Below, piece by piece: positions 1-64,000 of a stretch of DNA of 64,000 bases. The stretch spans positions 328,501-392,500 of the forward strand of contig NZ_CP011479.1 in the NCBI RefSeq assembly GCF_001011155.1. The letters are read 5' to 3'. Source of the stretch: Hoeflea sp. IMCC20628 (GTDB taxonomy: Bacteria; Pseudomonadota; Alphaproteobacteria; Rhizobiales; Rhizobiaceae). Positions within the stretch are counted from its first letter, which is position 1, and every line of letters begins with the position of its first letter. A model generated the notes under the pieces. That model ran no database searches. It was given only the letters and a program-made list of their open reading frames with translations, and was not told where the DNA came from. Position numbers and translations under genes: made by a program.

Positions 1-1031
1 TCTCGCAGGTTTTCGATGCCGGAGGTGGCCAGCGGTCCGCGATAGGGCCAGACCGGCTCTGCGGCCATGGCCCAGCTGAGGCGGGACGGGTGGTCCATCA
101 GGTTGCGCCCGACCTGGTCGGAGCTGTTGGCAACGCCGTTCGGCGCCTTTTCCTGGGCCGAATTGAGCAACAGGCGGGGCGTCTCGAGCGCGTGGGCTGC
201 GACAATGACCACCTTGCCCGACGCCGTGCCGGTGGTCCCGTCGGCGCGGCGGAAATCGACGGAGGCTATCTGTCCGTCTTCGCCGACATTGAGTTTGGTG
301 GCCGTGGTTTGCTCATGAACTTTCGCACCGGCCTGTTCTGCCAAGGCAACATGCACGGTGGCGTCATATTTGGCCTGGATCGGACAGACCGGTATGCAGG
401 AATTGTTGCCGCAGCATTCCGGACGGTCCTGGCGATAGACGGAGTTGCGGCCCTGCGGGGTGGAGCGGACCTGATAGGCGGTGCCGTCCAGCGCCGAGGC
501 GAAATGCTTGTCGAGATAGGTCATCGGAATCTGCGGCATCGGAAATTCGCCGGAGCGCGGCGAGCCGAGATCCTCGGCGGAGTCGCCGGCTACTCCGATC
601 TCGTTTTCGGCCGCCATATAGAATGGCTCGAGATCGTCATAGCTTATCGGCCAGTCAACCCCATGGCCGTAAAGAGACTTCAGTTTGAAATCCGAAGGCA
701 GGTTGCGCAGCGTGGTTCCGAGCCAGTGCCAAGTGGTACCGCCGACAACCTTGATATAGGTCGAGCGAAAAAGCTCAGGACCCATCTGCTGATAAAAATC
801 CTCAGGCTTGTGGGTCAGGGGATGGGAAGCCGTCGGATCATTCGGATAGGCCGATTCCGGTACCTTGATCTTGGCGTTCCAGAATTTCTCGACTGCATCA
901 TAACGGTCAATCCGCTTGCCGGATTCAAGAAAGGCGACGCTCAGTCCCTTGGCGGCGAGCTTGGCGCCGGCAATTGCGCCGGCCACGCCGGTGCCGATGA
1001 TGAGAATGTCTGCGGTGATGTTATTGGCCAT
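1..1031 (-). CDS. GMC-family FAD dehydrogenase, large subunit with Fe-S cluster (3' end outside window)
   Basis: This is the N-terminal 343 residues of a GMC oxidoreductase of the gluconate/fructose/glucose dehydrogenase type; the gene runs off the left edge, so the C-terminal catalytic part is not seen. The dinucleotide-binding motif GTGVAG lies at residues 13-18. A cysteine cluster CCGNNSCIPVCP near residue 210 matches the [3Fe-4S]-binding motif of bacterial FAD-dependent glucose and fructose dehydrogenases. There is no signal peptide, as is known for this family, where the small subunit carries the Tat signal. The next gene upstream (1076-1519, same strand) is that small subunit, 44 bases away, so they form an operon. 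The natural substrate (a sugar, sugar acid or polyol) cannot be read from the sequence. A cytochrome c subunit may follow outside the window. Confidence 0.88.
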   Translation of the reverse strand, partial: MANNITADILIIGTGVAGAIAGAKLAAKGLSVAFLESGKRIDRYDAVEKFWNAKIKVPESAYPNDPTASHPLTHKPEDFYQQMGPELFRSTYIKVVGGTTWHWLGTTLRNLPSDFKLKSLYGHGVDWPISYDDLEPFYMAAENEIGVAGDSAEDLGSPRSGEFPMPQIPMTYLDKHFASALDGTAYQVRSTPQGRNSVYRQDRPECCGNNSCIPVCPIQAKYDATVHVALAEQAGAKVHEQTTATKLNVGEDGQIASVDFRRADGTTGTASGKVVIVAAHALETPRLLLNSAQEKAPNGVANSSDQVGRNLMDHPSRLSWAMAAEPVWPYRGPLATSGIENLR

Positions 1032-1075
1032 AATGCGGCTCCCGGAAAATCTTGAAATTCGGATGGTGAAAAGCG

Positions 1076-1519
1076 TCAGCTTTCAGGGGGATCTGCCCAG
1101 TAGCCGGTCGCTCCGCCGCAATAGCCCATGGGCTTGGTGTAACTCATCGCCGGCCACATCAGGGCTTCGGTGTAGGTGATCACCTCTTCGGCGTCGGGAT
1201 CGGGCGACACGCCGCTGTACCAGGACGCGACAACCTCGTTTCCCAGCTCCGGATTTGCCTCCCCATCTGCGAGAGCGGCAAGCTCGTCGCTCTTTCCGAT
1301 GGCCTTGAAAGCCTCAAACATCTTCATCGCATCGTCGGCGGAGAGATCGGAGTGACCGGTGAGCGTTTTGGACAGTTTCAGAAAGCCATCGGCGTCAATG
1401 GTCGCGGCAAAGGCCTTGCCCGGAAATTGAGCAAAGACGGAAACGGCCAGCGCCGATCCCCCTATCAAAATACTGCGCCGGGTGGCGTTCAGCGGGAGGT
1501 TGGACTTTGGCTGGGTCAT
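1076..1519 (-). CDS. Tat-exported small subunit of membrane-bound FAD dehydrogenase (sorbitol/fructose dehydrogenase type)
   Basis: A 147-residue protein with a twin-arginine leader (RRSILIGG near residue 14, hydrophobic stretch, then FPGKAFA as cleavage region). The body, including the C-terminal stretch MWPAMSYTKPMGYCGG, fits the small-subunit family (PF12318) of FAD-dependent sugar/polyol dehydrogenases. In this family the small subunit chaperones the FAD subunit and carries it through the Tat pathway to the periplasm. The start at 1519 is chosen because AAGGAGA precedes it at good spacing; a start ten codons upstream at 1549 lacks one. It is followed on the same strand by the GMC subunit. 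Confidence 0.85.
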   Translation of the reverse strand: MTQPKSNLPLNATRRSILIGGSALAVSVFAQFPGKAFAATIDADGFLKLSKTLTGHSDLSADDAMKMFEAFKAIGKSDELAALADGEANPELGNEVVASWYSGVSPDPDAEEVITYTEALMWPAMSYTKPMGYCGGATGYWADPPES

Positions 1520-1816
1520 GAAAATCTCCTTGCTGGTAATGATTTTCAACGCGGATTGCCCGAAATGGTTCCGTCTTTCGTCCTGTCAGGCAAACATCCC
1601 GGATCTAACGCTGACACCGATTGAATTGTGCCACAGATTGACAATCCTCATCGGCGTACCTATTTCACATCTCTCGGGTCTGGAGCCCCGGCCGTTCGCA
1701 GGCACTATGCCATGGTGAAGTCTCCAGCATTCAAGCAGTCACCTTTTTCGATGACATGCCAGATGGTGGAACGCGGACACCCCTTTGTTACGGTATGTCA
1801 TGACAGGAGAACTGCC
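1520..1816. other. Divergent intergenic region, no gene seen
   Basis: These 297 bases separate the leftward dehydrogenase operon from the rightward Glyoxalase_8 gene and should hold both promoters. Open frames here read through without a recognisable protein. I see no clear repeat or strong promoter match. Confidence 0.4.
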
Positions 1817-2263
1817 ATGCGTGACAGCACGCCATTGCCAAACTTGAATACATTGAAAGATCAGGCACGCCGCCTGAGAACCCGCCTTGAAGCCAATGGT
1901 GATGCCATCGGCCATTCAAAAGCGCTGGAACTGATCGCTGCGCAGCACGGCTTCAACGACTGGAACACTTTGCACGCGGCCTTGGGTAATCGTCCCGGTC
2001 CCGAAAGCCTGGTTCCGGGCAGCCGGGTGACTGGAGCCTATCTGGGGCAACCGTTCACCGCCAAGGTGGTGGGTATCCAGGCGATCACCTCCACGCCTGG
2101 AAACTTCCGGGTGTCGCTGGACCTTGATGAAGCCGTCGATGTCGTCACCTTTGACAGCTTCTCGTCGTTCCGGAAACGGGTCAACGGGGTCATCGGCAAG
2201 GACGGGATAAGCCGTGCGCACACCTCCAACGGACGTCCGCAACTGGAGCTGTCCTGGTCTTGA
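1817..2263 (+). CDS. Small Glyoxalase_8-type domain protein
   Basis: A 148-residue soluble protein. Its first 50 residues (LKDQARRLRTRL ... HGFNDWNTLHAAL) match the short helical domain annotated as Glyoxalase_8 / glyoxalase superfamily in proteobacterial proteins, whose function is unknown despite the name. The remaining part (about residues 55-148) looks like a small beta-rich domain and I recognise no catalytic motif. The start at 1817 follows ACAGGAGA; the frame is open further upstream but without a comparable ribosome site. Neighbours on either side are on the minus strand, so it appears to be a single gene. Confidence 0.6.
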   Translation: MRDSTPLPNLNTLKDQARRLRTRLEANGDAIGHSKALELIAAQHGFNDWNTLHAALGNRPGPESLVPGSRVTGAYLGQPFTAKVVGIQAITSTPGNFRVSLDLDEAVDVVTFDSFSSFRKRVNGVIGKDGISRAHTSNGRPQLELSWS

Positions 2264-2275
2264 CCGGGAGAGTTT

Positions 2276-3265
2276 TCAGCCCGCTATGTCGACAACGCCG
2301 CAATCGCCTGCTTGCGATCCAAATGCGAGCAGGCGACCTGGCTTGTTCCATGCCAATGCGGTGATCGGGCCTTTGCCCGGTCGCCGCAGCAAGGCTTCCT
2401 TGCTGTCGCCGATGCGAACCGCCAGCACCATGCCGTCGCCAAAACCGATGGCGACAAGATCTTCGATCGGGTGGCAGGCAACGCAGGTCACCATCGTATC
2501 GGCGCGCTGACCAAGTTCGAGCGGGCCTTTGCCCATCGGACCGTCCTTGCCTGAAAATGGCCAGACGATCGCCGATGCCGCCCCGGACGAGGCGAGCCAT
2601 TTGCCCTTGTTGGACCAGGACAGCGATTTGACCTTGGCCGGATAGCCGGTCATGCGCATGTGGCGCTGTTCACTGCCCGGCTTGCCATCGAGTTTCCAGC
2701 CGTGCAGCGCGTTTTCCTGCATGGCGGTGACCAGAAACCGGCCGTCGGGGCTGAACATCACCTGATTGTGGGCGCCCTTCCATTCGAAATCCACTGCCGG
2801 GGCGCTGCCATTGACGAAGACGAGAGACACCCCGTTGTAGCGCGCCATTGCCAGCCGCAGGCCTTTCGGCGCGAAGCCAAGCCCTTCTATGGTGCGCGCC
2901 TCTTCGAATGTCCGCTCGGTGCCATCAGCCAGCAGCACCGTTGCCGTGCGGCCATCGGCAAAGGCTAAAGCGCCTTGCGGCCCGGCCGCCACAGCATTGA
3001 CCCATTTGCGCGCGGACGGGCGCAGCGTGGTTTCGGTTCCGTCGGCGCCAAGCCGCATCACCTTGCCGTCTTCGCCGCCACTGATCAGGCTTTTGCCATC
3101 CAAGGTGAGGGCGGTGGCGAGCAGCCCGTCATGCAGGTCATGGCGGTGGGTGCCGTGGTCGAGGCGTATGACCTGTCCGGACGCCAGCGCAAAGACCGGA
3201 ACCTCATCCAGAAATGCGACGGCAAGGCAATGGTCATCGAGATCAATCGGAGCGACAGTTGGCAT
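2276..3265 (-). CDS. WD40 repeat protein, partner of CobW-type GTPase
   Basis: A 329-residue protein made of repeated beta-propeller blades; segments such as LTLDGKSLISGGEDGK, FSPDGRFLVTAM and LSWSNKGKWLAS show the spaced WD40 pattern. There is no signal peptide, so it should be cytoplasmic. It starts 12 bases after the stop of the CobW-type GTPase gene and is surely cotranscribed with it. The same CobW-WD40 pair is common in Rhizobiales, which suggests that the propeller is a docking or target partner for the metallochaperone; this is inference from neighbourhood. No enzymatic motif is visible. Confidence 0.75.
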   Translation of the reverse strand: MPTVAPIDLDDHCLAVAFLDEVPVFALASGQVIRLDHGTHRHDLHDGLLATALTLDGKSLISGGEDGKVMRLGADGTETTLRPSARKWVNAVAAGPQGALAFADGRTATVLLADGTERTFEEARTIEGLGFAPKGLRLAMARYNGVSLVFVNGSAPAVDFEWKGAHNQVMFSPDGRFLVTAMQENALHGWKLDGKPGSEQRHMRMTGYPAKVKSLSWSNKGKWLASSGAASAIVWPFSGKDGPMGKGPLELGQRADTMVTCVACHPIEDLVAIGFGDGMVLAVRIGDSKEALLRRPGKGPITALAWNKPGRLLAFGSQAGDCGVVDIAG

Positions 3266-3277
3266 GATCGAACCTCC

Positions 3278-4360
3278 TCAGGCCTGGCAGGCCAGGAAGG
3301 TCCGCTCGAGCTTCTCGCGGTCGAGATCCCGGCCGATGAAGACGATGCGACTTTCGCGCTTTTCGTCTTCTTTCCAGGCGCGCTGATGGTCGCCTTCGAC
3401 GATCATGTGGATGCCCTGGATGATGTAGCGGTCGGCATCGTCCTCAAAGGCGATAATGCCCTTGAGCCGGAGAATGTTGGGACCATCCAGCTGGGTGATC
3501 TTTTCAATCCAGGGAAAGAACCGCTTCGGGTTGAGCGGCCCTGCACGCAACGAGATCGATTCAATGGTTGCATCGTGAATATCGGACGGCGCGGCATGAT
3601 CATGATGGCTGTGGCCGTGGTGGTCATGATCGTGCCCGTGGTGATGGTGGTCGTGATCGCAATCCGGGGTGCAGGCATGATCGGGGTGATCGTGATCGAG
3701 GAAATGCGGATCGTTGTCGAGCGCCCGGCTGAGATCAAAAGCGCCACGGTCAAGCACGGCATCCAGCGGCACGGCGGCACGTTCGGTGCGGTGAATGCGG
3801 GCTGACGGATTGATCGCCCGCACAGTCCGCTCGATGGCTTCCAGCTGTTCCGGCGTCACCAGATCAGTCTTGTTGAGAATGACTACGTCGGCGAAGGCGA
3901 TCTGGTCTTCGGCTTCGCGGCTGTCCTTGAGGCGGGCCGGGAGATGCAGGGCGTCGACCAGTGCGACGACGGCGTCGAGCTTGGTCTTGGCGCGGACTTC
4001 TTCGTCCATGAAAAAGGTCTGGGCAACCGGCACTGGATCGGCCAGGCCGGTGGTTTCGACGATGATGGCGTCAAAGCGGCCCGGACGGCGCATAAGACCT
4101 TCGACGACGCGGATCAGGTCGCCGCGAACGGTGCAGCAGACGCAGCCATTGTTCATTTCGTAGATTTCCTCGTCGGACTCCACGATCAGGTCATTGTCGA
4201 TGCCGATTTCGCCGAATTCGTTGACGATCACGGCATAGCGCTTGCCATGAGGTTCGGAGAGAATCCGGTTGAGCAGGGTGGTTTTTCCGGCGCCGAGATA
4301 GCCGGTCAGCACGGTCACGGGGATCGGAGCCACGGGGGTGGAGATTGGCGCTTCGCTCAT
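3278..4360 (-). CDS. CobW/COG0523-family GTP-binding metallochaperone with His-rich segment
   Basis: A 360-residue G3E-family GTPase. The Walker A motif GYLGAGKTT is at residues 20-28, the metal-binding CxCC motif (GCVCC) at 72-76 and the base-recognition NKTD near 162. A CobW C-terminal domain closes the protein. Between them, at about residues 220-258, lies a His/Asp-rich stretch with a dozen or more histidines, typical of members that bind zinc or a similar divalent metal. Family members deliver metal to client enzymes under limitation (ZNG1/ZigA-like) or serve cobalamin synthesis; with no cobalamin genes nearby and a His-rich linker I favour a zinc role. A Zur-type operator is not obvious upstream. 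It leads an operon with the WD40 gene. Confidence 0.85.
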
Positions 4361-4424
4361 GAGTTCTCTCTGTCAGCAATGGGTGTTTGAACCCCATATA
4401 GGCGCTTCGCCTGGCTTATGCCAC

Positions 4425-5390
4425 TCACAAGGAGATGATGTGGTTGGCCAGAGCCAATCCGGACTGGTGCGCGGCCTCTGCCCGTGCCTCGATGCACCAG
4501 TCACCACAGGCAAACAGCGTGTTGTCCGAATTGGCGAGAAAAGGTTGTCCCAGCGGTTTCTCCACCAGTGCGTAAAGCCAACGGTGAAGCTCGAAGTGAA
4601 CAGGTTCAGGGTGATTTGAACCAAGGCCCGTGGTCTCCCTCATTGCTTTGATCATTTCCAGAGCAACCGTTTCGCGGTGGTTTTGAAGATTGGCTTTCGA
4701 CCATTCCGGCGTGGCATGCAGCACATAGGTCTCGCCGGTCCGGCCCGGTTTGGAACCATTTCGCACAATCAGTCCAAGCACGTCACCCGGCTGACCGCGT
4801 ATGAGATCCGGCACGGAGTCCAGTGCGGCATCAAAGGCCAGCATGGCTGTCCAGCAAGGCGCCATTCCGACTTTATCCAAGGGCGCGAAGGCGGGATCAA
4901 GCGGGCCAAGAAGGGCATGAGCCTGCGGGGCCGGTATCGCAGCCACTATTTTTGACGCGGAGAAGTGGGTTTGTGTTCCGTCACTGTTTTTCGCGTGGAC
5001 AACAAAGCCACCGCCCTGCCTGAGGATACGTGTCGCCTGCGCTCCGAGCCTTATGTCGAGGCCCTGAGCCAGCGCCTTGCCAAGCGTCGACATGCCAGGT
5101 TGCCCAACCCACCAGGGGCGCGCGCTGTCCTTGCCGTCAGGTGCCCATTCTGACGATTTGCCACTCTGCGTGAGTTGATTGACCAGAGCGGTAAATTCCG
5201 GCGTGCGGCTGGTGATGTACTGCGCGCCATGGTCGAAATCACCGTGCTCGCTGCGACGCGTTGAGAGTCTGCCTCCGGGCGATCTGGATTTCTCAAGCAG
5301 GAGCACCTTCTTGTGGCTGTCGACCAGATATCGAGCGAGGCTCAGACCTGCCAGTCCAGCACCTATGACAAGGATATCAGCGTCGATCAT
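4425..5390 (-). CDS. Predicted NAD/FAD-dependent oxidoreductase (COG3380, renalase/amine-oxidase fold)
   Basis: A 321-residue flavoprotein. The N-terminal Rossmann motif VIGAGLAGLSLARYL (residues about 8-22) and the C-terminal signature ACGDWC ... SGLALANHI, with a long substrate-binding middle, match the small FAD oxidoreductases of COG3380. Substrate unknown. The start at 5390 gives the family's usual N-terminus; an in-frame ATG at 5426 sits directly on a GAGGAG and cannot be ruled out. It points towards the CobW gene, separated by 64 bases, and may be transcribed alone. Confidence 0.75.
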   Translation of the reverse strand: MIDADILVIGAGLAGLSLARYLVDSHKKVLLLEKSRSPGGRLSTRRSEHGDFDHGAQYITSRTPEFTALVNQLTQSGKSSEWAPDGKDSARPWWVGQPGMSTLGKALAQGLDIRLGAQATRILRQGGGFVVHAKNSDGTQTHFSASKIVAAIPAPQAHALLGPLDPAFAPLDKVGMAPCWTAMLAFDAALDSVPDLIRGQPGDVLGLIVRNGSKPGRTGETYVLHATPEWSKANLQNHRETVALEMIKAMRETTGLGSNHPEPVHFELHRWLYALVEKPLGQPFLANSDNTLFACGDWCIEARAEAAHQSGLALANHIISL

Positions 5391-5528
5391 GTGATTTGTC
5401 CATCTGTTCACCTGCGGCCACGTCATCTCCTCAGAAACTAGAAATATCCTGAGCAATTCAAGCTGATGTCTCTGACGCCTCCTGGACGGCCTCCAGGCCT
5501 GGTTCCGGTTGGTCGCCCTGGAAACAGC
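5391..5528. other. Intergenic region with small hairpin
   Basis: This gap lies between two leftward genes. It contains a short stem (CCTGGA 5481-5486 and TCCAGG 5492-5497) without a T-run, just after the stop of the creatininase gene, so only weakly terminator-like. It should also carry the promoter of the COG3380 gene. Confidence 0.3.
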
Positions 5529-6272
5529 TTAGGTGAGGTCATCCACATCGAATTCGGCCATGTCCGAGAGCAATTCGCTGAGTCCGCGCACGGCGTGAGC
5601 GAGAATGGCCTCACCTTTTTCTGCCGTCGCCTGGCTGGCCTTGCCGGCTGCGCCGTCCTTGTTCAGATCTGACATTTTCCAGCCGAAAGCGTGCGGGCCA
5701 TAGGCGCGCAGATGGGTGAACTGCGCGGCATAATCCGACTGTCGCGAGGGGAAATCCTGCAATGCGTCTAGCCGGACAAGATCCGGGCGAATGGCCAGCA
5801 TCACCGAGGTTTCGATGTCGCCTGCATGGATGTCGAGAGATTTCTCCTCCGGGCTGATGATGTCGGCTGGAACGCCAAACCGGGTCCAGCTTGTCGCAAC
5901 CACCAGCATGTTGAAGCGCACCCGCGCTTCAGTGGCCACGACAGTCAGCAGCGGCGAATTTCCACCATGGGCGTTAAGCAGCATCATGCGGTGGATGCCG
6001 CGATCAGCGCATGTTGCAGCGATGGCGAGCCAGCGCTCGATTGCCTCGTTATAGGTAAGGCTTCGTGTGCCTGACACATCCATATGTTCGATGGAGTAGC
6101 CAACTGATTCGACCGGCAGCAGAGCCAGATCTACAGACGCTGGCGCAGTGACAAGCAGTCGTTGCGCCACCGCCTGGGCGATCAGCGCGTCTGTCTCAAA
6201 CGGGAGGTGCGGACCATGTTGTTCATGGGCACCCAGGGGAAGGATGGCGATTGGCACGGATTGTGTGGGCAT
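5529..6272 (-). CDS. Creatininase-family amidohydrolase
   Basis: A 247-residue member of the creatininase / MftE family. The metal-binding block LGAHEQHGPHLPFETD (residues 13-28, with E17, H19 and D28 as likely ligands), the LNAHGGN motif near residue 100 and AGDIETS near 150 are all present, so the enzyme should be an active metal-dependent amidohydrolase. True creatininase, formamidopyrimidine and peptide-cleaving members share these motifs, so the substrate is open; no mycofactocin genes are nearby. Start at 6272 is chosen by family length. It diverges from a MarR gene with a palindromic site between them, so it is probably that regulator's target. Confidence 0.82.
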   Translation of the reverse strand: MPTQSVPIAILPLGAHEQHGPHLPFETDALIAQAVAQRLLVTAPASVDLALLPVESVGYSIEHMDVSGTRSLTYNEAIERWLAIAATCADRGIHRMMLLNAHGGNSPLLTVVATEARVRFNMLVVATSWTRFGVPADIISPEEKSLDIHAGDIETSVMLAIRPDLVRLDALQDFPSRQSDYAAQFTHLRAYGPHAFGWKMSDLNKDGAAGKASQATAEKGEAILAHAVRGLSELLSDMAEFDVDDLT

Positions 6273-6299
6273 AAGGTGGTTTTTCCACTCAGGCTTGGT

Positions 6300-6315
6300 T
6301 AGGGTTTGAACCCTA
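6300..6315. promoter_or_regulatory. Candidate MarR operator between creatininase and marR genes
   Basis: TAGGGTT-TG-AACCCTA is a perfect 7-base inverted repeat with a 2-base centre. It lies 27 bases upstream of the creatininase start and 36 bases upstream of the MarR start, the classic place for a MarR dimer to control itself and its divergent target. Only the symmetry and position are seen; binding is inferred. Confidence 0.6.
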
Positions 6316-6351
6316 GGGTGATGGAACAAAGGCCGCAAGAAGGAGCTGTCC

Positions 6352-6924
6352 ATGTCCGGTAAAAAGAAGAACAAGAACAAGAAGTCGAAAAAGGCTGATC
6401 AGGCAGAAGCGCTCTCGATGATCAACCAGGTCGCCCGGAACGCCCGGACTGCGCTGTCGCGCCATTTGCTCGATATCGGGCTTTATGCCGGGCAGGATTC
6501 GGTGATGCTGGCACTGGACGAACATGATGGACAGACGCCGGGGGCAATAGCCGCCTTGCTCGGGGTCAAGGCTCCGACCATCACCAAGACCATAGGTCGA
6601 CTTGCTGCTCAAGGCTTTGTGCGGCGACAGGGGTCGCCGAATGATGGGCGGATGATGCTGGTGTTCCTGACCGATGCGGGCCGGGATCAGATCAGATCGG
6701 TCCGAAAATCGCAGCGCCGGGCAGAGAAGGCGGCCTTCACGGGGCTGACGAAGAAAGATATCGCGCAGCTTCTCGATCTTTTGGCGCAGGTTGACACCAA
6801 CATAGCTGCAACACTGGGGATTGCTGCTACGGCATCGGGTAACAAAACCTCCGAAATCCAGCCGCAGCAAGAAGCCGATGCCAGTGCAATGGTCGAGGGT
6901 AACCCGTCTTCGCAAACTGACTGA
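6352..6924 (+). CDS. MarR-family transcriptional regulator with Lys-rich leader
   Basis: A 190-residue winged-helix regulator. Residues about 60-120 carry the MarR helix-turn-helix (PGAIAALLGVKAPTITKT) and wing (GSPNDGRMMLVFLTDAG). Unusual are the very basic N-terminus (KKKNKNKKSKK, residues 4-14) and a tail of about 45 polar residues beyond the normal MarR end. AAGGAG precedes the start. It is divergent from the creatininase gene and a palindrome in the shared promoter region is the likely operator. Ligand unknown. Confidence 0.82.
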   Translation: MSGKKKNKNKKSKKADQAEALSMINQVARNARTALSRHLLDIGLYAGQDSVMLALDEHDGQTPGAIAALLGVKAPTITKTIGRLAAQGFVRRQGSPNDGRMMLVFLTDAGRDQIRSVRKSQRRAEKAAFTGLTKKDIAQLLDLLAQVDTNIAATLGIAATASGNKTSEIQPQQEADASAMVEGNPSSQTD

Positions 6925-6934
6925 TTGCCAGTCC

Positions 6935-6962
6935 GGTTTAAACCTTTTAAGTTTGTTTAAAC
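6935..6962. promoter_or_regulatory. Tandem GTTTAAAC palindromes upstream of lacI-type gene
   Basis: GGTTTAAACC (6935-6944) and GTTTAAAC (6955-6962) are two palindromes with centres 19 bases apart, just upstream of the LacI-family gene. A repressor often controls its own operon from such paired sites. They overlap the presumed promoter, but LacI operators usually have a CG centre, so assignment to this LacI protein is tentative. Confidence 0.5.
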
Positions 6963-7001
6963 GGTTGAATCGGGGCAGCGCCTCGACAGGGGAATTTGCA
7001 T

Positions 7002-8030
7002 TTGGCTCAGAAAATTAAACTCTCCACCATTGCGGAGGCCTTGGGGCTTTCAACAGCAACGGTCTCTCTGGCGTTGCGTGACAGCCCGCTTGTCGCGGAT
7101 GTGACGCGGGATCGCATCAAGGAGAAGGCGATAGAGCTCGGTTATATCTACAATCGCCGGGCGGCTTCGCTGAGAACATCGCGATCGGGGATTATCGGCG
7201 TCGTGGTGCACGACATCATGAACCCGTTTTACGCGGAAATTCTGAAGGCGATCGAGACCGAACTCGACCGTAGCCGGCAAACCTTCATTCTTTCCAATCA
7301 TTATGATTCGGTCGAAAAGCAGCGCAACTTCATTGAGACATTGCTGCAACTGGGCGGTGACGGCGTGATCATGTCGCCAGCGATTGGAACGCCGGCGTCG
7401 GACATCCGGCTTGCTGAGGACAACGGCATGCCTGCCATTCTGATCGCGCGTTCGGTCCCGGAAATCGATGTGCCGACCTTTCGCGGCGACGATGCATACG
7501 GAACGTCGCTTGCGACCAATCACCTGATCAGCCTGGGCCATACTCGTATCGCCATGATCGGTGGCACCGATCACACATCGACCGGGCGGGATCGTTATGC
7601 GGGCTACGCCGACGCTCTCAGAAAGGCCGGCATCGAAGTCGACCCGGCGTTGAGGATTTCAGGACCGCGCACCAAGCAAAGCGGTTTTGAGGCGGCTGTG
7701 AATTTCCTCGCCAATCCGCTCAAACCGACAGCAGCGGTCTGCTGGAATGATCTCGTGGCCATAGGCATGATGAATGGCATTGCCCGCGCAGGGCTTGTAC
7801 CAGGAAAGGATATATCAGTGACTGGATATGACGACCTCGAGGAAGCGGCGATCGCAACACCGGCGCTGACCACGGTCTGGAACGGACAATCCGAAGTGGG
7901 ACGCTTTGCAGCACGGGCGCTGCTCGACAAACTCAATGGCTCAAGCGAAGCAGATGGTCTGCATTTGATCAAGCCGGAGATGCGGATACGGCAGTCAACC
8001 TCACCGCTCAATCCGGGAGCAGGCCGATGA
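7002..8030 (+). CDS. LacI-family transcriptional regulator
   Basis: A 342-residue repressor: N-terminal LacI helix-turn-helix (STIAEALGLSTATVSLAL) with hinge, then a periplasmic-binding-protein-like effector domain (GIIGVVVHDIMNPFYAE onward). The start decides between two TTG codons, 6996 and 7002; AGGGGA at 6988-6993 is 8 bases from 7002 but only 2 from 6996, so 7002 is preferred. The next gene, a D-2-hydroxyacid dehydrogenase, overlaps by ATGA, so regulator and enzyme are translationally coupled. The effector is probably a sugar or sugar-acid-like compound used by the adjacent enzymes. Confidence 0.85.
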   Translation: MAQKIKLSTIAEALGLSTATVSLALRDSPLVADVTRDRIKEKAIELGYIYNRRAASLRTSRSGIIGVVVHDIMNPFYAEILKAIETELDRSRQTFILSNHYDSVEKQRNFIETLLQLGGDGVIMSPAIGTPASDIRLAEDNGMPAILIARSVPEIDVPTFRGDDAYGTSLATNHLISLGHTRIAMIGGTDHTSTGRDRYAGYADALRKAGIEVDPALRISGPRTKQSGFEAAVNFLANPLKPTAAVCWNDLVAIGMMNGIARAGLVPGKDISVTGYDDLEEAAIATPALTTVWNGQSEVGRFAARALLDKLNGSSEADGLHLIKPEMRIRQSTSPLNPGAGR

Positions 8031-9001
8031 GCGCCGCGGGTTCGACAGTCCTGATCCCTGGCGGGATCCATGCCCGCGTCCGGGAACGGATTGAAGCTGA
8101 GTTTGATGCTGTGTCCATTGCTGCAGCCGACGCAGCACTGATGACCCCGGAAGCCAGGGCGAAGATCAGCGGCATTGCCTGTGCGACGGTCATTACATCC
8201 GATTTCATCGACGCGTTTCCGAATCTGTCGATCATCGCCAGTTTCGGGGTTGGCTATGATGCAGTGGACGCCAAACATGCCGCAACGCGGGGTATCATGG
8301 TCACCAATACGCCGGACGTTCTGTCGGATGAGGTTGCTGACACGACCGTTGGTCTGTTGCTCAATACGCTGCGTGAGTTTCCAAAGGCCGAGGCCTATCT
8401 GCGTGCTGGCCGGTGGGTGGCGGAAGGTTCCTACCCACTGACGTCGCTGACCTTGAGGGGGCGGACAGTCGGCATATTCGGGCTTGGACGGATCGGTCTT
8501 GCCATCGCCCGGCGGCTCGAAGCCTTCGGTTTGCCGATCAATTATCATACCCGCACCAAGCGCAATGATGTCGATTACCCATGGCATGACAACTTGGCCG
8601 GGCTGGCCTCGGTTGTCGACACGCTGATTGTGGTCGTGCCAGGTGGCGCTGCGACAGAGAAGGCCGTGAATGCCGACATTCTTGCTGCGCTTGGTCCGAA
8701 AGGAGTGCTGATCAGTGTCGGCCGCGGATCGACAATCGATGAGCCGGCGCTGATTGCGGCGCTAGCCGATCACAAGATTGCCGCCGCCGGCCTTGATGTT
8801 TTTGCCGATGAGCCAAATGTGCCGCAGGCGCTGATGGAATTGCCAAATGTCAGCCTGCTGCCTCATGTGGCGTCGGCATCGGTATCGACACGCAACGCCA
8901 TGGCCGATCTGGTGGTGGATAATCTCGCGGCCTGGCTTGATGGCCGCCCGGCGATTACCGCGGTTCCCGAATGCGCGGGTCTGGATAGAAAACCAGCATG
9001 A
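8027..9001 (+). CDS. D-2-hydroxyacid dehydrogenase (glyoxylate/hydroxypyruvate reductase type)
   Basis: A 324-residue NAD(P)-dependent dehydrogenase. The cofactor motif GLGRIG is near residue 152, the substrate-binding/catalytic Arg is in VGRGSTIDE near 230, the Glu in FADEPNV near 265 and the catalytic His in LLPHVAS near 285, so all expected active-site residues are present. The family reduces hydroxypyruvate, glyoxylate or other 2-ketoacids. It overlaps the LacI-type gene by 4 bases and ends 25 bases before the convergent PuuD-like gene. Confidence 0.85.
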   Translation: MSAAGSTVLIPGGIHARVRERIEAEFDAVSIAAADAALMTPEARAKISGIACATVITSDFIDAFPNLSIIASFGVGYDAVDAKHAATRGIMVTNTPDVLSDEVADTTVGLLLNTLREFPKAEAYLRAGRWVAEGSYPLTSLTLRGRTVGIFGLGRIGLAIARRLEAFGLPINYHTRTKRNDVDYPWHDNLAGLASVVDTLIVVVPGGAATEKAVNADILAALGPKGVLISVGRGSTIDEPALIAALADHKIAAAGLDVFADEPNVPQALMELPNVSLLPHVASASVSTRNAMADLVVDNLAAWLDGRPAITAVPECAGLDRKPA

Positions 9002-9025
9002 ATACCTGGCCGAGGCTGCGTGAGC

Positions 9026-9790
9026 TTACTCTGCAGCCTCGGCGACGCGGGCATGTCTGGCCCGGACCGCATCGCCAAAGGCAGCGAAAATCTTGTCCGA
9101 GATAGCGTCGCTGCCGACCCAGTATTCCGGGTGCCATTGCACGCCGATGGCAAAGCCTGGTGCGCCGATGACACTGACAGCCTCGACGGTGCCATCTTCG
9201 GCGACGGCTTCGACAGCCAGCCGCGGCGCCAGTTTCGATATTGCCTGGCGGTGAAGTGAGTTCACTTGCACCTCGCCATCTCCGACGATCGAAGCGAGGC
9301 AGCTGCCTTCCTTCACCTGGATCGAATGTCGAATAGCAAACGCAGCATTGCGATCTTCGGTCTCGGGTTTGCGGTGATCGATCCGCCCCGGAAGGTCCTG
9401 TATTTCAGTGGCGAGCGAGCCGCCAAGCGCGACATTGAGTTCCTGAATGCCGCGGCAGATGGCCAGTAGGGGTATGCCACGCTCGATGGACCGGCGAATC
9501 AGCGCCATGCTCAGCAGGTCACGGGCCGGATCGAACGGGCCGTGGTTTTCGGTCTCGTCCTCTCCGTAGTTGGAGGGGTGCACATTGGTGCGGGAGCCGG
9601 ATATCAAGACACCGTCGACGCGATCCAGCACCATGTCCACATCGGTTCCGTCCGCCAGGGCCGGAACTATCAGCGGCAGAACATTTGATCCGTTGACCGC
9701 TGCCATGATGTATTGATCAGGTGCTGCGTGCCATGTGTATCCATCGAAACTGCGGATGTCGGCCGGAACCGCAACAAGTCCACTGTGCAT
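9026..9790 (-). CDS. Gamma-glutamyl-gamma-aminobutyrate hydrolase family protein (PuuD-like, peptidase C26)
   Basis: A 254-residue class I glutamine-amidotransferase-fold hydrolase. The nucleophile elbow LLAICRGIQELNVALGG and the VQWHPEYW motif provide the Cys, His and Glu of the triad. PuuD removes glutamate from gamma-Glu-GABA in putrescine breakdown, but no other puu genes are present here, so the actual gamma-glutamyl substrate is open. Start 9790 follows AGAGGGA; an upstream in-frame start at 9832 has no such site. It converges on the dehydrogenase gene. Confidence 0.8.
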   Translation of the reverse strand: MHSGLVAVPADIRSFDGYTWHAAPDQYIMAAVNGSNVLPLIVPALADGTDVDMVLDRVDGVLISGSRTNVHPSNYGEDETENHGPFDPARDLLSMALIRRSIERGIPLLAICRGIQELNVALGGSLATEIQDLPGRIDHRKPETEDRNAAFAIRHSIQVKEGSCLASIVGDGEVQVNSLHRQAISKLAPRLAVEAVAEDGTVEAVSVIGAPGFAIGVQWHPEYWVGSDAISDKIFAAFGDAVRARHARVAEAAE

Positions 9791-11198
<1,408 letters not shown>

Positions 11199-11227
11199 GA
11201 GAGCTCATTCCAGGCAAAGCCTTCAAG

Positions 11228-11258
11228 GCCCCGGGACCTTCAGGTCCCGGGGCTTTTT
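11228..11258 (+). terminator. Rho-independent terminator of dctP-like gene
   Basis: An 11-base perfect stem (GCCCCGGGACC / GGTCCCGGGGC) with a TTCA loop followed by TTTTT, 29 bases after the stop codon of the substrate-binding protein. Confidence 0.93.
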
Positions 11259-11451
11259 CGTGTGCGGATGTCTTTGGTTCGCGGCCAGATGGGCTGAGAG
11301 ATCCTATTGATTTCGTCCCTGTACCTGGCCGCGTTCAGGGGGAACACGCACGAAACCGTAGCCCTGCAAGCCAAGTCAATGACCTCCGGTTTCGCAACCT
11401 TCTTCCGCCGGCAAGCTGATCGCCAGAAGCTTGTCAGGTTGATTGCGCACG

Positions 11452-11484
11452 AAAAACCCGGCGATGATTACCGCCGGGTTTTTT
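11452..11484. terminator. Two-way terminator after dctM-like gene
   Basis: AAAAACCCGGCG and CGCCGGGTTTTTT pair around an 8-base loop, with A-run on one side and T-run on the other, so it can stop transcription in both directions. It lies 22 bases beyond the stop of the leftward large-permease gene. Confidence 0.88.
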
Positions 11485-11506
11485 GTGGTCTGCACAGAGG
11501 GACTGG

Positions 11507-13336
11507 TCAGTTAAAGTTTGGCAACCCGGTTGCGCCGCCCGGCGCGGGAAGCCCTCCGGGCGCCGGCAAGACGTCATTGCCCGTTGGTTTGGAGGGTTCT
11601 CCAAAGCTTGGCATTGCCGGCATGCCACCATTGTCGGGTTCACCGATGTTCGGTGTACCTGGCAGGCTGAGGCCTCCGCCCAGCCTTAGTCCCGAGCCAG
11701 GCAAGCCAAACCCACCACCGCCGATATCATTGATCGCATTATCTATATCACTCTGATTCATCATCACAGGATCAGTCTTGTAGTGGGTCACAAGGCCTGG
11801 GAAGGCGATCAGAATACCCAGCATGACGATCTGAATGATGATGAAGGGCAGCGTTCCGGTGTAGATCGCTCTTGTTGTAATCGGCTCAATCATTCGATCC
11901 GTGGTTTTGTCAAACCAGGCTTTGATTGGCGCCACTGACCGCAGATAGAAGAGCGCGAAACCAAACGGCGGCGTCAGGAAACTGGCCTGCAGGTTGAAGC
12001 CTATCAGCACGCCGAACCAGATCAGGTCGATACCAAGCTTATCCGCCACGGGAGCCAGCAGCGGTACCAGAATGAAGGCGATTTCGAAGAAGTCCAGGAA
12101 GCAGCCGAGGATGAAAATGATGATCGAGACCGAGATCAGGAATCCGGTCTCGCCACCTGGCAAGCCCAACATCAGATCTTCCACCCAACGGTCGCCGGCA
12201 ATGCCGTAAAAGGTGAGTGAGAAAACGCGTGCACCGATGAGGATGAACATCACGAAAGTTGCCAGTTTCGTGGTGGAATCCAGTGCCTGGAGAAGTGTTT
12301 TCAAGTCCAGCCGGCGCTTCATCAAAGACATGATCAGTGCACCGGTGGCACCCATGGCGCCGCCTTCCGTGGGCGTTGCGATGCCCAGAAAGATGGTGCC
12401 GAGAACCAGGAAGATCAGCGCAAGTGGCGGGATCAGCACGATAACGACCTGTTCGGCCATTTTCGACAGAAACCCCAGCTTCATCGTGCGATTGAGCAGT
12501 GCAAAGGCATAGGGGATGATTGTGGCAACCAAGGCTGCCCAGACCACCTGGATCTCATAGCGCAGATGTTCGAAGACATAAAAGTAGCAAACCAGGAACA
12601 GCATGACTGCAGTTCCAAGGATAATGAACAGCGAACGGCCACCATTGCCCAGTGGCCGTGCTTCCGGCGGCAGGGCAGGCACCCATTGCGGTTTGATCAA
12701 GGTAATGGCGAAAATGTAGGCGCAGTACATTCCGACGACAATCATCGCTGGAAAAAAGGCACCGACATACATGTCGCCCACCGAACGGCCAAGTTGGTCG
12801 GCCATGACGATGAGGACAAGTGAAGGTGGGACAATCTGCGCCAGCGTGCCGGAAGCTGCAATCGTGCCAGCCGCAAGCCCGGGATGGTAGTTGTAGCGCA
12901 TCATGATCGGCAGGGAGATCAGGCCCATGGCAATGACTGATGCCGCGACGACGCCCGTGGTTGCAGCAAGCAGGGCTCCAACGAGGACAACGGCAAACGC
13001 CAGTCCACCACGAAGATTTCCGAAAAGCTGACCGATGGTGTCGAGCAGATCTTCGGCCATGCGAGACCGCTCAAGAATAAGTCCCATGAAGGTAAAAAAC
13101 GGGATCGCCAGCAGCGTATCGTTACGCATGATGTCGAAGACGCGGTTCATGTTGGCTTGAGCCAAAGGCCAGAAAAGCCGGATTTCCGGTGAAATGTGGC
13201 TCAGTTCGACGCCAGCCACAAAAAAGTACATGCCGCCAGCGGCAAGCGTGAAGGCAACCGGATAACCGATCAGCAGCATCGCCATCACGGTGATAAACAT
13301 GATCGGCGCAAGGTTGTGGGCGATGAAATCAAGCAT
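11507..13336 (-). CDS. TRAP transporter large permease (DctM) with Gly/Pro-rich C-terminal tail
   Basis: A 609-residue multi-span inner-membrane protein of the TRAP large-subunit family, the ion-coupled channel subunit. Motifs such as GLILERSRMAEDLL and GIATPTEGGAMGA are characteristic. The C-terminal roughly 75 residues, after the last membrane segment (IQIVMLGILIAFPGLVTHY), are low-complexity Gly/Pro/Asn-rich with GGGGFGLPGSGLRLGGG-like repeats, which is unusual. Its start overlaps the stop of dctQ by 8 bases, so translation is coupled. The matching substrate-binding protein is encoded convergently at 10089-11198. Confidence 0.9.
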   Translation of the reverse strand: MLDFIAHNLAPIMFITVMAMLLIGYPVAFTLAAGGMYFFVAGVELSHISPEIRLFWPLAQANMNRVFDIMRNDTLLAIPFFTFMGLILERSRMAEDLLDTIGQLFGNLRGGLAFAVVLVGALLAATTGVVAASVIAMGLISLPIMMRYNYHPGLAAGTIAASGTLAQIVPPSLVLIVMADQLGRSVGDMYVGAFFPAMIVVGMYCAYIFAITLIKPQWVPALPPEARPLGNGGRSLFIILGTAVMLFLVCYFYVFEHLRYEIQVVWAALVATIIPYAFALLNRTMKLGFLSKMAEQVVIVLIPPLALIFLVLGTIFLGIATPTEGGAMGATGALIMSLMKRRLDLKTLLQALDSTTKLATFVMFILIGARVFSLTFYGIAGDRWVEDLMLGLPGGETGFLISVSIIIFILGCFLDFFEIAFILVPLLAPVADKLGIDLIWFGVLIGFNLQASFLTPPFGFALFYLRSVAPIKAWFDKTTDRMIEPITTRAIYTGTLPFIIIQIVMLGILIAFPGLVTHYKTDPVMMNQSDIDNAINDIGGGGFGLPGSGLRLGGGLSLPGTPNIGEPDNGGMPAMPSFGEPSKPTGNDVLPAPGGLPAPGGATGLPNFN

Positions 13337-13913
13337 CGGTGCGGCCCTTCATGTCCGTGGCTGCTTCTACTTGCGGCGGCATCGAATGATCATGGCCGGG
13401 TTCATCTTCAATGATGCCGCGAATAATTGCGATGCGTTTGATGATCTCGGACACCGCCTGCGCGGTCAGCAGAATGAAACCGAGAAGCACGCTCGCCTTG
13501 GCTGGCCATATGATCAGGCCACCGGCATTGCTGGACATTTCACCACTCTGGAATGAGCGCCAGAAGAACGGCCAGGCCAGATAGGTCATCATCAGGCAGA
13601 ACGGCAGCAGAAACAGGAAGTGACCGAACAGGTCGATCCAGTCACGCGCCCGCTTGGAGAGGTTGCCGGCCAGTACATCAATGCGGACATGCTCATTTTT
13701 GCGCAGTGTATAACCCGCAGCGAGCATGAAGACCGCGCCGAACAAGTACCACTGGACTTCCAGCCAGGCATTTGACGACATGTCGAACATTTTGCGGATG
13801 GTCGCATTGCCTGCGCTGATCAGCACGGCGGCCAGCACAAGCCAGGACACATTGCGACCGACAAACTCGTTGATCCGGTCAATGAACCGGCTCAATGTTA
13901 AAAGACTTCCCAT
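13329..13913 (-). CDS. TRAP transporter small permease (DctQ)
   Basis: A 194-residue membrane protein with about four hydrophobic spans (around residues 15-35, 50-70, 90-115 and 130-155). The NAWLEVQWYLFGAVFMLAAGY segment and the DVLAGNLSKRARDWID motif fit the DctQ family, mannitol/chloroaromatic subtype. CAGGAGG precedes the start. It is the first gene of the leftward permease operon and overlaps dctM. A C-terminal soluble tail of about 30 residues faces the cytoplasm. Confidence 0.87.
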   Translation of the reverse strand: MGSLLTLSRFIDRINEFVGRNVSWLVLAAVLISAGNATIRKMFDMSSNAWLEVQWYLFGAVFMLAAGYTLRKNEHVRIDVLAGNLSKRARDWIDLFGHFLFLLPFCLMMTYLAWPFFWRSFQSGEMSSNAGGLIIWPAKASVLLGFILLTAQAVSEIIKRIAIIRGIIEDEPGHDHSMPPQVEAATDMKGRTDA

Positions 13914-14140
13914 TTTTTCCTCCTGGTCAGTTCACCTCCAATTGATAGGAGTGTGATCAACCATGGTTCCCATTGTTCATGCATAGCACCTAAGTGGAGC
14001 GGCGCCAGTCCATATCAGGAGAAAGGCATACAACGCAACGAGTGGTGCACTAATCTTACCAGTTCAAATCTGGCCCCAGGTGGCGTCTTTTCACGCTTGC
14101 GGCTATACCGTCGTTGAATCGAAGCTGAAAGGGGACCCAT

Positions 14141-14911
14141 GTGGCTGCAGGCGAATTGTTTGATATGTCAGGCGAGGTTGCACTGATAACCGGTGGCGGC
14201 ACCGGAATCGGCTTTGCCTTGGCGCGGGCGCTGGCGATAAATGGTGCAACTGTTGCACTTGCCGGAAATGAACCGGACAGTTTGCAGGCCGCAGTTGAAG
14301 CCATTGCCGCTTGTGGTGGACGCGCCATTTCAGTGGCTCTTGATGTGCGTCAGGACGAGATGATTGTCTCGGCATTTGATCAGGTCGAAAACGCCCTCGG
14401 CCCTGTAGGCGTGCTGGTCAACAGTGCCGGTATCGCGCATCGCGACAAAGCGACACATCTCTCGCGAGAAACCTTTCAAAATGTCATGTCGGTCAACGTC
14501 GATAGTGCCTTCATGGTGGCGCAAGAGGCTGCCCGGCGCATGATCCGTGATGGTCGCAGCGGATCGATTATAAATGTTTCCAGCATTTTGTCTGAAGTGC
14601 CGGTCCGTCAGGTGGCGGCCTACGGCACATCCAAGGCGGCGCTAAGTCATCTGACCCGCTGTCTGGCACTGGAATGGGCAAAGCATAATATCCGGGTCAA
14701 CGAAATCCGCCCGGGCTGGTTTGACAGCGCGCTGACAGACCGCTTTCTCAAAGGACCGGCCGCCAAGGTGATGGCGTCCCAGACTCCGCTCGGGCGCCTG
14801 GGTGATTTCCGTGATCTGGATGGAGCGGTATTGCTTCTGGCTTCCAAAGCCGGCGTTTACATGACCGGCAGCGCCATCACTGTGGATGGCGGTTATTCCG
14901 TCAACCACTGA
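14141..14911 (+). CDS. Short-chain dehydrogenase/reductase (classical SDR, FabG-like)
   Basis: A 256-residue classical SDR. Cofactor motif TGGGTGIG (residues 18-25), NSAG near 95, catalytic Ser in NVSS near 146 and YGTSK near 160 are all present. The C-terminus ends in the usual MTGSAITVDGGYSVNH pattern. Start is GTG at 14141 after AAAGGGGA; an overlapping ATG at 14139 is in the wrong frame. Gluconate 5-dehydrogenase- or 3-ketoacyl-reductase-like substrates are possible. It stands divergent from the TRAP permeases and could act on the imported acid; that is inference. Confidence 0.85.
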   Translation: MAAGELFDMSGEVALITGGGTGIGFALARALAINGATVALAGNEPDSLQAAVEAIAACGGRAISVALDVRQDEMIVSAFDQVENALGPVGVLVNSAGIAHRDKATHLSRETFQNVMSVNVDSAFMVAQEAARRMIRDGRSGSIINVSSILSEVPVRQVAAYGTSKAALSHLTRCLALEWAKHNIRVNEIRPGWFDSALTDRFLKGPAAKVMASQTPLGRLGDFRDLDGAVLLLASKAGVYMTGSAITVDGGYSVNH

Positions 14912-14915
14912 TTCG

Positions 14916-14939
14916 GTCGCCACAGGTTTTTCAGGCGAC
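14916..14939 (+). repeat. Hairpin after SDR gene
   Basis: GTCGCC and GGCGAC pair around 12 bases, 4 bases after the SDR stop codon. The T-run is inside the loop, not after the stem, so it is a weak terminator candidate. Confidence 0.4.
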
Positions 14940-15047
14940 AGAAAATTACGTATGCCACATCTTGCCGATCGTCTGATTGCGCAGTCTGGCTCTGGCCATG
15001 AATTCGATTGACCGACGGGCAAACTGGCCCAACTATCATCGTCAAAG

Positions 15048-15070
15048 TCGCGAGCCAATTGAGCTCGCGA
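15048..15070. promoter_or_regulatory. Inverted repeat upstream of indolepyruvate oxidoreductase
   Basis: TCGCGAGC and GCTCGCGA form a perfect 8-base inverted repeat with a 7-base spacer, ending 52 bases before the start at 15123. It could be an operator or a leader hairpin. Confidence 0.45.
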
Positions 15071-15122
15071 TCTGCGTCGGGTCAGGCTTGATCCGGACGA
15101 TGGTGGTTTGAGGAGGCCGTAA

Positions 15123-18100
15123 ATGACAGCGCATGATGTATCGCTCGACGACAAGTTCGATCTTACCAAGGATCGGATTTTTGTCACCGGATCTCAGGCC
15201 GTCGTCCGCCTTCTTATGATGCAACATGAGCGCGACCGCCTCGCCGGGCTGAACACTGCCGGCTTTGTGTCCGGGTATCGCGGCTCCCCGCTTGGCGGCC
15301 TGGACCAGCAGATCATGCATGCGCAGCGGCACTTGTCAGCGCGAAACATTGTTTTCCAACCCGGGTTGAATGAGGAACTCGCCGCCACCGCCTGCTGGGG
15401 CTCACAGCAATCGGGTCTGGACGGAACCGGGAAGTATGATGGCGTATTCGGTCTCTGGTATGGCAAGGGGCCCGGCGTGGACAGGTCCGGTGATGTGTTT
15501 CGCCATGCAAATCTCGCGGGTTCGTCCCGGCATGGTGGCGTATTGGCGCTTATGGGAGACGACCACACAGCCGAAAGCTCCACCAACGCTCATCAGACAG
15601 AATTCAATTTCGTCGATACCATGATCCCGATTCTCAATCCGGCCGGCGTGCAGGAGATGATTGATTACGGACTTCACGGATTTGCAATGTCCCGGTTTGC
15701 CGGCACGTGGGCCGCTCTCAAATGCGTCAAGGACAATGTGGAATCGACCGCGTCGGTTGATGCCGGTCTTGATCGCCTGAAGATCATTCTTCCCGATTTT
15801 GCAGTGCCGCCGGGGGGGCTGAATATTCGGGCGAACGATCTGGATTTCCTCGGCCAGGAGATGCGGCTTCATGAATACAAACGCGATGCGGCCAGCGCCT
15901 ATATAAGGGCCAACGGGCTCAACCGGATCATCTATTCGGGTGGCGCCAACGCCAAGATCGGTATTTTGACTGTTGGCAAGAATTACCTGGACGTGCGCCA
16001 GGCTCTTGATGATCTGGGGATTGATGAGGCGCGCGCCAACAAGATTGGTGTCCGGCTTTTCAAGGTGGCCTGTCCGTGGCCGTTTGACCTGGCTGATATG
16101 GCCGAATTTGTCGATGGCCTGGATATGGTGATCGTGGTTGAAGAAAAACGTTCGCTTCTGGAAAGCCAGTTGCGTGAAGCCCTTTACGGGACGGCGCGCC
16201 AGCCGGTGGTGGTTGGCAAGCGAGACGAGCGGGGCGACTGGTTGTTCCCGGTCAAGGGGGCGCTTGATCCCAATGACATCGCGGTCGCCGTGGGTGAACG
16301 TGTACTCAGGGTCGTCGGTCATGCCGAAGACATTGACGCAAAGGTCAAACGCATTCGCCAGTTCCAGAGCATGCTGGCGACTGTCACGGACGTGGCCTCG
16401 CGCACGCCCTATTTCTGTTCCGGCTGCCCGCACAACAGCTCGACAAAGGTTCCTGAAGGATCAATTGCGGCTGCAGGCATCGGCTGTCATTTCATGGCGC
16501 TGTGGATGGATCGTGACACGGTGGGGTTCACCCAGATGGGCGGGGAGGGCGCGCAGTGGGTTGGCCAGGCTCCCTTCACTACACGCGATCATATTTTCCA
16601 GAACCTCGGCGACGGCACTTACAATCACTCAGGTGTGCTGGCGTTGCGCTTTGCCATCGCATCGAAAGCCAACATCACCTACAAGATCCTCTATAATGAC
16701 GCCGTTGCGATGACCGGCGGGCAGGCGCATGAGGGCGGCCTCACCGCTGACGCCATTGCACGGCAGGTTCGTGCAGAAGGTGTCGATCGGATAGCGCTGG
16801 TGAGCGATGATCCGCACCGGTATCCCGCAGGCACGGTCTGGCCTGCTTCTATGAGTGTTCATCACCGCACCGAGCTTGATGCCGTGCAACGCGAGTTGCG
16901 TGACGTGCCGGGTGTGTCAGTCCTGCTTTATGATCAGACTTGTGCTGCCGAAAAGCGGCGCCGCAGAAAGCGCGGCACCTATCCCGATCCGGACAAGCGG
17001 GTCATCATCAATGAACTGGTATGCGAGGGGTGTGGTGATTGTGGCGTCAAATCGAACTGCGTGTCGATCCAGCCTGTCGACACCGAATTCGGGCGCAAGC
17101 GCCGGATTGACCAATCCAGTTGCAACAAGGATTTTTCCTGTGTGGAGGGGTTCTGCCCGTCCTTCGTCACCGTTCACGGTGCGCGGATCCGCAAGACCGA
17201 CAGTTCTGTTCTCAAATCTGCGCCGGATCCGTTGATCGGACTGCCGGTGCCGGACATTGCACCGCTTGATCGCGGGTGGGCTTCGATCATTGACGGCATC
17301 GGGGGGACGGGCGTCGTCACCGTCGGCGCCATTCTGGGCATGGCTGCGCATCTTGAGGGGAAGGGCTGTGGCATGATCGACATGGCCGGGCTTGCCCAGA
17401 AAGGCGGGGCTGTGTTCTCGCATGTCCGGATCGCGCGATCACCCGAAGATATTCAGGCCATCCGGATATCAGCAGGCAAGGCGGATCTGGTTCTGGGCTG
17501 CGATCTGGTGGTGTCAGGATCACGAAAGGTGCTGGCCTCGGTGCGTGAGGGCGAGACGGCATTCTTGGTCAACACCAGTGAAGTCATGCCGGGTGAATTT
17601 ACCCGCGATGTGAATTTCTCGTTGCCGACCGAGCGGCTCAAGCAGGCGATTGTCAAATCTGCCGGCATCGAGCGCACCAGCTTCTTCAACGCGACACAGG
17701 CCGCAACCCGGTTGTTCGGCAATGCGATTGCAGCGAACATGTTCATGCTTGGCATGGCGTCCCAGAAGGGCGCTTTGCCTCTCTCTCCCGAGTCCGTCGA
17801 GCAAGCCATTCGACTTAATGGTCAGGCCGTGGCCATGAACATTGAAGCGTTCCGCTGGGGCCGCAAGGCCGGACACGACCCGCAATCGGTGCTGGCGATT
17901 GTCGGCGACGCGCTTCCGGTTTCAGATGGAGCAACAGAAGAGTCGGTCGCCGATCTCGTGGATCGGCGCGCGGATTTTCTGCGGGACTATCAAAACGAGG
18001 CATGGGCAGCCAGATACCGTCAGATCCTGCGCCCGCTTATCGAAGCGGAGACACTTGTCTCTGGCCGACCCGGATCGGTATCGGCAGCGGCGGCTAGGTC

Positions 18101-18605
18101 GCTGTTCAAGCTGATGGCAATCAAGGACGAATACGAAGTGGCGCGGCTTTACAGCGACGGCAGTTTCAAGCGTCAACTCTACAAGCAGTTCGAGAGCTTC
18201 ACCAAGCTGGAATATCACATGGCGCCACCGGTGCTGGGTCGAAAAGACGCCAAGGGTCATCCGATCAAAACATCGTTTGGCCGCGGAATGACGGCGCTTT
18301 TCCCTGTGCTTTCAAGGCTGAAGGTTCTTCGTGGCACGCCGTTGGATGTGTTCGGTTACAGCGCTGAACGGCGGATGGAGCGCCAGCTTGTTTCAGAGTT
18401 CAACACGGACCTGGAGGAAGCGACACGTCTTCTGCGGCCTGACAACGCGCCCCAGATCGCTGAATTCCTATCTTATCCGATGGGTATTACCGGGTATGGC
18501 CACGTTAAAATCCGCAACAAGGAACAGGTCATTTTGAAGAAGGAAACTCTGCTGCGCTCTATTCACGAGGGGAGTGCAGCCGGGCACGCCATTGCTGCCG
18601 AGTAG
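15123..18605 (+). CDS. Indolepyruvate ferredoxin oxidoreductase, fused subunits
   Basis: A 1160-residue fused enzyme that oxidatively decarboxylates aryl 2-ketoacids (indolepyruvate and related products of aromatic amino acid transamination) to acyl-CoA, reducing a ferredoxin-like acceptor. In order: a pyruvate:ferredoxin-type domain (GYRGSPLGGLDQ at 51-62), the thiamine-diphosphate-binding region with FCSGCPHNSS near 430 and GGEGAQWVGQ near 475, a cysteine cluster CEGCGDCGVKSNC with further Cys to about residue 680, and a C-terminal gamma-type domain (GIGGTGVVTVG at about 725). Length is normal for the proteobacterial fused form. GAGGAGG precedes the start. Likely role is catabolism of aromatic or related amino acids. 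Confidence 0.92.
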   Translation: MTAHDVSLDDKFDLTKDRIFVTGSQAVVRLLMMQHERDRLAGLNTAGFVSGYRGSPLGGLDQQIMHAQRHLSARNIVFQPGLNEELAATACWGSQQSGLDGTGKYDGVFGLWYGKGPGVDRSGDVFRHANLAGSSRHGGVLALMGDDHTAESSTNAHQTEFNFVDTMIPILNPAGVQEMIDYGLHGFAMSRFAGTWAALKCVKDNVESTASVDAGLDRLKIILPDFAVPPGGLNIRANDLDFLGQEMRLHEYKRDAASAYIRANGLNRIIYSGGANAKIGILTVGKNYLDVRQALDDLGIDEARANKIGVRLFKVACPWPFDLADMAEFVDGLDMVIVVEEKRSLLESQLREALYGTARQPVVVGKRDERGDWLFPVKGALDPNDIAVAVGERVLRVVGHAEDIDAKVKRIRQFQSMLATVTDVASRTPYFCSGCPHNSSTKVPEGSIAAAGIGCHFMALWMDRDTVGFTQMGGEGAQWVGQAPFTTRDHIFQNLGDGTYNHSGVLALRFAIASKANITYKILYNDAVAMTGGQAHEGGLTADAIARQVRAEGVDRIALVSDDPHRYPAGTVWPASMSVHHRTELDAVQRELRDVPGVSVLLYDQTCAAEKRRRRKRGTYPDPDKRVIINELVCEGCGDCGVKSNCVSIQPVDTEFGRKRRIDQSSCNKDFSCVEGFCPSFVTVHGARIRKTDSSVLKSAPDPLIGLPVPDIAPLDRGWASIIDGIGGTGVVTVGAILGMAAHLEGKGCGMIDMAGLAQKGGAVFSHVRIARSPEDIQAIRISAGKADLVLGCDLVVSGSRKVLASVREGETAFLVNTSEVMPGEFTRDVNFSLPTERLKQAIVKSAGIERTSFFNATQAATRLFGNAIAANMFMLGMASQKGALPLSPESVEQAIRLNGQAVAMNIEAFRWGRKAGHDPQSVLAIVGDALPVSDGATEESVADLVDRRADFLRDYQNEAWAARYRQILRPLIEAETLVSGRPGSVSAAAARSLFKLMAIKDEYEVARLYSDGSFKRQLYKQFESFTKLEYHMAPPVLGRKDAKGHPIKTSFGRGMTALFPVLSRLKVLRGTPLDVFGYSAERRMERQLVSEFNTDLEEATRLLRPDNAPQIAEFLSYPMGITGYGHVKIRNKEQVILKKETLLRSIHEGSAAGHAIAAE

Positions 18606-18988
18606 CTGGATAGCGTGTTGCCATAAATAGCGGTTCGAGCAGTGTGGTTGCTTCCAGCAGGGCAGTTGATCTGCCGATGCGTCATCGCGAGACGCGAATG
18701 ACGCTGCGCTCATCTCACCCGCCTACGAAAGCAGGAGTCGGTTTTTCCACCAACCGAAAATTATTCCGCCCACAATCCGGGAGACATGCAGGACAATGAA
18801 CCATTCCGTGCAGGGGTTGTCGTCAAAGCAACTTTATGGTGTTTTTTTGGCGTCGAAATGACGATTTTTTTAACCAAACCTTCCTAAAAGAGGAGGCTTT
18901 GGCGGTTTTTACGAAAATCCTTTGGCGGTAAATGTGTTCTTAATTTCCGCTTGTTAGGTTGGCATCCTAACTCCAAAGGTGAGTGTTT
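18606..18988. other. 383-base gap upstream of GGDEF-EAL gene
   Basis: No gene is recognised. The first part has a stem at 18679-18704 (GCGTCATCGCG, loop AGA, CGCG and ATGACGC with one bulged A) 74 bases after the preceding stop and without T-run. The second part is AT-rich with two CtrA-like half sites and an inverted repeat, listed separately; it should hold the promoter of the GGDEF-EAL gene. Confidence 0.5.
18870..18971. promoter_or_regulatory. CtrA-like half sites and GTTAGG inverted repeat before GGDEF-EAL gene
   Basis: TTAA-N7-TTCC (18870-18884) and TTAA-N7-TTGT (18940-18954) resemble the CtrA box TTAA-N7-TTAA but keep only one half. GTTAGG (18953-18958) and CCTAAC (18966-18971) form an inverted repeat with a 7-base centre, 17 bases before the ATG and 4 bases before the ribosome site. 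The repeat is certain; the regulator is not known. Confidence 0.4.
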
Positions 18989-21322
18989 ATGCAACAAGCG
19001 GGCAGCACAGCATTCGAAGAAGACGTACGCCTCTCGTTCGTGGCTTCGCTGTACCAGCAGCGGGGCACGTTGTTTGCTGGCATGATCGCGCATGTGCTCA
19101 CCACAATGCTGATTTATCTCCGCATTGACGATCCGTTTTATCTATTTAGCGGCTTGGCACTTTTCATAATTTGGGCAGTTCGCAATCTTGACATGTTGGC
19201 CTTTGACCGGTTGGACAAGTCCGCATTCAAGTTCAGTGACACCCTGCACTGGGAGAGACGCTATGTTGCGGGCTCTCTGGTTGCTGCTTTTGCATTGGGT
19301 ACGATGTGCGGCCATGCATTGGTGGTTGCACAGGACTCGTTTGCAGAGCTGGTGTCAATTTCCGTTATCCTGGCCACGATGATCTCCGTCGTTGGACGAA
19401 ACTTCGGATCGCGGTTGAATGTCGACATGATCATTCTGGCGGCTTGTCTGCCGATGATGGCAGGGCTTGTCATGGCTCGTGACCCTTATATGAGTCTGAT
19501 GGCGCTGCTTTTGTTGCCGCTATTCCTGACAACGCGCTCGATGGCGAACGGGGTTCGTGATTTTCTTTACAATTCAGTGACTGCTGAACGGAAAACCTCG
19601 GAGATTGCGGAACGGTTTGACACTGCACTCAACAATATGTCGCACGGATTGTTCATGCTTGATGGGGAAGGGCGGATCGAGGTTGCCAATCGCAAAGCCC
19701 GCGAGTTTTTTAGCATTGACAGTAATATTGATTTGACTGGTCGCGCCTTGAAGGCGGCAATGCGACTGGGTGCCCGCAATGGCATGATCGCAAAGGAGAA
19801 CTTTGTGCAGATCAATGAACATCTCGAAAAGCTGATCAGTGGTCGCGAAGATCGTTCACTGGTGCGCCTGGACAAGAACTCCTGGCTTGAATTCAGTGCC
19901 CGGCACCGGGGCGAAAAGGGTGTGGTTCTGATTTTTGAAGATGTGTCGGATCGTATTGAATCCGAGAAGCGTATTTTGCAAATGGCGCGCTTTGACAGCC
20001 TGACCAGTTTGCCCAACAGGTCGTGGTTCAAGGAAATTGTGGCGATCAAGAATGCCAAGGCAAAACCCGGCCAGAATCTGGCGCTGGCGGTTCTCGATAT
20101 CGATGATTTCAAGCATGTCAACGATACCATGGGACACGTCAACGGCGACAGGCTGCTGAGTTCGATTGCGAATCGCCTGAGGTCGTTGTCCCGACAGAAA
20201 ATCGTCATTTCCCGGTTTGGCGGCGATGAGTTTGTGCTGTTTTTCCCGGATGTGGCGGATGCGGATGAGTTGCAGACATCAATGGACCACGTGATTGACA
20301 CGTTGCGTGGTACTTACATGATTGACGGGCATAAGCTTTTTATAAGTCTTTCGGGTGGAGCAGTCATGGCGCCGGTTGCCGGGGTGCAGGTCGAGGAGTT
20401 GCACATTCAGGCAGACCTTGCCTTGTATGAAGCAAAGCGCCGGGACAAGAACCGCTGGACACTGTTCGAGGAATCGATGGATCAGCAGTATTCTGCACGT
20501 CAGTACATGAAAAGCGAACTTCGTGAAGCGATCCGCACAGGGGCAATGGATCTGTTTTATCAGCCGATGTTCAACCCCGCAGGTACCCAGATTGCCGGTG
20601 CCGAAGCCTTGTCGCGGTGGAACCATGCGGAGCTTGGGCCGATATCGCCTGCGGTCTACATCCCCCTTGCCGAAGAGATGGGGATCATAAGTGAACTCAC
20701 CCATAGCGTGTTCGACAAGGCGGTGCGTGATTGCTCCAATTGGCCCGGCGACCTGTTTGTCTCCGTCAATCTTTCCGCTCATGACCTGGGCGACCGGACC
20801 ATAATATCGGTGATTACCGACGCGCTCGACAGATACAATCTGGCGCCGGAGCGGCTGCAACTGGAAATCACCGAGAGCGGACTGATGAACGACCTGGAGG
20901 TGGCCAGAGACATTTTGACGGAACTCCGGGCCATGGGAATGCAAATCGCTATTGATGATTTCGGAACCGGCTATTCCAGTCTCAGTTATCTTGATATTTT
21001 GCCGCTCAACAAGGTCAAGATCGACCGGTCCTTTGTCAGTAATCTCACCGAAGACGCAAAAAAGCTGAAACTCCTGCGTGGTGTTGTCCACCTCGCGCGC
21101 GAGCTTGGGCTGGATGTTGTCGTCGAGGGTGTAGAGACCGAAGAGCAATTGGCGATGATCCGCGACAACAATTGCGCCGATCTGATTCAGGGCTACATTT
21201 TCGGGACACCGATGCCGAAGGGCGCTTTCCTGGAACTCGCGGCCAAGCTGGCCAAGCCGGGAAAACAGAAGGCAGCTTCGACAGCCAAGCGGCGGTCCCG
21301 GTCAGCACAACTGGCGCACTGA
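18989..21322 (+). CDS. Membrane GGDEF-EAL protein (cyclic di-GMP turnover)
   Basis: A 777-residue signalling protein. Residues about 25-185 hold five or so hydrophobic spans (a MASE-like membrane sensor), followed by a PAS_7-type domain (about 204-323, FDTALNNMSHGLFMLDGEGR), a GGDEF domain with the intact motif RFGGDEF at about 409-415, and an EAL domain with EALSRW near 537, DFGTGYSSLSYL near 655, KIDRSFV near 675 and EGVET near 713. Both catalytic sets look complete, so it could both make and break cyclic di-GMP; in many such proteins one activity dominates. Start is ATG 18989, six bases after AAGGTGAG, rather than GTG 18983. Next to it is the FeeM-like gene. Confidence 0.92.
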   Translation: MQQAGSTAFEEDVRLSFVASLYQQRGTLFAGMIAHVLTTMLIYLRIDDPFYLFSGLALFIIWAVRNLDMLAFDRLDKSAFKFSDTLHWERRYVAGSLVAAFALGTMCGHALVVAQDSFAELVSISVILATMISVVGRNFGSRLNVDMIILAACLPMMAGLVMARDPYMSLMALLLLPLFLTTRSMANGVRDFLYNSVTAERKTSEIAERFDTALNNMSHGLFMLDGEGRIEVANRKAREFFSIDSNIDLTGRALKAAMRLGARNGMIAKENFVQINEHLEKLISGREDRSLVRLDKNSWLEFSARHRGEKGVVLIFEDVSDRIESEKRILQMARFDSLTSLPNRSWFKEIVAIKNAKAKPGQNLALAVLDIDDFKHVNDTMGHVNGDRLLSSIANRLRSLSRQKIVISRFGGDEFVLFFPDVADADELQTSMDHVIDTLRGTYMIDGHKLFISLSGGAVMAPVAGVQVEELHIQADLALYEAKRRDKNRWTLFEESMDQQYSARQYMKSELREAIRTGAMDLFYQPMFNPAGTQIAGAEALSRWNHAELGPISPAVYIPLAEEMGIISELTHSVFDKAVRDCSNWPGDLFVSVNLSAHDLGDRTIISVITDALDRYNLAPERLQLEITESGLMNDLEVARDILTELRAMGMQIAIDDFGTGYSSLSYLDILPLNKVKIDRSFVSNLTEDAKKLKLLRGVVHLARELGLDVVVEGVETEEQLAMIRDNNCADLIQGYIFGTPMPKGAFLELAAKLAKPGKQKAASTAKRRSRSAQLAH

Positions 21323-21469
21323 AGCCAACCTGATCTGACAAGCGGCTATCAATTCCAAATTAATTGTCCCCGGTGCTTTTTCACAGGTCTGCCGGTGTTC
21401 TGTGTGTTTTCAACGTTTCGTTAACCATAATAAATAGTTAACAGGCTGTTTGCGGCGCTATGTGATTGC

Positions 21470-21484
21470 TTAATGAAAAATTAA
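21470..21484. promoter_or_regulatory. Full CtrA-type site TTAA-N7-TTAA
   Basis: TTAA-TGAAAAA-TTAA, followed by C, matches the alphaproteobacterial CtrA consensus exactly. It ends 24 bases before the FeeM-like start, in the promoter/leader. About 50 bases upstream are two GTTAAC palindromes (21420-21425 and 21437-21442), which also carry TTAA cores. Confidence 0.65.
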
Positions 21485-21508
21485 CGATAAGCTTCTCCTT
21501 GAGAAATT

Positions 21509-22264
21509 ATGGGGATCATGTCGTCCATGACAAAAGCTAATCCAGACACGGTTTCGGGATTTGGTGCCAGCGTGATGCGCTTTCTTGAAAGCATTGAGTA
21601 TCGTCGCATCGAAAGCGCTGACGATCTCGCGGATGTTGCTCGAATTCGTCAAAAGGCGTTTTCGATGGTTGGGCTGGCCCCGCAAAATGGCACGCATCTG
21701 ATTGACGATCTTGATTTCAAACCGAATGCGCATGTGATGGGTGTTTTCTTCGACGAACAACTTGTCTCGACTATCCGTGTTCATCACGTCACTGCAGCTC
21801 ACCGCGACAGCGTTGCCGTGTCGCATTTTCCCGATATCATGAACCCGCTTCTTGATGCCGGTAAAACCTTTATCGATCCGGTTCGGTTCGCAGCCGACCC
21901 TGATACCATGCGCGAATACCCGGCATTGCCCTATTTGACTTTGCGGGTTGCAACCATGGCGACCGTCTTCTTCGATGTGGATTTTTGCCTGTCGGTGATC
22001 AAGCCGAACCATCGAGCTTTCTACAAGCGTGTCTTCCAGTCGATTGAACTGACCGAACCTCGTTATTTCGAGCGCTATGACAGCAATATCGAGCTGCATG
22101 GGGCCAATGCCCACGAGTTGAAGCGAACGCTCTTTGACCGCTATCCGTTCTTCCGGTCGCAGCCGCATGAGCGCAAGATGATGTTTGCACCACGCGAAGT
22201 ACTAGGGCTCACACCCCTGACGATCCTGCCAACGGCTCGGTACGCGCTTCAACAAGCCAGTTGA
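21509..22264 (+). CDS. FeeM-like N-acyl amino acid synthase / acyltransferase fold protein
   Basis: A 251-residue protein with the acyl-homoserine-lactone-synthase/GNAT-like fold of the N-acyl amino acid synthase FeeM family: YRRIESADDLADVARIRQKAF at the N-terminus, then FDEQLVSTIRVHHVTA and FIDPVRFAADP. These families transfer an acyl group from acyl-ACP to an amino acid, or are relatives of unproven activity. No autoinducer receptor gene (LuxR type) is adjacent, so a classical quorum role is not indicated. Start at 21509 is the first ATG; 21518 is possible. The promoter region carries a full CtrA site, linking expression to the cell-cycle regulator. It follows the GGDEF-EAL gene by 186 bases. 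Confidence 0.7.
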   Translation: MGIMSSMTKANPDTVSGFGASVMRFLESIEYRRIESADDLADVARIRQKAFSMVGLAPQNGTHLIDDLDFKPNAHVMGVFFDEQLVSTIRVHHVTAAHRDSVAVSHFPDIMNPLLDAGKTFIDPVRFAADPDTMREYPALPYLTLRVATMATVFFDVDFCLSVIKPNHRAFYKRVFQSIELTEPRYFERYDSNIELHGANAHELKRTLFDRYPFFRSQPHERKMMFAPREVLGLTPLTILPTARYALQQAS

Positions 22265-22414
22265 ATGAAGCCAATCATTGATGGCCATGGCGAGGCTCAG
22301 CAATGCCTGGAGGTCATTGACCGATATTACCCTTGGCTTGTGACTGCTTGTCCATTGCACATTGCCGGTGGTTTGTGTAATTCCTCGGTAAATTGTCATT
22401 AGGGGAGTTACAGC

Positions 22415-22639
22415 ATGGCTGAACAGAAGAATGGTCCTGTCGAAACTGGCGCTGCAATGGATTATTCCGAGCACGAGAGAACCTACGTAGGATTTCTTGC
22501 TGCGGCGAAGTACGGAACGATTACCATCGTGGCTTTGTTCATCGCCATGGCCCTGTTCTTTTTTTCCGGCGCCGGCGCCATCGTCAGCTTCCTGGCGTTC
22601 CTCATTCTCAGCATCGGCGGTTCTATTCTCGCTCGCTGA
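22415..22639 (+). CDS. aa3-type cytochrome c oxidase subunit IV
   Basis: A 74-residue protein with a hydrophilic N-terminus containing DYSEHERTYVGFL (residues about 16-28) and two hydrophobic stretches to the C-terminus. This is the bacterial aa3 oxidase subunit IV family (PF07835). It is a small accessory subunit of the respiratory oxidase in the inner membrane. It sits 74 bases upstream of the transhydrogenase genes, an arrangement often seen in Rhizobiales. Confidence 0.85.
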   Translation: MAEQKNGPVETGAAMDYSEHERTYVGFLAAAKYGTITIVALFIAMALFFFSGAGAIVSFLAFLILSIGGSILAR

Positions 22640-22713
22640 AGCATTCGCACGCGCCGGGGTCTTGAGTGATCTGCCCCGGCGTGTCTCATCCTGTTGTAAG
22701 AGGAGGGGCTCTC

Positions 22714-23865
22714 GTGGGCGCCACTGTATTTGTAGCCAAAGAGTCAGATTCGCTTGAATCACGCGTCGCCGCTTCGCCGGAGACCGTGAAAAAGATGACT
22801 GCACTCGGCTTGGAAGTCATTGTTCAGAAGGGTGCTGGCGAGAAATCCAGGATTACCGACGCGGACTTCATCGCTGCCGGCGCGACAACGGGAACCGCAG
22901 CGAGTGCCAAGAAGGCTGATGTTGTTCTTCGTGTCCGGCGTCCGTCGGAAACGGACATCAAGTCTCTCAAATCAGGCGCAATCGTGCTTGCGCAAATGGA
23001 TCCCTACGGCAATGAAAAGGCGCTCGCCGCCTTGGCAAAAGCCGGGGTCACGAGCTTCGCCATGGAATTGATGCCGCGCATCACACGGGCGCAGTCAATG
23101 GATGTGCTTTCATCACAGGCAAACCTCGCCGGCTATCAGGCGGTTATCGAAGCCGCCCATACGTTCGACCGGGCAATGCCGATGATGATGACTGCGGCTG
23201 GCACCGTGGCAGCGGCGAAAGTCTTTGTGATGGGAGCCGGTGTTGCCGGTTTGCAGGCAATCGCCACCGCACGCCGTCTTGGTGCTGCGGTATCGGCCAC
23301 CGATGTGCGTCCTGCCGCCAAGGAGCAGGTTGCTTCGCTCGGCGCAAAATTCATTGCTGTTGAAGACGATGAGTTCAAAGCTGCCGAAACCTCCGGCGGC
23401 TATGCCAAGGAAATGTCAAAAGAGTATCAGGCCAAACAGGCCGCGCTGGTCGCCGATCATATCTCCAAGCAGGATATCGTCATCACCACTGCGTTGATCC
23501 CCGGCCGTCCGGCACCCAAGCTGATTTCGCGCGATATGCTCAAGAGCATGCGTCTGGGTTCTGTGGCCGTCGATCTGGCGGTTGAGCGCGGTGGAAACAT
23601 CGAAGGCTCCAAGCCTGGCGAAACCGTCACAGTCGATGGCGTCACGGTGATCGGCATTCTCAACATGCCCGGGCAGATCGCTGCAAGCGCATCGCTGCTC
23701 TACGCCAAGAACCTTTTGACCTTCCTCGACACCATGATCGACAAGGAAACCCAAACGGTCGTCGTCGATCTTGAGGATGAACTGGTCAAGGCGACGGCGT
23801 TGACCCATGGCGGCGCAATCATTCATCCCGCATTTGGCGGTGAAAACACCAAGGGAGCAGCGTGA
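22714..23865 (+). CDS. pntAA: Proton-translocating NAD(P) transhydrogenase, alpha-1 subunit
   Basis: A 383-residue NAD(H)-binding domain I protein of the transhydrogenase that uses the proton gradient to make NADPH from NADH. Recognisable are the N-terminal alanine-dehydrogenase-like region ([20 protein letters not shown]), [20 protein letters not shown] near 130, and the nucleotide motif [20 protein letters not shown] near 175. Start is GTG at 22714 because AAGAGGAGG lies 9 bases upstream; the frame is open earlier without such a site. The stop overlaps the pntAB start by one base. Split alpha subunits are normal in alphaproteobacteria. Confidence 0.93.
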
Positions 23866-24284
23866 TGGCAGGATCCGCACTTGATACCGCTCTTGAAAAT
23901 CTGGAGCAGGCCTTAAGCGCAGTCCGTGAGGCTGCGGAAAATGCCGGGCCAGCGGGCGACGGCATTGCGGCAGCCGTTCACGCGGCAAGCGGCGGGGCGA
24001 TTGACCCGTTTGTTTTTCAGGTCGCAATTTTCGTTCTGGCGATTTTTGTCGGCTACTACGTGGTCTGGTCGGTGACGCCGGCCTTGCACACGCCTTTGAT
24101 GGCTGTGACCAACGCAATTTCCTCGGTCATTGTTGTGGGCGCACTGCTTGCCGTCGGCACATCGCTCTCGGGTTGGGCAACCGGCTTCGGGTTTGTTGCG
24201 CTGGTGCTTGCGTCGGTCAATATATTTGGCGGGTTCCTCGTCACCCAGCGCATGCTGGCCATGTACAAGAAAAAAGAGAAGTGA
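23865..24284 (+). CDS. pntAB: NAD(P) transhydrogenase, alpha-2 subunit
   Basis: A 139-residue membrane subunit with an Ala-rich soluble N-terminus of about 45 residues and three to four hydrophobic spans ([18 protein letters not shown] onward) forming part of the proton channel. The conserved stretch [18 protein letters not shown] is present. Start codon overlaps the pntAA stop (TGATG), so translation is coupled. pntB follows after 10 bases. Confidence 0.93.
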
Positions 24285-24294
24285 GGGCCGGCTG

Positions 24295-25692
24295 ATGTCA
24301 GAGAATTTTGCCGCATTCGCCTACCTCGTTTCCGGTGTCATGTTCATCATGGCTCTTCGGGGCCTATCCCATCCAACGACCAGCCGTCAGGGTAACCTCT
24401 ACGGCATGGTTGGCATGGCAGTTGCCATTGTCACGACTTTGCTGCTTGCCAAGCCTTCATTCAGCGGATTTGCGATGATTGTCGCAGGTCTCGCCATTGG
24501 CGGCGGCGCGGGCGCCTATATCGCTCGCAAGATTCCGATGACATCAATGCCGCAGCTGGTTGCGGGCTTTCATAGCCTGGTCGGTCTTGCTGCCGTTCTG
24601 GTGGCGTCGGCAGCGCTTTATTCGCCGCATGCCTTCGGCATCGGTGAAGTCGGCGAGATCCATGCGCAGGCGCTGATCGAAATGTCGTTGGGCGTCGCCA
24701 TCGGCGCGATCACCTTCACCGGTTCGATCATTGCGTTTCTCAAGCTTGATGGCCGCATGTCGGGCAAACCAATCATGCTGCCAATGCGCCACGTCATCAA
24801 TGCCGGACTGCTGATCGGTATTGTCGTGCTGATCGGTGCGCTTGTGGCGACGGAAAGCTACACGGCGTTCTGGCTGGTGGTGGTTCTGTCGCTGGCGCTC
24901 GGTGTGTTGCTCATCGTGCCGATCGGTGGTGCTGACATGCCGGTTGTCGTGTCGATGCTCAATTCCTATTCGGGTTGGGCTGCGGCCGGCATTGGCTTCA
25001 CACTTGGAAATCTGGCGCTGATCATTACCGGTGCGCTGGTAGGCTCATCTGGCGCGATCTTGTCCTACATCATGTGCAAGGGCATGAACCGGTCCTTCAT
25101 CTCTGTCATTCTCGGTGGCTTTGGCGGCGAAGCCGCAGCGGCTGGCAGTGATGATATTGATCGCAGCGTCAAGCTCGGTTCGGCCGACGACGCCGCTTTC
25201 CTGATGGCCAATGCATCAAAGGTGATCATCGTTCCTGGATATGGCATGGCAGTGGCTCAGGCACAGCACGCCACACGGGAACTGGCTGACAAGCTCAAGG
25301 AACACGGCGTGGAGGTCAAGTATGCCATCCATCCGGTGGCCGGCCGTATGCCCGGTCACATGAACGTGCTGCTGGCAGAAGCCAATGTGCCCTATGACGA
25401 AGTCTTCGAACTCGAAGACATCAATTCGGAGTTTGCGCAGGCTGACGTGGCCTATGTGATTGGCGCCAATGACGTCACCAACCCGGCGGCGCGCGACGAC
25501 AAGACATCGCCGATCTACGGCATGCCGATTCTGGATGTCGACAAGGCGCGCACCTGCCTGTTCGTCAAGCGTTCGCTCGGTTCCGGCTATGCCGGCATCG
25601 ACAACACCTTGTTTTACAAGGACAGCACGATGATGCTGCTGGGCGACGCCAAGAAGATGACCGACGATATCGTCAAGGCGATCGATCACTGA
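24295..25692 (+). CDS. pntB: NAD(P) transhydrogenase, beta subunit
   Basis: A 465-residue protein with about eight membrane spans in its first 270 residues (channel domain II) and a C-terminal NADP(H)-binding domain III starting near residue 285 (KLGSADDAAFLMANASKVIIVPGYGMAVAQAQHA is the core, with GYGMAVAQAQ the nucleotide loop). Later motifs VAGRMPGHMNVLLAEANV and GANDVTNPAA complete the site. Length is normal. It ends the three-gene operon, which is closed by a strong two-way terminator. Confidence 0.94.
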   Translation: MSENFAAFAYLVSGVMFIMALRGLSHPTTSRQGNLYGMVGMAVAIVTTLLLAKPSFSGFAMIVAGLAIGGGAGAYIARKIPMTSMPQLVAGFHSLVGLAAVLVASAALYSPHAFGIGEVGEIHAQALIEMSLGVAIGAITFTGSIIAFLKLDGRMSGKPIMLPMRHVINAGLLIGIVVLIGALVATESYTAFWLVVVLSLALGVLLIVPIGGADMPVVVSMLNSYSGWAAAGIGFTLGNLALIITGALVGSSGAILSYIMCKGMNRSFISVILGGFGGEAAAAGSDDIDRSVKLGSADDAAFLMANASKVIIVPGYGMAVAQAQHATRELADKLKEHGVEVKYAIHPVAGRMPGHMNVLLAEANVPYDEVFELEDINSEFAQADVAYVIGANDVTNPAARDDKTSPIYGMPILDVDKARTCLFVKRSLGSGYAGIDNTLFYKDSTMMLLGDAKKMTDDIVKAIDH

Positions 25693-25715
25693 TTTGGGTG
25701 TTGATGCAGCTCTAT

Positions 25716-25754
25716 AAAAAAAGTCCCGGAAACAATTTCCGGGACTTTTTTTTT
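25716..25754. terminator. Two-way terminator between pntB and DUF992 gene
   Basis: A 17-base perfect stem with a CAA loop (core AGTCCCGGAAA / TTTCCGGGACT), flanked by A-run and T-run, lies between convergent genes and can serve both. Confidence 0.95.
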
Positions 25755-25771
25755 GGTATTGGTTCTGGTGT

Positions 25772-26272
25772 TTAGTCAGCTGCTGAGCGCAGCTGGATTT
25801 CGGCAATGCCGACAGCGACATTGAGGCCTTCCTGGGCCTGAACGCTGACAGGCTGGAGCGAGAAAGTCTCGTCAGAACCGCCAACCAGGATATTGACGCC
25901 TGCGCCTGCTGCTGCCGTTGCTTCAGCCGACACACCGCGATAATCACCTGAAAGCGAGCCCGGCTGATATTCATAATCAGTGGTCGGGGCGAGAACGACC
26001 CATTCGATCACGGACGCGCCAGTGACTCCAATGTCGACGCCGAATTTGTTGATGACGCCGAAATAGGCTTCCTTGGGAGAATCGGCGTTTGCCGGGGTGT
26101 ATTCACAGGACAAATCCTTGGACGAACCGAAGATAAAGCCGGTTCCGCCTTCAACGACGCATTCCAGAAGCCCCAGTTCTACACTGTCCGCATGGGCAGG
26201 GATCGTCGCCGCGCTCAATCCGAGGGTGGCGATAACTGCCGCTGCGGCGGATATTTTGGTGGTCTTGATCAT
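25772..26272 (-). CDS. Secreted DUF992 family protein
   Basis: A 166-residue exported protein. Residues 1-28 form a signal peptide (alanine/leucine-rich, ending AATIPAHA). The mature part has the DUF992 pattern: ELGLLECVVEGGTGFIFGSS, then DLSCEYTP, with two cysteines likely forming a disulfide, and the glycine/alanine-rich end. DUF992 proteins are common small periplasmic or outer-surface proteins of Rhizobiales of unknown function. Start at 26272 gives the canonical signal peptide; the earlier ATG at 26311 would extend it with charged residues. Single gene, convergent with pntB. Confidence 0.82.
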   Translation of the reverse strand: MIKTTKISAAAAVIATLGLSAATIPAHADSVELGLLECVVEGGTGFIFGSSKDLSCEYTPANADSPKEAYFGVINKFGVDIGVTGASVIEWVVLAPTTDYEYQPGSLSGDYRGVSAEATAAAGAGVNILVGGSDETFSLQPVSVQAQEGLNVAVGIAEIQLRSAAD

Positions 26273-26459
26273 GATGTACTCACTTTCCCGTTTATTGGTT
26301 CGGTGAGACAACGGGCTCGGGCGCCAATGGTTCCGAAACGGGATCAGCCCCTTGGGTCGTCATGATTTTGCTGTGATATGTACCGGTCACGTCGAGCGCC
26401 TGCCTGCTACGCCGCGCATCCATTCGAACGCGACATGCATCAGGCAGGAGTGCTCCGAA

Positions 26460-27311
26460 TCAGCGCACCCGACCCAGACCGTCGATCGCCGGACGATATT
26501 TTGGATCAAGCTGGGCAGCCCGGGCATAAGACCGGGACGCACGCTTCTTGTCGCCGCGGCGCTCATAGATCAAGGCCTGATTGGACCAGGATTCGGCGAT
26601 CTTCTCATCGAGCTCGATTGCGCGATTGAAATCGGCAAAGGCGTTGTCATCATCGTTGAGTGCGACATAGGAAATGCCGCGGCCATTGTAGGGCTCAGGT
26701 GAGTTGGGCGCCAAGGAGATGGACGTCGAAAAGTCTTCGATTGCCTGCGGGTGCTGATTGCGCAGCTGCTTGATCAGGCCGCGATTGTGGTAGGCTCGCG
26801 GATCGGTGGTCTGAAGACTTATGGCACGATCGTAATCATTCATCGCCTCATTCACTCGCCCAGCCTGGCGATAGAGATTACCGCGCCCGATCAAGGCGAC
26901 GTCGTAACGCGGATTGATCTGCAGGGCGCGATTGTAGTCTTTTGCCGCATCGTTCTGGCTGCCCATCGACCGATGAATCAGGGCTCTGTTGGCATAGGCC
27001 TGATAAAATGAGGGGTTGAGCTGAATGGCTCGGTCGAAATCCTCAAGGGCATTGCGGTATTGACCGGACCGACCATAGGCCGCGCCACGCACATTGTAAC
27101 CCTCGGGGTCCCGCGGATTGCGGCGGATAACATCAGTCAGCGACGAGATGTTCTCGTCAGTGCCCTGAGTCTTGTCGATGGAGATGGCATCAATGGGCGA
27201 TGTGGTCGAGCAACCTGACACCGCCATGGTGATGACGGCAGTTGCTGCCAGCAAAACAGACCGAGCTGCGCTTGTTTTTCGAGTTCCTGCCGCTGCAAAC
27301 AAACGCATCAT
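26460..27311 (-). CDS. TPR-repeat lipoprotein
   Basis: A 283-residue lipoprotein. A hydrophobic leader ends in the lipobox VSGC (about residues 30-33), followed by a TTSP linker and at least six consecutive TPR units (for example AYGRSGQYRNALEDFDRAIQ, LNPSFYQAYANRALIH, FADFNRAIELDEKIAESW) that cover most of the protein. It should sit in the outer or inner membrane facing the periplasm as a protein-protein scaffold. Start 27311 follows AAGGTGG. Close relatives are widespread in rhizobia; function is not established. Confidence 0.83.
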   Translation of the reverse strand: MMRLFAAAGTRKTSAARSVLLAATAVITMAVSGCSTTSPIDAISIDKTQGTDENISSLTDVIRRNPRDPEGYNVRGAAYGRSGQYRNALEDFDRAIQLNPSFYQAYANRALIHRSMGSQNDAAKDYNRALQINPRYDVALIGRGNLYRQAGRVNEAMNDYDRAISLQTTDPRAYHNRGLIKQLRNQHPQAIEDFSTSISLAPNSPEPYNGRGISYVALNDDDNAFADFNRAIELDEKIAESWSNQALIYERRGDKKRASRSYARAAQLDPKYRPAIDGLGRVR

Positions 27312-27355
27312 ATAAGCCCACCTTGCTCTTCCGGCGAAATTCCGGTCCGCCACTG

Positions 27356-27387
27356 AAAAAGGCGGAGACGAATAATCGTCCCCGCCT
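27356..27387 (-). terminator. Terminator of rpsU
   Basis: On the minus strand AGGCGGGGACG pairs with CGTCTCCGCCT (one G-U pair) around ATTATT, followed by TTTT. It lies 40 bases after the rpsU stop and just upstream of the TPR lipoprotein gene. Confidence 0.85.
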
Positions 27388-27427
27388 CACATTCATGCAA
27401 GCCCAAAAGGGCAAAAAAACGGCTAGA

Positions 27428-27664
27428 TCAGCGAGTTGGTGCGGCCGGACGGCCACCGCCGATAAGACCTTCACGCTGGGCGCGCTTGCGAGCCAGCTTG
27501 CGAACACGGCGGACGGCTTCTGCCTTCTCGCGCGCACGCTTCTGCGATGGCTTCTCGTAAAAATCACGCATCTTCATTTCACGGAAAATGCCTTCGCGTT
27601 GCATTTTCTTTTTAAGAGCGCGGAGCGCCTGATCGACATTGTTATCGCGGACAAGTACCTGCAC
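27428..27664 (-). CDS. rpsU: 30S ribosomal protein S21
   Basis: A 78-residue, very basic protein matching S21: [20 protein letters not shown] at the start and the [16 protein letters not shown] middle, with a short [10 protein letters not shown] tail. S21 binds the small-subunit platform and supports initiation. The start is GTG at 27664, which gives the family N-terminus; AAGGA lies upstream. The leader has a perfect stem-loop (27690-27705), and a terminator follows. Confidence 0.95.
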
Positions 27665-27689
27665 GTTGATCCCGTTCCTTCGAGTTTTT

Positions 27690-27705
27690 GGTTGCTGAAG
27701 CAACC
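27690..27705 (-). promoter_or_regulatory. Leader hairpin upstream of rpsU
   Basis: GGTTGC and GCAACC form a 6-base stem with a 4-base loop, 25 bases upstream of the GTG start. It may be a leader structure; autoregulation by S21 is not shown. Confidence 0.35.
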
Positions 27706-27850
27706 CTGGCAAACAAAAATTCCGTTCGTTCGGCCAAGGGCGTTACGATTGAGGTGGCAAATATCAGTTTCGAACGCCCAAGTCCAGTCCCCCGGCAACT
27801 TGACAATGGGGGCGCTCCTGTATTTTTCATCACATTATCGGCCATACTGA

Positions 27851-27924
27851 TTTTGTCGCGTGACCGGAGGGAACCGTGCGACAAAACCCACTGCGACATT
27901 CATGGTCGTTCAGAGGTCGCAAAA
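27851..27924. promoter_or_regulatory. Symmetric GTCGC/GCGAC cluster upstream of sarcosine oxidase operon
   Basis: TTTTGTCGC (27851-27859) and GCGACAAAA (27878-27886) are a perfect 9-base inverted pair with an 18-base spacer. A second pair, TGCGAC (27892-27897) and GTCGCA (27916-27921, continuing AAA), has the same 18-base spacer. The cluster ends 74 bases before soxB and suggests binding of a regulator to repeated half sites. Regulator unknown. Confidence 0.5.
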
Positions 27925-27960
27925 GAGCCGATGCGAGGCAGATGAATTTGCTCTTGCTGG

Positions 27961-27973
27961 GGTATAGCATACC
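27961..27973. promoter_or_regulatory. Short palindrome just upstream of soxB
   Basis: GGTAT-AGC-ATACC, 24 bases upstream of the soxB start and immediately before its ribosome site. It may be an operator or part of the promoter. Confidence 0.35.
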
Positions 27974-27997
27974 AGGAACATTGGGAGCCAGACAGTC

Positions 27998-29251
27998 ATG
28001 CGCAAATACTCCGCTTTTGCCGTTGCCCGTGAGGCAATGCGCGGTCACAAGGGCTGGCCGGCGCAATGGACATCGCCGGAGCCGCGAAAAAGCTATGATG
28101 TCATCATCGTCGGTGCCGGCGGGCATGGGCTGGGCACGGCCTACTATCTCGCCAAGGAACATGGCATCACCAATATTGCGGTGATCGAGAAGGGCTGGCT
28201 CGGCGGTGGCAACACCGGTCGCAACACCACCATCATTCGCTCCAACTATCTTTATGACGAGAGCGCCGGGCTTTATGATCATGCGCTCAAGCTGTGGGAC
28301 GGGTTGTCGCAGGATCTCAATTACAATGTGATGTACTCAGCCCGGGGCGTGATGATGTTGTCACACAATGTCCACGACACCCAGGTGTTCAAGCGCCACA
28401 TCCATGCCAACCGGCTCAATGGCATCGACAATGAGTGGCTGACACCTGAAGAAGCCAAGGCGTTCTGTCCGCCGCTCAACATTCACCAGTCGGCGCGCTA
28501 TCCGGTAGTTGGCGCAGCCTTGCAGCGCCGTGGTGGTACAGCTCGCCACGACGCGGTGGCCTGGGGTTATGCACGGGCCGCTGCCGATATGGGCGTTCAC
28601 ATCATCCAGAATTGTGAAGTGACCGGCGTCCGCCGTGCCGATGACGGATCGGTCTCCGGCGTCGACACAAGCCGCGGATTCATTGGCGCGAAGAAGGTTG
28701 GCGTTGTTGCTGCCGGACACACATCGGTGATCATGGAAATGGCCGGCATCCGCATGCCGCTCGAAAGCTATCCGTTGCAGGCGCTGGTGTCCGAGCCGGT
28801 CAAGCCGATTTTCCCCTGCGTGGTGATGTCAAATACGGTGCATGCCTATATTTCGCAGTCGGACAAGGGCGAGTTGGTCATCGGCGCAGGCACCGACCAA
28901 TACACCTCCTATTCCCAGACAGGCGGGCTGCACATCCTCAGCCACACGCTCGATGCCATCTGCGAAATGTTCCCGATGTTTACGCGGATGAAGATGCTGC
29001 GCTCCTGGGGCGGCATTGTCGACGTGACGCCGGACCGCTCGCCGATCCTGTCGAAAACCCCGATCAAGGGGCTTTATGTCAATTGCGGCTGGGGCACCGG
29101 CGGGTTCAAGGCAACGCCGGGATCGGCCAATGTGTTTGCGCATACAATTGCGCGGGACGAGCCACACAAGATCAACGCGCCCTTCAATCTGGACCGCTTC
29201 AAGACCGGACGTCTGATCGATGAAGCGGCGGCTGCCGCCGTGGCGCATTGA
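27998..29251 (+). CDS. soxB: Sarcosine oxidase beta subunit
   Basis: A 417-residue flavoprotein, the catalytic subunit of heterotetrameric sarcosine oxidase, which oxidises N-methylglycine to glycine and passes the methyl group to tetrahydrofolate. The FAD motif [19 protein letters not shown] is near residues 37-55, followed by [20 protein letters not shown], the region around the covalent flavin site, and a C-terminal [13 protein letters not shown]. Length is normal. GGGAG precedes the ATG. It heads the operon soxB-cupin-soxD-soxA-soxG. Confidence 0.95.
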
Positions 29252-29262
29252 GGCTTGAACTG

Positions 29263-29619
29263 ATGACCCATCAATCCATCAATCTGGCAGACAAACTCGA
29301 CGGCTTTGCCGATTTGTGGTCGCCGAAAATCGTGGCCGGGTTCAATGGCCACGATGTGATGGTGGTCAAGGCCAATGGCGACTTCAACTGGCACTCCCAT
29401 CCTGACACCGATGACTTCTTTCTGGTGCTGTCCGGGCGTTTGACCATCCAGATGCGTGACGGCGACGTCGTGCTGGGACCCGGTGAGATGTATGTGGTGC
29501 CAAGGGGCGTTGAGCATTGTCCGCGCGCCGACGAGGAAACCCATCTTCTCATCATCGAGCCTGCGGGCACGCCGAACACCGGCAATCCCGAAACAGCTGC
29601 GATCAAAACCACGATCTGA
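29263..29619 (+). CDS. Small cupin protein inside the sarcosine oxidase operon
   Basis: A 118-residue single-domain cupin. Motif 1 is HSHPDTDDFFLVLSGRL (about residues 46-62) and motif 2 GEMYVVPRGVEHCPRA (about 76-91); the His and Glu/Asp residues indicate a metal-binding barrel. It lies 11 bases after soxB and 16 bases before soxD, so it is part of the operon. The usual sox operon goes directly from soxB to soxD; the cupin is an extra gene that may bind a small molecule or metal, possibly in formaldehyde or methyl-group handling. Function is not established. Confidence 0.8.
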   Translation: MTHQSINLADKLDGFADLWSPKIVAGFNGHDVMVVKANGDFNWHSHPDTDDFFLVLSGRLTIQMRDGDVVLGPGEMYVVPRGVEHCPRADEETHLLIIEPAGTPNTGNPETAAIKTTI

Positions 29620-29635
29620 CCGAGGACCACGCAAA

Positions 29636-29959
29636 ATGCTCCTGATCCACTGTCCCTACTGCCAGGAAGACCGGCCCGAGCTCGAATTCCGCAACACGGG
29701 CGAGGCGCATATTGAACGACCGAAGGATATCGCCGCGATCAGCGACGAGGATTTCGAGGCGTTCTTCTTTATCCGGACCAACCCGAAGGGCGTTTCCTAT
29801 GAGCGCTGGCGGCATATTCACGGCTGCGCCCGGTTCTTCAACGCCGTGCGTGACACGGTCAGCGACAGATTTGTCACCACCTACAAGGCCGGTGAGCCGC
29901 GTGTTGACGTGGTGCGCGGCGAGGACGGGGTCTTGATGGTCAAGGGAGCGAAACAATGA
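29636..29959 (+). CDS. soxD: Sarcosine oxidase delta subunit
   Basis: A 107-residue zinc-binding subunit. The ligands are visible: C6 and C9 in HCPYC and H60 and C64 in WRHIHGC, matching the Cys2-His-Cys site known for the delta subunit. It has no catalytic role but is structurally needed in the tetramer. Its stop overlaps the soxA start by ATGA. Confidence 0.94.
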   Translation: MLLIHCPYCQEDRPELEFRNTGEAHIERPKDIAAISDEDFEAFFFIRTNPKGVSYERWRHIHGCARFFNAVRDTVSDRFVTTYKAGEPRVDVVRGEDGVLMVKGAKQ

Positions 29960-32952
29960 GCGGCGCCAACCGGATCAAGGGGCAGGGCCGGCTGACGCCC
30001 GCCAGGGTCGTGCGCTTCACCTTCGATGGCAAGGCACTGTCGGCTGTCGAAGGGGACACGCTTGCTTCGGCGCTGATTGCCAATGGCATCCATCTCACCG
30101 GGCGGTCTTTCAAGTATCACCGTCCACGCGGCATGCTGTCGGCTGGCCCGGAAGAGCCCAATGCGTTGATGGATGTAGGCCGGGATGCCGCGCGACGGAC
30201 ACCGAATGTGCGGGCCACCGTGCAGGAGGTCTTTGACGGCATGCAGTCGCAGTCGCAGAACCGCTGGCCGTCGCTGGCCTTCGATGTCGGCGGGCTCAAC
30301 AATTACGCCTCGCCGTTTTTCGCCGCCGGTTTTTACTACAAGACCTTCATGTGGCCGAAAGCGGCCTGGAAAAAGATCTACGAGCCTATCATTCGCGCCG
30401 CAGCTGGTCTGGGCGTATCGCCGAGCGAGCCGGATCCTGATCATTATGCCAACCATAATGCCCATTGCGATGTTCTGGTGATCGGCGGCGGCGCTGCCGG
30501 TCTTTCTGCCGCACTTGCCGCGGCGCACTCCGGTGCCAGCGTGATCCTGTGCGACGAGAAGCCTGAAACCGGCGGCGCGTTTCATCATGAGACTGATGCG
30601 ACCATTGACGGCGTGTCCGGCCGGGACTGGGCGCAGAAAGTCACCGCAGAGCTCCGCGCCATGGACAATGTCCGGGTGCTGACCCGCACCACAGCGTTTG
30701 GCTATCAGGCGCAAAACCATGTCGCGCTTCTGGAGCGGGTGACCGAGCATCTTGCCAATCCGGACCCGGCGCTGCCGCGCGAACGGCTGTGGCAGGTCCG
30801 GGCCAAACAGGTTGTCATCGCCACCGGCGCCATCGAGCGGCACATGGTGTTTGCCAACAATGACCGCCCCGGCATCATGCTGGCTTCGGCGGCGCGGACA
30901 TTTCTCAATCATTACGGTGTCGCTGTCGGGGCCAAGGTCGGGGTCTACACGGCCTGCGATTCGGCCTGGAACGCAGCTTTTGATCTCAAGCGGGCCGGCG
31001 TTTCGATTCCGGCTATTGTCGATGTGCGACCTGATCCCGATCCGGCGCTGGTGGCACAAGCCCGGGAACTCGGTATCGAGGTTCTCGCCGGTCAGGCTGT
31101 GCTCGACACCTCGGGCGCGCTACGGGTCAAGTCGATGAAGGTCGGCAAATCGAGTGGTGGGTCTACCCGAACTATCGAGATCGATGCGCTGATCATGTCG
31201 GCGGGCTGGACACCGTCCGTGCACATGTTTTCGCAGTCGCGCGGCAAGGTGGTCTGGGACGAGGCTAGCCAGCGCTTCCTGCCCGGCCGCAATGTTCAGG
31301 ATTGCGTCAGCATTGGCGCCTGCAATGGTATCGACGATCTGGGTGACGCAGTCGCAGGTGCTGCAAAGGCTGGTCACGAGGCGTCAAAGGCTGCCGGCGT
31401 GAAAAGCCGCAAAGCCTGGATTGCGCCTGAGGCAGAGACTCAGACATCCTGGGCCGGAAGCATGATGGGGTCGGCCGCCGGTGCCGGTCCTGACACCACG
31501 GTCAAAGCGTTTGTCGATTTTCAGAATGATGTCACCGCCAAGGACATTCGGCTTGCTGTGCGTGAGGGCATGCATTCGATCGAGCACGTCAAGCGCTTCA
31601 CCACCAATGGCATGGCAACCGATCAGGGCAAGACCTCGAACATGCATGGCCTGGCGATTGCGGCCGAGATGCTCGACAAGCCGTTGCCGCAGGTGGGTCT
31701 GACTACATTCCGCTCGCCTTACACGCCGGTGACCTTCGGTGCGATCGTCAATCATTCGCGCGGCGATCTGTTCGATCCGACGCGGCGGACGCCGATGCAT
31801 GGCTGGGAAGAAGCCCATGGCGCGGTGTTTGAGGATGTCGGCCAGTGGAAGCGCGCCTGGTATTATCCGCGCGCTGGCGAGGACATGCATCAGGCGGTCA
31901 ATCGCGAGTGCCGGACGGTGCGCGAGAGTGCAGGCATGTTCGACGCCACGACATTGGGCAAGATCGAGGTTGTCGGCCCTGATGCGGCCGAATTCCTCAA
32001 TCTGATGTACACCAATGGCTGGGACAAGCTGCAGCCGGGCCGCTGCAAATACGGCATCATGCTGCGCGAGGATGGCTTCATCTATGATGATGGCGTTGTC
32101 GGGCGACTGGCCGAGGATCGCTTTCACGTGACCACGACCACCGGCGGTGCGCCGCGGGTCATGCATCATATGGAAGATTATCTGCAGACCGAATTTCCGC
32201 ATCTGAAAGTCTGGCTGACCTCGACGACCGAACAATGGGCGGTCATCGCTTTGCAGGGACCCAAGGCGCGCGAGATCATCGCGCCGCTGGTCGAGGGCAT
32301 CGACCTCTCCACCGAAGCCATGCCGCATATGAGTGTCCGCGAAGGCAAGATCTGCGGTGTGCCGACGCGGCTGTTCCGGATGTCATTCACCGGCGAGGCC
32401 GGATACGAGGTCAATGTGCCTGCCGATTATGGCGAGGCGGTCTGGAAAGCGCTGTGGGCGCGGGCAGAGCCGCTGGGCGCTTGCGCCTATGGTACCGAGA
32501 CCATGCACGTGCTGCGGGCCGAGAAGGGCTATATCATTGTCGGTCAGGACACCGATGGCACGGTGACACCGGACGATGCAGGGCTCAACTGGGCCGTGGC
32601 GAAGAAGAAGCCGGATTTCGTCGGCATTCGCGGCATGAAACGGCCCGATCTGGTTGGCGGCGGGCGCAAGCAGCTTGTCGGGCTGACGACCAAGGATCCG
32701 AACATTGTTCTGGAGGAAGGCGCGCAGATTGTTGCCGATCCGAATCAGGTCATTCCGATGACCATGATCGGACATGTCACATCGTCCTACTGGTCGGAAA
32801 ATTGCGGCCGGTCGATTGCCATGGGCGTGGTCATCGATGGGCGCGCGCTCAAGGGCCAGACACTGTATGTACCGATGCCGGAGCGGGTCATTGAAGTGGA
32901 AATCACCGATGCCGTGTTCATCGACAAAGAGGGAGTGCGTCTGAATGGCTAA
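29956..32952 (+). CDS. soxA: Sarcosine oxidase alpha subunit
   Basis: A 998-residue subunit. The N-terminal region (residues about 20-100) is the 2Fe-2S-ferredoxin-like fold without cluster; an NAD-binding motif VIGGGAAGLSAALAAAHSGA lies near residues 176-195; the C-terminal half, from about 610, is a GcvT-like aminomethyltransferase domain that binds folate (FDATTLGKIEVVGPDA, ALQGPKAREI, GEAGYEVNVP). Together with the beta subunit it makes 5,10-methylene-tetrahydrofolate. Starts within the soxD stop (ATGA) and overlaps soxG by 8 bases, consistent with coupled translation. Confidence 0.95.
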   Translation: MSGANRIKGQGRLTPARVVRFTFDGKALSAVEGDTLASALIANGIHLTGRSFKYHRPRGMLSAGPEEPNALMDVGRDAARRTPNVRATVQEVFDGMQSQSQNRWPSLAFDVGGLNNYASPFFAAGFYYKTFMWPKAAWKKIYEPIIRAAAGLGVSPSEPDPDHYANHNAHCDVLVIGGGAAGLSAALAAAHSGASVILCDEKPETGGAFHHETDATIDGVSGRDWAQKVTAELRAMDNVRVLTRTTAFGYQAQNHVALLERVTEHLANPDPALPRERLWQVRAKQVVIATGAIERHMVFANNDRPGIMLASAARTFLNHYGVAVGAKVGVYTACDSAWNAAFDLKRAGVSIPAIVDVRPDPDPALVAQARELGIEVLAGQAVLDTSGALRVKSMKVGKSSGGSTRTIEIDALIMSAGWTPSVHMFSQSRGKVVWDEASQRFLPGRNVQDCVSIGACNGIDDLGDAVAGAAKAGHEASKAAGVKSRKAWIAPEAETQTSWAGSMMGSAAGAGPDTTVKAFVDFQNDVTAKDIRLAVREGMHSIEHVKRFTTNGMATDQGKTSNMHGLAIAAEMLDKPLPQVGLTTFRSPYTPVTFGAIVNHSRGDLFDPTRRTPMHGWEEAHGAVFEDVGQWKRAWYYPRAGEDMHQAVNRECRTVRESAGMFDATTLGKIEVVGPDAAEFLNLMYTNGWDKLQPGRCKYGIMLREDGFIYDDGVVGRLAEDRFHVTTTTGGAPRVMHHMEDYLQTEFPHLKVWLTSTTEQWAVIALQGPKAREIIAPLVEGIDLSTEAMPHMSVREGKICGVPTRLFRMSFTGEAGYEVNVPADYGEAVWKALWARAEPLGACAYGTETMHVLRAEKGYIIVGQDTDGTVTPDDAGLNWAVAKKKPDFVGIRGMKRPDLVGGGRKQLVGLTTKDPNIVLEEGAQIVADPNQVIPMTMIGHVTSSYWSENCGRSIAMGVVIDGRALKGQTLYVPMPERVIEVEITDAVFIDKEGVRLNG

Positions 32953-33499
32953 ATTCGCTCAAGCCGTCCGTGCCGAGCCGCTTGCCGGACGGGTCAGCAG
33001 CGCCGCCGGTGTTGCCCTGACACCGGCAGTTCCCGCAAATCGTGTGTCGTTGAGGGCCGGACCAGAGAGCGTCAAGGCAGTATCTAAAGCACTCGACCTC
33101 GACCTTCCATTGCAGCCAAAAACCTCGGTGCGCAATGCGCGCGGCCGTCTGGCCGTCTGGCTGGGTCCTGATGAATGGCTGATTATTGACGAGGCCGGCG
33201 ACCCGATGATGGACCTGGCCAAGGCCAAGGTGCTGCATTCGGCGGTTGATATCTCCCACCGCAACACCGCGATCCTGGTGACCGGCGAAGGCGCGCGCCC
33301 GACGCTGGAATCGGGATGCCCGCAGAATCTGGGCGACGCGGTGTTCCCGGTCGGTGCGGCAAGCCGCACTGTGATGGGCAAGATCGAGGTGGTGATCATT
33401 CGAACCGGAGAGACAGATTTCCGGGTGGAATGCTGGCGTTCGTTTTCAGATTACGCCTTTTCCTTGCTGTCAGAAGCCGCCAAGGATTGCCTCGCATAG
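32945..33499 (+). CDS. soxG: Sarcosine oxidase gamma subunit
   Basis: A 184-residue subunit with the gamma-family features LGPDEWLII near residue 74, VDISHRNTAILVTGEGARPTLESGCP and a C-terminal FRVECWRSFSDYAFSLL. The fold resembles the GcvT C-terminal part. Last gene of the operon; its stop is 21 bases from that of the convergent MaoC gene. No terminator is obvious in between. Confidence 0.93.
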   Translation: MAKFAQAVRAEPLAGRVSSAAGVALTPAVPANRVSLRAGPESVKAVSKALDLDLPLQPKTSVRNARGRLAVWLGPDEWLIIDEAGDPMMDLAKAKVLHSAVDISHRNTAILVTGEGARPTLESGCPQNLGDAVFPVGAASRTVMGKIEVVIIRTGETDFRVECWRSFSDYAFSLLSEAAKDCLA

Positions 33500-33520
33500 G
33501 CGCAGATCGGTTTATGCGGC

Positions 33521-34003
33521 TTAGACTTGCGGCAGGTCCTTGGGGTCAAACTGGATGATGGTCATCCACGATGCCGTCAAGGCCGGTTTCTTGCTGCCCT
33601 CGATTTCCACCGTTATGTCAAAGGTGGTCATCAGCAGGCCGGGACCGCGCAACCGTGATTCCTTGAGAAAGAAACGTCCGCGAATCCGGCTGCCGGCAGG
33701 CACCGGGGCCATAAAACGCATCTTGTTGAAACCGTAATTGATCCCGACATTGTCCTCGCGCAGTCTTGGGACGGCATCGGAGTGCATTGCCGACAACATG
33801 GAAACCGTCAGAAAGCCGTGCGCGATGGTTCCGCCGAATGGCGTTTCTTTTGCGCGCTCCGGATCAACATGGATGAACTGGTGATCGTCGGTGGCGTCGG
33901 CAAACAGGTCGATACGCGATTGCGGCACATCGATCCACTCTGAGACGCCAACTTCAGTGCCGACCAGATCCTTGACCTCGGCAATTGATATCACTCGTTG
34001 CAC
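33521..34003 (-). CDS. MaoC-type dehydratase / (R)-enoyl-CoA hydratase family
   Basis: A 160-residue hot-dog-fold protein. The hydratase motif FADATDDHQFIHVDPERAK has the catalytic Asp/His pair (DDHQFIH), followed by TPFGGTIAHGFLTVSM. Family members hydrate (R)-enoyl-CoA, feeding PHA or branched pathways; substrate unknown. The start GTG at 34003 is chosen because GGAGA lies 6 to 7 bases upstream; a TTG at 34015 would overlap that site. A TATAAT on the minus strand at 34051-34056 suggests its own promoter. Confidence 0.78.
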   Translation of the reverse strand: MQRVISIAEVKDLVGTEVGVSEWIDVPQSRIDLFADATDDHQFIHVDPERAKETPFGGTIAHGFLTVSMLSAMHSDAVPRLREDNVGINYGFNKMRFMAPVPAGSRIRGRFFLKESRLRGPGLLMTTFDITVEIEGSKKPALTASWMTIIQFDPKDLPQV

Positions 34004-34050
34004 ATATATCTCCAAGTGTGAAAGGTGAGTCAGATGGGTGGCAAACTAGA

Positions 34051-34056
34051 ATTATA
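34051..34056 (-). promoter_or_regulatory. Possible -10 box of MaoC gene
   Basis: TATAAT on the minus strand about 50 bases upstream of the MaoC start. No good -35 is seen at 16-18 bases, so support is partial. Confidence 0.35.
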
Positions 34057-34145
34057 TGCCACGTATTGCATCAACTCATCCAAGCCTGCGTGCTGATGGC
34101 TTTACAATTCCCCAACGTTAACGGCACCGTCTGGCTCGCTTTGGT

Positions 34146-36130
34146 TCATTTCAGGACAGTATCAGCATTCTCTTGCCAGCAGATTACCGAGCGCGGAGGG
34201 ACAGTCTCATCGCCCAATGCGCCCGGTGTTGTTTGGTTCCACTTGCCTGTGGTGTCCGGTAGCTGGAAGAAAACCTCGTGGCGGTCGCGATTGAAGACTA
34301 TCGCGGTGCGTTGCCCGATGGGTCCCAGCACCATCATGAATGTGTTCCTTTGCGGATCTTCCCATTCAGGCGGGGTCATTGCGCGCCCGTCTGCAGTCAG
34401 CCAGGTAACCTGATCCGGCTTATTCGAATCGGAGGAATCCTTGAGGAACTCCGTGCGCATCAGATGTGAGGAGCCATCCCTGAATGCCGCCCAGGCGCGG
34501 GTGAATTCCAGCCGCGGCTGATTGAGGCCTTTCCAGTCCCGCCAGGTCACGGCGTTATCCTGCGCATAGGCGTTGTTGTTGCCGCCCTGTGTGTGGCCAA
34601 ACTCGTCGCCGGCAGTCAGCAGGATGGTGCCCCGGGTCGCAAACAACGTGGCAATCAGTGCCTGCGCATCGGCCTCGCGGCTTGCGAGGATGGCCGGGTC
34701 ATCGCTTGCGCCTTCGGCACCATCATTCCAGGAATAGTTGGCATTGTGTCCGTCGCGGTTGTCCTCGCCATTGGCTTCATTGTGCTTGTTCTCAAATGCC
34801 ACGAGATCGCCAAGCGGAAAGCCGTCATGGGCGGCAACGAAGTTGACGCTGCGGGTTCGGGTCGCGCCCTTGCTTTTGAAAATGTCGGACGAGCCCGAAA
34901 GCCGGGTCGCCAAAGCGCCGGTCATACCCTCGTCACCACGCCAGTAACGGCGGATATCGTCGCGTGCGTGATCGTTCCACTCGAGCCATGGCGGGCCGAA
35001 ATGTCCGAGTTGATAGCCGCCCGGTCCAATGTCCCATGGCTCGGCAATCAACAGCCTGTCATGCAGTACGGGATCATCGACAATGAGTTGCAGCAATCGA
35101 GCGTCGGCTGAAAAGCCGTTCTGGTCGCGACCGAGAATCGGCGCCAGGTCGAAGCGAAATCCGTCAATTCCGGCCTGGGTCACGAAATGGCGCATACTAG
35201 CCAACACAAGTTCCTGAACTTCCGGTCGGTCGCAAGCGAGCGTATTGCCGCATCCGGTGTCGTTGATCAGGTTGCCGGATTGATCGTGACGATAATAGGC
35301 CGCGTTTCCAAGTCCGCGCAGCGACAGGGTCGGCCCATGCAGGTCGCTTTCCCCGGTGTGGTTGAAGACCACATCAAGGATGACACCGATTCCTGCTGTA
35401 TGCAGCGCCGCGCACACGAAGCGGAGATCGGCGATACCGCCGGGCGCCAGCCGCGGATCAAGCGCCAGCATGGTGACGGGGTTGTAGCCCCAGGCATTGG
35501 TCAGTCCCAGCGGTCCAAGGTGACGTTCATCAATCCAGGCGACGATTGGCATCAGTTCCACGGCGCTGACATGCAGCGCACGCAGATGCGCGATGATGGA
35601 CGGATGCGCTAAGGCCCGCAATGTGCCGCGATCGGCTTCGGGGACGTCAGGATGCAGAAGCGTGAAGGCGCGAACCGGAAGCTCATAAATGAGACCGCCG
35701 GGCTTCACACCCGGCCGGTCCGGGTTGAGCGCCGGCAGCGGTTTCTCGACGATGGCCTTCGGCACGATTGCGGCGGTGTCTTCACCAAATGCCCCGAGAC
35801 GAGGATCGTAGACAAAGAGGCGATCCAACCTGACGGCAAACGGGTCGACCAGCAGCTTTGACGGGTCAAAGCGGTGGCCTTGTGCGGGTTGCCAGGGGCC
35901 ATCTGCGCGAAGTCCGTAGCTGGCACCGGCCTGAATGCCTGCGACGAAGGCCGTGAAAAAGCCATCCTCAACTTCGGCAAGTTCATGGCGCGCGATCTCC
36001 TGATCCGCACCGTCGAACAGGCAGACCGTGACCGATGTTGCTGACGGCGCACGCACAGCAAAACGAACTCCGTCGGCCGTCAACTCCGCGCCCGGCTTCG
36101 GCGGAACACCAAGTTCAGCAGGATTGCTCA

Positions 36131-36131
<1 letters not shown>
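34146..36131 (-). CDS. glgX: Glycogen debranching enzyme GlgX
   Basis: A 661-residue GH13 enzyme that removes short branches from phosphorylase-trimmed glycogen. An N-terminal CBM48-like domain (about residues 8-100) precedes the barrel. Active-site motifs are VVFNHTGES, the nucleophile in GFRFDLAP, the acid/base in LLIAEPWD and the third Asp in FVAAHDGF. Length is normal. Its start overlaps the pgm stop by one base, and it is the last gene of the glycogen operon. Confidence 0.94.
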
Positions 36132-37765
<1,634 letters not shown>

Positions 37766-39208
37766 TTACTCTTTATTCGCAAGAAGTTCGGCGTAGAGAT
37801 CGGCATAGCGCAAGGCGCTGCGGTCCCAGGAGACGTCTGCCTCCATGCCCTGGTTCTGTAGTCGCGCCCAGACCTTTGGCTCAGCGAAGGCACGGACGGC
37901 GCGGCGCAGCGCTTCGCGCAGGGCGTCGGGCGTGACCGGGGAGAACTGAAAACCGGTCGCAACTCGCGCCGCACTGGCTGCCTCGTTGGCGTCGATGATC
38001 GTGTCGGCCAGTCCACCGGTGCGGGCAACCACCGGAACATTGCCATAACGCAATCCGTAAAGCTGGGTCAGGCCGCAGGGCTCGAACCGTGATGGCACCA
38101 AAACCATGTCGCCGCCGGCCTGCATGAGATGCGACAGCGGCTCGTCATAGCCGATGACCAGTCCGACATGGCCGGGATGCCGCTCGGTGGCGGCCAGGAG
38201 CGCTGCCTCGAGTGCCTGATCGCCGGAGCCGAGGACCACCAGCTTGGCCCCCATGCCGACAATGTCATCAACAAGCTCGGTGAGGACGTCGATGCCCTTT
38301 TGCCACGTCAGGCGGCTTACAACGGTAAACACCGGACCATCGGTGCCGGCCAAACCGAACCGGTCAGCCAGTGCCTTGCGGTTGGCCTGCCGTTTTTTCA
38401 GCTTGGAGCGGCTGAAATTGGCCGGGATCATCGGGTCGGTTGCCGGGTCCCAAACCTGGGGATCGATCCCGTTGACGATACCATGCAAAGCGTCGGCGCG
38501 GGCGTTGATCAAGCCATCCAGCCCCATACCAAAGGCGGGCGTCCGGATTTCCTGGGCATAGGTCGGGCTGACAGTGGTAATGGCGGAGGCCATTTGCAGG
38601 CCGCCCTTGAGGAAGCTGACATCACCATAATACTCAAGTCCGTCGACCGAAAAAACCGCAGGCGGCAGATCAAGCTCAGGGAAGATGTCGGGTCCGAACT
38701 GGCCCTGAAACGCAATATTGTGAATCGTCATGACCGTCGGCGTGGCAGCGGCACTACCTTGTTTCATATAGACCGGCACAAGCCCGGCTTGCCAATCATG
38801 GGCATGGACAAGGTCCGGAATCCAGCCATCCAAACCACCTTCCGCGATGGTGGCTGCAGCGCGGCACAGTGCTGCAAAGCGGCGCCAATTGTCGGGGTGA
38901 TCGGCACCCGCTGCATTGGTGTAAGGCCCGCCGTCACGGCCATAAAGCTCCGGCGCGTCCAGAACGAGGAACTGGACCCCGTCAATCTTGCTGGCAAGAA
39001 CGGTTGCACTTGCGCCAAACAGATTGGTGAATTCCAGAACCGGAACCGGCCTTTTCAGCTTGGCCATGACCTGCTTGTAGCCGGGCAGCAAAACCCGCAT
39101 GTCGACTCCGTGGGCAGCCAGCGCCGCGGGCAGGGCGCCCGCGACATCGGCAAGCCCGCCGGTCTTGATCAACGGATAGACTTCGGAGGCGACGGAGAGA
39201 ACTTTCAT
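37766..39208 (-). CDS. glgA: Glycogen synthase
   Basis: A 480-residue GT5 glycosyltransferase that adds ADP-glucose units to glycogen. The N-terminal ADP-glucose-binding motif [13 protein letters not shown] is at residues 15-27, HAHDWQAGL near 140, and the C-terminal [19 protein letters not shown] near 385. Length is normal. Start overlaps the glgC stop by 4 bases. Confidence 0.95.
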
Positions 39209-40476
39209 TCGTAGATCAATCCTGCACGGTCAAGCATGTCCTGGGTGATCAGGCAGATCCCCGATTCCGATCGGTGGAAACGACTGGCATCCAGCTCCGG
39301 ATCCTCTCCCACAACCAAACCTGCCGGAATTTTCACGCCGCGATCGAGCACCACCTTTGACAAATTGGCATGCCGTCCGATGACGCATTCGGGCAGCACC
39401 ACCGCCTCGTTGAGTTTTGAATAGGATCGGCACAGAACACCGGTAAAAATCAGCGATCGATGCAGTTCCGAGCCGGAGATGATGCAATCGCCAGACACCA
39501 GCGAGGACAGCGCCATGCCGCGACGGCCTTCTTCATTGTGAACGAATTTTGCCGGTGGCCGGATCTCGGCGTAGGTCCAGATCGGCCATGACCGGTCATA
39601 CAGATCAAGCTCGGGCAGGATGTCGGTCAGGTCGATATTGGCCTGCCAATAGGCGTCAATCGTACCGACGTCGCGCCAATAGGCTTCTTTCTCGGGTGTT
39701 TCGCGGACACAAGATTCAGCAAATCTGTGCGCCACGGCTTTGCCGTGTTCGACGATATAGGGGATGATGTCCTTGCCGAAGTCACGGCTGGAATCCGGAT
39801 TGGCGGCATCGCGGCGCAACTCATCCATCAGGAACTCGGTGTTGAAGACATAAATGCCCATTGAGGCCAGCGCCATATCCGGATTGTCGGGCATGGCGGG
39901 AGGATCGGCAGGCTTCTCGACAAAGGCGATGATCTCGTCCTTGTCGTTGACATGCATGACGCCAAAGCCGACCGCTTCCATGCGCGGCACCTCAAGGCAA
40001 CCGACCGTGACATCGGCACCGGAATTGACGTGCTGCTGCAGCATCAGTTCATAGTCCATCTTGTAGATGTGATCGCCAGCCAGAATGACCATATATTTGG
40101 GCTCATAGCTTTCGATGATGTCGATATTCTGGAAGACCGCATCAGCGGTGCCGTCATACCATTGGGTTTCCGATACGCGCTGGCTGGCGGGAAGGATGTC
40201 GAAGCTTTCATTGCGCTCGGGGCGCAGGAAATTCCAGCCGCGCTGCATGTGCCGGATGAGGGAGTGAGCCTTGTATTGCGTGGCGACGCCGATGCGCCGG
40301 ATGCCGGAATTCAGGGCGTTGGACAGGGCGAAATCAATGATCCGCGATTTGCCGCCGAAGAAAACCGCAGGTTTGGCTCGGCGGTCGGTCAGTTCCTTCA
40401 GACGGCTGCCACGACCGCCCGCCAAGACATAGGCCATGGCGTCGCGCGCCAAAGGCTGGATTCTCTTGTTCTCCAT
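39205..40476 (-). CDS. glgC: Glucose-1-phosphate adenylyltransferase
   Basis: A 423-residue ADP-glucose pyrophosphorylase, the committed step of glycogen synthesis. The nucleotide motif [20 protein letters not shown] is at residues about 19-38; [10 protein letters not shown] and the glucose-phosphate site FVEKPADPP follow, and the C-terminal left-handed helix domain is present. Start 40476 follows AAAGGGGAGG; an in-frame ATG at 40509 is further upstream. It lies 34 bases after glgB. Confidence 0.94.
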
Positions 40477-40510
40477 TTTTTCCTCCCCTTTCGTGTTCTC
40501 CGCGGTCAAG

Positions 40511-42718
40511 TCAGCCGGGGGTGAACATCAATGTCGCCAATGGCGGTAACGTCAGTTCCGAGATCGCATACCCATCCTCCGAGCGCGTGATGACTTCACC
40601 GAGATTGCCTTTGCCGGAGCCACCATAGATGGTGGCATCCGAGTTGAATATTTCAAGCCATGTTCCGTCATGAGGCATCGGAACGCGGTATCCAGACCGG
40701 ACAGTGGGCGTCAGATTGGAGATGATGACCACTGGTTTTTCACCCGGTGCGCGGCGAACCCAGGCAAGTACCGAATTCGCGTTGTCATCTGCTATCAGCC
40801 ATTCGAAGCCCTCGGGTTCGCAGTCGCGCGCATGCAAGGCGGGTGTTCGCGCGTAAAGCTTGTTGAGATCGCGCACCAGGCACTGCATTCCGTGATGGCG
40901 AAGGTCGTCAAGATGATCCCAGTCCAACTGCCGGGCCTCGCTCCATTCGCCTCGCTGGGCAAATTCCTGCCCCATGAACAACAGCTTCTTGCCGGGATAG
41001 CCCCACATGAAACCGTAATAGGCTCTCAGATTGGCAAATTTCTGCCACTCATCGCCGGGCATTTTGGTCAGCATGGAGCCTTTGCCATGCACCACTTCAT
41101 CGTGCGAGATCGGCAGCACGAAATTCTCGGAGAAGGCATAGACCAGGCCGAAGGTCAGTTCGTCATGGTGGAACTGGCGATGCACCGGGTCGCGCTGGAA
41201 ATAGGTCAGCGTGTCATGCATGAATCCCATGTTCCATTTGAAGCCAAAGCCCAGCCCGCCCTCATGCACCGGCGCTGAGACCTTGGGCCAGGACGTCGAT
41301 TCCTCGGCGATGGTGACAATGCCGGGATGACTGCCGTAGACAGCCTTGTTCATCTGCCTGAGGAATTCGACCGCATCGAGGTTTTCGCGGCCGCCGTCCT
41401 TGTTGGGGACCCATTCGCCTTCCTTGCGGGAATAATCGAGATAGAGCATCGACGCGACAGCATCCACGCGCAAACCATCGACATGATAGGTTTCGGCCCA
41501 GAACAACGCGTTGTTGAGAAGGAAGGACGAGACCTCCCGCCGTCCGAAATTGTAGATGGCGGTGTTCCAGTCGGGATGGAAGCCCTGGCGCGGGTCGGCA
41601 TGCTCATAAAGCGCCGTGCCGTCGAAATGAGCCAACCCATGGGCGTCGACGGGGAAATGCGCAGGCACCCAGTCGAGCAGAACACCGATACCGACCATAT
41701 GGGCGCCATCGACAAAGCGGGCAAAGCCCTCTGGTTCGCCAAAGCGGGCGGTTGGCGCGTAAAGTCCGGTGGTCTGGTATCCCCAGGACGGATCATAGGG
41801 ATGTTCGGCGATTGGCAGGAACTCGATGTGGGTAAAGCCCATTTCGACGCAATAGGGGATCAGTTCACTGGCCAGTTCGTCCCAGGACATGAACGACCCG
41901 TCAACATGCCTGCGCCAGGAACCGGGATGCACCTCGTAGATCGACATCGGCTGACGGCGGGCGTCGACCTTGCTCCAATGAGCGCGGTGGGCACTGTCTT
42001 TCCATTCATGGGTGAGATCGGGTTCGACGATCGAGGCCGTCGCAGGTCGCATTTCGGCGCGGCGCGCAAAGGGATCAGCCTTCAGCGGCAGTCTTTCGCC
42101 ATCGGGACCAAGAATTTCGTATTTATAGGCGGTGCCAGGTTTGACGCCGGGGGCGAAGATTTCCCAGACCCCGATCTCGGCACGGCGGCGCATCACATGG
42201 CGACGGCCATCCCAATCGTCAAAGTCGCCGACGACCGAAACCCGCTTGGCATTGGGCGCCCATACGGCGAAATGCACGCCGTCTGCGCCTTCATGATGGA
42301 TCAGATGGGCGCCAAGCTTGTCAAAAAGCCGCAAATGCGAGCCCTCGGCGATGAAATAGTCATCCATCGGGCCGAGCACGGGACCATAGCTGTAGGGATC
42401 GTCAATGACCCAGGTGCCGGTGGAATTGGCTGCCGCGTAGCGCAAAGGCTGGCGGGTGGTAATCTCGATGCGGCCTTCGAACAGTCCTGTCGCCGCACCC
42501 GGTTCTAGTTTTCCGGCGGGTTTGCCATCCAGCGTGAGGGCGGAAATCTCATCGGCGCCGGGCGCAAACACCCGGGCGATAAAACCGTCACCAAATTGCT
42601 GGACACCGAGAACAGAAAAAGGGTTTCCATGCGTTCCGGAAGCAATCGCTTCTGCTTCGTCAGCCGGCAGGTGAAACGTCTTCCTGTCGGCGTCGTGCAC
42701 GGTTCCCTTTGGGGTCAT
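40511..42718 (-). CDS. glgB: 1,4-alpha-glucan branching enzyme
   Basis: A 735-residue GH13 enzyme forming alpha-1,6 branches. Two N-terminal beta domains (CBM48 type) precede the barrel. The catalytic motifs are [17 protein letters not shown] (nucleophile Asp), [11 protein letters not shown] (Glu) and [12 protein letters not shown] (Asp). Start 42718 overlaps the glgP stop by ATGA; GGAAAG is upstream. The frame is open further upstream within glgP but family length favours this start. Confidence 0.95.
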
Positions 42719-45204
42719 GGGCCGGCTTTCCAGATTTCCTTTGCATACTGACGTATCGTCCGGTCCGAGGAGAACCAGCCAACACGCGCGGTATTGAGGA
42801 TAGTACGGCCATACCATGCCTCTTCGTCAAGCCATAAACTGTCGACCCGGCGTTGAGCTTCGGCGTAGGCGTCGAAATCGGCGGTGACCATGAACCAGTC
42901 ATGCTCGTAGAGCCCGTCGGTCAGTTCGGTAAAACGATCCCGGTCATCGGGACTGAAAACACCTGACGAAATCGCAGTCAGAGCCTGCGACAACTCGCGA
43001 GAGGCCTCGATGATGGCGCGCGGATTGTGGCCGGTGGCGCGGCACTCGGCGACTTCGGCTGCCGTCATGCCGAAGATGACGATGTTGTCTTCACCGACGC
43101 ATTGCTGGATTTCGACATTGGCGCCGTCCAGCGTGCCGATGGTAAGCGCGCCGTTGAGCGCAAACTTCATGTTGCCGGTGCCAGATGCTTCCATGCCGGC
43201 GGTCGAAATCTGTTCGGAAAGGTCGGCGGCAGGCACGATCACTTCAGCCAGAGAGACGTTGTAATTGGGGATGAAAACGATCTTGAGCAGGCCGCGCACG
43301 GCAGGGTCATGATTGATGACCCGTGCCACGTCATTGGCCAGTTTGATGATCAGCTTGGCATTGTGATAGCTCGGCGCCGCCTTGCCGGCGAAGATCTTCA
43401 CCCGTGGGGTCCAGTCGCGTTCGGGATGAGAGCGGATCTGGTCGTAGAGTGCGATGGCCTCGATGATGTTGAGCAATTGCCGCTTGTATTCGTGGATGCG
43501 CTTGATCTGGATATCAAACATCGCCGAGGGGTCGATCTTGATGCCCATGCGGCGGGCTACCAGATTGGCCAGGCGGACCTTGTTGTCGCGCTTGACCGCG
43601 GCGAAACGGGCACGGAATTCGGCGTCTCCGGCGAAAGGTTCAAGTGCCTTCAGGGCTTCCGCATCGTCCATGAATTCATCGCCGATGACTTCGCGGATCA
43701 GCGAGAACAGGCCTGGATTGCATTGCATCAACCATCGGCGCGGGGTGATGCCATTGGTCTTGTTGTTGATCCGGTCCGGGTAAAGGCCGTGAAGATCGGA
43801 AAACACGGTCTGCTTCATCAGATCGGTGTGCAATGCCGAGACGCCATTGATGGAATGGGAGCCGACAAAGGCCAGATTGCCCATGCGCACGCGGCGCTCG
43901 CCACCTTCGTCGATCAATGAGACCGAGCGCGCCTGTTCGTCGTCATAGCCGCGTTCCTTGCGGGCATGGACCAGCACCTTGGCGTTGATCGCATAGACCA
44001 GCTGCATATGGCGGGGCAGCAGCCGCTCGAACAACGGCACCGGCCAACTTTCCAGCGCTTCCGGCAGAAGCGTGTGGTTGGTGTAGCTGAAGGTTTCGCG
44101 GGTGATGTCCCAGGCCGGATCGAACTCCATGCCATGGACATCGATCAACAATCGCATCAGTTCGGCCACCGAGACCGCCGGATGGGTGTCATTGAGCTGA
44201 ATGGCGACCTTGTCCGGCAGCGAGAGCAGATCACCATATTGCTGCAGATGGCGGCGCAGGATGTCCTGCAGCGAGGCAGATGAGAAGAAGTATTCCTGAC
44301 GCAGGCGCAATTCCTGGCCGGCCGGCGTGCCGTCGGCAGGATAGAGCACCCGGGCCAATGCTTCGGCCTTGTTGCTCTCGCGCAGCGCGCCAATATGGTC
44401 GCCGGCATTGAAAGCATCGAGCAGAATCGGGTCGATCGGCTGTGCGGTCCAGAGCCTGAGCGTGTTGACCCGGTTGGCGCGCCACCCGACAACCGGGGTG
44501 TCGTAGGCAACGGCAATCACGCGCTCCTGCGGCTTCCAGGCGCAACGCTGGGTCTCGTCGCTGTCAGTTTCGGTGTCCAAAATGTCGACCGATCCGCCGA
44601 ACCCGATTTCATAGGCGCTTTCGCTGCGCTGGAACTCCCAGGGATTGCCATGGGAAAGCCAGGTCTCAGGCAATTCGACCTGCCAGCCGTCGCTCATCTG
44701 CTGCCGGAACAGGCCGTGGACATAGCGAATTCCGTAGCCATAGGCCGGAATATCGACCGTCGCCATGGATTCCATGAAGCAGGCCGCCAGTCGTCCGAGG
44801 CCACCATTGCCGAGTGCGGCATCCGGTTCAAGTGCTGCGACCACGTCAAAATCAACCCCGAGCGACTCCAGCGCTTCGCGGACTTCTTCGAGCATGCCAA
44901 GATTTGAGACAGCGTCGCGGGTCAGCCGGCCGATCAGGAATTCCAACGACAGGTAGTAGACCCGCTTGCCGCCGCTTTCATAGGTTTTGCGGGTCGATTC
45001 CATCCAGTGGTCGATGACCCGGTCACGGATGACCAGAATGGTGGCGGTCATCCAGTCATGAGGCTGGGCGACCTTGGCATCCTTGCCGATCGAATAGGTC
45101 AGCCGCTCGATGATTTCTGCAGCCAGAGTCGCCGGGTCGGATCTGCGCGGCTCAGGCGAAGGTAGATCGGCGCGTGCGGACTTGGATATCATCGTATTTC
45201 CCAT
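42715..45204 (-). CDS. glgP: Glycogen phosphorylase
   Basis: An 829-residue GT35 enzyme releasing glucose-1-phosphate from glycogen. The pyridoxal-phosphate lysine motif [17 protein letters not shown] is near residue 665, with [14 protein letters not shown] near the start and [12 protein letters not shown] near 480. First gene of the glycogen operon glgP-glgB-glgC-glgA-pgm-glgX, so breakdown and synthesis are cotranscribed. The first ATG is at 45204; ATG 45192 after GGGA is an equally plausible start. Confidence 0.94.
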
Positions 45205-45249
45205 TCATCTTGGGGCGGCGCGCGGCCAGAGGTGACGTCAGTCCATCGC

Positions 45250-45278
45250 TCACTACGCAGTGGGCGGTTTGTTGTCAA
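45250..45278 (-). promoter_or_regulatory. Possible sigma-70 promoter of the glycogen operon
   Basis: On the minus strand TTGACA (45278-45273) is followed after 17 bases by TAGTGA (45255-45250). The -35 is perfect but the -10 is weak. It lies about 50 bases upstream of glgP. Confidence 0.35.
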
Positions 45279-45664
45279 TAAGACTATTTAAATCCATTAG
45301 ATTGGTGTTTTGAGCGATAAAATACGCAAATTGCCTTGGAGCAGCTGTCTGATTTGCGGCCGGACAGGCCTGAATCCGGCAGCTGGTTATCATCCGCACA
45401 AGACAGATCTACAGTTGCATGATTGTATTCGGTGGGTCCGGATTTGTTCCACCGATTGTCCTTCATCAATTCAAAGAGTTACAGCTACCTTTGCGCGTCC
45501 ATTTAGATCCGCGGCGCTGGCGCAAACCGCAGGTACAATCGGTTGCTGAAGTCGCTCATAAGCTGAAGTTGAAGATGGTGCTATTAACAGGACTTGCAGA
45601 TAGGAGGGTCAAACCGCTCGATCGTCGTGAATGCCGATCCGGCTGGCCGTCCTCTTTGTGAGAT

Positions 45665-45692
45665 GTGGCCTCCTGGAGGTCCGGGAGGCCAC
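45665..45692 (-). terminator. Hairpin after OsmC gene
   Basis: GTGGCCTCC and GGAGGCCAC form a 9-base stem with a 10-base loop, 5 bases beyond the OsmC stop. There is no T-run, so it is a probable operon-end hairpin but not a classic terminator. Confidence 0.5.
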
Positions 45693-45697
45693 GAGAA

Positions 45698-46291
45698 TCA
45701 GCCTTCTTGATGCAGCAGTTCGCGATTGTTGTGAACCAGTCTGGTTGACCAGGGAATCGGGTTGCGCAACGCGAAATGAGCCATGCAGGCGCCTTCCGCT
45801 TCTGCCAGAAGCGCTGCAATACTTTCCTCGGATTCAGGGCTCTCGATGATGACGTGGGTCTCGACTTTTTCGCATCGTCCATCTGTGGTGTGACCGAGTT
45901 CTCGCATCGTGCCCAGGTTTGTCATGAAGCGGATCCGCTGCTCAAGACGCAGGGAATCAACCTGAATTTTCCGTGCTGTGAGAATGTCGGTCAGATGCGT
46001 CATCAAACAGAAAGCGATGCCGGCGGAGAAAAACGCAAGCGGCGGCGGTGCTGTGTCGTCTCCGACCGGCGTCTGCTCGTCGCAATAGAGTTTGACCGGG
46101 CTGAAACCGGGAATGTTGACCTGAACCACGCCCGATTTCTTCTGCCGGTCGTGTGCTTCGGCAACAACATTGACCTCGAAGTAAAGCGGCTCCGGTGGGC
46201 AGGACTTGCGAAACGGCGACGGTTCGAATTGGGTTGGGACTGGCCGAGCCTCGGCTCGCTCACCTACGTGAAAATCGCTTTGATCTGTCAT
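45698..46291 (-). CDS. OsmC-family protein
   Basis: A 197-residue protein of the OsmC/Ohr fold. The two redox cysteines are in the typical places: AGIAFCLMTHL near residue 95 and EGACMAHFAL near 170. OsmC/Ohr enzymes reduce organic hydroperoxides with dithiols. An N-terminal extension of about 30 polar residues precedes the domain. It is the last gene of the leftward group with an AhpD-like gene 45 bases upstream, supporting a peroxide-related role. Confidence 0.82.
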   Translation of the reverse strand: MTDQSDFHVGERAEARPVPTQFEPSPFRKSCPPEPLYFEVNVVAEAHDRQKKSGVVQVNIPGFSPVKLYCDEQTPVGDDTAPPPLAFFSAGIAFCLMTHLTDILTARKIQVDSLRLEQRIRFMTNLGTMRELGHTTDGRCEKVETHVIIESPESEESIAALLAEAEGACMAHFALRNPIPWSTRLVHNNRELLHQEG

Positions 46292-46336
46292 CGATCTCTG
46301 GCTCCTTGGGATGGTCGATTAAATATGTCGCGGTGT

Positions 46337-46945
46337 TTAGTCATGGTTCCAGTCATCGGGATTGCTGGAATCGTTGGGTGAGAGGCCGAGTATTTCACCG
46401 TCGGTGGAGCAGCCGAGACCGAGTACCGTCCGGTTGGCGTAGTTGAAATAGGCAGCAACCTGGTTGATCTCGAGAATCTCTCCGTCGCTGAAGCCGAGTT
46501 CGCGCAGCTTCTGGACATCGGCCTCAACCAGCTTCTTGGGTGCGACAGTCAATATTTCCGCGTAGCGCAAGGCTTCTTTCTGAGCATCGTCGAGTGGCGC
46601 GCGACCAATTGCACGGTCACTGATCGCCGCCAGGATTTCGTTGCTGCGGGCGTCATCCTTCAGCAGCCGCTTCAGACCGGCAAAATGATGGTCAACGCAG
46701 TAACTGCACTCGTTGAGTGAACTCACCCAAACGCCTATGGTTTCCAGAAACCACTTCGGCACCGTGTTGTTGGAATTGTGCAGCACGTTCTTGTAGAGCG
46801 TCATATGGCCTTCGAGCGTATGCGGACGCAAGCTGTGCATGGCGAGAATGTTGTCGACTTTGTTGCCCGGACCCTTGACCCGGTCGTATATGGTCTTGAG
46901 CGCCCCTTCGGCCTCAATGTAGGCAATAGTGTCAATCCATGGCAT
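46337..46945 (-). CDS. AhpD-like peroxidase-related protein (carboxymuconolactone decarboxylase fold)
   Basis: A 202-residue all-helical protein of the uncharacterized peroxidase-related family. The AhpD-type motif ECSYCVDHH (CxxC plus His) near residue 80 is intact, so a thiol-disulfide or peroxidase activity is likely. AAGGAAA precedes the start. It lies between the ABC ATPase gene (51 bases) and the OsmC gene (45 bases) on the same strand, forming a thiol-peroxide pair within the operon. Confidence 0.83.
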   Translation of the reverse strand: MPWIDTIAYIEAEGALKTIYDRVKGPGNKVDNILAMHSLRPHTLEGHMTLYKNVLHNSNNTVPKWFLETIGVWVSSLNECSYCVDHHFAGLKRLLKDDARSNEILAAISDRAIGRAPLDDAQKEALRYAEILTVAPKKLVEADVQKLRELGFSDGEILEINQVAAYFNYANRTVLGLGCSTDGEILGLSPNDSSNPDDWNHD

Positions 46946-46996
46946 TGCTGGTTTCCTTGACTGTTTGGGTTCGAAAGGCTGAGTTCGCGGCCCGTC

Positions 46997-47791
46997 TCAG
47001 CCGAGCAACAAGGCGTCGTCGCTGAGTTCCTCGTGCTGTTCCTGCTTGAACAGGGCGAGCAGGTCGTTGACATGCATCGCTGCGCGTTTCGGTCCGTCAA
47101 TGTCGGTGACAATCCGGCCGCGGTGAAACATCACCGTGCGGTCGCCGACATGCAGCGCCTGGGCCATCGAGTGCGTGACCATGACCACTGTGAGCTTCAG
47201 TTCGGCAACGATCGATTGCGTCAGTTCGAGGACGAAACCGGCGGTCTTCGGATCAAGCGCGGCGGTATGTTCGTCAAGCAGCAAGACCTTGGTGTCACCG
47301 GTCGTGGCCATCAGCAAGCTTACTGCTTGGCGCTGGCCTCCCGACAGCAGGCCGACCTTGTCGTGGAGCCGATCTTCCAGGCCAAGTCCCAGCACCTTCA
47401 ACCGCTCTGCTGCCTCGTCTTTGATTGTACGGGTGACTGCGAGACGAAACCCGCGCGGCCGGGTCCGGCCCTGCGCCAGCGCAAAATTCTCGAGGATGGT
47501 CAGATCCTCGCATGTGCCCATCTTGGGATCCTGGAAAACCCGGCTCAAGAACCTGGACCGCCGATAGATAGGCCAATCGGAAATATCGTCACCGGCGACA
47601 GCAACAGTGCCGCTGGCTGGTCGGCACAGGCCGGCAATGAGATTGAGGCAGGTCGATTTTCCAGCACCGTTCGAGCCGATAACGGTCAGGAACTGGCCCG
47701 CGGGAACGCTCAGGTTGACGCCCCGCAAGGCCTTGGTTTCCAGCGGTGTTCCGGGGTTGAATGTGACGTGGACATCCGAAAGCTCAATCAT
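46997..47791 (-). CDS. ABC transporter ATP-binding protein (COG1101 type)
   Basis: A 264-residue ATPase. Walker A GSNGAGKST is near residues 39-47, signature LLSGGQRQAVSLLMA near 150, Walker B VLLLDEHTAALDPKT near 173 and the switch His in VTHSMAQAL near 207. It belongs to the type that pairs with COG4120 permease and COG2984 binding protein. Its start overlaps the permease stop by 8 bases. Confidence 0.9.
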   Translation of the reverse strand: MIELSDVHVTFNPGTPLETKALRGVNLSVPAGQFLTVIGSNGAGKSTCLNLIAGLCRPASGTVAVAGDDISDWPIYRRSRFLSRVFQDPKMGTCEDLTILENFALAQGRTRPRGFRLAVTRTIKDEAAERLKVLGLGLEDRLHDKVGLLSGGQRQAVSLLMATTGDTKVLLLDEHTAALDPKTAGFVLELTQSIVAELKLTVVMVTHSMAQALHVGDRTVMFHRGRIVTDIDGPKRAAMHVNDLLALFKQEQHEELSDDALLLG

Positions 47792-48689
47792 CGCTGCGCC
47801 TCTTGAAAAACTTCAGGAAAGGCAGTCCCGATTGCTGCACGATCAAGGCCACGGCAACCAGCGCTGCGGTCACCATTTGGACGTCTGACGCCTGCAGCCC
47901 GATGAAGTCGGCATTCAACGCCGCCGCCACGGCAAGCCTGTAAAGCACCGCGCCGATGATGCAGGCCGCGGTCGCACGGGCGATGGTATCGGAGGGCAGG
48001 ACCGACATGCCGACGATTACCGATGCCAGTCCGACGATGATGACACCGATCCCCATATAGGCATCGGCCGCGCCAAAGATCTGTGCGAACAGCGCACCGG
48101 CCACAGCGGTGAGAAAATTTGCAAGCCCGACGCCAAACAGCTTCATGTTCGCGACATTGACACCATTCGCTTCCGCCATCGCCGGATTGGCGCCAGCGGC
48201 GCGCATCGAGATGCCGAGCCCGGTGGCAAGCAGAAGGTCAATCAGCAATTTGATGACAAGCACCAGAATGCCAAGGAAGATCGGGTTGACGACGTAGCCC
48301 GGATAGCCCCAGCCCTCGAATGCCGAGTATACTGTTTCCACCCCCAGCAGCGCCTTGTTGGGTCCGGTCATTATGCGAAGGTTGAGCGAATAGAGTGCAA
48401 TGCCGACCAGAATGCCGGCCAGAATATGCAGGATGTTGAAGCGCACATTGAGATAGGCGGTAGTAAATCCGGCGGCAAAGCCGGCGCCACCTGCAAGCAG
48501 CGTGGCAAGCCACGGATTGACGCCGAACCCGACAATCAGAGTGGCGCAGACGGCGGCGCCCAACGGAAAACTGCCTTCCACGGTCAGATCCGGAAAGTCC
48601 AGGATCTTGAAGGTCAGATAGGCGCCGAGCGCGACAATTGCGAAAATGAAGCCAGTTTCGAGCGTGCCGAGAAATTCATACAAAGACAT
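47784..48689 (-). CDS. ABC transporter permease (COG4120 type)
   Basis: A 301-residue membrane protein with eight or nine hydrophobic spans, from TGFIFAIVALGAYLTFKILD at the N-terminus to ALVAVALIVQQSG at the C-terminus. The segment AAGANPAMAEANGVN is the cytoplasmic coupling loop of the branched-chain-amino-acid/ribose-permease type. Partner of the adjacent ATPase and binding protein. Confidence 0.88.
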   Translation of the reverse strand: MSLYEFLGTLETGFIFAIVALGAYLTFKILDFPDLTVEGSFPLGAAVCATLIVGFGVNPWLATLLAGGAGFAAGFTTAYLNVRFNILHILAGILVGIALYSLNLRIMTGPNKALLGVETVYSAFEGWGYPGYVVNPIFLGILVLVIKLLIDLLLATGLGISMRAAGANPAMAEANGVNVANMKLFGVGLANFLTAVAGALFAQIFGAADAYMGIGVIIVGLASVIVGMSVLPSDTIARATAACIIGAVLYRLAVAAALNADFIGLQASDVQMVTAALVAVALIVQQSGLPFLKFFKRRSDD

Positions 48690-48714
48690 GGGAATCCACT
48701 GCCATCAGCTTGGA

Positions 48715-48742
48715 GCGATTGACGTCGATGGGCGTCAATCGC
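48715..48742. repeat. Stem-loop between binding-protein and permease genes
   Basis: GCGATTGACG and CGTCAATCGC form a perfect 10-base stem with an 8-base loop in the gap between the two genes. Such intercistronic hairpins usually protect the upstream mRNA end, giving more binding protein than permease. No T-run follows. Confidence 0.7.
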
Positions 48743-48759
48743 CCGACGGGATGATACTG

Positions 48760-49740
48760 TTATTCGAATATCTTCGTCGCCGCATCGAGCGTTGACTGCG
48801 GCACCGTCAATCCCATTTTCTCCGCCGAGGACTTGTTGATCAGGGTCTCGAACTTGTCATTGAGATCCTTGGCAATGACGGCATCGATTGTCCCTACCGG
48901 CTTGCCGTCCAGAACGTCGGCAACCATATCTCCGGCAAGCCGCCCGACCGCGTAATAGTTGAGCCCGACCGAAGCCGCAGCACCGCGCTCGACACCGCTG
49001 GTTTCGCCGGAAAAGATCGGCATTTTCACGTCCCAGCCGATTTTCACGATAGCTTCCATGGCCGCGACCACGGTGGTGTCGTCCGGAACATAGGCGGCGT
49101 CGACCTTGCCGATCAGTTTCTTGGTCGCAAGAATTACCTCATTGGTCGTTGGTGCGGCCGATTCCACGACGTTCAAATTGCGTTTCTCGGCTTCGCCTTT
49201 GAGGACCGCGAGTGCGGCCAGAGCATTGTCGAGGCCGGGATTGTAGACAAAGCCGACCGTCTTCATGTCGGGCAGGAATTCGAGCATCAGGTCTAGCTGC
49301 TGACCGATCGGGGCAGCGTCGGAGACACCGGTGACATTGGCCCCGGGCTGTTCATAGCGGTCGATCAGTTTGGCTTTCAGCGGGTCGGTGACCATCACGA
49401 ATACAATCGGGATGTCACGGGTCGAGGCAACCATGGCCTGGGAGGTCGGGGTGGTAATCGGCACGATCACGTCCGGCGCGTTGCCGACGAATTTCTTGGC
49501 GATCTGCTGCTGTGTCGGCATGCTGCCATTGGCGTTCTGATATTCGACCTTGAGTGTTTCTCCCTCGACATATCCGCGGTCGGCAAGGGCATCAATGATG
49601 CCCTGTTTGCCGTCCATCAGTGATGGCACTTCGACGATTGTCGAAATCGCGATGGTCTTCATTTCGGCCGCTTGGGCAACCGGCGCTGCAGCCGCTGCGA
49701 GTGCAAGCATGGCAGCACGAATGAGAGATGCGACTTTCAT
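48760..49740 (-). CDS. ABC transporter substrate-binding protein (TrpX-like, COG2984)
   Basis: A 326-residue exported protein with a signal peptide (RAAMLALAAAAAPVAQAAE, residues about 8-26). The motifs GDAYVEGETLKVEYQNANG-like region, FVGNAPDVIVPITTPT and IPIVFVMVTDP match the PF04392 family, which includes proteins annotated as tryptophan/tyrosine-binding. The ligand cannot be determined here. GGAGGA lies upstream of the ATG. It is first in the leftward operon and diverges from a MarR gene. Confidence 0.88.
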   Translation of the reverse strand: MKVASLIRAAMLALAAAAAPVAQAAEMKTIAISTIVEVPSLMDGKQGIIDALADRGYVEGETLKVEYQNANGSMPTQQQIAKKFVGNAPDVIVPITTPTSQAMVASTRDIPIVFVMVTDPLKAKLIDRYEQPGANVTGVSDAAPIGQQLDLMLEFLPDMKTVGFVYNPGLDNALAALAVLKGEAEKRNLNVVESAAPTTNEVILATKKLIGKVDAAYVPDDTTVVAAMEAIVKIGWDVKMPIFSGETSGVERGAAASVGLNYYAVGRLAGDMVADVLDGKPVGTIDAVIAKDLNDKFETLINKSSAEKMGLTVPQSTLDAATKIFE

Positions 49741-49936
49741 GTTATCCTCCGAATGTGTGGCGGGAATTGCAGCCCGACCGTTTTCTCTGTGGTTCCCGTG
49801 ACTTCGGTACCCAGCTTTTCAGGAGCTTGTTGTCCCAAGTCGCAATTCCGAGATTGTCTTTGACCCTTGATTGGTTTTGTCGAAGCGCATTTGCCTCATC
49901 ACCAATTCTTCGTTATCAGACATATGAAACGAGATA

Positions 49937-49951
49937 ATTGACAATGTCAAT
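49937..49951. promoter_or_regulatory. Candidate operator of the MarR gene
   Basis: ATTGACA-A-TGTCAAT is a perfect 7-base inverted repeat with one central base, ending 3 bases before the MarR start. It covers the place of the ribosome site, where no Shine-Dalgarno is seen. Its left arm read leftward also gives TTGACA, a possible -35 for the divergent ABC operon. Confidence 0.6.
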
Positions 49952-49954
49952 CAC

Positions 49955-50410
49955 ATGACCGACGAACATGATTATCAGCTGCGCAGGGGCCTGGGTTTCA
50001 GGTTTACCCGCACGTCCCGGCTTATGGAGCAGCATTACGAACGGCTTTTAGGGGAACTGGGGTTGTCGCGCATCATGTGGTGCGTTCTGGTGATGCGTGG
50101 CCTTTACGGAATCCAGAGCCCATCGGCGATGGCCGACTATCTGGGCGTGGATCGGGCGGTAATCTCGCGCATTCTTGGCTCGATGGATCGGAAAGGCATG
50201 ATTTCACGCATCCCGCTGGATGGTGACAAGCGCGGTCGGGACGTCCATCTCACCGATCTTGGCAAACAGAAGCTCGACGCATTTTTGCCGCGTGCAATGG
50301 AGACGGCCAATTATTTTCGCAGCAAGCTTACCGAGGCTGAGTTTCAGCAACTCAACCTGATACTGGACAAGATGATGGAAGGCGAAGACGGCGCGCTGCC
50401 GAGTCTCTGA
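49955..50410 (+). CDS. MarR-family transcriptional regulator
   Basis: A 151-residue winged-helix protein: PSAMADYLGVDRAVISRILGSM (recognition helix region, about residues 55-76) and wing RIPLDGDKRGRDVHLTDLGKQ. It is divergent from the ABC transporter / AhpD / OsmC operon, which is its likely target, and a palindrome overlaps its own translation start. Ligand could be a phenolic or an oxidant; a conserved redox Cys is not obvious (one Cys, in IMWCVLV). Confidence 0.85.
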   Translation: MTDEHDYQLRRGLGFRFTRTSRLMEQHYERLLGELGLSRIMWCVLVMRGLYGIQSPSAMADYLGVDRAVISRILGSMDRKGMISRIPLDGDKRGRDVHLTDLGKQKLDAFLPRAMETANYFRSKLTEAEFQQLNLILDKMMEGEDGALPSL

Positions 50411-50514
50411 CCGGGGCTTCCCGAAAACCTGATTGCCGTCTGATGAGAGTTTTCGAGAGCGAAATTCCGAAAACCAGCAATCTAGCGGGTAATCTACTTT
50501 TCAAGAGGATCGGA

Positions 50515-50589
50515 TGGTGGGCGTAACAGGGATTGAACCTGTGACCCCTACAATGTCAATGTAGTGCTCTCCCGCTGAGCTATACGCCC
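50515..50589 (-). tRNA. tRNA-Val (GAC)
   Basis: Read on the minus strand: 7-base acceptor stem GGGCGTA / TACGCCC, D arm GCTC..GAGC, anticodon stem CTACA / TGTAG with loop TTGACAT (anticodon GAC), T arm with GGTTCAATCCC, discriminator A and encoded CCA at 50515-50517. All stems pair. cpdR lies upstream on the same strand. Confidence 0.96.
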
Positions 50590-50797
50590 ATCCGATGCGC
50601 CGCATACACCACACAATGCCCTATTGCGTCAACATGAAAACAACGGATTTTTGGCGTCTTTTGTCGAGCCGGTTGGCGAGAGGGCACGAAGAGGCAAGAC
50701 GGCGCGCATAAAGTCGTCTCTACGCCCGGCGAATGCAGGACAGCCCGCACGGCACGAGGCGATGCAGGCTGGTCTCGAAATGATGATCAGGAAACCC

Positions 50798-51163
50798 TCA
50801 GGCGGCCAGAATCATCTTGTTGACCTCGTCGACCAGGTCGCGAAGATGGAACGGCTTGGACAGCACCTTGGCGTCCCGCGGTGCCTTGGAGTCCGGATTG
50901 AGCGCCACGGCGGCAAAGCCTGTGATGAACATGACCTTGAGATCCGGGTCGAGTTCTGTGGCGCGGCGCGCCAGCTCGATACCGTCCATTTCCGGCATGA
51001 CGATGTCAGTCAGCAGCAAATTGAAAGGTTCCTCGCGGAGCCGGTCATAGGCGCTTGCGCCATTGTCAAAAGACCGGACTTCGTAGCCGGCTTTTTCCAG
51101 TGCCTTGACCAGAAACCGGCGCATGTCGTTGTCGTCTTCGGCGAGGAGAATTTTCGGCGTCAT
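50798..51163 (-). CDS. cpdR: Single-domain response regulator CpdR
   Basis: A 121-residue receiver domain without output domain. Acidic pocket EDDND near residues 8-12, phospho-acceptor Asp in LLTDIVMPEMDG near 52, Thr/Ser in MFITGFA near 80 and Lys in LSKPF near 104. The length, sequence and neighbourhood (tRNA-Val, N-formylglutamate amidohydrolase, hisN) match CpdR of Rhizobiales, which in its unphosphorylated form directs ClpXP to degrade cell-cycle regulators including CtrA. Start 51163 follows GGAAAA; an upstream start at 51211 would add an unrelated leader. Confidence 0.88.
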   Translation of the reverse strand: MTPKILLAEDDNDMRRFLVKALEKAGYEVRSFDNGASAYDRLREEPFNLLLTDIVMPEMDGIELARRATELDPDLKVMFITGFAAVALNPDSKAPRDAKVLSKPFHLRDLVDEVNKMILAA

Positions 51164-51334
51164 TTTTTTTCCAAACCTGTCATCGTGCTCATGGAGCGCT
51201 GCCTGAGCCATATATCTGCCATTTCGGTAAACATCAGGTGAATGATGGCGCTTTTGCGGTCAGGAATTGCCGCACTGGACAGCTGAGAAGGCAGATGGCA
51301 TGGTGATTCAAGCGGTTGCAGCAAAGGGAAAAAT

Positions 51335-52255
51335 ATGCGCGAAGCCGACAGGCCTGGTGCGGAATGCGAGCCAGATACAGTTTCGCACGCTGTTGCTCCC
51401 TTCGAGATCCGCCGTCCAATGCAGCAAACCGAGCCCTTTGTGTTCAACTCCCCGCATTCGGGCCGGGTTTACCCGGAACCGTTTCTGGCGATGTCGCGGC
51501 TTGACCGGAATTCTATCCGGCGCTCCGAGGATCATTTTGTCGACGAATTGTTTGCCGGGGTGATTCAACTGGGTGCGCCCCTGCTTGCGGCCCAGTTCCC
51601 GCGGGCCTGGCTTGATGTCAACCGGGAACCCTATGAGCTTGATCCGAGGATGTTTGACGGCGCCTTGCCGGCATTTGCCAATATTGGCTCCCTGCGGGTA
51701 GCCGGAGGCCTGGGGACGATCCCGCGGCTGGTGGCCGAAAATATGGACATTTACCGGGGACGGCTCAGCGTTGAAGAAGGGCTTTCCCGCATCGAACGGG
51801 TTTACCGGCCCTACCATGCCACCCTGCGACGGATGATTGCGCAAACCCACGTCCAATTCGGCAAGGCCATCCTGATCGATTGCCATTCAATGCCTGCCAA
51901 TATTCGAGTCGCCGGCGGCACCCCGCGGCCTGACATGATCATCGGCGACCGTTATGGCATCAGCGCCGCCGAGGATCTTTCTCATGCTGCGGTGTCGATC
52001 CTGTCTGGTCTTGGCTACAATGTGGTGCGCAACAAGCCTTACGCAGGCGGCTTCATCACCGAGCACTACGGCCGGCCGGCACGGGGCCTGCATGCGTTGC
52101 AGATCGAGATCAACCGAGGGCTCTATGTCAATGAAGTCAACCTTGAGAAAACCGCGGGATTCAACCTGCTCAAGGCAGACCTGGGCGAATTTGCCGGCGA
52201 GATGATGGCCCATGTGCGCGACGATCTCGGAGACGACCGGCTGGCGGCCGAATAG
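51335..52255 (+). CDS. N-formylglutamate amidohydrolase
   Basis: A 306-residue zinc-dependent hydrolase (PF05013) that releases formate from N-formylglutamate, the last step of one histidine breakdown route. Characteristic parts are FNSPHSGRVYP near residue 35, LIDCHSMPAN near 185, GDRYG near 207 and the C-terminal LQIEINRGLYVNE. AAAGGGA precedes the start. No hut genes are nearby, and this isolated copy beside cpdR is common in Rhizobiales, so a purely catabolic role is unsure. Confidence 0.87.
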   Translation: MREADRPGAECEPDTVSHAVAPFEIRRPMQQTEPFVFNSPHSGRVYPEPFLAMSRLDRNSIRRSEDHFVDELFAGVIQLGAPLLAAQFPRAWLDVNREPYELDPRMFDGALPAFANIGSLRVAGGLGTIPRLVAENMDIYRGRLSVEEGLSRIERVYRPYHATLRRMIAQTHVQFGKAILIDCHSMPANIRVAGGTPRPDMIIGDRYGISAAEDLSHAAVSILSGLGYNVVRNKPYAGGFITEHYGRPARGLHALQIEINRGLYVNEVNLEKTAGFNLLKADLGEFAGEMMAHVRDDLGDDRLAAE

Positions 52256-52276
52256 CTGTCCCCCGGATTGCAACGT

Positions 52277-52352
52277 AAAAAAAACCGCGCACGAGGCGCG
52301 GTAAAATCTAGGGAGGAAACGCCCAAGGAGGGCATTCACAGTCAAAGACTGT
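52277..52352 (-). ncRNA. mmgR: MmgR / suhB-family (alpha-r8) small RNA
   Basis: A 76-base transcript is predicted between the N-formylglutamate amidohydrolase gene and hisN. It has three stem-loops: ACAGTC / GACTGT (52352-52338 region), a GCCC / GGGC stem (52333-52321) followed by the unpaired GTTTCCTCCCTAG, and a 7-base GC stem (52302-52284) with a T8 tail ending at 52277. The CTCCTTGGGCGTTTCCTCCC core and this genomic place match the alphaproteobacterial MmgR (Rfam suhB) family, whose S. meliloti member is about 77 bases and limits polyhydroxybutyrate storage. The promoter is listed separately. Expression is inferred. Confidence 0.88.
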
Positions 52353-52358
52353 ATCGAA

Positions 52359-52387
52359 ATATTAATGCTGCACTGCACAAATGTCAA
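52359..52387 (-). promoter_or_regulatory. Sigma-70 promoter of the MmgR sRNA
   Basis: On the minus strand TTGACA (52387-52382), a 17-base spacer and TAATAT (52364-52359): near-consensus. It places the transcript start at A 52352, exactly at the first stem of the sRNA. Confidence 0.88.
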
Positions 52388-52530
52388 CAATATTTCCATT
52401 GAGTTTATTGCGGGTGCGAAGAGCGGTGGGGCAATTTTCTTGCCGCGCTTGCATTTCTAAACCAGCCGGGTCAGTGGTTGGGATGAATTTCTCATGCCGA
52501 CCGCAATAATTTTTCTTTACGGAGTTTGCT

Positions 52531-53310
52531 GTGCTTCCCGAAATTGCATTTTTTGACGCCATCGCCGAAGCAGCGGCGGCGGAGACACTTCCCCGTTTTC
52601 GCATGGCTGTCACCGTCGACAATAAGCATGTCGGTGGATTTGACCCGGTAACCGAAGCTGACCGCGAAGCGGAAAAAGCAATCCGGCGACTGATCACCGA
52701 GCAGTATCCGGAGCATGGCATTCTGGGCGAGGAGCATGGTGATGTCGGACTGGACCGGGACTATGTCTGGGTCATCGATCCTATCGATGGAACCCGTGCT
52801 TTCATTTCCGGCTTGCCTGTCTGGGGTACGCTGGTGGGGCTTTACCACAAGGGACGAGCCGTGATGGGCATGATGGATCAGCCATTCACCGGCGAACGTT
52901 TCATCGCCACGCCGGGCAGCGCTTTCGTGCGGCGCAACGGCCAGACCACACCTTTGAATTCCCGGAAGGGCGTTTCGCTGGAACAGGCGACAATGATGAC
53001 CACGTCGCCATCAATCTTCCCGCCGGACCTTGAGCCATCCTACAAACGCGTCGAAAGCGCCGTTCAATTGGCGCGCTACGGCTGCGACTGCTACGCCTAT
53101 GCGATGGTCGCCTCCGGGCACATCGACCTGGTCGTCGAATCCGGTCTGAAGGCTTATGATGTCGGTGGATTGATTTCTCTTGTGGAGCAGGCTGGCGGTG
53201 TCATGACGACCTGGAGCGGTGATCGCCCCGAACATGGCGGCAGTATTGTCGCCAGCGGTTCGCCAGAGCTGCATGAGGCTGCGTTGGAATTACTCAATCG
53301 GGTTGAGTAA
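52531..53310 (+). CDS. hisN: Histidinol-phosphatase, inositol-monophosphatase family
   Basis: A 259-residue metal-dependent phosphatase. The motifs DPVTEADREAEKAIR (about residues 36-50), GEEHGD near 70, WVIDPIDGTRAFISG near 87-101 and a C-terminal AYDVGGLISLVEQAGG are complete. The FISGLPVWGT segment is typical of HisN, the histidinol-phosphate phosphatase of alphaproteobacteria, rather than general SuhB. Start is GTG at 52531 after CGGAG. Its end overlaps the convergent hydrolase gene by 17 bases. Confidence 0.85.
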   Translation: MLPEIAFFDAIAEAAAAETLPRFRMAVTVDNKHVGGFDPVTEADREAEKAIRRLITEQYPEHGILGEEHGDVGLDRDYVWVIDPIDGTRAFISGLPVWGTLVGLYHKGRAVMGMMDQPFTGERFIATPGSAFVRRNGQTTPLNSRKGVSLEQATMMTTSPSIFPPDLEPSYKRVESAVQLARYGCDCYAYAMVASGHIDLVVESGLKAYDVGGLISLVEQAGGVMTTWSGDRPEHGGSIVASGSPELHEAALELLNRVE

Positions 53311-54280
53311 GAACTTTTTGGACTGGTTGTGATGTCTGGTCGGGCGGGATGAAGGCGTCAATCGCGGCCAACGCCGCCAAGCGATAGCGGTCTGATTCCT
53401 GAAGAATTTCATGGCGGGCGCCATCGATCATGATTGCTCTTCCGGCGCGGAACCGATTGCCGAGGTTCTCGATGGCTTGCGGCGCAACAATCGGGTCATT
53501 GCCCGCTCCGATCAGCAATGTCGGCACGTGGATTTGATCGAGGTGCTCGAACCGGTTGATGCGGTCCATCGCCCCAAGCATTTCATTGACCCAGCAGACA
53601 GTCGGCGGGCCGAGCCGCAATTCGGGATGCGCCAGATAGAGCGCCTGATTGCGGGCATAGCGATCGATGTTAGTGGTCAAGGCATTGCCCGCAAATGGCT
53701 GCGGGAAGCGATCCTTGCCTGAGCTGAGCCATCCTAAGCCTGCCATGCGCAATACCCTGGTGATCAGGCGGGTGCCCCATGTCGGGATCGGTTGATTGGA
53801 GAGTTCGACAAAGGGGGCGATCAGCGCCATTCGTTCGATGCGGTTGGCAAGCTTTGGCGCCATTGACAGCGCAACGAGCGCACCCATGGAATGGGCGACC
53901 AGACAAAACGGCAATCGGGTCTCGGGCAGCACGATGGTTTCGAGAAAAATCGACAGATCGGCTTCCATATCCCGAAACCGGCGGAGGTGACCGCGGAAGG
54001 GGTTTTTCAAAAGCCGCTGCGAGCGGCCTTGCCCGCGCCAGTCAAAGGTCGCAACCCAGAGTCCGCGGTCTGTGAAATGACGGATGGTTTCGTAGTATTT
54101 TTCAATGCACTCATTTCGACCGTGCAGCAGAACCACGGTTCCTGCCGCCACGGAAACCTCTGATTTGAAGATTGCATAACGCAGTCTTTTGCCGCCAACA
54201 CCGTCGAACCAGCCGACCACATGGTTGCCGGGCACCGGATTGCCATCAGTCTCGATCAGCTCGGGGAGATCATCGCTCAT
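53294..54280 (-). CDS. Alpha/beta hydrolase, lysophospholipase (PldB-like) type
   Basis: A 328-residue serine hydrolase. The oxyanion region VVLLHGRNECIEKYYE is near residues 50-65, the nucleophile elbow LVAHSMGALVAL near 127, the Asp in LLIGAGNDPIV near 255 and the His in DGARHEILQE near 283. It fits the Hydrolase_4 / lysophospholipase L2 group acting on monoacyl lipids. No signal peptide. Overlaps hisN tail to tail. Confidence 0.84.
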   Translation of the reverse strand: MSDDLPELIETDGNPVPGNHVVGWFDGVGGKRLRYAIFKSEVSVAAGTVVLLHGRNECIEKYYETIRHFTDRGLWVATFDWRGQGRSQRLLKNPFRGHLRRFRDMEADLSIFLETIVLPETRLPFCLVAHSMGALVALSMAPKLANRIERMALIAPFVELSNQPIPTWGTRLITRVLRMAGLGWLSSGKDRFPQPFAGNALTTNIDRYARNQALYLAHPELRLGPPTVCWVNEMLGAMDRINRFEHLDQIHVPTLLIGAGNDPIVAPQAIENLGNRFRAGRAIMIDGARHEILQESDRYRLAALAAIDAFIPPDQTSQPVQKVLTQPD

Positions 54281-54516
54281 AGGGATCGGGATTAGTGCTT
54301 CCCTCGGAGAAGGTCAAAAGGAAAAAGTCCGGAGCCGCATTGGATGCGGCTCCGGCCAGGTGCCTGGAACAGAAGGGACGGGATGTTCCCGGCGGATCAG
54401 GCCGTGTTTGCCTGACAGGTGTGAGGATGCCAGATGGCAGATGAACCAGTGCCGAACAGGATATTCACCTGGTATTCACTTGACCAGCCGCGGATTGCCG
54501 GTCGTGACGCAAAGAT
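54281..54516. other. Gap between lysophospholipase-like gene and hsp20 promoter
   Basis: Contains the leftward terminator above. A leftward open frame (54397-54678) ends just before it and reads to a C-terminus GTGSSAIWHPHTCQANTA; I do not recognise it, and its right end lies antisense to the hsp20 leader. No other gene seen. Confidence 0.35.
54323..54355 (-). terminator. Leftward terminator with no assigned gene
   Basis: CCGGAGCCGCAT and ATGCGGCTCCGG form a perfect 12-base stem with loop TGG; on the minus strand the stem is followed by ACTTTTTCC. It would end a leftward transcript from 54356 onward, where no recognised leftward gene exists. Confidence 0.75.
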
Positions 54517-54545
54517 CTTGAACCCGACGCGAGGAGTTCCCACAT
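54517..54545 (+). promoter_or_regulatory. RpoH (sigma-32)-type promoter of hsp20
   Basis: CTTGAA (54517-54522), 17 bases, then CCACAT (54540-54545). This resembles alphaproteobacterial heat-shock promoters and would start the RNA near 54552, giving a leader of about 100 bases, the length expected for a ROSE element. Confidence 0.6.
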
Positions 54546-54551
54546 TGGCTT

Positions 54552-54653
54552 GGCAGGCGCCGAAGATCGGGTCTGCTGGCCGGATTGCCGCCCTATGCGG
54601 GGCAGTCCAGATGTCAAAACGCAAACACCAAGTTGCTCTTAAGGAGGACACAC
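54552..54653 (+). ncRNA. ROSE-like RNA thermometer in hsp20 leader
   Basis: The leader ends with TTGCTCTTAAGGAGGACA (54633-54650), in which TTGCT faces the Shine-Dalgarno AAGGAGG. This anti-Shine-Dalgarno pentamer (U-U/C-G-C-U) is the hallmark of ROSE elements of rhizobial small heat-shock genes, where imperfect pairing melts on heating. Upstream is a CCGC / GCGG hairpin (about 54587-54601). Structure is predicted by eye. Confidence 0.72.
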
Positions 54654-55121
54654 ATGCGTCACGTTGATTTTTCCCCACTCTACCGATCCACTGTCGGCTT
54701 CGACAAGTTGCTGACCATGCTTGATACCCTGGCCCCGCCGGATCAGGCGCAGTCCTATCCGCCCTACAACATCGAACGGACCGGCGAGACCACCTACCGC
54801 ATCACCATGGCGGTGGCGGGTTTTGACGAAGCCGAGATTTCCATCGAAGCGCGCGAACATGCGCTGACGGTCAAGGGTGAAAAGGCTGAGGACAAGGAGG
54901 TTTCCGGTTCGGAATACCTCTATCGTGGGATCGCCAAGCGTGCGTTTGAACGCCGCTTCCAGTTGGCTGACCATGTCGAGGTGACCGGTGCATCATTGCG
55001 TAACGGTCTGCTGCACGTGGATCTGGTTCGCGAGCTTCCGGAAGCCATGAAGCCGCGCCGCATTGCCATCAGCAGCGATGCAGGTGACGAGCCCAAGCAG
55101 ATCGAAGCAACAAAGGCCTGA
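54654..55121 (+). CDS. Small heat-shock protein, Hsp20/IbpA type
   Basis: A 155-residue alpha-crystallin-domain chaperone that holds unfolding proteins. N-terminal FSPLYRSTVGFDKLLTML is the rhizobial class A pattern; the crystallin domain spans about residues 35-125 (YNIERTGETTYRITMAVAGF, and the conserved L-LHVDLVRELPE); an IxI motif (IAI) is in the tail KPRRIAIS. AAGGAGG is 6 bases before ATG 54654. Regulation by heat at two levels is suggested by the RpoH-like promoter and ROSE-like leader. A terminator follows. Confidence 0.93.
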   Translation: MRHVDFSPLYRSTVGFDKLLTMLDTLAPPDQAQSYPPYNIERTGETTYRITMAVAGFDEAEISIEAREHALTVKGEKAEDKEVSGSEYLYRGIAKRAFERRFQLADHVEVTGASLRNGLLHVDLVRELPEAMKPRRIAISSDAGDEPKQIEATKA

Positions 55122-55150
55122 TCTCATTCCCCCAAGCCGGTGAGGCTCTG

Positions 55151-55178
55151 TGGCGCTCAGGGAACTGAGCGCCATTTT
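55151..55178 (+). terminator. Terminator of hsp20
   Basis: TGGCGCTCAG and CTGAGCGCCA form a 10-base stem with loop GGAA, followed by TTTT, 29 bases after the hsp20 stop. Confidence 0.9.
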
Positions 55179-55231
55179 CATATCCCGGGGGTGCTGGTTT
55201 GCGTGGTTTCAGGTCGAGGTTTGCCGGAAGC

Positions 55232-55795
55232 TCAACGGCGCTTTGCCAACAGGGCGTCAATCGAAAGCAGCCCCGGGCCTTTGATGGCTATGACCAGCAG
55301 CGGTACCAGCCACAGCAAACGCTGGTCGGCGATGATGCTGTCGGGGAACCGGTCGAACAATGCGCCAATGTGCTCCGCACCAATCTGGTGCACCGTGATA
55401 TCCACGAATGTCTGCACGGTAATGAATCCGATCATGCCGAGGGCTGCTATCCGCGAGAACAGGCCGATGACAATCAGCAGCGGTAAAATGAACTCCGCAT
55501 ATGTCCCCATGAAGACAATCAGGCCCCATGGGAAGAAGGACACCGCATCGACGTCACCTCCGGCAGCTTCCACAGCCGGCAGCGCGATCTGGTAATAGGC
55601 CCCGGACGAGATCGTGAAAAACCCGAGCAGGCCTTCGCCGACCTTGGTTTTCGCGGAATTGAGGAAATAGGCCCACAGCACTGCGGCAAAGGTGAAGCGG
55701 GCAATGAGACCGAGCAACCAACTGTCGCCCATCCGTTCGAGAAAGCCGAAGACGCGACCATGAAGATCGGTGAGAAAATTGATTGCGGATGTCAT
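55232..55795 (-). CDS. DoxX-family membrane protein of bufferin operon
   Basis: A 187-residue membrane protein with four or five hydrophobic spans, of the DoxX family. The segment GLIVFMGTYAEFILPLLIVIGLFSRIAALG is typical. In bufferin-type operons a DoxX protein is the usual fourth gene; its role is not settled and may be a quinone- or redox-linked membrane component. Start 55795 overlaps the upstream DUF2063 stop by ATGA, showing cotranscription. Confidence 0.87.
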   Translation of the reverse strand: MTSAINFLTDLHGRVFGFLERMGDSWLLGLIARFTFAAVLWAYFLNSAKTKVGEGLLGFFTISSGAYYQIALPAVEAAGGDVDAVSFFPWGLIVFMGTYAEFILPLLIVIGLFSRIAALGMIGFITVQTFVDITVHQIGAEHIGALFDRFPDSIIADQRLLWLVPLLVIAIKGPGLLSIDALLAKRR

Positions 55796-56595
55796 GCGGT
55801 GTGCTCCGAATTTGTCCGGCCGAGCGAACATGCTGAAAAAATGCCAGCTTCAAGCATGGCCGAAATGGCTGATGGCAAGTCGAACTCCGGATGCTGCTCA
55901 AGAGTGAGGCTGGCAGCTTCCCCGAGCGCCTTGCCGACAATCAGGGCCTGGAAAAAAGTCGGGGCACCGGGCGGCAATTGCCGGACTTGCACGTCGTAGT
56001 GCGGCCGTGTGATCACCGCATCTTCTGGTTCCAGCGGCCGGATGTTATCGAGTGGCCGCTCTTCGCGGCTGGCCGAGAAAATCGATACCGACGCGTAGCG
56101 GCTTTCAACAATGCGTGTCGCCGGATGCGGCGTGAACGTCACCTCACCGAGCCGCTCTGGCGGGATCGTGCCGAGGCTTTCGGGCAGCAAGGGGGGAGCG
56201 TCGGCAGCGTGATATGCATCGAGCCACGCTCGTTCCAGTCTTGCAATGTCAGGCAAGTACAGCAGTTTGGACACTGGTTCGAAGCGTTCAAGGAACGCTG
56301 CAAAGTCATCACCATATTCGAACATGAGTGGTGAGCGGGGAGGGTTTTCAGTCAGGTAAACCCGCGCCATGTCACGAAAGAAGTATTCTCCGACAAGTCG
56401 CTTGACGGCAGGGAAAATGCTTCCAAGCGCATCGATCAGACCCACGGTCATATTGTTACGGTAAACTGCGAAACGTTTGCGGGCGCCTTTGCCGCGCGGT
56501 CCGACGACACCTTCGGGCACCGGCAAATCCGAATTTAACAGCGCAGCGCCAAATCCCAGCTGCGACATCCCTGTGGGTACGTCATCCCACGGCAT
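55792..56595 (-). CDS. bufC: DUF2063 protein, bufferin maturation partner (BufC-like)
   Basis: A 267-residue protein with the DUF2063 N-terminal domain (KRFAVYRNNMTVGLIDALGS, GEYFFRDMARVYLTENPP, LPDIARLERAWLDAYHA). In bufferin and related methanobactin-like systems this protein partners the DUF692 enzyme and helps present the precursor peptide. Its start overlaps the bufB stop by 14 bases; an alternative ATG at 56568 would remove the overlap and nine residues. DoxX follows. Confidence 0.83.
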   Translation of the reverse strand: MPWDDVPTGMSQLGFGAALLNSDLPVPEGVVGPRGKGARKRFAVYRNNMTVGLIDALGSIFPAVKRLVGEYFFRDMARVYLTENPPRSPLMFEYGDDFAAFLERFEPVSKLLYLPDIARLERAWLDAYHAADAPPLLPESLGTIPPERLGEVTFTPHPATRIVESRYASVSIFSASREERPLDNIRPLEPEDAVITRPHYDVQVRQLPPGAPTFFQALIVGKALGEAASLTLEQHPEFDLPSAISAMLEAGIFSACSLGRTNSEHTA

Positions 56596-57499
56596 GGCGA
56601 GACCCGAGCAAAGCCGGCCCCAACCGGGCAAGGATGGCATCGGCGAGTTGAGCCTCTCGGCGCAGCACCGGCCATTCGGGAACATCATTGTCCCACTCGA
56701 TCAGGGTCGGCATCGCGCCCGCCTGGCTGATGACAATTTCATAGAGTTTCCACACGGCATCAGCGACAGGGCGGTCATGGGCATCGATCAAGAGCAGATC
56801 GCCTTCGTCATCGACATCTTCGGCGTGGCCGGCGAGGTGGATTTCCTCGACCAGTTCCAGCGGAAAATCCCGCAGGTAATGCATCGGCTTCCAACCGTGA
56901 TTGGTGGCAGAAACGAAGACGTTGTTGATGTCGAGCAGCAGCCCGCAACCGGATTTGCGGGCTATTTCAGCGATGAAATCGGTCTCGCTCATTGTCGTCT
57001 GTTCAAACGCCACATAGGTCGACGGATTTTCAATCAGGATTCGACGTTTGAGCCGGTCCTGAATCTGACTGACATGGGAGACTACCCGTTCGAGGGTCTC
57101 GGCATTGTAGGGGACTGGCAGCAGGTCGTTGAAATAGCCTGCGTCATGACTGGACCAGGCGAGATGTTCGGACACCATTGCCGGTTCGTAGCGTTCGACG
57201 ACTTTGGCAAGGCGTTCCAGGTGATCGGGATTTAAGCCGCTCTCAGAACCGATTGAGAGGCCTACTCCGTGAACAGATAACGGAAATCTGGCACGAATGG
57301 CTTCAAGTGCACGGTGCGCCGGGCCGCCATCACCCATGAAATTTTCGGCGTGGACTTCAAGAAAACCGATACTGTAATCATCCGCCAGTATCGCGTCGAC
57401 ATGTTCGGTCTTCAATCCTGCCCCCGCACGAGGCGGGAGCGGGATGTTCGGAAAACGGGAAGCCCCGGCAATCGGCGAATGAGGGGCGGATTGCGTCAT
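56582..57499 (-). CDS. bufB: DUF692 iron enzyme, bufferin maturation (BufB/MbnB-like)
   Basis: A 305-residue TIM-barrel enzyme of the DUF692 / MbnB family, multinuclear iron oxygenases that modify cysteines of ribosomal peptides. Barrel metal-ligand motifs are seen in order: LEVHAENFMG, GVGLSIGSE, SEHLAWSS, ILIENPSTY, LLLDINNVFVSATNHG and EIHLAGHAE. In bufferin pathways it converts selected cysteines of the DUF2282 precursor to thiooxazole-type groups. Start 57499 follows GGGAG at 7 bases. It is 32 bases after bufA. Confidence 0.9.
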   Translation of the reverse strand: MTQSAPHSPIAGASRFPNIPLPPRAGAGLKTEHVDAILADDYSIGFLEVHAENFMGDGGPAHRALEAIRARFPLSVHGVGLSIGSESGLNPDHLERLAKVVERYEPAMVSEHLAWSSHDAGYFNDLLPVPYNAETLERVVSHVSQIQDRLKRRILIENPSTYVAFEQTTMSETDFIAEIARKSGCGLLLDINNVFVSATNHGWKPMHYLRDFPLELVEEIHLAGHAEDVDDEGDLLLIDAHDRPVADAVWKLYEIVISQAGAMPTLIEWDNDVPEWPVLRREAQLADAILARLGPALLGSRHAVG

Positions 57500-57531
57500 G
57501 TCGAGACTCCCGTTCATCAAGTGGTTTCCAA

Positions 57532-57837
57532 TCAGGCAGGCACGTCGCGATCAAGCGCTTCAAGGGAGCCCATGCGGCCGCCTTCGAGGCTCATCGTGGC
57601 ACAGGTGCCTGCGTCAACGTTTTTCCAGGCGTTGCCCTGGTAATCAACCTTAGACGTGCCTGCACATGTAGTGCCAGGTCCTGCAGCGCAATCATTCTTG
57701 CCAGCCAAAGCGACGCCGTAGCATTTTTCGGTGGCTGCGAGCGCGCCATCGGTTGAGGCGAGGAAGGTTGCGCCCGAGATGGCCATGGCCACTGCGCCTG
57801 CGAGTGCGGATGCACCGATAAGATTTTTCTGCGACAT
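57532..57837 (-). CDS. bufA: Bufferin precursor peptide (DUF2282)
   Basis: A 101-residue exported peptide precursor. Residues 1-35 are a signal peptide ([15 protein letters not shown] ... GALA cleavage). The mature part has the four conserved cysteines of DUF2282: [26 protein letters not shown] and AGTCATM. DUF2282 members are the bufferins, secreted modified peptides that bind and store excess copper or other metals in the periplasm; modification here is inferred from the neighbours. AAGGAGA precedes the start. It heads bufA-bufB-bufC-doxX. Confidence 0.9.
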
Positions 57838-58176
57838 GCTGTTCTCCTTGAATGTATTATTCAACCCAATTTCCGGAATTTTCGGTCCCGGCAGATGGAG
57901 AATGGCAAATTGCACAATAACATGGAAATCAAGCACACGTTATTCAGCATCACTTGCTCGTGAGTTCAACGTGATTGATTTCGATGTGAAATCATGCGCA
58001 TCGGCAGTGTCTTTTTTATGCTGCGGTGCACTCTGAGAATGCGGCTGGTGTGCCGTCAATTGTCGTCCTGGATGCCCTGGTTCTCTGATGCGAGCTTCAT
58101 CTCGATCCGGATAATGCGCACCTGCAATATTCATAAGTGTCGCGCAAAACTGCAGTGTGATTTTGCGCGACCTGTA
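57838..58176. other. Bufferin promoter region and downstream end of threonine aldolase
   Basis: These 339 bases hold no recognised gene. They must contain the bufferin promoter, but I see no convincing sigma-70 or ECF-type match. The right end has the perfect hairpin at 58139-58171. Confidence 0.4.
58139..58171. repeat. 11-base inverted repeat after threonine aldolase gene
   Basis: GTCGCGCAAAA and TTTTGCGCGAC form a perfect 11-base stem with an 11-base loop, 5 bases after the leftward gene's stop. The T/A bases are inside the stem and no T-run follows, so it is a strong 3' hairpin rather than a classic terminator. Confidence 0.6.
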
Positions 58177-59226
58177 TCAGGCAATCAACTCAATAAATTG
58201 ATCGACCATATCTTCGGTCGTCGCAAAGCTGGTGACCAGTCTGAGCATGGTCTCGTCTGCGCCGACAAGATGGGACGCGGAGCGAGGCGGGGTCCATTCA
58301 TAAAACATCGCGCCTTTCGCCATCAGTTCTCTGGACAAGGACTTTGCCAGGATCGGAAAGGTCTCATTGGCGGTGCTGTCCCATGCCAACCGCGCCTGAC
58401 TGGAACCGGCTATGCCGGTGCGAATGCGGTCGGCCATCGCGTTGGCGTGTCGGGCCAGATCGAGCCAGAGGTCGTTTTCGAAATAGGCATCGAACTGGGC
58501 GGCAATGAAGCGGCTCTTGGAAAACAATTGCGCCGCACGCTTGCGGATGAAAGGCGCCTGAGTGGCCATGGCGGGGTCGAGAAACACCAGTGCTTCGGCG
58601 CACCAGCAGCCATTCTTGGTGCCGCCAAAGGAAACGATGTCGACACCAAGATCAACGGTCATCTGCGATGGCGTCAGATCAAGTGCGACGAGCGCATTGG
58701 CGAAACGGGCGCCATCCATGTGCAGCGGCAGGCCATGGGCCTTGGCGATCATCGAGATCGCACGAATTTCACCGGCTGTGTAAACCGTGCCCGCCTCTGT
58801 GGCCTGGGTCAGGGTAATTGCCATGGGTTGGCCGCCATGAACAAAGTCAGCGGGAAAACGGCCAATTTCGGCTTCAAGAATGGCGGGGTCCATCTTGCCT
58901 GCTGATCCGTCCACCGGGGCAAGTCGTGCTCCGTGGCTGAAGAATTCCGGGGCGCCGCATTCATCGGCAATGACATGGGCTTCGCGGTGGCAGAAGGAGA
59001 CGCCGCCTGGCCTGTTGACGGCAGACAGCGCAAGCGAATTGGCAGCAGTGCCAGTGCCAACGAAGAAGACCGCAACTTCCCGCCCGAAGATATCGTTGAA
59101 GGTTTTTTCGACCTTTCGATCCAGATCGCCCGCGCCATAGGCTGCACTGTAGCCGGTCGAGTGGGCCGAAAGCGATGTGGAAATGGCAGGGTGGGCGCCG
59201 GCCCAGTTGTCCGAAGTGAAAATCAT
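58177..59226 (-). CDS. Threonine aldolase family protein (low specificity)
   Basis: A 349-residue PLP enzyme of the beta-eliminating lyase / threonine aldolase family, which splits threonine or related beta-hydroxy amino acids to glycine and an aldehyde. Motifs: GTGTAANSLALSAV near residue 56, HREAHVIADECGAPEF near 81, LPLHMDGARFANALVAL near 165, and the PLP lysine in VSFGGTKNGCWCAEA near 200. Length is normal. Faces away from gltB. Could also contribute glycine to the folate economy with sarcosine oxidase; that is inference. Confidence 0.87.
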   Translation of the reverse strand: MIFTSDNWAGAHPAISTSLSAHSTGYSAAYGAGDLDRKVEKTFNDIFGREVAVFFVGTGTAANSLALSAVNRPGGVSFCHREAHVIADECGAPEFFSHGARLAPVDGSAGKMDPAILEAEIGRFPADFVHGGQPMAITLTQATEAGTVYTAGEIRAISMIAKAHGLPLHMDGARFANALVALDLTPSQMTVDLGVDIVSFGGTKNGCWCAEALVFLDPAMATQAPFIRKRAAQLFSKSRFIAAQFDAYFENDLWLDLARHANAMADRIRTGIAGSSQARLAWDSTANETFPILAKSLSRELMAKGAMFYEWTPPRSASHLVGADETMLRLVTSFATTEDMVDQFIELIA

Positions 59227-59815
59227 AACAGGTCAAATCTCCGAGGCTTGTGTTGCATAGGCTATTGCATGATTTGCCGGGTTTTTCAAAACGCCTGGCG
59301 GGGTTGGTCGTCGGCTGAAGCGGCGCCAGCGAATTGCTGCCGTTGTCGCCCCTCGCGGGCTCGAGTTTGATGTTTCAACAGCAAAACACCGCCAACCAAC
59401 GCAATCACGTAATTATCTTGCGTGGCATCGATTGGTTTGATCATTTACGGTCGCGACAGTCAGGTTTTTTGGGTTCTGTATCTTGCGCAGTTAGAGACAT
59501 TCTGTCATAGATCACTCGAAATAGGACAGCCTTACTGTCCTATTTGTGTCTGCTTTGGCCAGCTGGCTAAGGCCGATGTGGACGCAAGGGGCTGCAATCG
59601 GCAATCTGTCGTTTTTGCAATCAACCGGTTCAAGGTGACCGTTTCGCTCCTTCATGGTACAAAACGCGCCGCGCGCCCGCGATTGCCGGGTGAAGCACGA
59701 CATGCACACGAGGCCAGACGACAGATGCATCCGGAACGCAAGCGTCGCCGCACCCGGCGGTGGCGGGGTGCGGGCCGGAATCAACCGCTGCGGCGGTCCT
59801 GAAGGAGGAATGAAG
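59227..59815. other. 589-base leader/intergenic region upstream of gltB
   Basis: No protein is recognised; open frames here have unlikely compositions (strongly Arg-rich near 59700-59800). It separates two divergent genes and contains a perfect inverted repeat at 59520-59544. A long gltB leader is possible. Confidence 0.45.
59520..59544. promoter_or_regulatory. Perfect 10-base inverted repeat in gltB upstream region
   Basis: AATAGGACAG-CCTTA-CTGTCCTATT lies 271 bases before the gltB start. It could be an operator or a leader hairpin; it is not followed by a T-run on either strand. Confidence 0.55.
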
Positions 59816-62800
59816 ATGGCAGACCTTTCACCATCTCGGACGGATGTGAGCGCTGGTACGGCAAATGCTGCAACCAAGCCTGCCGCCGTGCAGACCTTTG
59901 GATTGCCGGCCAAGCAGGGCCTCTATGATCCGCGCAACGAACATGATGCCTGCGGCGTCGGTTTTGTCGCGCATATGAAAGGCGTGAAGTCGCACCAGAT
60001 CGTCCGCGACGGGCTGTTCATGCTCGAAAACCTCACCCATCGTGGTGCGGTTGGCGCGGACCCGCTGATGGGTGACGGCGCTGGACTTCTGGTGCAGATA
60101 CCGGACCGGTTTTTCCGCGAAGAGATGGCCGAACAAGGCGTGACGTTGCCCGAGGCAGGCGATTACGCCGTAGGTTTTGTCTTCATGCCGCAGGACGAAG
60201 CACTCTGTGACCACCTCAAGGGCATTATCGCCGAAGGTGTCGCCTCCGAAGGGCAGACGCTACTCGGTTTCCGCGACGTGCCTGTCGACAATTCATCCTT
60301 GTCCAAAGCGCCTGAAATCGCGGCAACCGAACCCCGCCATGTTCAGGTGTTCATCGGCCGTGGTGAAAATGTTGAAGATCAAAACGTCTTCAAGCGCCAG
60401 CTCTTTGTGCTCCGGAAGGTGATTTCGAACCGGGTTTATGACGAGACCGATGGCCGCGACAACGGCTTCTATTTCGTCTCTTTGTCGACACAGACCATCG
60501 TCTACAAGGGGATGTTCCTGGCCTATCAGGTCGGCGCCTATTACAAGGATCTGAGCGATCCACGGTTTGAATCGGCTGTCGCGCTGGTTCACCAGAGATT
60601 TTCGACCAACACGTTCCCATCGTGGAAACTCGCACATCCCTACCGGATGGTGGCGCATAATGGTGAAATCAACACGCTGCGCGGCAACGTCAACTGGATG
60701 GCCGCGCGCCAGGCCTCGGTATCGTCGCCCTTGTTTGGCAGCGATATCTCGAAGCTCTGGCCGATTTCCTATGAAGGCCAGTCCGATACAGCCTGTTTTG
60801 ACAATGCGCTCGAGTTTTTGCTCCGTGGCGGCTATTCCATGGCTCACGCGGTGATGATGCTGATCCCGGAAGCCTGGGCAGGCAACACCTCGATGAGCGC
60901 GGACCGCAAGGCGTTTTACGAGTATCATGCGGCCTTGATGGAGCCATGGGACGGTCCGGCGGCGGTCGCCTTTACCGATGGCGTCCAGATTGGCGCCACG
61001 CTCGATCGCAACGGGCTGCGCCCTGCACGCTATATCGTCACCAATGATGACCGGGTGATCATGGCGTCTGAAGCTGGCGTTTTGCCGGTGGATGAAAGCT
61101 CGATCATCAAGAAGTGGCGGCTGCAGCCTGGCAAGATGCTGCTGATCGACATGCAGGAAGGCCGCATCATCTCCGATGAAGAGGTCAAGTCGGGACTGGC
61201 TGCCAAGCACCCCTATCGTGAATGGCTGGAACGCACCCAGTTGATCCTCGAAGACCTGAAGCCGGTCGAGCCACGGGCTTTGCGCAAGGACGTGTCGCTG
61301 CTCGATCGCCAGCAGGCTTTCGGCTACACGCAGGAAGACACAAGGATCCTGATGTCGCCTATGGCGACCACCGGACAAGAGGCTATCGGTTCGATGGGAA
61401 CCGACACCCCGATCTCGGCGATGTCGCAGAAATCGAAGCTGCTCTACACCTATTTCAAGCAGAATTTCGCGCAGGTAACCAACCCGCCTATTGACCCGAT
61501 TCGGGAAGAACTGGTGATGAGCCTGGTGTCCTTCATCGGGCCGCGACCGAACCTGCTCGATCACAAGGGTGCTGCGAAGAAGAAGCGGCTCGAGGTTCGT
61601 CAGCCGATCCTTACCAATGGCGATCTCGAGAAAATCCGCTCCATCGGCCACACCGAAGACCGTTTTGACACCAAGACGCTGGACTTCACCTATGCGAGAG
61701 AGAAGGGCTCGGATGGCATGGAAGCGGCGCTGATAAGGCTTTGCGACCGGGCCGAAGAGGCTGTGACCGGTGGTTACAACATCATTATCCTCTCTGACCG
61801 TCAGATTGGCTCGGATCGGATTGCGATTCCGGCGCTGCTGGCGACGGCGGCTGTGCATCATCACCTGATTCGCAAGGGTTTGCGCACATCGGTAGGCCTC
61901 GTGGTTGAATCTGGCGAGCCGCGCGAGGTCCACCATTTTTGCTGTCTGGCCGGCTACGGTGCCGAGGCGATCAATCCCTATCTGGCATTCGATACCCTGT
62001 TGGACATGCACAAGCGCGGCGAATTTCCGCCGGAAGTCGACAAGTACGAAATTGTCGCACGCTATACCAAGGCAATTGGCAAGGGCATCCTCAAGGTGAT
62101 GTCGAAGATGGGGATTTCGACCTATCAGTCCTATTGCGGTGCGCAGATCTTCGATGCGATCGGCCTGTCGAGCGATTTCGTCAACACCTACTTCACCGGT
62201 ACGGCGACAACGATTGAAGGCGTAGGATTGGCTGAGGTCGCGACAGAAACCGCGGAACGTCACCGGCTGGCCTTCTCCAATGATCCGGTGCTGGCCACAT
62301 CCCTGGATGTCGGCGGCGAATATGCCTACCGGATGCGCGGTGAGGAACACGCCTGGACACCGGATGCTGTGGCAGCACTACAGCATGCGGTGCGCGGCAA
62401 CGCCCAGGATCGCTATCGCGAGTTCGCCGATATGGTCAACCGCTCAACCTTGCGGATGAATGCCATTCGCGGATTGTTCGAGATCCGCACAGGCGAGATT
62501 ACCGGTCGCACGCCTGTTCCACTCGATGAAGTCGAACCGGCGGCAGCCATCGTGCGACGGTTTTCAACCGGCGCAATGTCATTCGGCTCGATCAGCCGGG
62601 AAGCGCACTCGACGCTTGCTGTTGCCATGAACCGGATCGGCGGCAAGTCGAACACCGGCGAGGGCGGCGAAGAGCCGGATCGTTACCTGCCGCTTTATGG
62701 CGGTGGCGCCAATCCTGAACGCTCGGCGATCAAGCAGGTGGCCTCGGGCCGCTTCGGGGTGACGGCCGAGTATCTGGTCAACGCCGACATGATCCAGATT

Positions 62801-64000
62801 AAGGTTGCTCAAGGCGCCAAGCCCGGTGAGGGTGGACAGTTGCCCGGCCACAAGGTCGATGCGACGATTGCCAAGACCCGGCATTCGACGCCAGGTGTCG
62901 GTCTGATTTCGCCGCCGCCCCACCATGACATTTACTCGATCGAGGATCTGGCGCAGCTGATTTTCGATCTGAAGAACGTCAATCCGGAAGCCGATATTTC
63001 GGTCAAGCTGGTATCGGAAGTGGGCGTTGGAACGGTTGCGGCCGGCGTTGCCAAGGCGCGCGCCGATCACATCACCGTTTCAGGCTACGATGGCGGCACG
63101 GGTGCGTCGCCATTGACCTCGCTCAAACATGCCGGCAGCCCTTGGGAAATCGGCCTTGCCGAAACCCACCAGACGCTGGTTCTCAACGGGCTGCGTTCGC
63201 GGATCGCGCTACAAGTCGATGGCGGACTCAAGACCGGACGCGACGTGATTGTCGGGGCGCTGCTTGGTGCCGACGAATTCGGCTTCTCCACCGCGCCTCT
63301 GATTGCGGCGGGTTGCATCATGATGCGCAAATGTCATCTCAACACTTGTCCGGTCGGCGTTGCGACGCAGGATCCGGTGCTGCGCAAGCGCTTCAAGGGC
63401 ACGCCTGAGCACGTCATCAACTACTTCTTCTTCGTCGCAGAGGAAGTGCGCGAATGGCTTGCCGCCATGGGATACCGCAACTTCGATGAAATCATCGGCC
63501 AGTCTGAGCTTCTGGCCAAGGACGGCATGATCGATCACTGGAAGGCCAACGGCCTCGACTTCAGCCGGATTTTCCACAAGCCCGATGCGCCCAAGGCAAA
63601 GACCTACTGGACCGAACGCCAGAACCATCCGATTGCCGATGTGCTGGACAGGCAGTTGATCGAAAAGGCCATGGCGGCGCTTGAAAGCAAGGAAAAGGTC
63701 GAGTTTGACGTCAAGATCAAGAACGTTGACCGTTCCACCGGGGCAATGCTGTCGGGCGAAATCGCCAAGCGGTTTGGCCACAAGGGACTGCCGGAAGACA
63801 CGATTACGGTCAAGCTCAGCGGCACAGCCGGGCAGTCGTTCGGTGCGTTCCTGGCCCATGGGGTAACCTTCGATCTCGCCGGTGACGCCAACGATTATGT
63901 CGGCAAGGGCCTGTCGGGTGGATGTATCATCGTCCGGCCGCCTGAAAATTCGCCAATCGTGGCGGAAAACTCGATCATCGTCGGCAACACGGTGCTCTAT
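59816..64000 (+). CDS. gltB: Glutamate synthase large subunit (3' end outside window)
   Basis: The first 1395 residues of an enzyme of usually about 1550-1580; the right edge cuts into the C-terminal GXGXG domain. It makes glutamate from glutamine and 2-oxoglutarate using NADPH through gltD. After a 45-residue propeptide, C46 in DACGVGF is the N-terminal nucleophile of the glutamine-amidotransferase domain. The central and FMN domains follow ([14 protein letters not shown] near 920, [17 protein letters not shown] near 1090), and C1167, C1173 and C1178 are the [3Fe-4S] ligands. Start 59816 is preferred to ATG 59810 because AAGGAGG (59802-59808) is 7 bases from it and only 1 from the other. Confidence 0.96.

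Follow-up and report, generated by a model that had tools for sequence, protein, structure and literature searches.

The 64,000 nucleotides of Hoeflea sp. IMCC20628 DNA analysed here (the window) carry, on the minus strand, a group of four genes described in the initial annotation, which gave no strand, as a complete bufferin-type operon; this raises the question of whether the locus belongs to the published bufferin family and, if so, which signal switches it on. The four genes are indeed present and tightly ordered: bufA (57532..57837; Buf1 bufferin precursor, 101 aa), bufB (56582..57499; MNIO (DUF692) bufferin maturase, 305 aa), bufC (55792..56595; DUF2063 partner protein of 267 aa with a C-terminal alpha/beta region, the expected RRE), and doxX (55232..55795; DoxX-type membrane protein, 187 aa). 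With the ATG starts adopted here, the overlaps of 14 bases (bufB/bufC) and 4 bases (bufC/doxX) are real, the gap between bufA and bufB is 32 bases, and the overlaps suggest that the four genes would be read as one transcript. A Shine-Dalgarno sequence, AAGGAG (57844..57849, minus strand), can be read ahead of bufA, and AGGAGA is invariant at this place across 18 Hoeflea.

The profile search proposed as a check was run, and it placed the proteins within the families initially assigned to them. In Pfam, BufA matched PF10048 (DUF2282; 84.5 bits, cut-off 22.4), BufB PF05114 (MbnB_TglH_ChrH; 347.1 bits, cut-off 25), BufC PF09836 (DUF2063; 84.3 bits, cut-off 27.2), and DoxX PF07681 (DoxX), the last one with 24.0 bits, barely above the cut-off of 23.6. 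BufB also exceeded the cut-off of the NCBIfam equivalog NF050167, "MNIO family bufferin maturase" (382.7 vs 310 bits); BufA had no NCBIfam match at E 0.001. The bufferin architecture was likewise upheld, the genes being the core set of the Buf1 clusters described in PMC12452194. The same families in the same order (precursor, MNIO, DUF2063 partner, DoxX) make up CC3254-CC3257 of Caulobacter vibrioides/crescentus, which we equate, from gene content, with the Caulobacter Buf1 (DUF2282) operon. The locus is thus very probably a chromosomal Buf1 bufferin operon.

The single proteins agree with this assignment. Residues H77, E111, H112, E157, D190, H221, and E268 of BufB are identical in all 103 distinct BufB sequences compared. 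The AlphaFold2 model of BufC (pLDDT 92.1) retrieved, at a Foldseek E-value of 0.001 or less, three matches only, i.e., TglI (8hi7_A and 8hci_A) and NGO1945 (3dee), with a TM-score by query of 0.50-0.59 and a near whole-chain match of the fold; as far as a predicted structure can tell, BufC resembles these known partner proteins. The DoxX model (pLDDT 83.5) contains five helices of at least 18 residues. Among 100 loci, a BufA tail (RDxP) and a long type of DoxX occur together in 48, both are lacking in 40, and the mixed cases are 3 and 9, these being raw counts uncorrected for the relatedness of the loci. The fontiphorin/oxazolin (EGKCG) clusters, or "captophorins", also use an MNIO with a PME1 partner that installs 5-thiooxazoles (PMC13097082); their precursor belongs to a different family with repeated EGKCG, a motif absent from the BufA sequence. 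Membership of the oxazolin (HvfA) or methanobactin groups was rejected, the models scoring under cut-off: BufC reached 29 bits with the NCBIfam oxazolin-type HvfC model and DoxX 21.7 bits with the HvfX one, far under the cut-offs of 142 and 80, respectively.

Concerning the peptide, residues 1 to about 34 of BufA form, as judged by eye, a putative Sec-type signal peptide (an early lysine, a hydrophobic stretch, and ALA-A before the domain), and all four cysteines read from the sequence (C39, C50, C58, and C79) lie past it. The four-cysteine pattern, described as conserved from the beginning, is present in 100 of 103 distinct related loci, the misses being L108 (at a contig end), L141, and L167. 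The initial annotation had left open which cysteines are modified; for Buf1 this appears largely answered in print, since PMC12452194 reports modification on the central cysteines, a disulfide between the first and the last one, and a thiooxazole product binding copper. By homology, C50 and C58 would become thiooxazoles, and C39 and C79 would pair in a disulfide. BufA would then be synthesised with its Sec signal peptide and presented by BufC to the iron enzyme BufB, which would turn C50 and C58 into 5-thiooxazoles; after export the outer C39-C79 pair would be oxidised to the disulfide, and DoxX may act as a membrane accessory. By homology, the exported Hoeflea BufA would bind surplus copper beyond the cell membrane and thereby act as a buffer in the periplasm.

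All four genes were found in each of the 18 Hoeflea genomes searched, and of 61 relatives, the 44 with bufA are also the 44 with bufB; Table 3 of PMC12452194 counts the DUF2282 family in 4072 assembled genomes. The bufferin gene set itself is ordinary, one more Buf1 operon in an already large family; the promoter, which the initial annotation does not mention, is where the locus departs from the homologues with described control, and it matters more.

The Caulobacter and Sinorhizobium homologues are targets of ECF16 sigma factors, and the Hoeflea promoter differs from theirs. Caulobacter relies on SigF/NrsF and the motif GTAACC-N16-CGAA (PMC3511200); Hoeflea has neither NrsF nor such a motif. 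In Sinorhizobium meliloti, also a member of the Rhizobiaceae, the DUF692 and DUF2063 pair is encoded by SMb20530-SMb20527 under ECF16 control (RpoE7/EcfR7), whereas the Hoeflea operon occupies a chromosomal slot between a PF01212 gene and hsp20. The search for the NrsF anti-sigma gene gave no match in the genome under study nor in any of the 18 Hoeflea genomes, with Caulobacter positive as a control and 7 of the 61 relatives harboring it. Furthermore, the ECF16 promoter GTAAC-N15-18-CGAA is absent from the 153 bases before bufA. On this reading, an ECF16 sigma/NrsF pair does not run the operon in Hoeflea. The absence of these genes from a Buf1 cluster is not new by itself, because the survey in PMC12452194 reports sigma and NrsF genes in clusters and does not claim them for all.

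What the 18 Hoeflea genomes share instead, upstream of bufA, is a series of elements on the minus strand: two T(C/A)AC-N6-[GT]TGA sites with a spacing of 21 bases, the box TTGATTTCC, a -10 element, and a hairpin where the transcript is predicted to begin. The candidate distal operator, TCAC-GAGCAA-GTGA (57950..57963), is centred at about -65 from the predicted start and stands in the same register in 18/18 Hoeflea; of the 66 other distinct promoters with the box, 36 have it with at least six of its eight letters (1.06 expected). The candidate proximal operator, TAAC-GTGTGC-TTGA (57929..57942), is centred at about -44, and its pattern T[ACG]RC-N6-KTKA occurs in 63 of 84 distinct box-bearing promoters, against a fraction of 0.0042 of 3827 control positions. 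It is overlapped by the box TTGATTTCCATGTTA (57918..57932, about -40 to -26), whose consensus, TTGATTTCCAATTGA, derives from the base frequencies over the 66 distinct non-Hoeflea promoters; of these, 30 lack the distal site (at least 6 of 8), 21 the proximal pattern, and eight both. The predicted -10 hexamer, CATTCT (57899..57904), would place the transcription start at about 57892, and position 30 of the box numbering is A in 83 of 84 distinct promoters, position 34 being T in 65.

The box is present in a single copy in the genome. The joint promoter element scores 39-45 of 45 in 18/18 Hoeflea, the same genomes from which it was derived; a score of 9 at locus L055 reflects a poor start choice, the full element being present there. 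The strict-site genome scan returned one site at bufA in each of the 18 genomes plus two strays, and the reversed control two. In a further set of 100 Rhizobiaceae loci, with bufA located in 98, the box precedes 44. The ECF16 motif is found in none of these 44 held-out loci vs 31 of the 54 without the box; since the remaining 23 lack it as well, the box class and the ECF16 class do not cover everything.

The hairpin, CCGGGA-CCGAAAA-TTCCGG (57873..57891, minus strand), would form the 5' end of the transcript. A hairpin scoring at least 14 and starting at box positions 39-46 was found in 57 of 84 distinct promoters vs 4.3 in shuffles, and one in register in 15/18 Hoeflea, 15/23 others, and 28 of the 44 held-out box-bearing loci (2.55 expected). 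Within Hoeflea, RNAalifold gave a weak consensus for the 18 sequences (-2.3 kcal/mol); in only two of the six pairs do both partners vary, 83.3% of cells are paired, and covariation is 0.210 vs 0.138 in shuffles. Across distinct promoters the hairpins in register have 30 different 5-nt arms, and this fixed place with differing arms across genera is the main sequence evidence for the element, which may have a function at the start of the message. Rfam gave no match at gathering scores within 53000-60500. A TTCTCC stretch upstream in Hoeflea, judged by eye as a possible Shine-Dalgarno mask, is not general and is not claimed.

The arrangement is not a plain sigma-70 promoter, because the box taken as a -35 gives a 22-base spacer; a consensus scan of 54400-58400 returned one match, on the wrong strand and not above shuffles. 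The FixK/FNR box is TTGAT-N4-ATCAA, and this identity was rejected, its second half being absent from the box base frequencies. In PMC7755780, TTGATTTCC appears only within oligonucleotides for 16S genes. The start signal looks new: it resembles the sites of an envelope-stress regulator and not the sigma-factor switch of the relatives.

The sites resemble published CenR sites, and control by the CenK-CenR envelope-stress system is therefore proposed. In S. meliloti, gel shift and promoter mutation defined the CenR site AGTCAC-N6-GTGACT of srlA, centred at -42 (PMC9561847), likely a class II site. A CenR operator would be expected to resemble this sequence or TGA-N8-TGA and to lie ahead of the -35; the bufA promoter matches the TCAC-N6-GTGA pattern of srlA, whereas srlA is an unrelated gene, the outer repeat flanks differ, and two such sites with a 5' hairpin are present at bufA. 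In Rhodobacter sphaeroides CenR sites include TCACCTCCTCGTGAG and TCGCAGGATCTTGAT, and CenKR is described as a system with wide conservation among alphaproteobacteria (PMC9275681). Of 111 bufA loci without the box, 61 also have TCAC-N6-GTGA (at least 7 of 8) upstream, vs 6% of shuffles. Other data weaken the likeness. The flanks (C-TCAC, GTGA-T) and spacer (third place not C) of the distal site mismatch the S. meliloti AG-TCAC-NNCNNN-GTGA-CT; the one-mismatch genome scan of S. meliloti retrieved srlA, SMc01226, SMc00517, and chvI, the bufferin operon not being among them (PMC9561847); DUF692, DUF2282, DoxX, and copper do not occur in the R. sphaeroides CenR paper, and the relaxed TNRC-N6-NTKA fits only 17 of its 31 sites (PMC9275681); passages from the Brucella CenR paper (PMC10746171) show no site motif; and a single TCAC-N6-GTGA per 64 kb is at chance level in the window. 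On balance, we give CenR about an even chance of being the regulator of the Hoeflea operon. In the proposed mechanism, a CenR-like response regulator of the OmpR type would most likely switch the operon on; it would bind both operators, whose 21-base spacing equals two helical turns, and act on an ordinary -10, the message beginning with the hairpin.

A possible, less probable alternative is that the promoter of an ordinary bufferin operon is bound by another OmpR-family regulator, or by a metal-specific two-component system, sharing TGA-type half-sites with CenR. OmpR-family regulators typically recognise half-sites spaced by about 10 bases (PMC9275681), TTGATTTCC is more conserved in the box-bearing class than either CenR-like site, and a box occurring once per genome suits a dedicated regulator. 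Nevertheless, no regulator gene directly adjoining the operon was seen within the window, and the arms that S. meliloti CenR shifted are part of the distal site. Moreover, 35 of 45 distinct bufferin promoters of the ECF16 type have TCAC-N6-GTG at set distances upstream of GTAAC, which means that the box-bearing class is not alone in having the site.

The resemblance of TAACG to the ECF16 GTAAC, at a similar distance after TCAC, might also suggest that a different group of ECF sigma factors drives the operon, GATAACG or TTGATTTCC serving as the -35, the more so as ECF16 targets include the Caulobacter and Sinorhizobium homologues; this is improbable, given the lack of the ECF16 motif in box-bearing held-out loci and of NrsF in Hoeflea, and the near-invariant A30 and common T34, which look like a sigma-70 -10. 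As for the metal, it is rather unlikely that the peptide serves gold, cadmium, chromate, oxidative, or sulfur stress in place of copper. The homologous "gig" operons of Cupriavidus and Legionella, bufferin clusters by published description, are named for gold induction, and DoxX hints at other stresses (PMC12452194); chromate, dichromate, and cadmium elicit a response of the Caulobacter homologues (PMC3511200). Against this, binding of both Cu(I) and Cu(II) has been reported for the Caulobacter Buf1, as has a benefit to growth when copper is in excess (PMC12452194).

Returning to CenK-CenR, the wider reading, which we hold to be about equally open to being right or wrong, is that its regulon includes the Buf1 bufferins of Rhizobiaceae and of families close to them, with the CenR site upstream in two promoter classes: an ECF16-using one, and the ECF16-free Hoeflea class with two tandem CenR sites, a sigma-70-type -10, and a conserved hairpin. 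If so, copper buffering would be wired to envelope damage. Through this promoter, a connection of a copper-binding RiPP with the envelope-stress response becomes testable; its map predicts the transcription start and the bases to mutate, and it suggests how the operon may run in bacteria without the described anti-sigma and presumably without the sigma factor.

Lastly, the PF01212 neighbour, which we take to be a threonine aldolase-like gene, was rejected as a functional component of the operon: it is treated as a mere neighbour because the aldolase-like gene and hsp20 adjoin without the operon too, and because of the 339-base distance here. The comparison covered 36 of the 44 operon-bearing genomes (left out: G043, G044, G045, G047, G050, G052, G059, and G060). 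In G059 the aldolase-like gene lies beside one bufA copy.

The four genes of the operon, all on the minus strand of the chromosome, were placed by profile searches in the order and families proposed in the initial annotation, i.e., bufA (window 57837-57532) in DUF2282, bufB (57499-56582) in DUF692 (the MNIO enzymes), bufC (56595-55792) in DUF2063, and doxX (55795-55232) in DoxX, the last with a match that barely exceeds the cut-off. bufA and bufB are separated by 32 bases, and the claimed overlaps of 14 (bufB/bufC) and 4 bases (bufC/doxX) were found. BufB scores above the cut-off of NCBI's equivalog model of the bufferin maturases; its closest named relatives are ten Hoeflea records (84-89% identity) and H. 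poritis (71%). The genome harbors one DUF2282 and one MNIO match, both at this locus. The BufC model (pLDDT 92.1, built from 26 sequences) gave three fold matches with E ≤0.001, and no others at that level: TglI (8hi7_A, 8hci_A) and NGO1945 (3dee), which are partner proteins of MNIO-type enzymes. The initial annotation was correct on the operon, which is of an already published kind and an ordinary addition to the known bufferin family.

All the testable features fit the published Buf1 (DUF2282-type) family, the signal peptide being judged by eye only. According to the accessible text of PMC12452194, the central cysteines of Buf1 are modified and a disulfide joins the first to the last. The modified groups are given there as thiooxazoles (a structure backed by the accessible part of PMC13097082) that bind copper as Cu(I) and as Cu(II), with the peptide aiding growth at copper excess. 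From these published cysteine roles, C50 and C58 of the Hoeflea BufA are predicted to be modified, and C39 and C79 to form a disulfide.

bufA and bufB occur together, in the same genomes, in 44 of 61 relatives, including 18/18 of the genus Hoeflea, where bufC and doxX are also in place (18/18). Among 103 distinct loci, the BufA four-cysteine pattern is retained in 100, while BufB has a large number of His, Asp, and Glu positions that are invariant in all. Three Buf1 precursors (L080, L125, and L155) have six cysteines, the two extra ones lying in a C-terminal extension. Past the Pfam match, BufA ends with a GSLEPLxRDLP-like tail (window 57532-57570, minus strand), recurrent in many alphaproteobacterial bufferins and lacking in the Rhizobium precursors examined; it tends to accompany the long DoxX type (48 loci with both, 40 with neither, and 12 mixed; n = 100). 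Some Rhizobium loci (L124, L128, L129, L131, and others) harbor a tandem bufA-like pair ahead of bufB, the first being the weaker match.

The operon lies between a convergent hsp20 gene (window 54654-55121, plus strand) beyond doxX and, upstream of bufA on its own strand, a PF01212 gene (58177-59226, minus strand), which we take to be threonine aldolase-like. This arrangement was found in 25 of 36 operon-bearing genomes (36 of the 44 were examined and 8 left out); the aldolase follows doxX in five, from five other families, the operon is elsewhere in two, and the pairing is missing in four. In 6 of 17 operon-free genomes the aldolase and hsp20 are 95-190 bases apart, which looks like an empty site, and in four more they are convergent and 815-2254 bases apart. 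The widest gap (2254 bases; G034:C5:190068-192321, bufferin absent) may be filled by something other than a bufferin operon.

The part worth following is the promoter, absent from the initial annotation. Upstream of bufA, all 18 Hoeflea genomes share a 59-base element, matching 39-45 of 45 fixed letters against a maximum of 26 in shuffles (20 each), the element being derived from the same 18 sequences that it scores. Its 15-letter core, TTGATTTCCAATTGA (hereafter the box), occurs at ≥12/15 in 40 of 101 loci vs. 5 of 2020 shuffles. Studied bufferin relatives, according to the accessible text of the sources, rely on ECF16 sigma factors with NrsF-type anti-sigmas (PMC3511200, PMC6180224), such as SigF of Caulobacter, with promoter GTAACC-N16-CGAA (PMC3511200), and RpoE7 of S. 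meliloti (PMC6180224); sigma and NrsF genes are found in Buf1 clusters, although this is not stated for all of them (PMC12452194). In contrast with the Caulobacter operon, that of Hoeflea has a box-type promoter, and profile searches found no NrsF in the source genome or in any of the 18 Hoeflea genomes (15 of them ≥90% complete and ≤5% contaminated). NrsF is present in 7 of 61 relatives, adjoining the operon in three. Among 39 genomes cross-tabulated, 31 have the operon in or at the aldolase/hsp20 slot; 26 of these carry the box at ≥12/15, and none of the 31 has NrsF. The full element is also present at an additional operon in the slot (L055).

Of 199 Rhizobiaceae genomes, 104 have DUF2282, and these supplied a held-out set of 100 further loci, with previously seen places excluded; some loci come from genera already represented in the first set, and certain genomes contribute two or three loci each. 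The bufA gene could be placed in 98 loci, and 44 of these have the box. The ECF16 motif (GTAAC-N15-18-CGAA) occurs in 0/44 box-bearing and 31/54 box-less loci (23/54 have neither); thus, the two did not co-occur in this set. A hairpin lies in the pre-set register in 28/44 box-bearing loci (2.55 expected).

The pooled set comprises 84 distinct box-bearing promoters (87/203 loci), kinship being reduced solely by removing identical sequences. Counting from the box start, position 30 is A in 83/84 and position 34 is T in 65/84, a pattern resembling a -10 whose A and T lie at -11 and -7, respectively; the predicted start would therefore fall near position 41. The hairpin begins at positions 39-46 in 57/84 (mode 42), compared with 4.3 for shuffled sequences, and 30 distinct sequences serve as its first arm. 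Since this register is fixed while the box-to-ATG distance varies from 79 to 162, the hairpin stays in step with the promoter rather than with the gene, as would a structure at the mRNA 5' end. If the box by itself served as the -35, the spacer would be 22 bases long, a length that suggests an activator.

Two candidate operators precede the -10, 21 bases (two helical turns) apart. The distal one, TCAC-N6-GTGA, begins 31 bases ahead of the box in 18/18 Hoeflea and, at ≥6/8 letters, stands at the same place in 36 of 66 other promoters (1.06 expected); the proximal one, T[ACG]RC-N6-KTKA, ending within the box, occurs in 63/84 (control rate 0.0042 over 3827 positions). Both are present in 41/84 and neither in 8/84. 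They may be forms of sites for CenR, the OmpR-type regulator of the CenK-CenR envelope-stress system, and the chances that CenR regulates bufA seem to us evenly balanced. The accessible text of PMC9561847 gives, for S. meliloti srlA, the site AGTCAC-N6-GTGACT (centre -42; mutation and gel-shift evidence), whose arms agree with the Hoeflea distal site, whereas the outer flanks and spacer base differ; that of PMC9275681 gives TGA-N8-TGA for R. sphaeroides, with sites including TCACCTCCTCGTGAG and TCGCAGGATCTTGAT. The relaxed CenR pattern fits only 17 of 31 R. sphaeroides sites. In the accessible parts of the two papers, the bufferin operon is not among the sites of the S. meliloti genome scan (PMC9561847), and the bufferin families looked for are not mentioned (PMC9275681). 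Among the matches listed, judged by titles and term counts in a search with most subscription journals outside its coverage, none seemed to treat CenR or CenKR jointly with bufferin, DUF692, or DUF2282; the accessible text of one doubtful review has CenR of Rhizobium etli and only the word "buffering", with no bufferin link. For the string TTGATTTCC, no title on this subject was among the matches listed, and a two-component-system paper, in its accessible part, has it in oligonucleotides. A lone TCAC-N6-GTGA in a stretch as long as the window is no more than chance would give; the case for CenR stands on in-register conservation.

The distal-type site is also found outside the box promoters. 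In 35 of 45 distinct ECF16-class promoters (e.g., L183, L186, and L192), TCAC-N6-GTG lies ≤60 bases upstream of GTAAC, at 25-26 bases in 24 and at 18-19 in six (0.1 expected); in 61 of 111 box-less loci, TCAC-N6-GTGA is present at ≥7/8 within 220 bases of the start, vs. 6% of shuffles. For this reason, we read the sites as those of a single putative regulator common to two kinds of core promoter, the box type and the ECF16 type.
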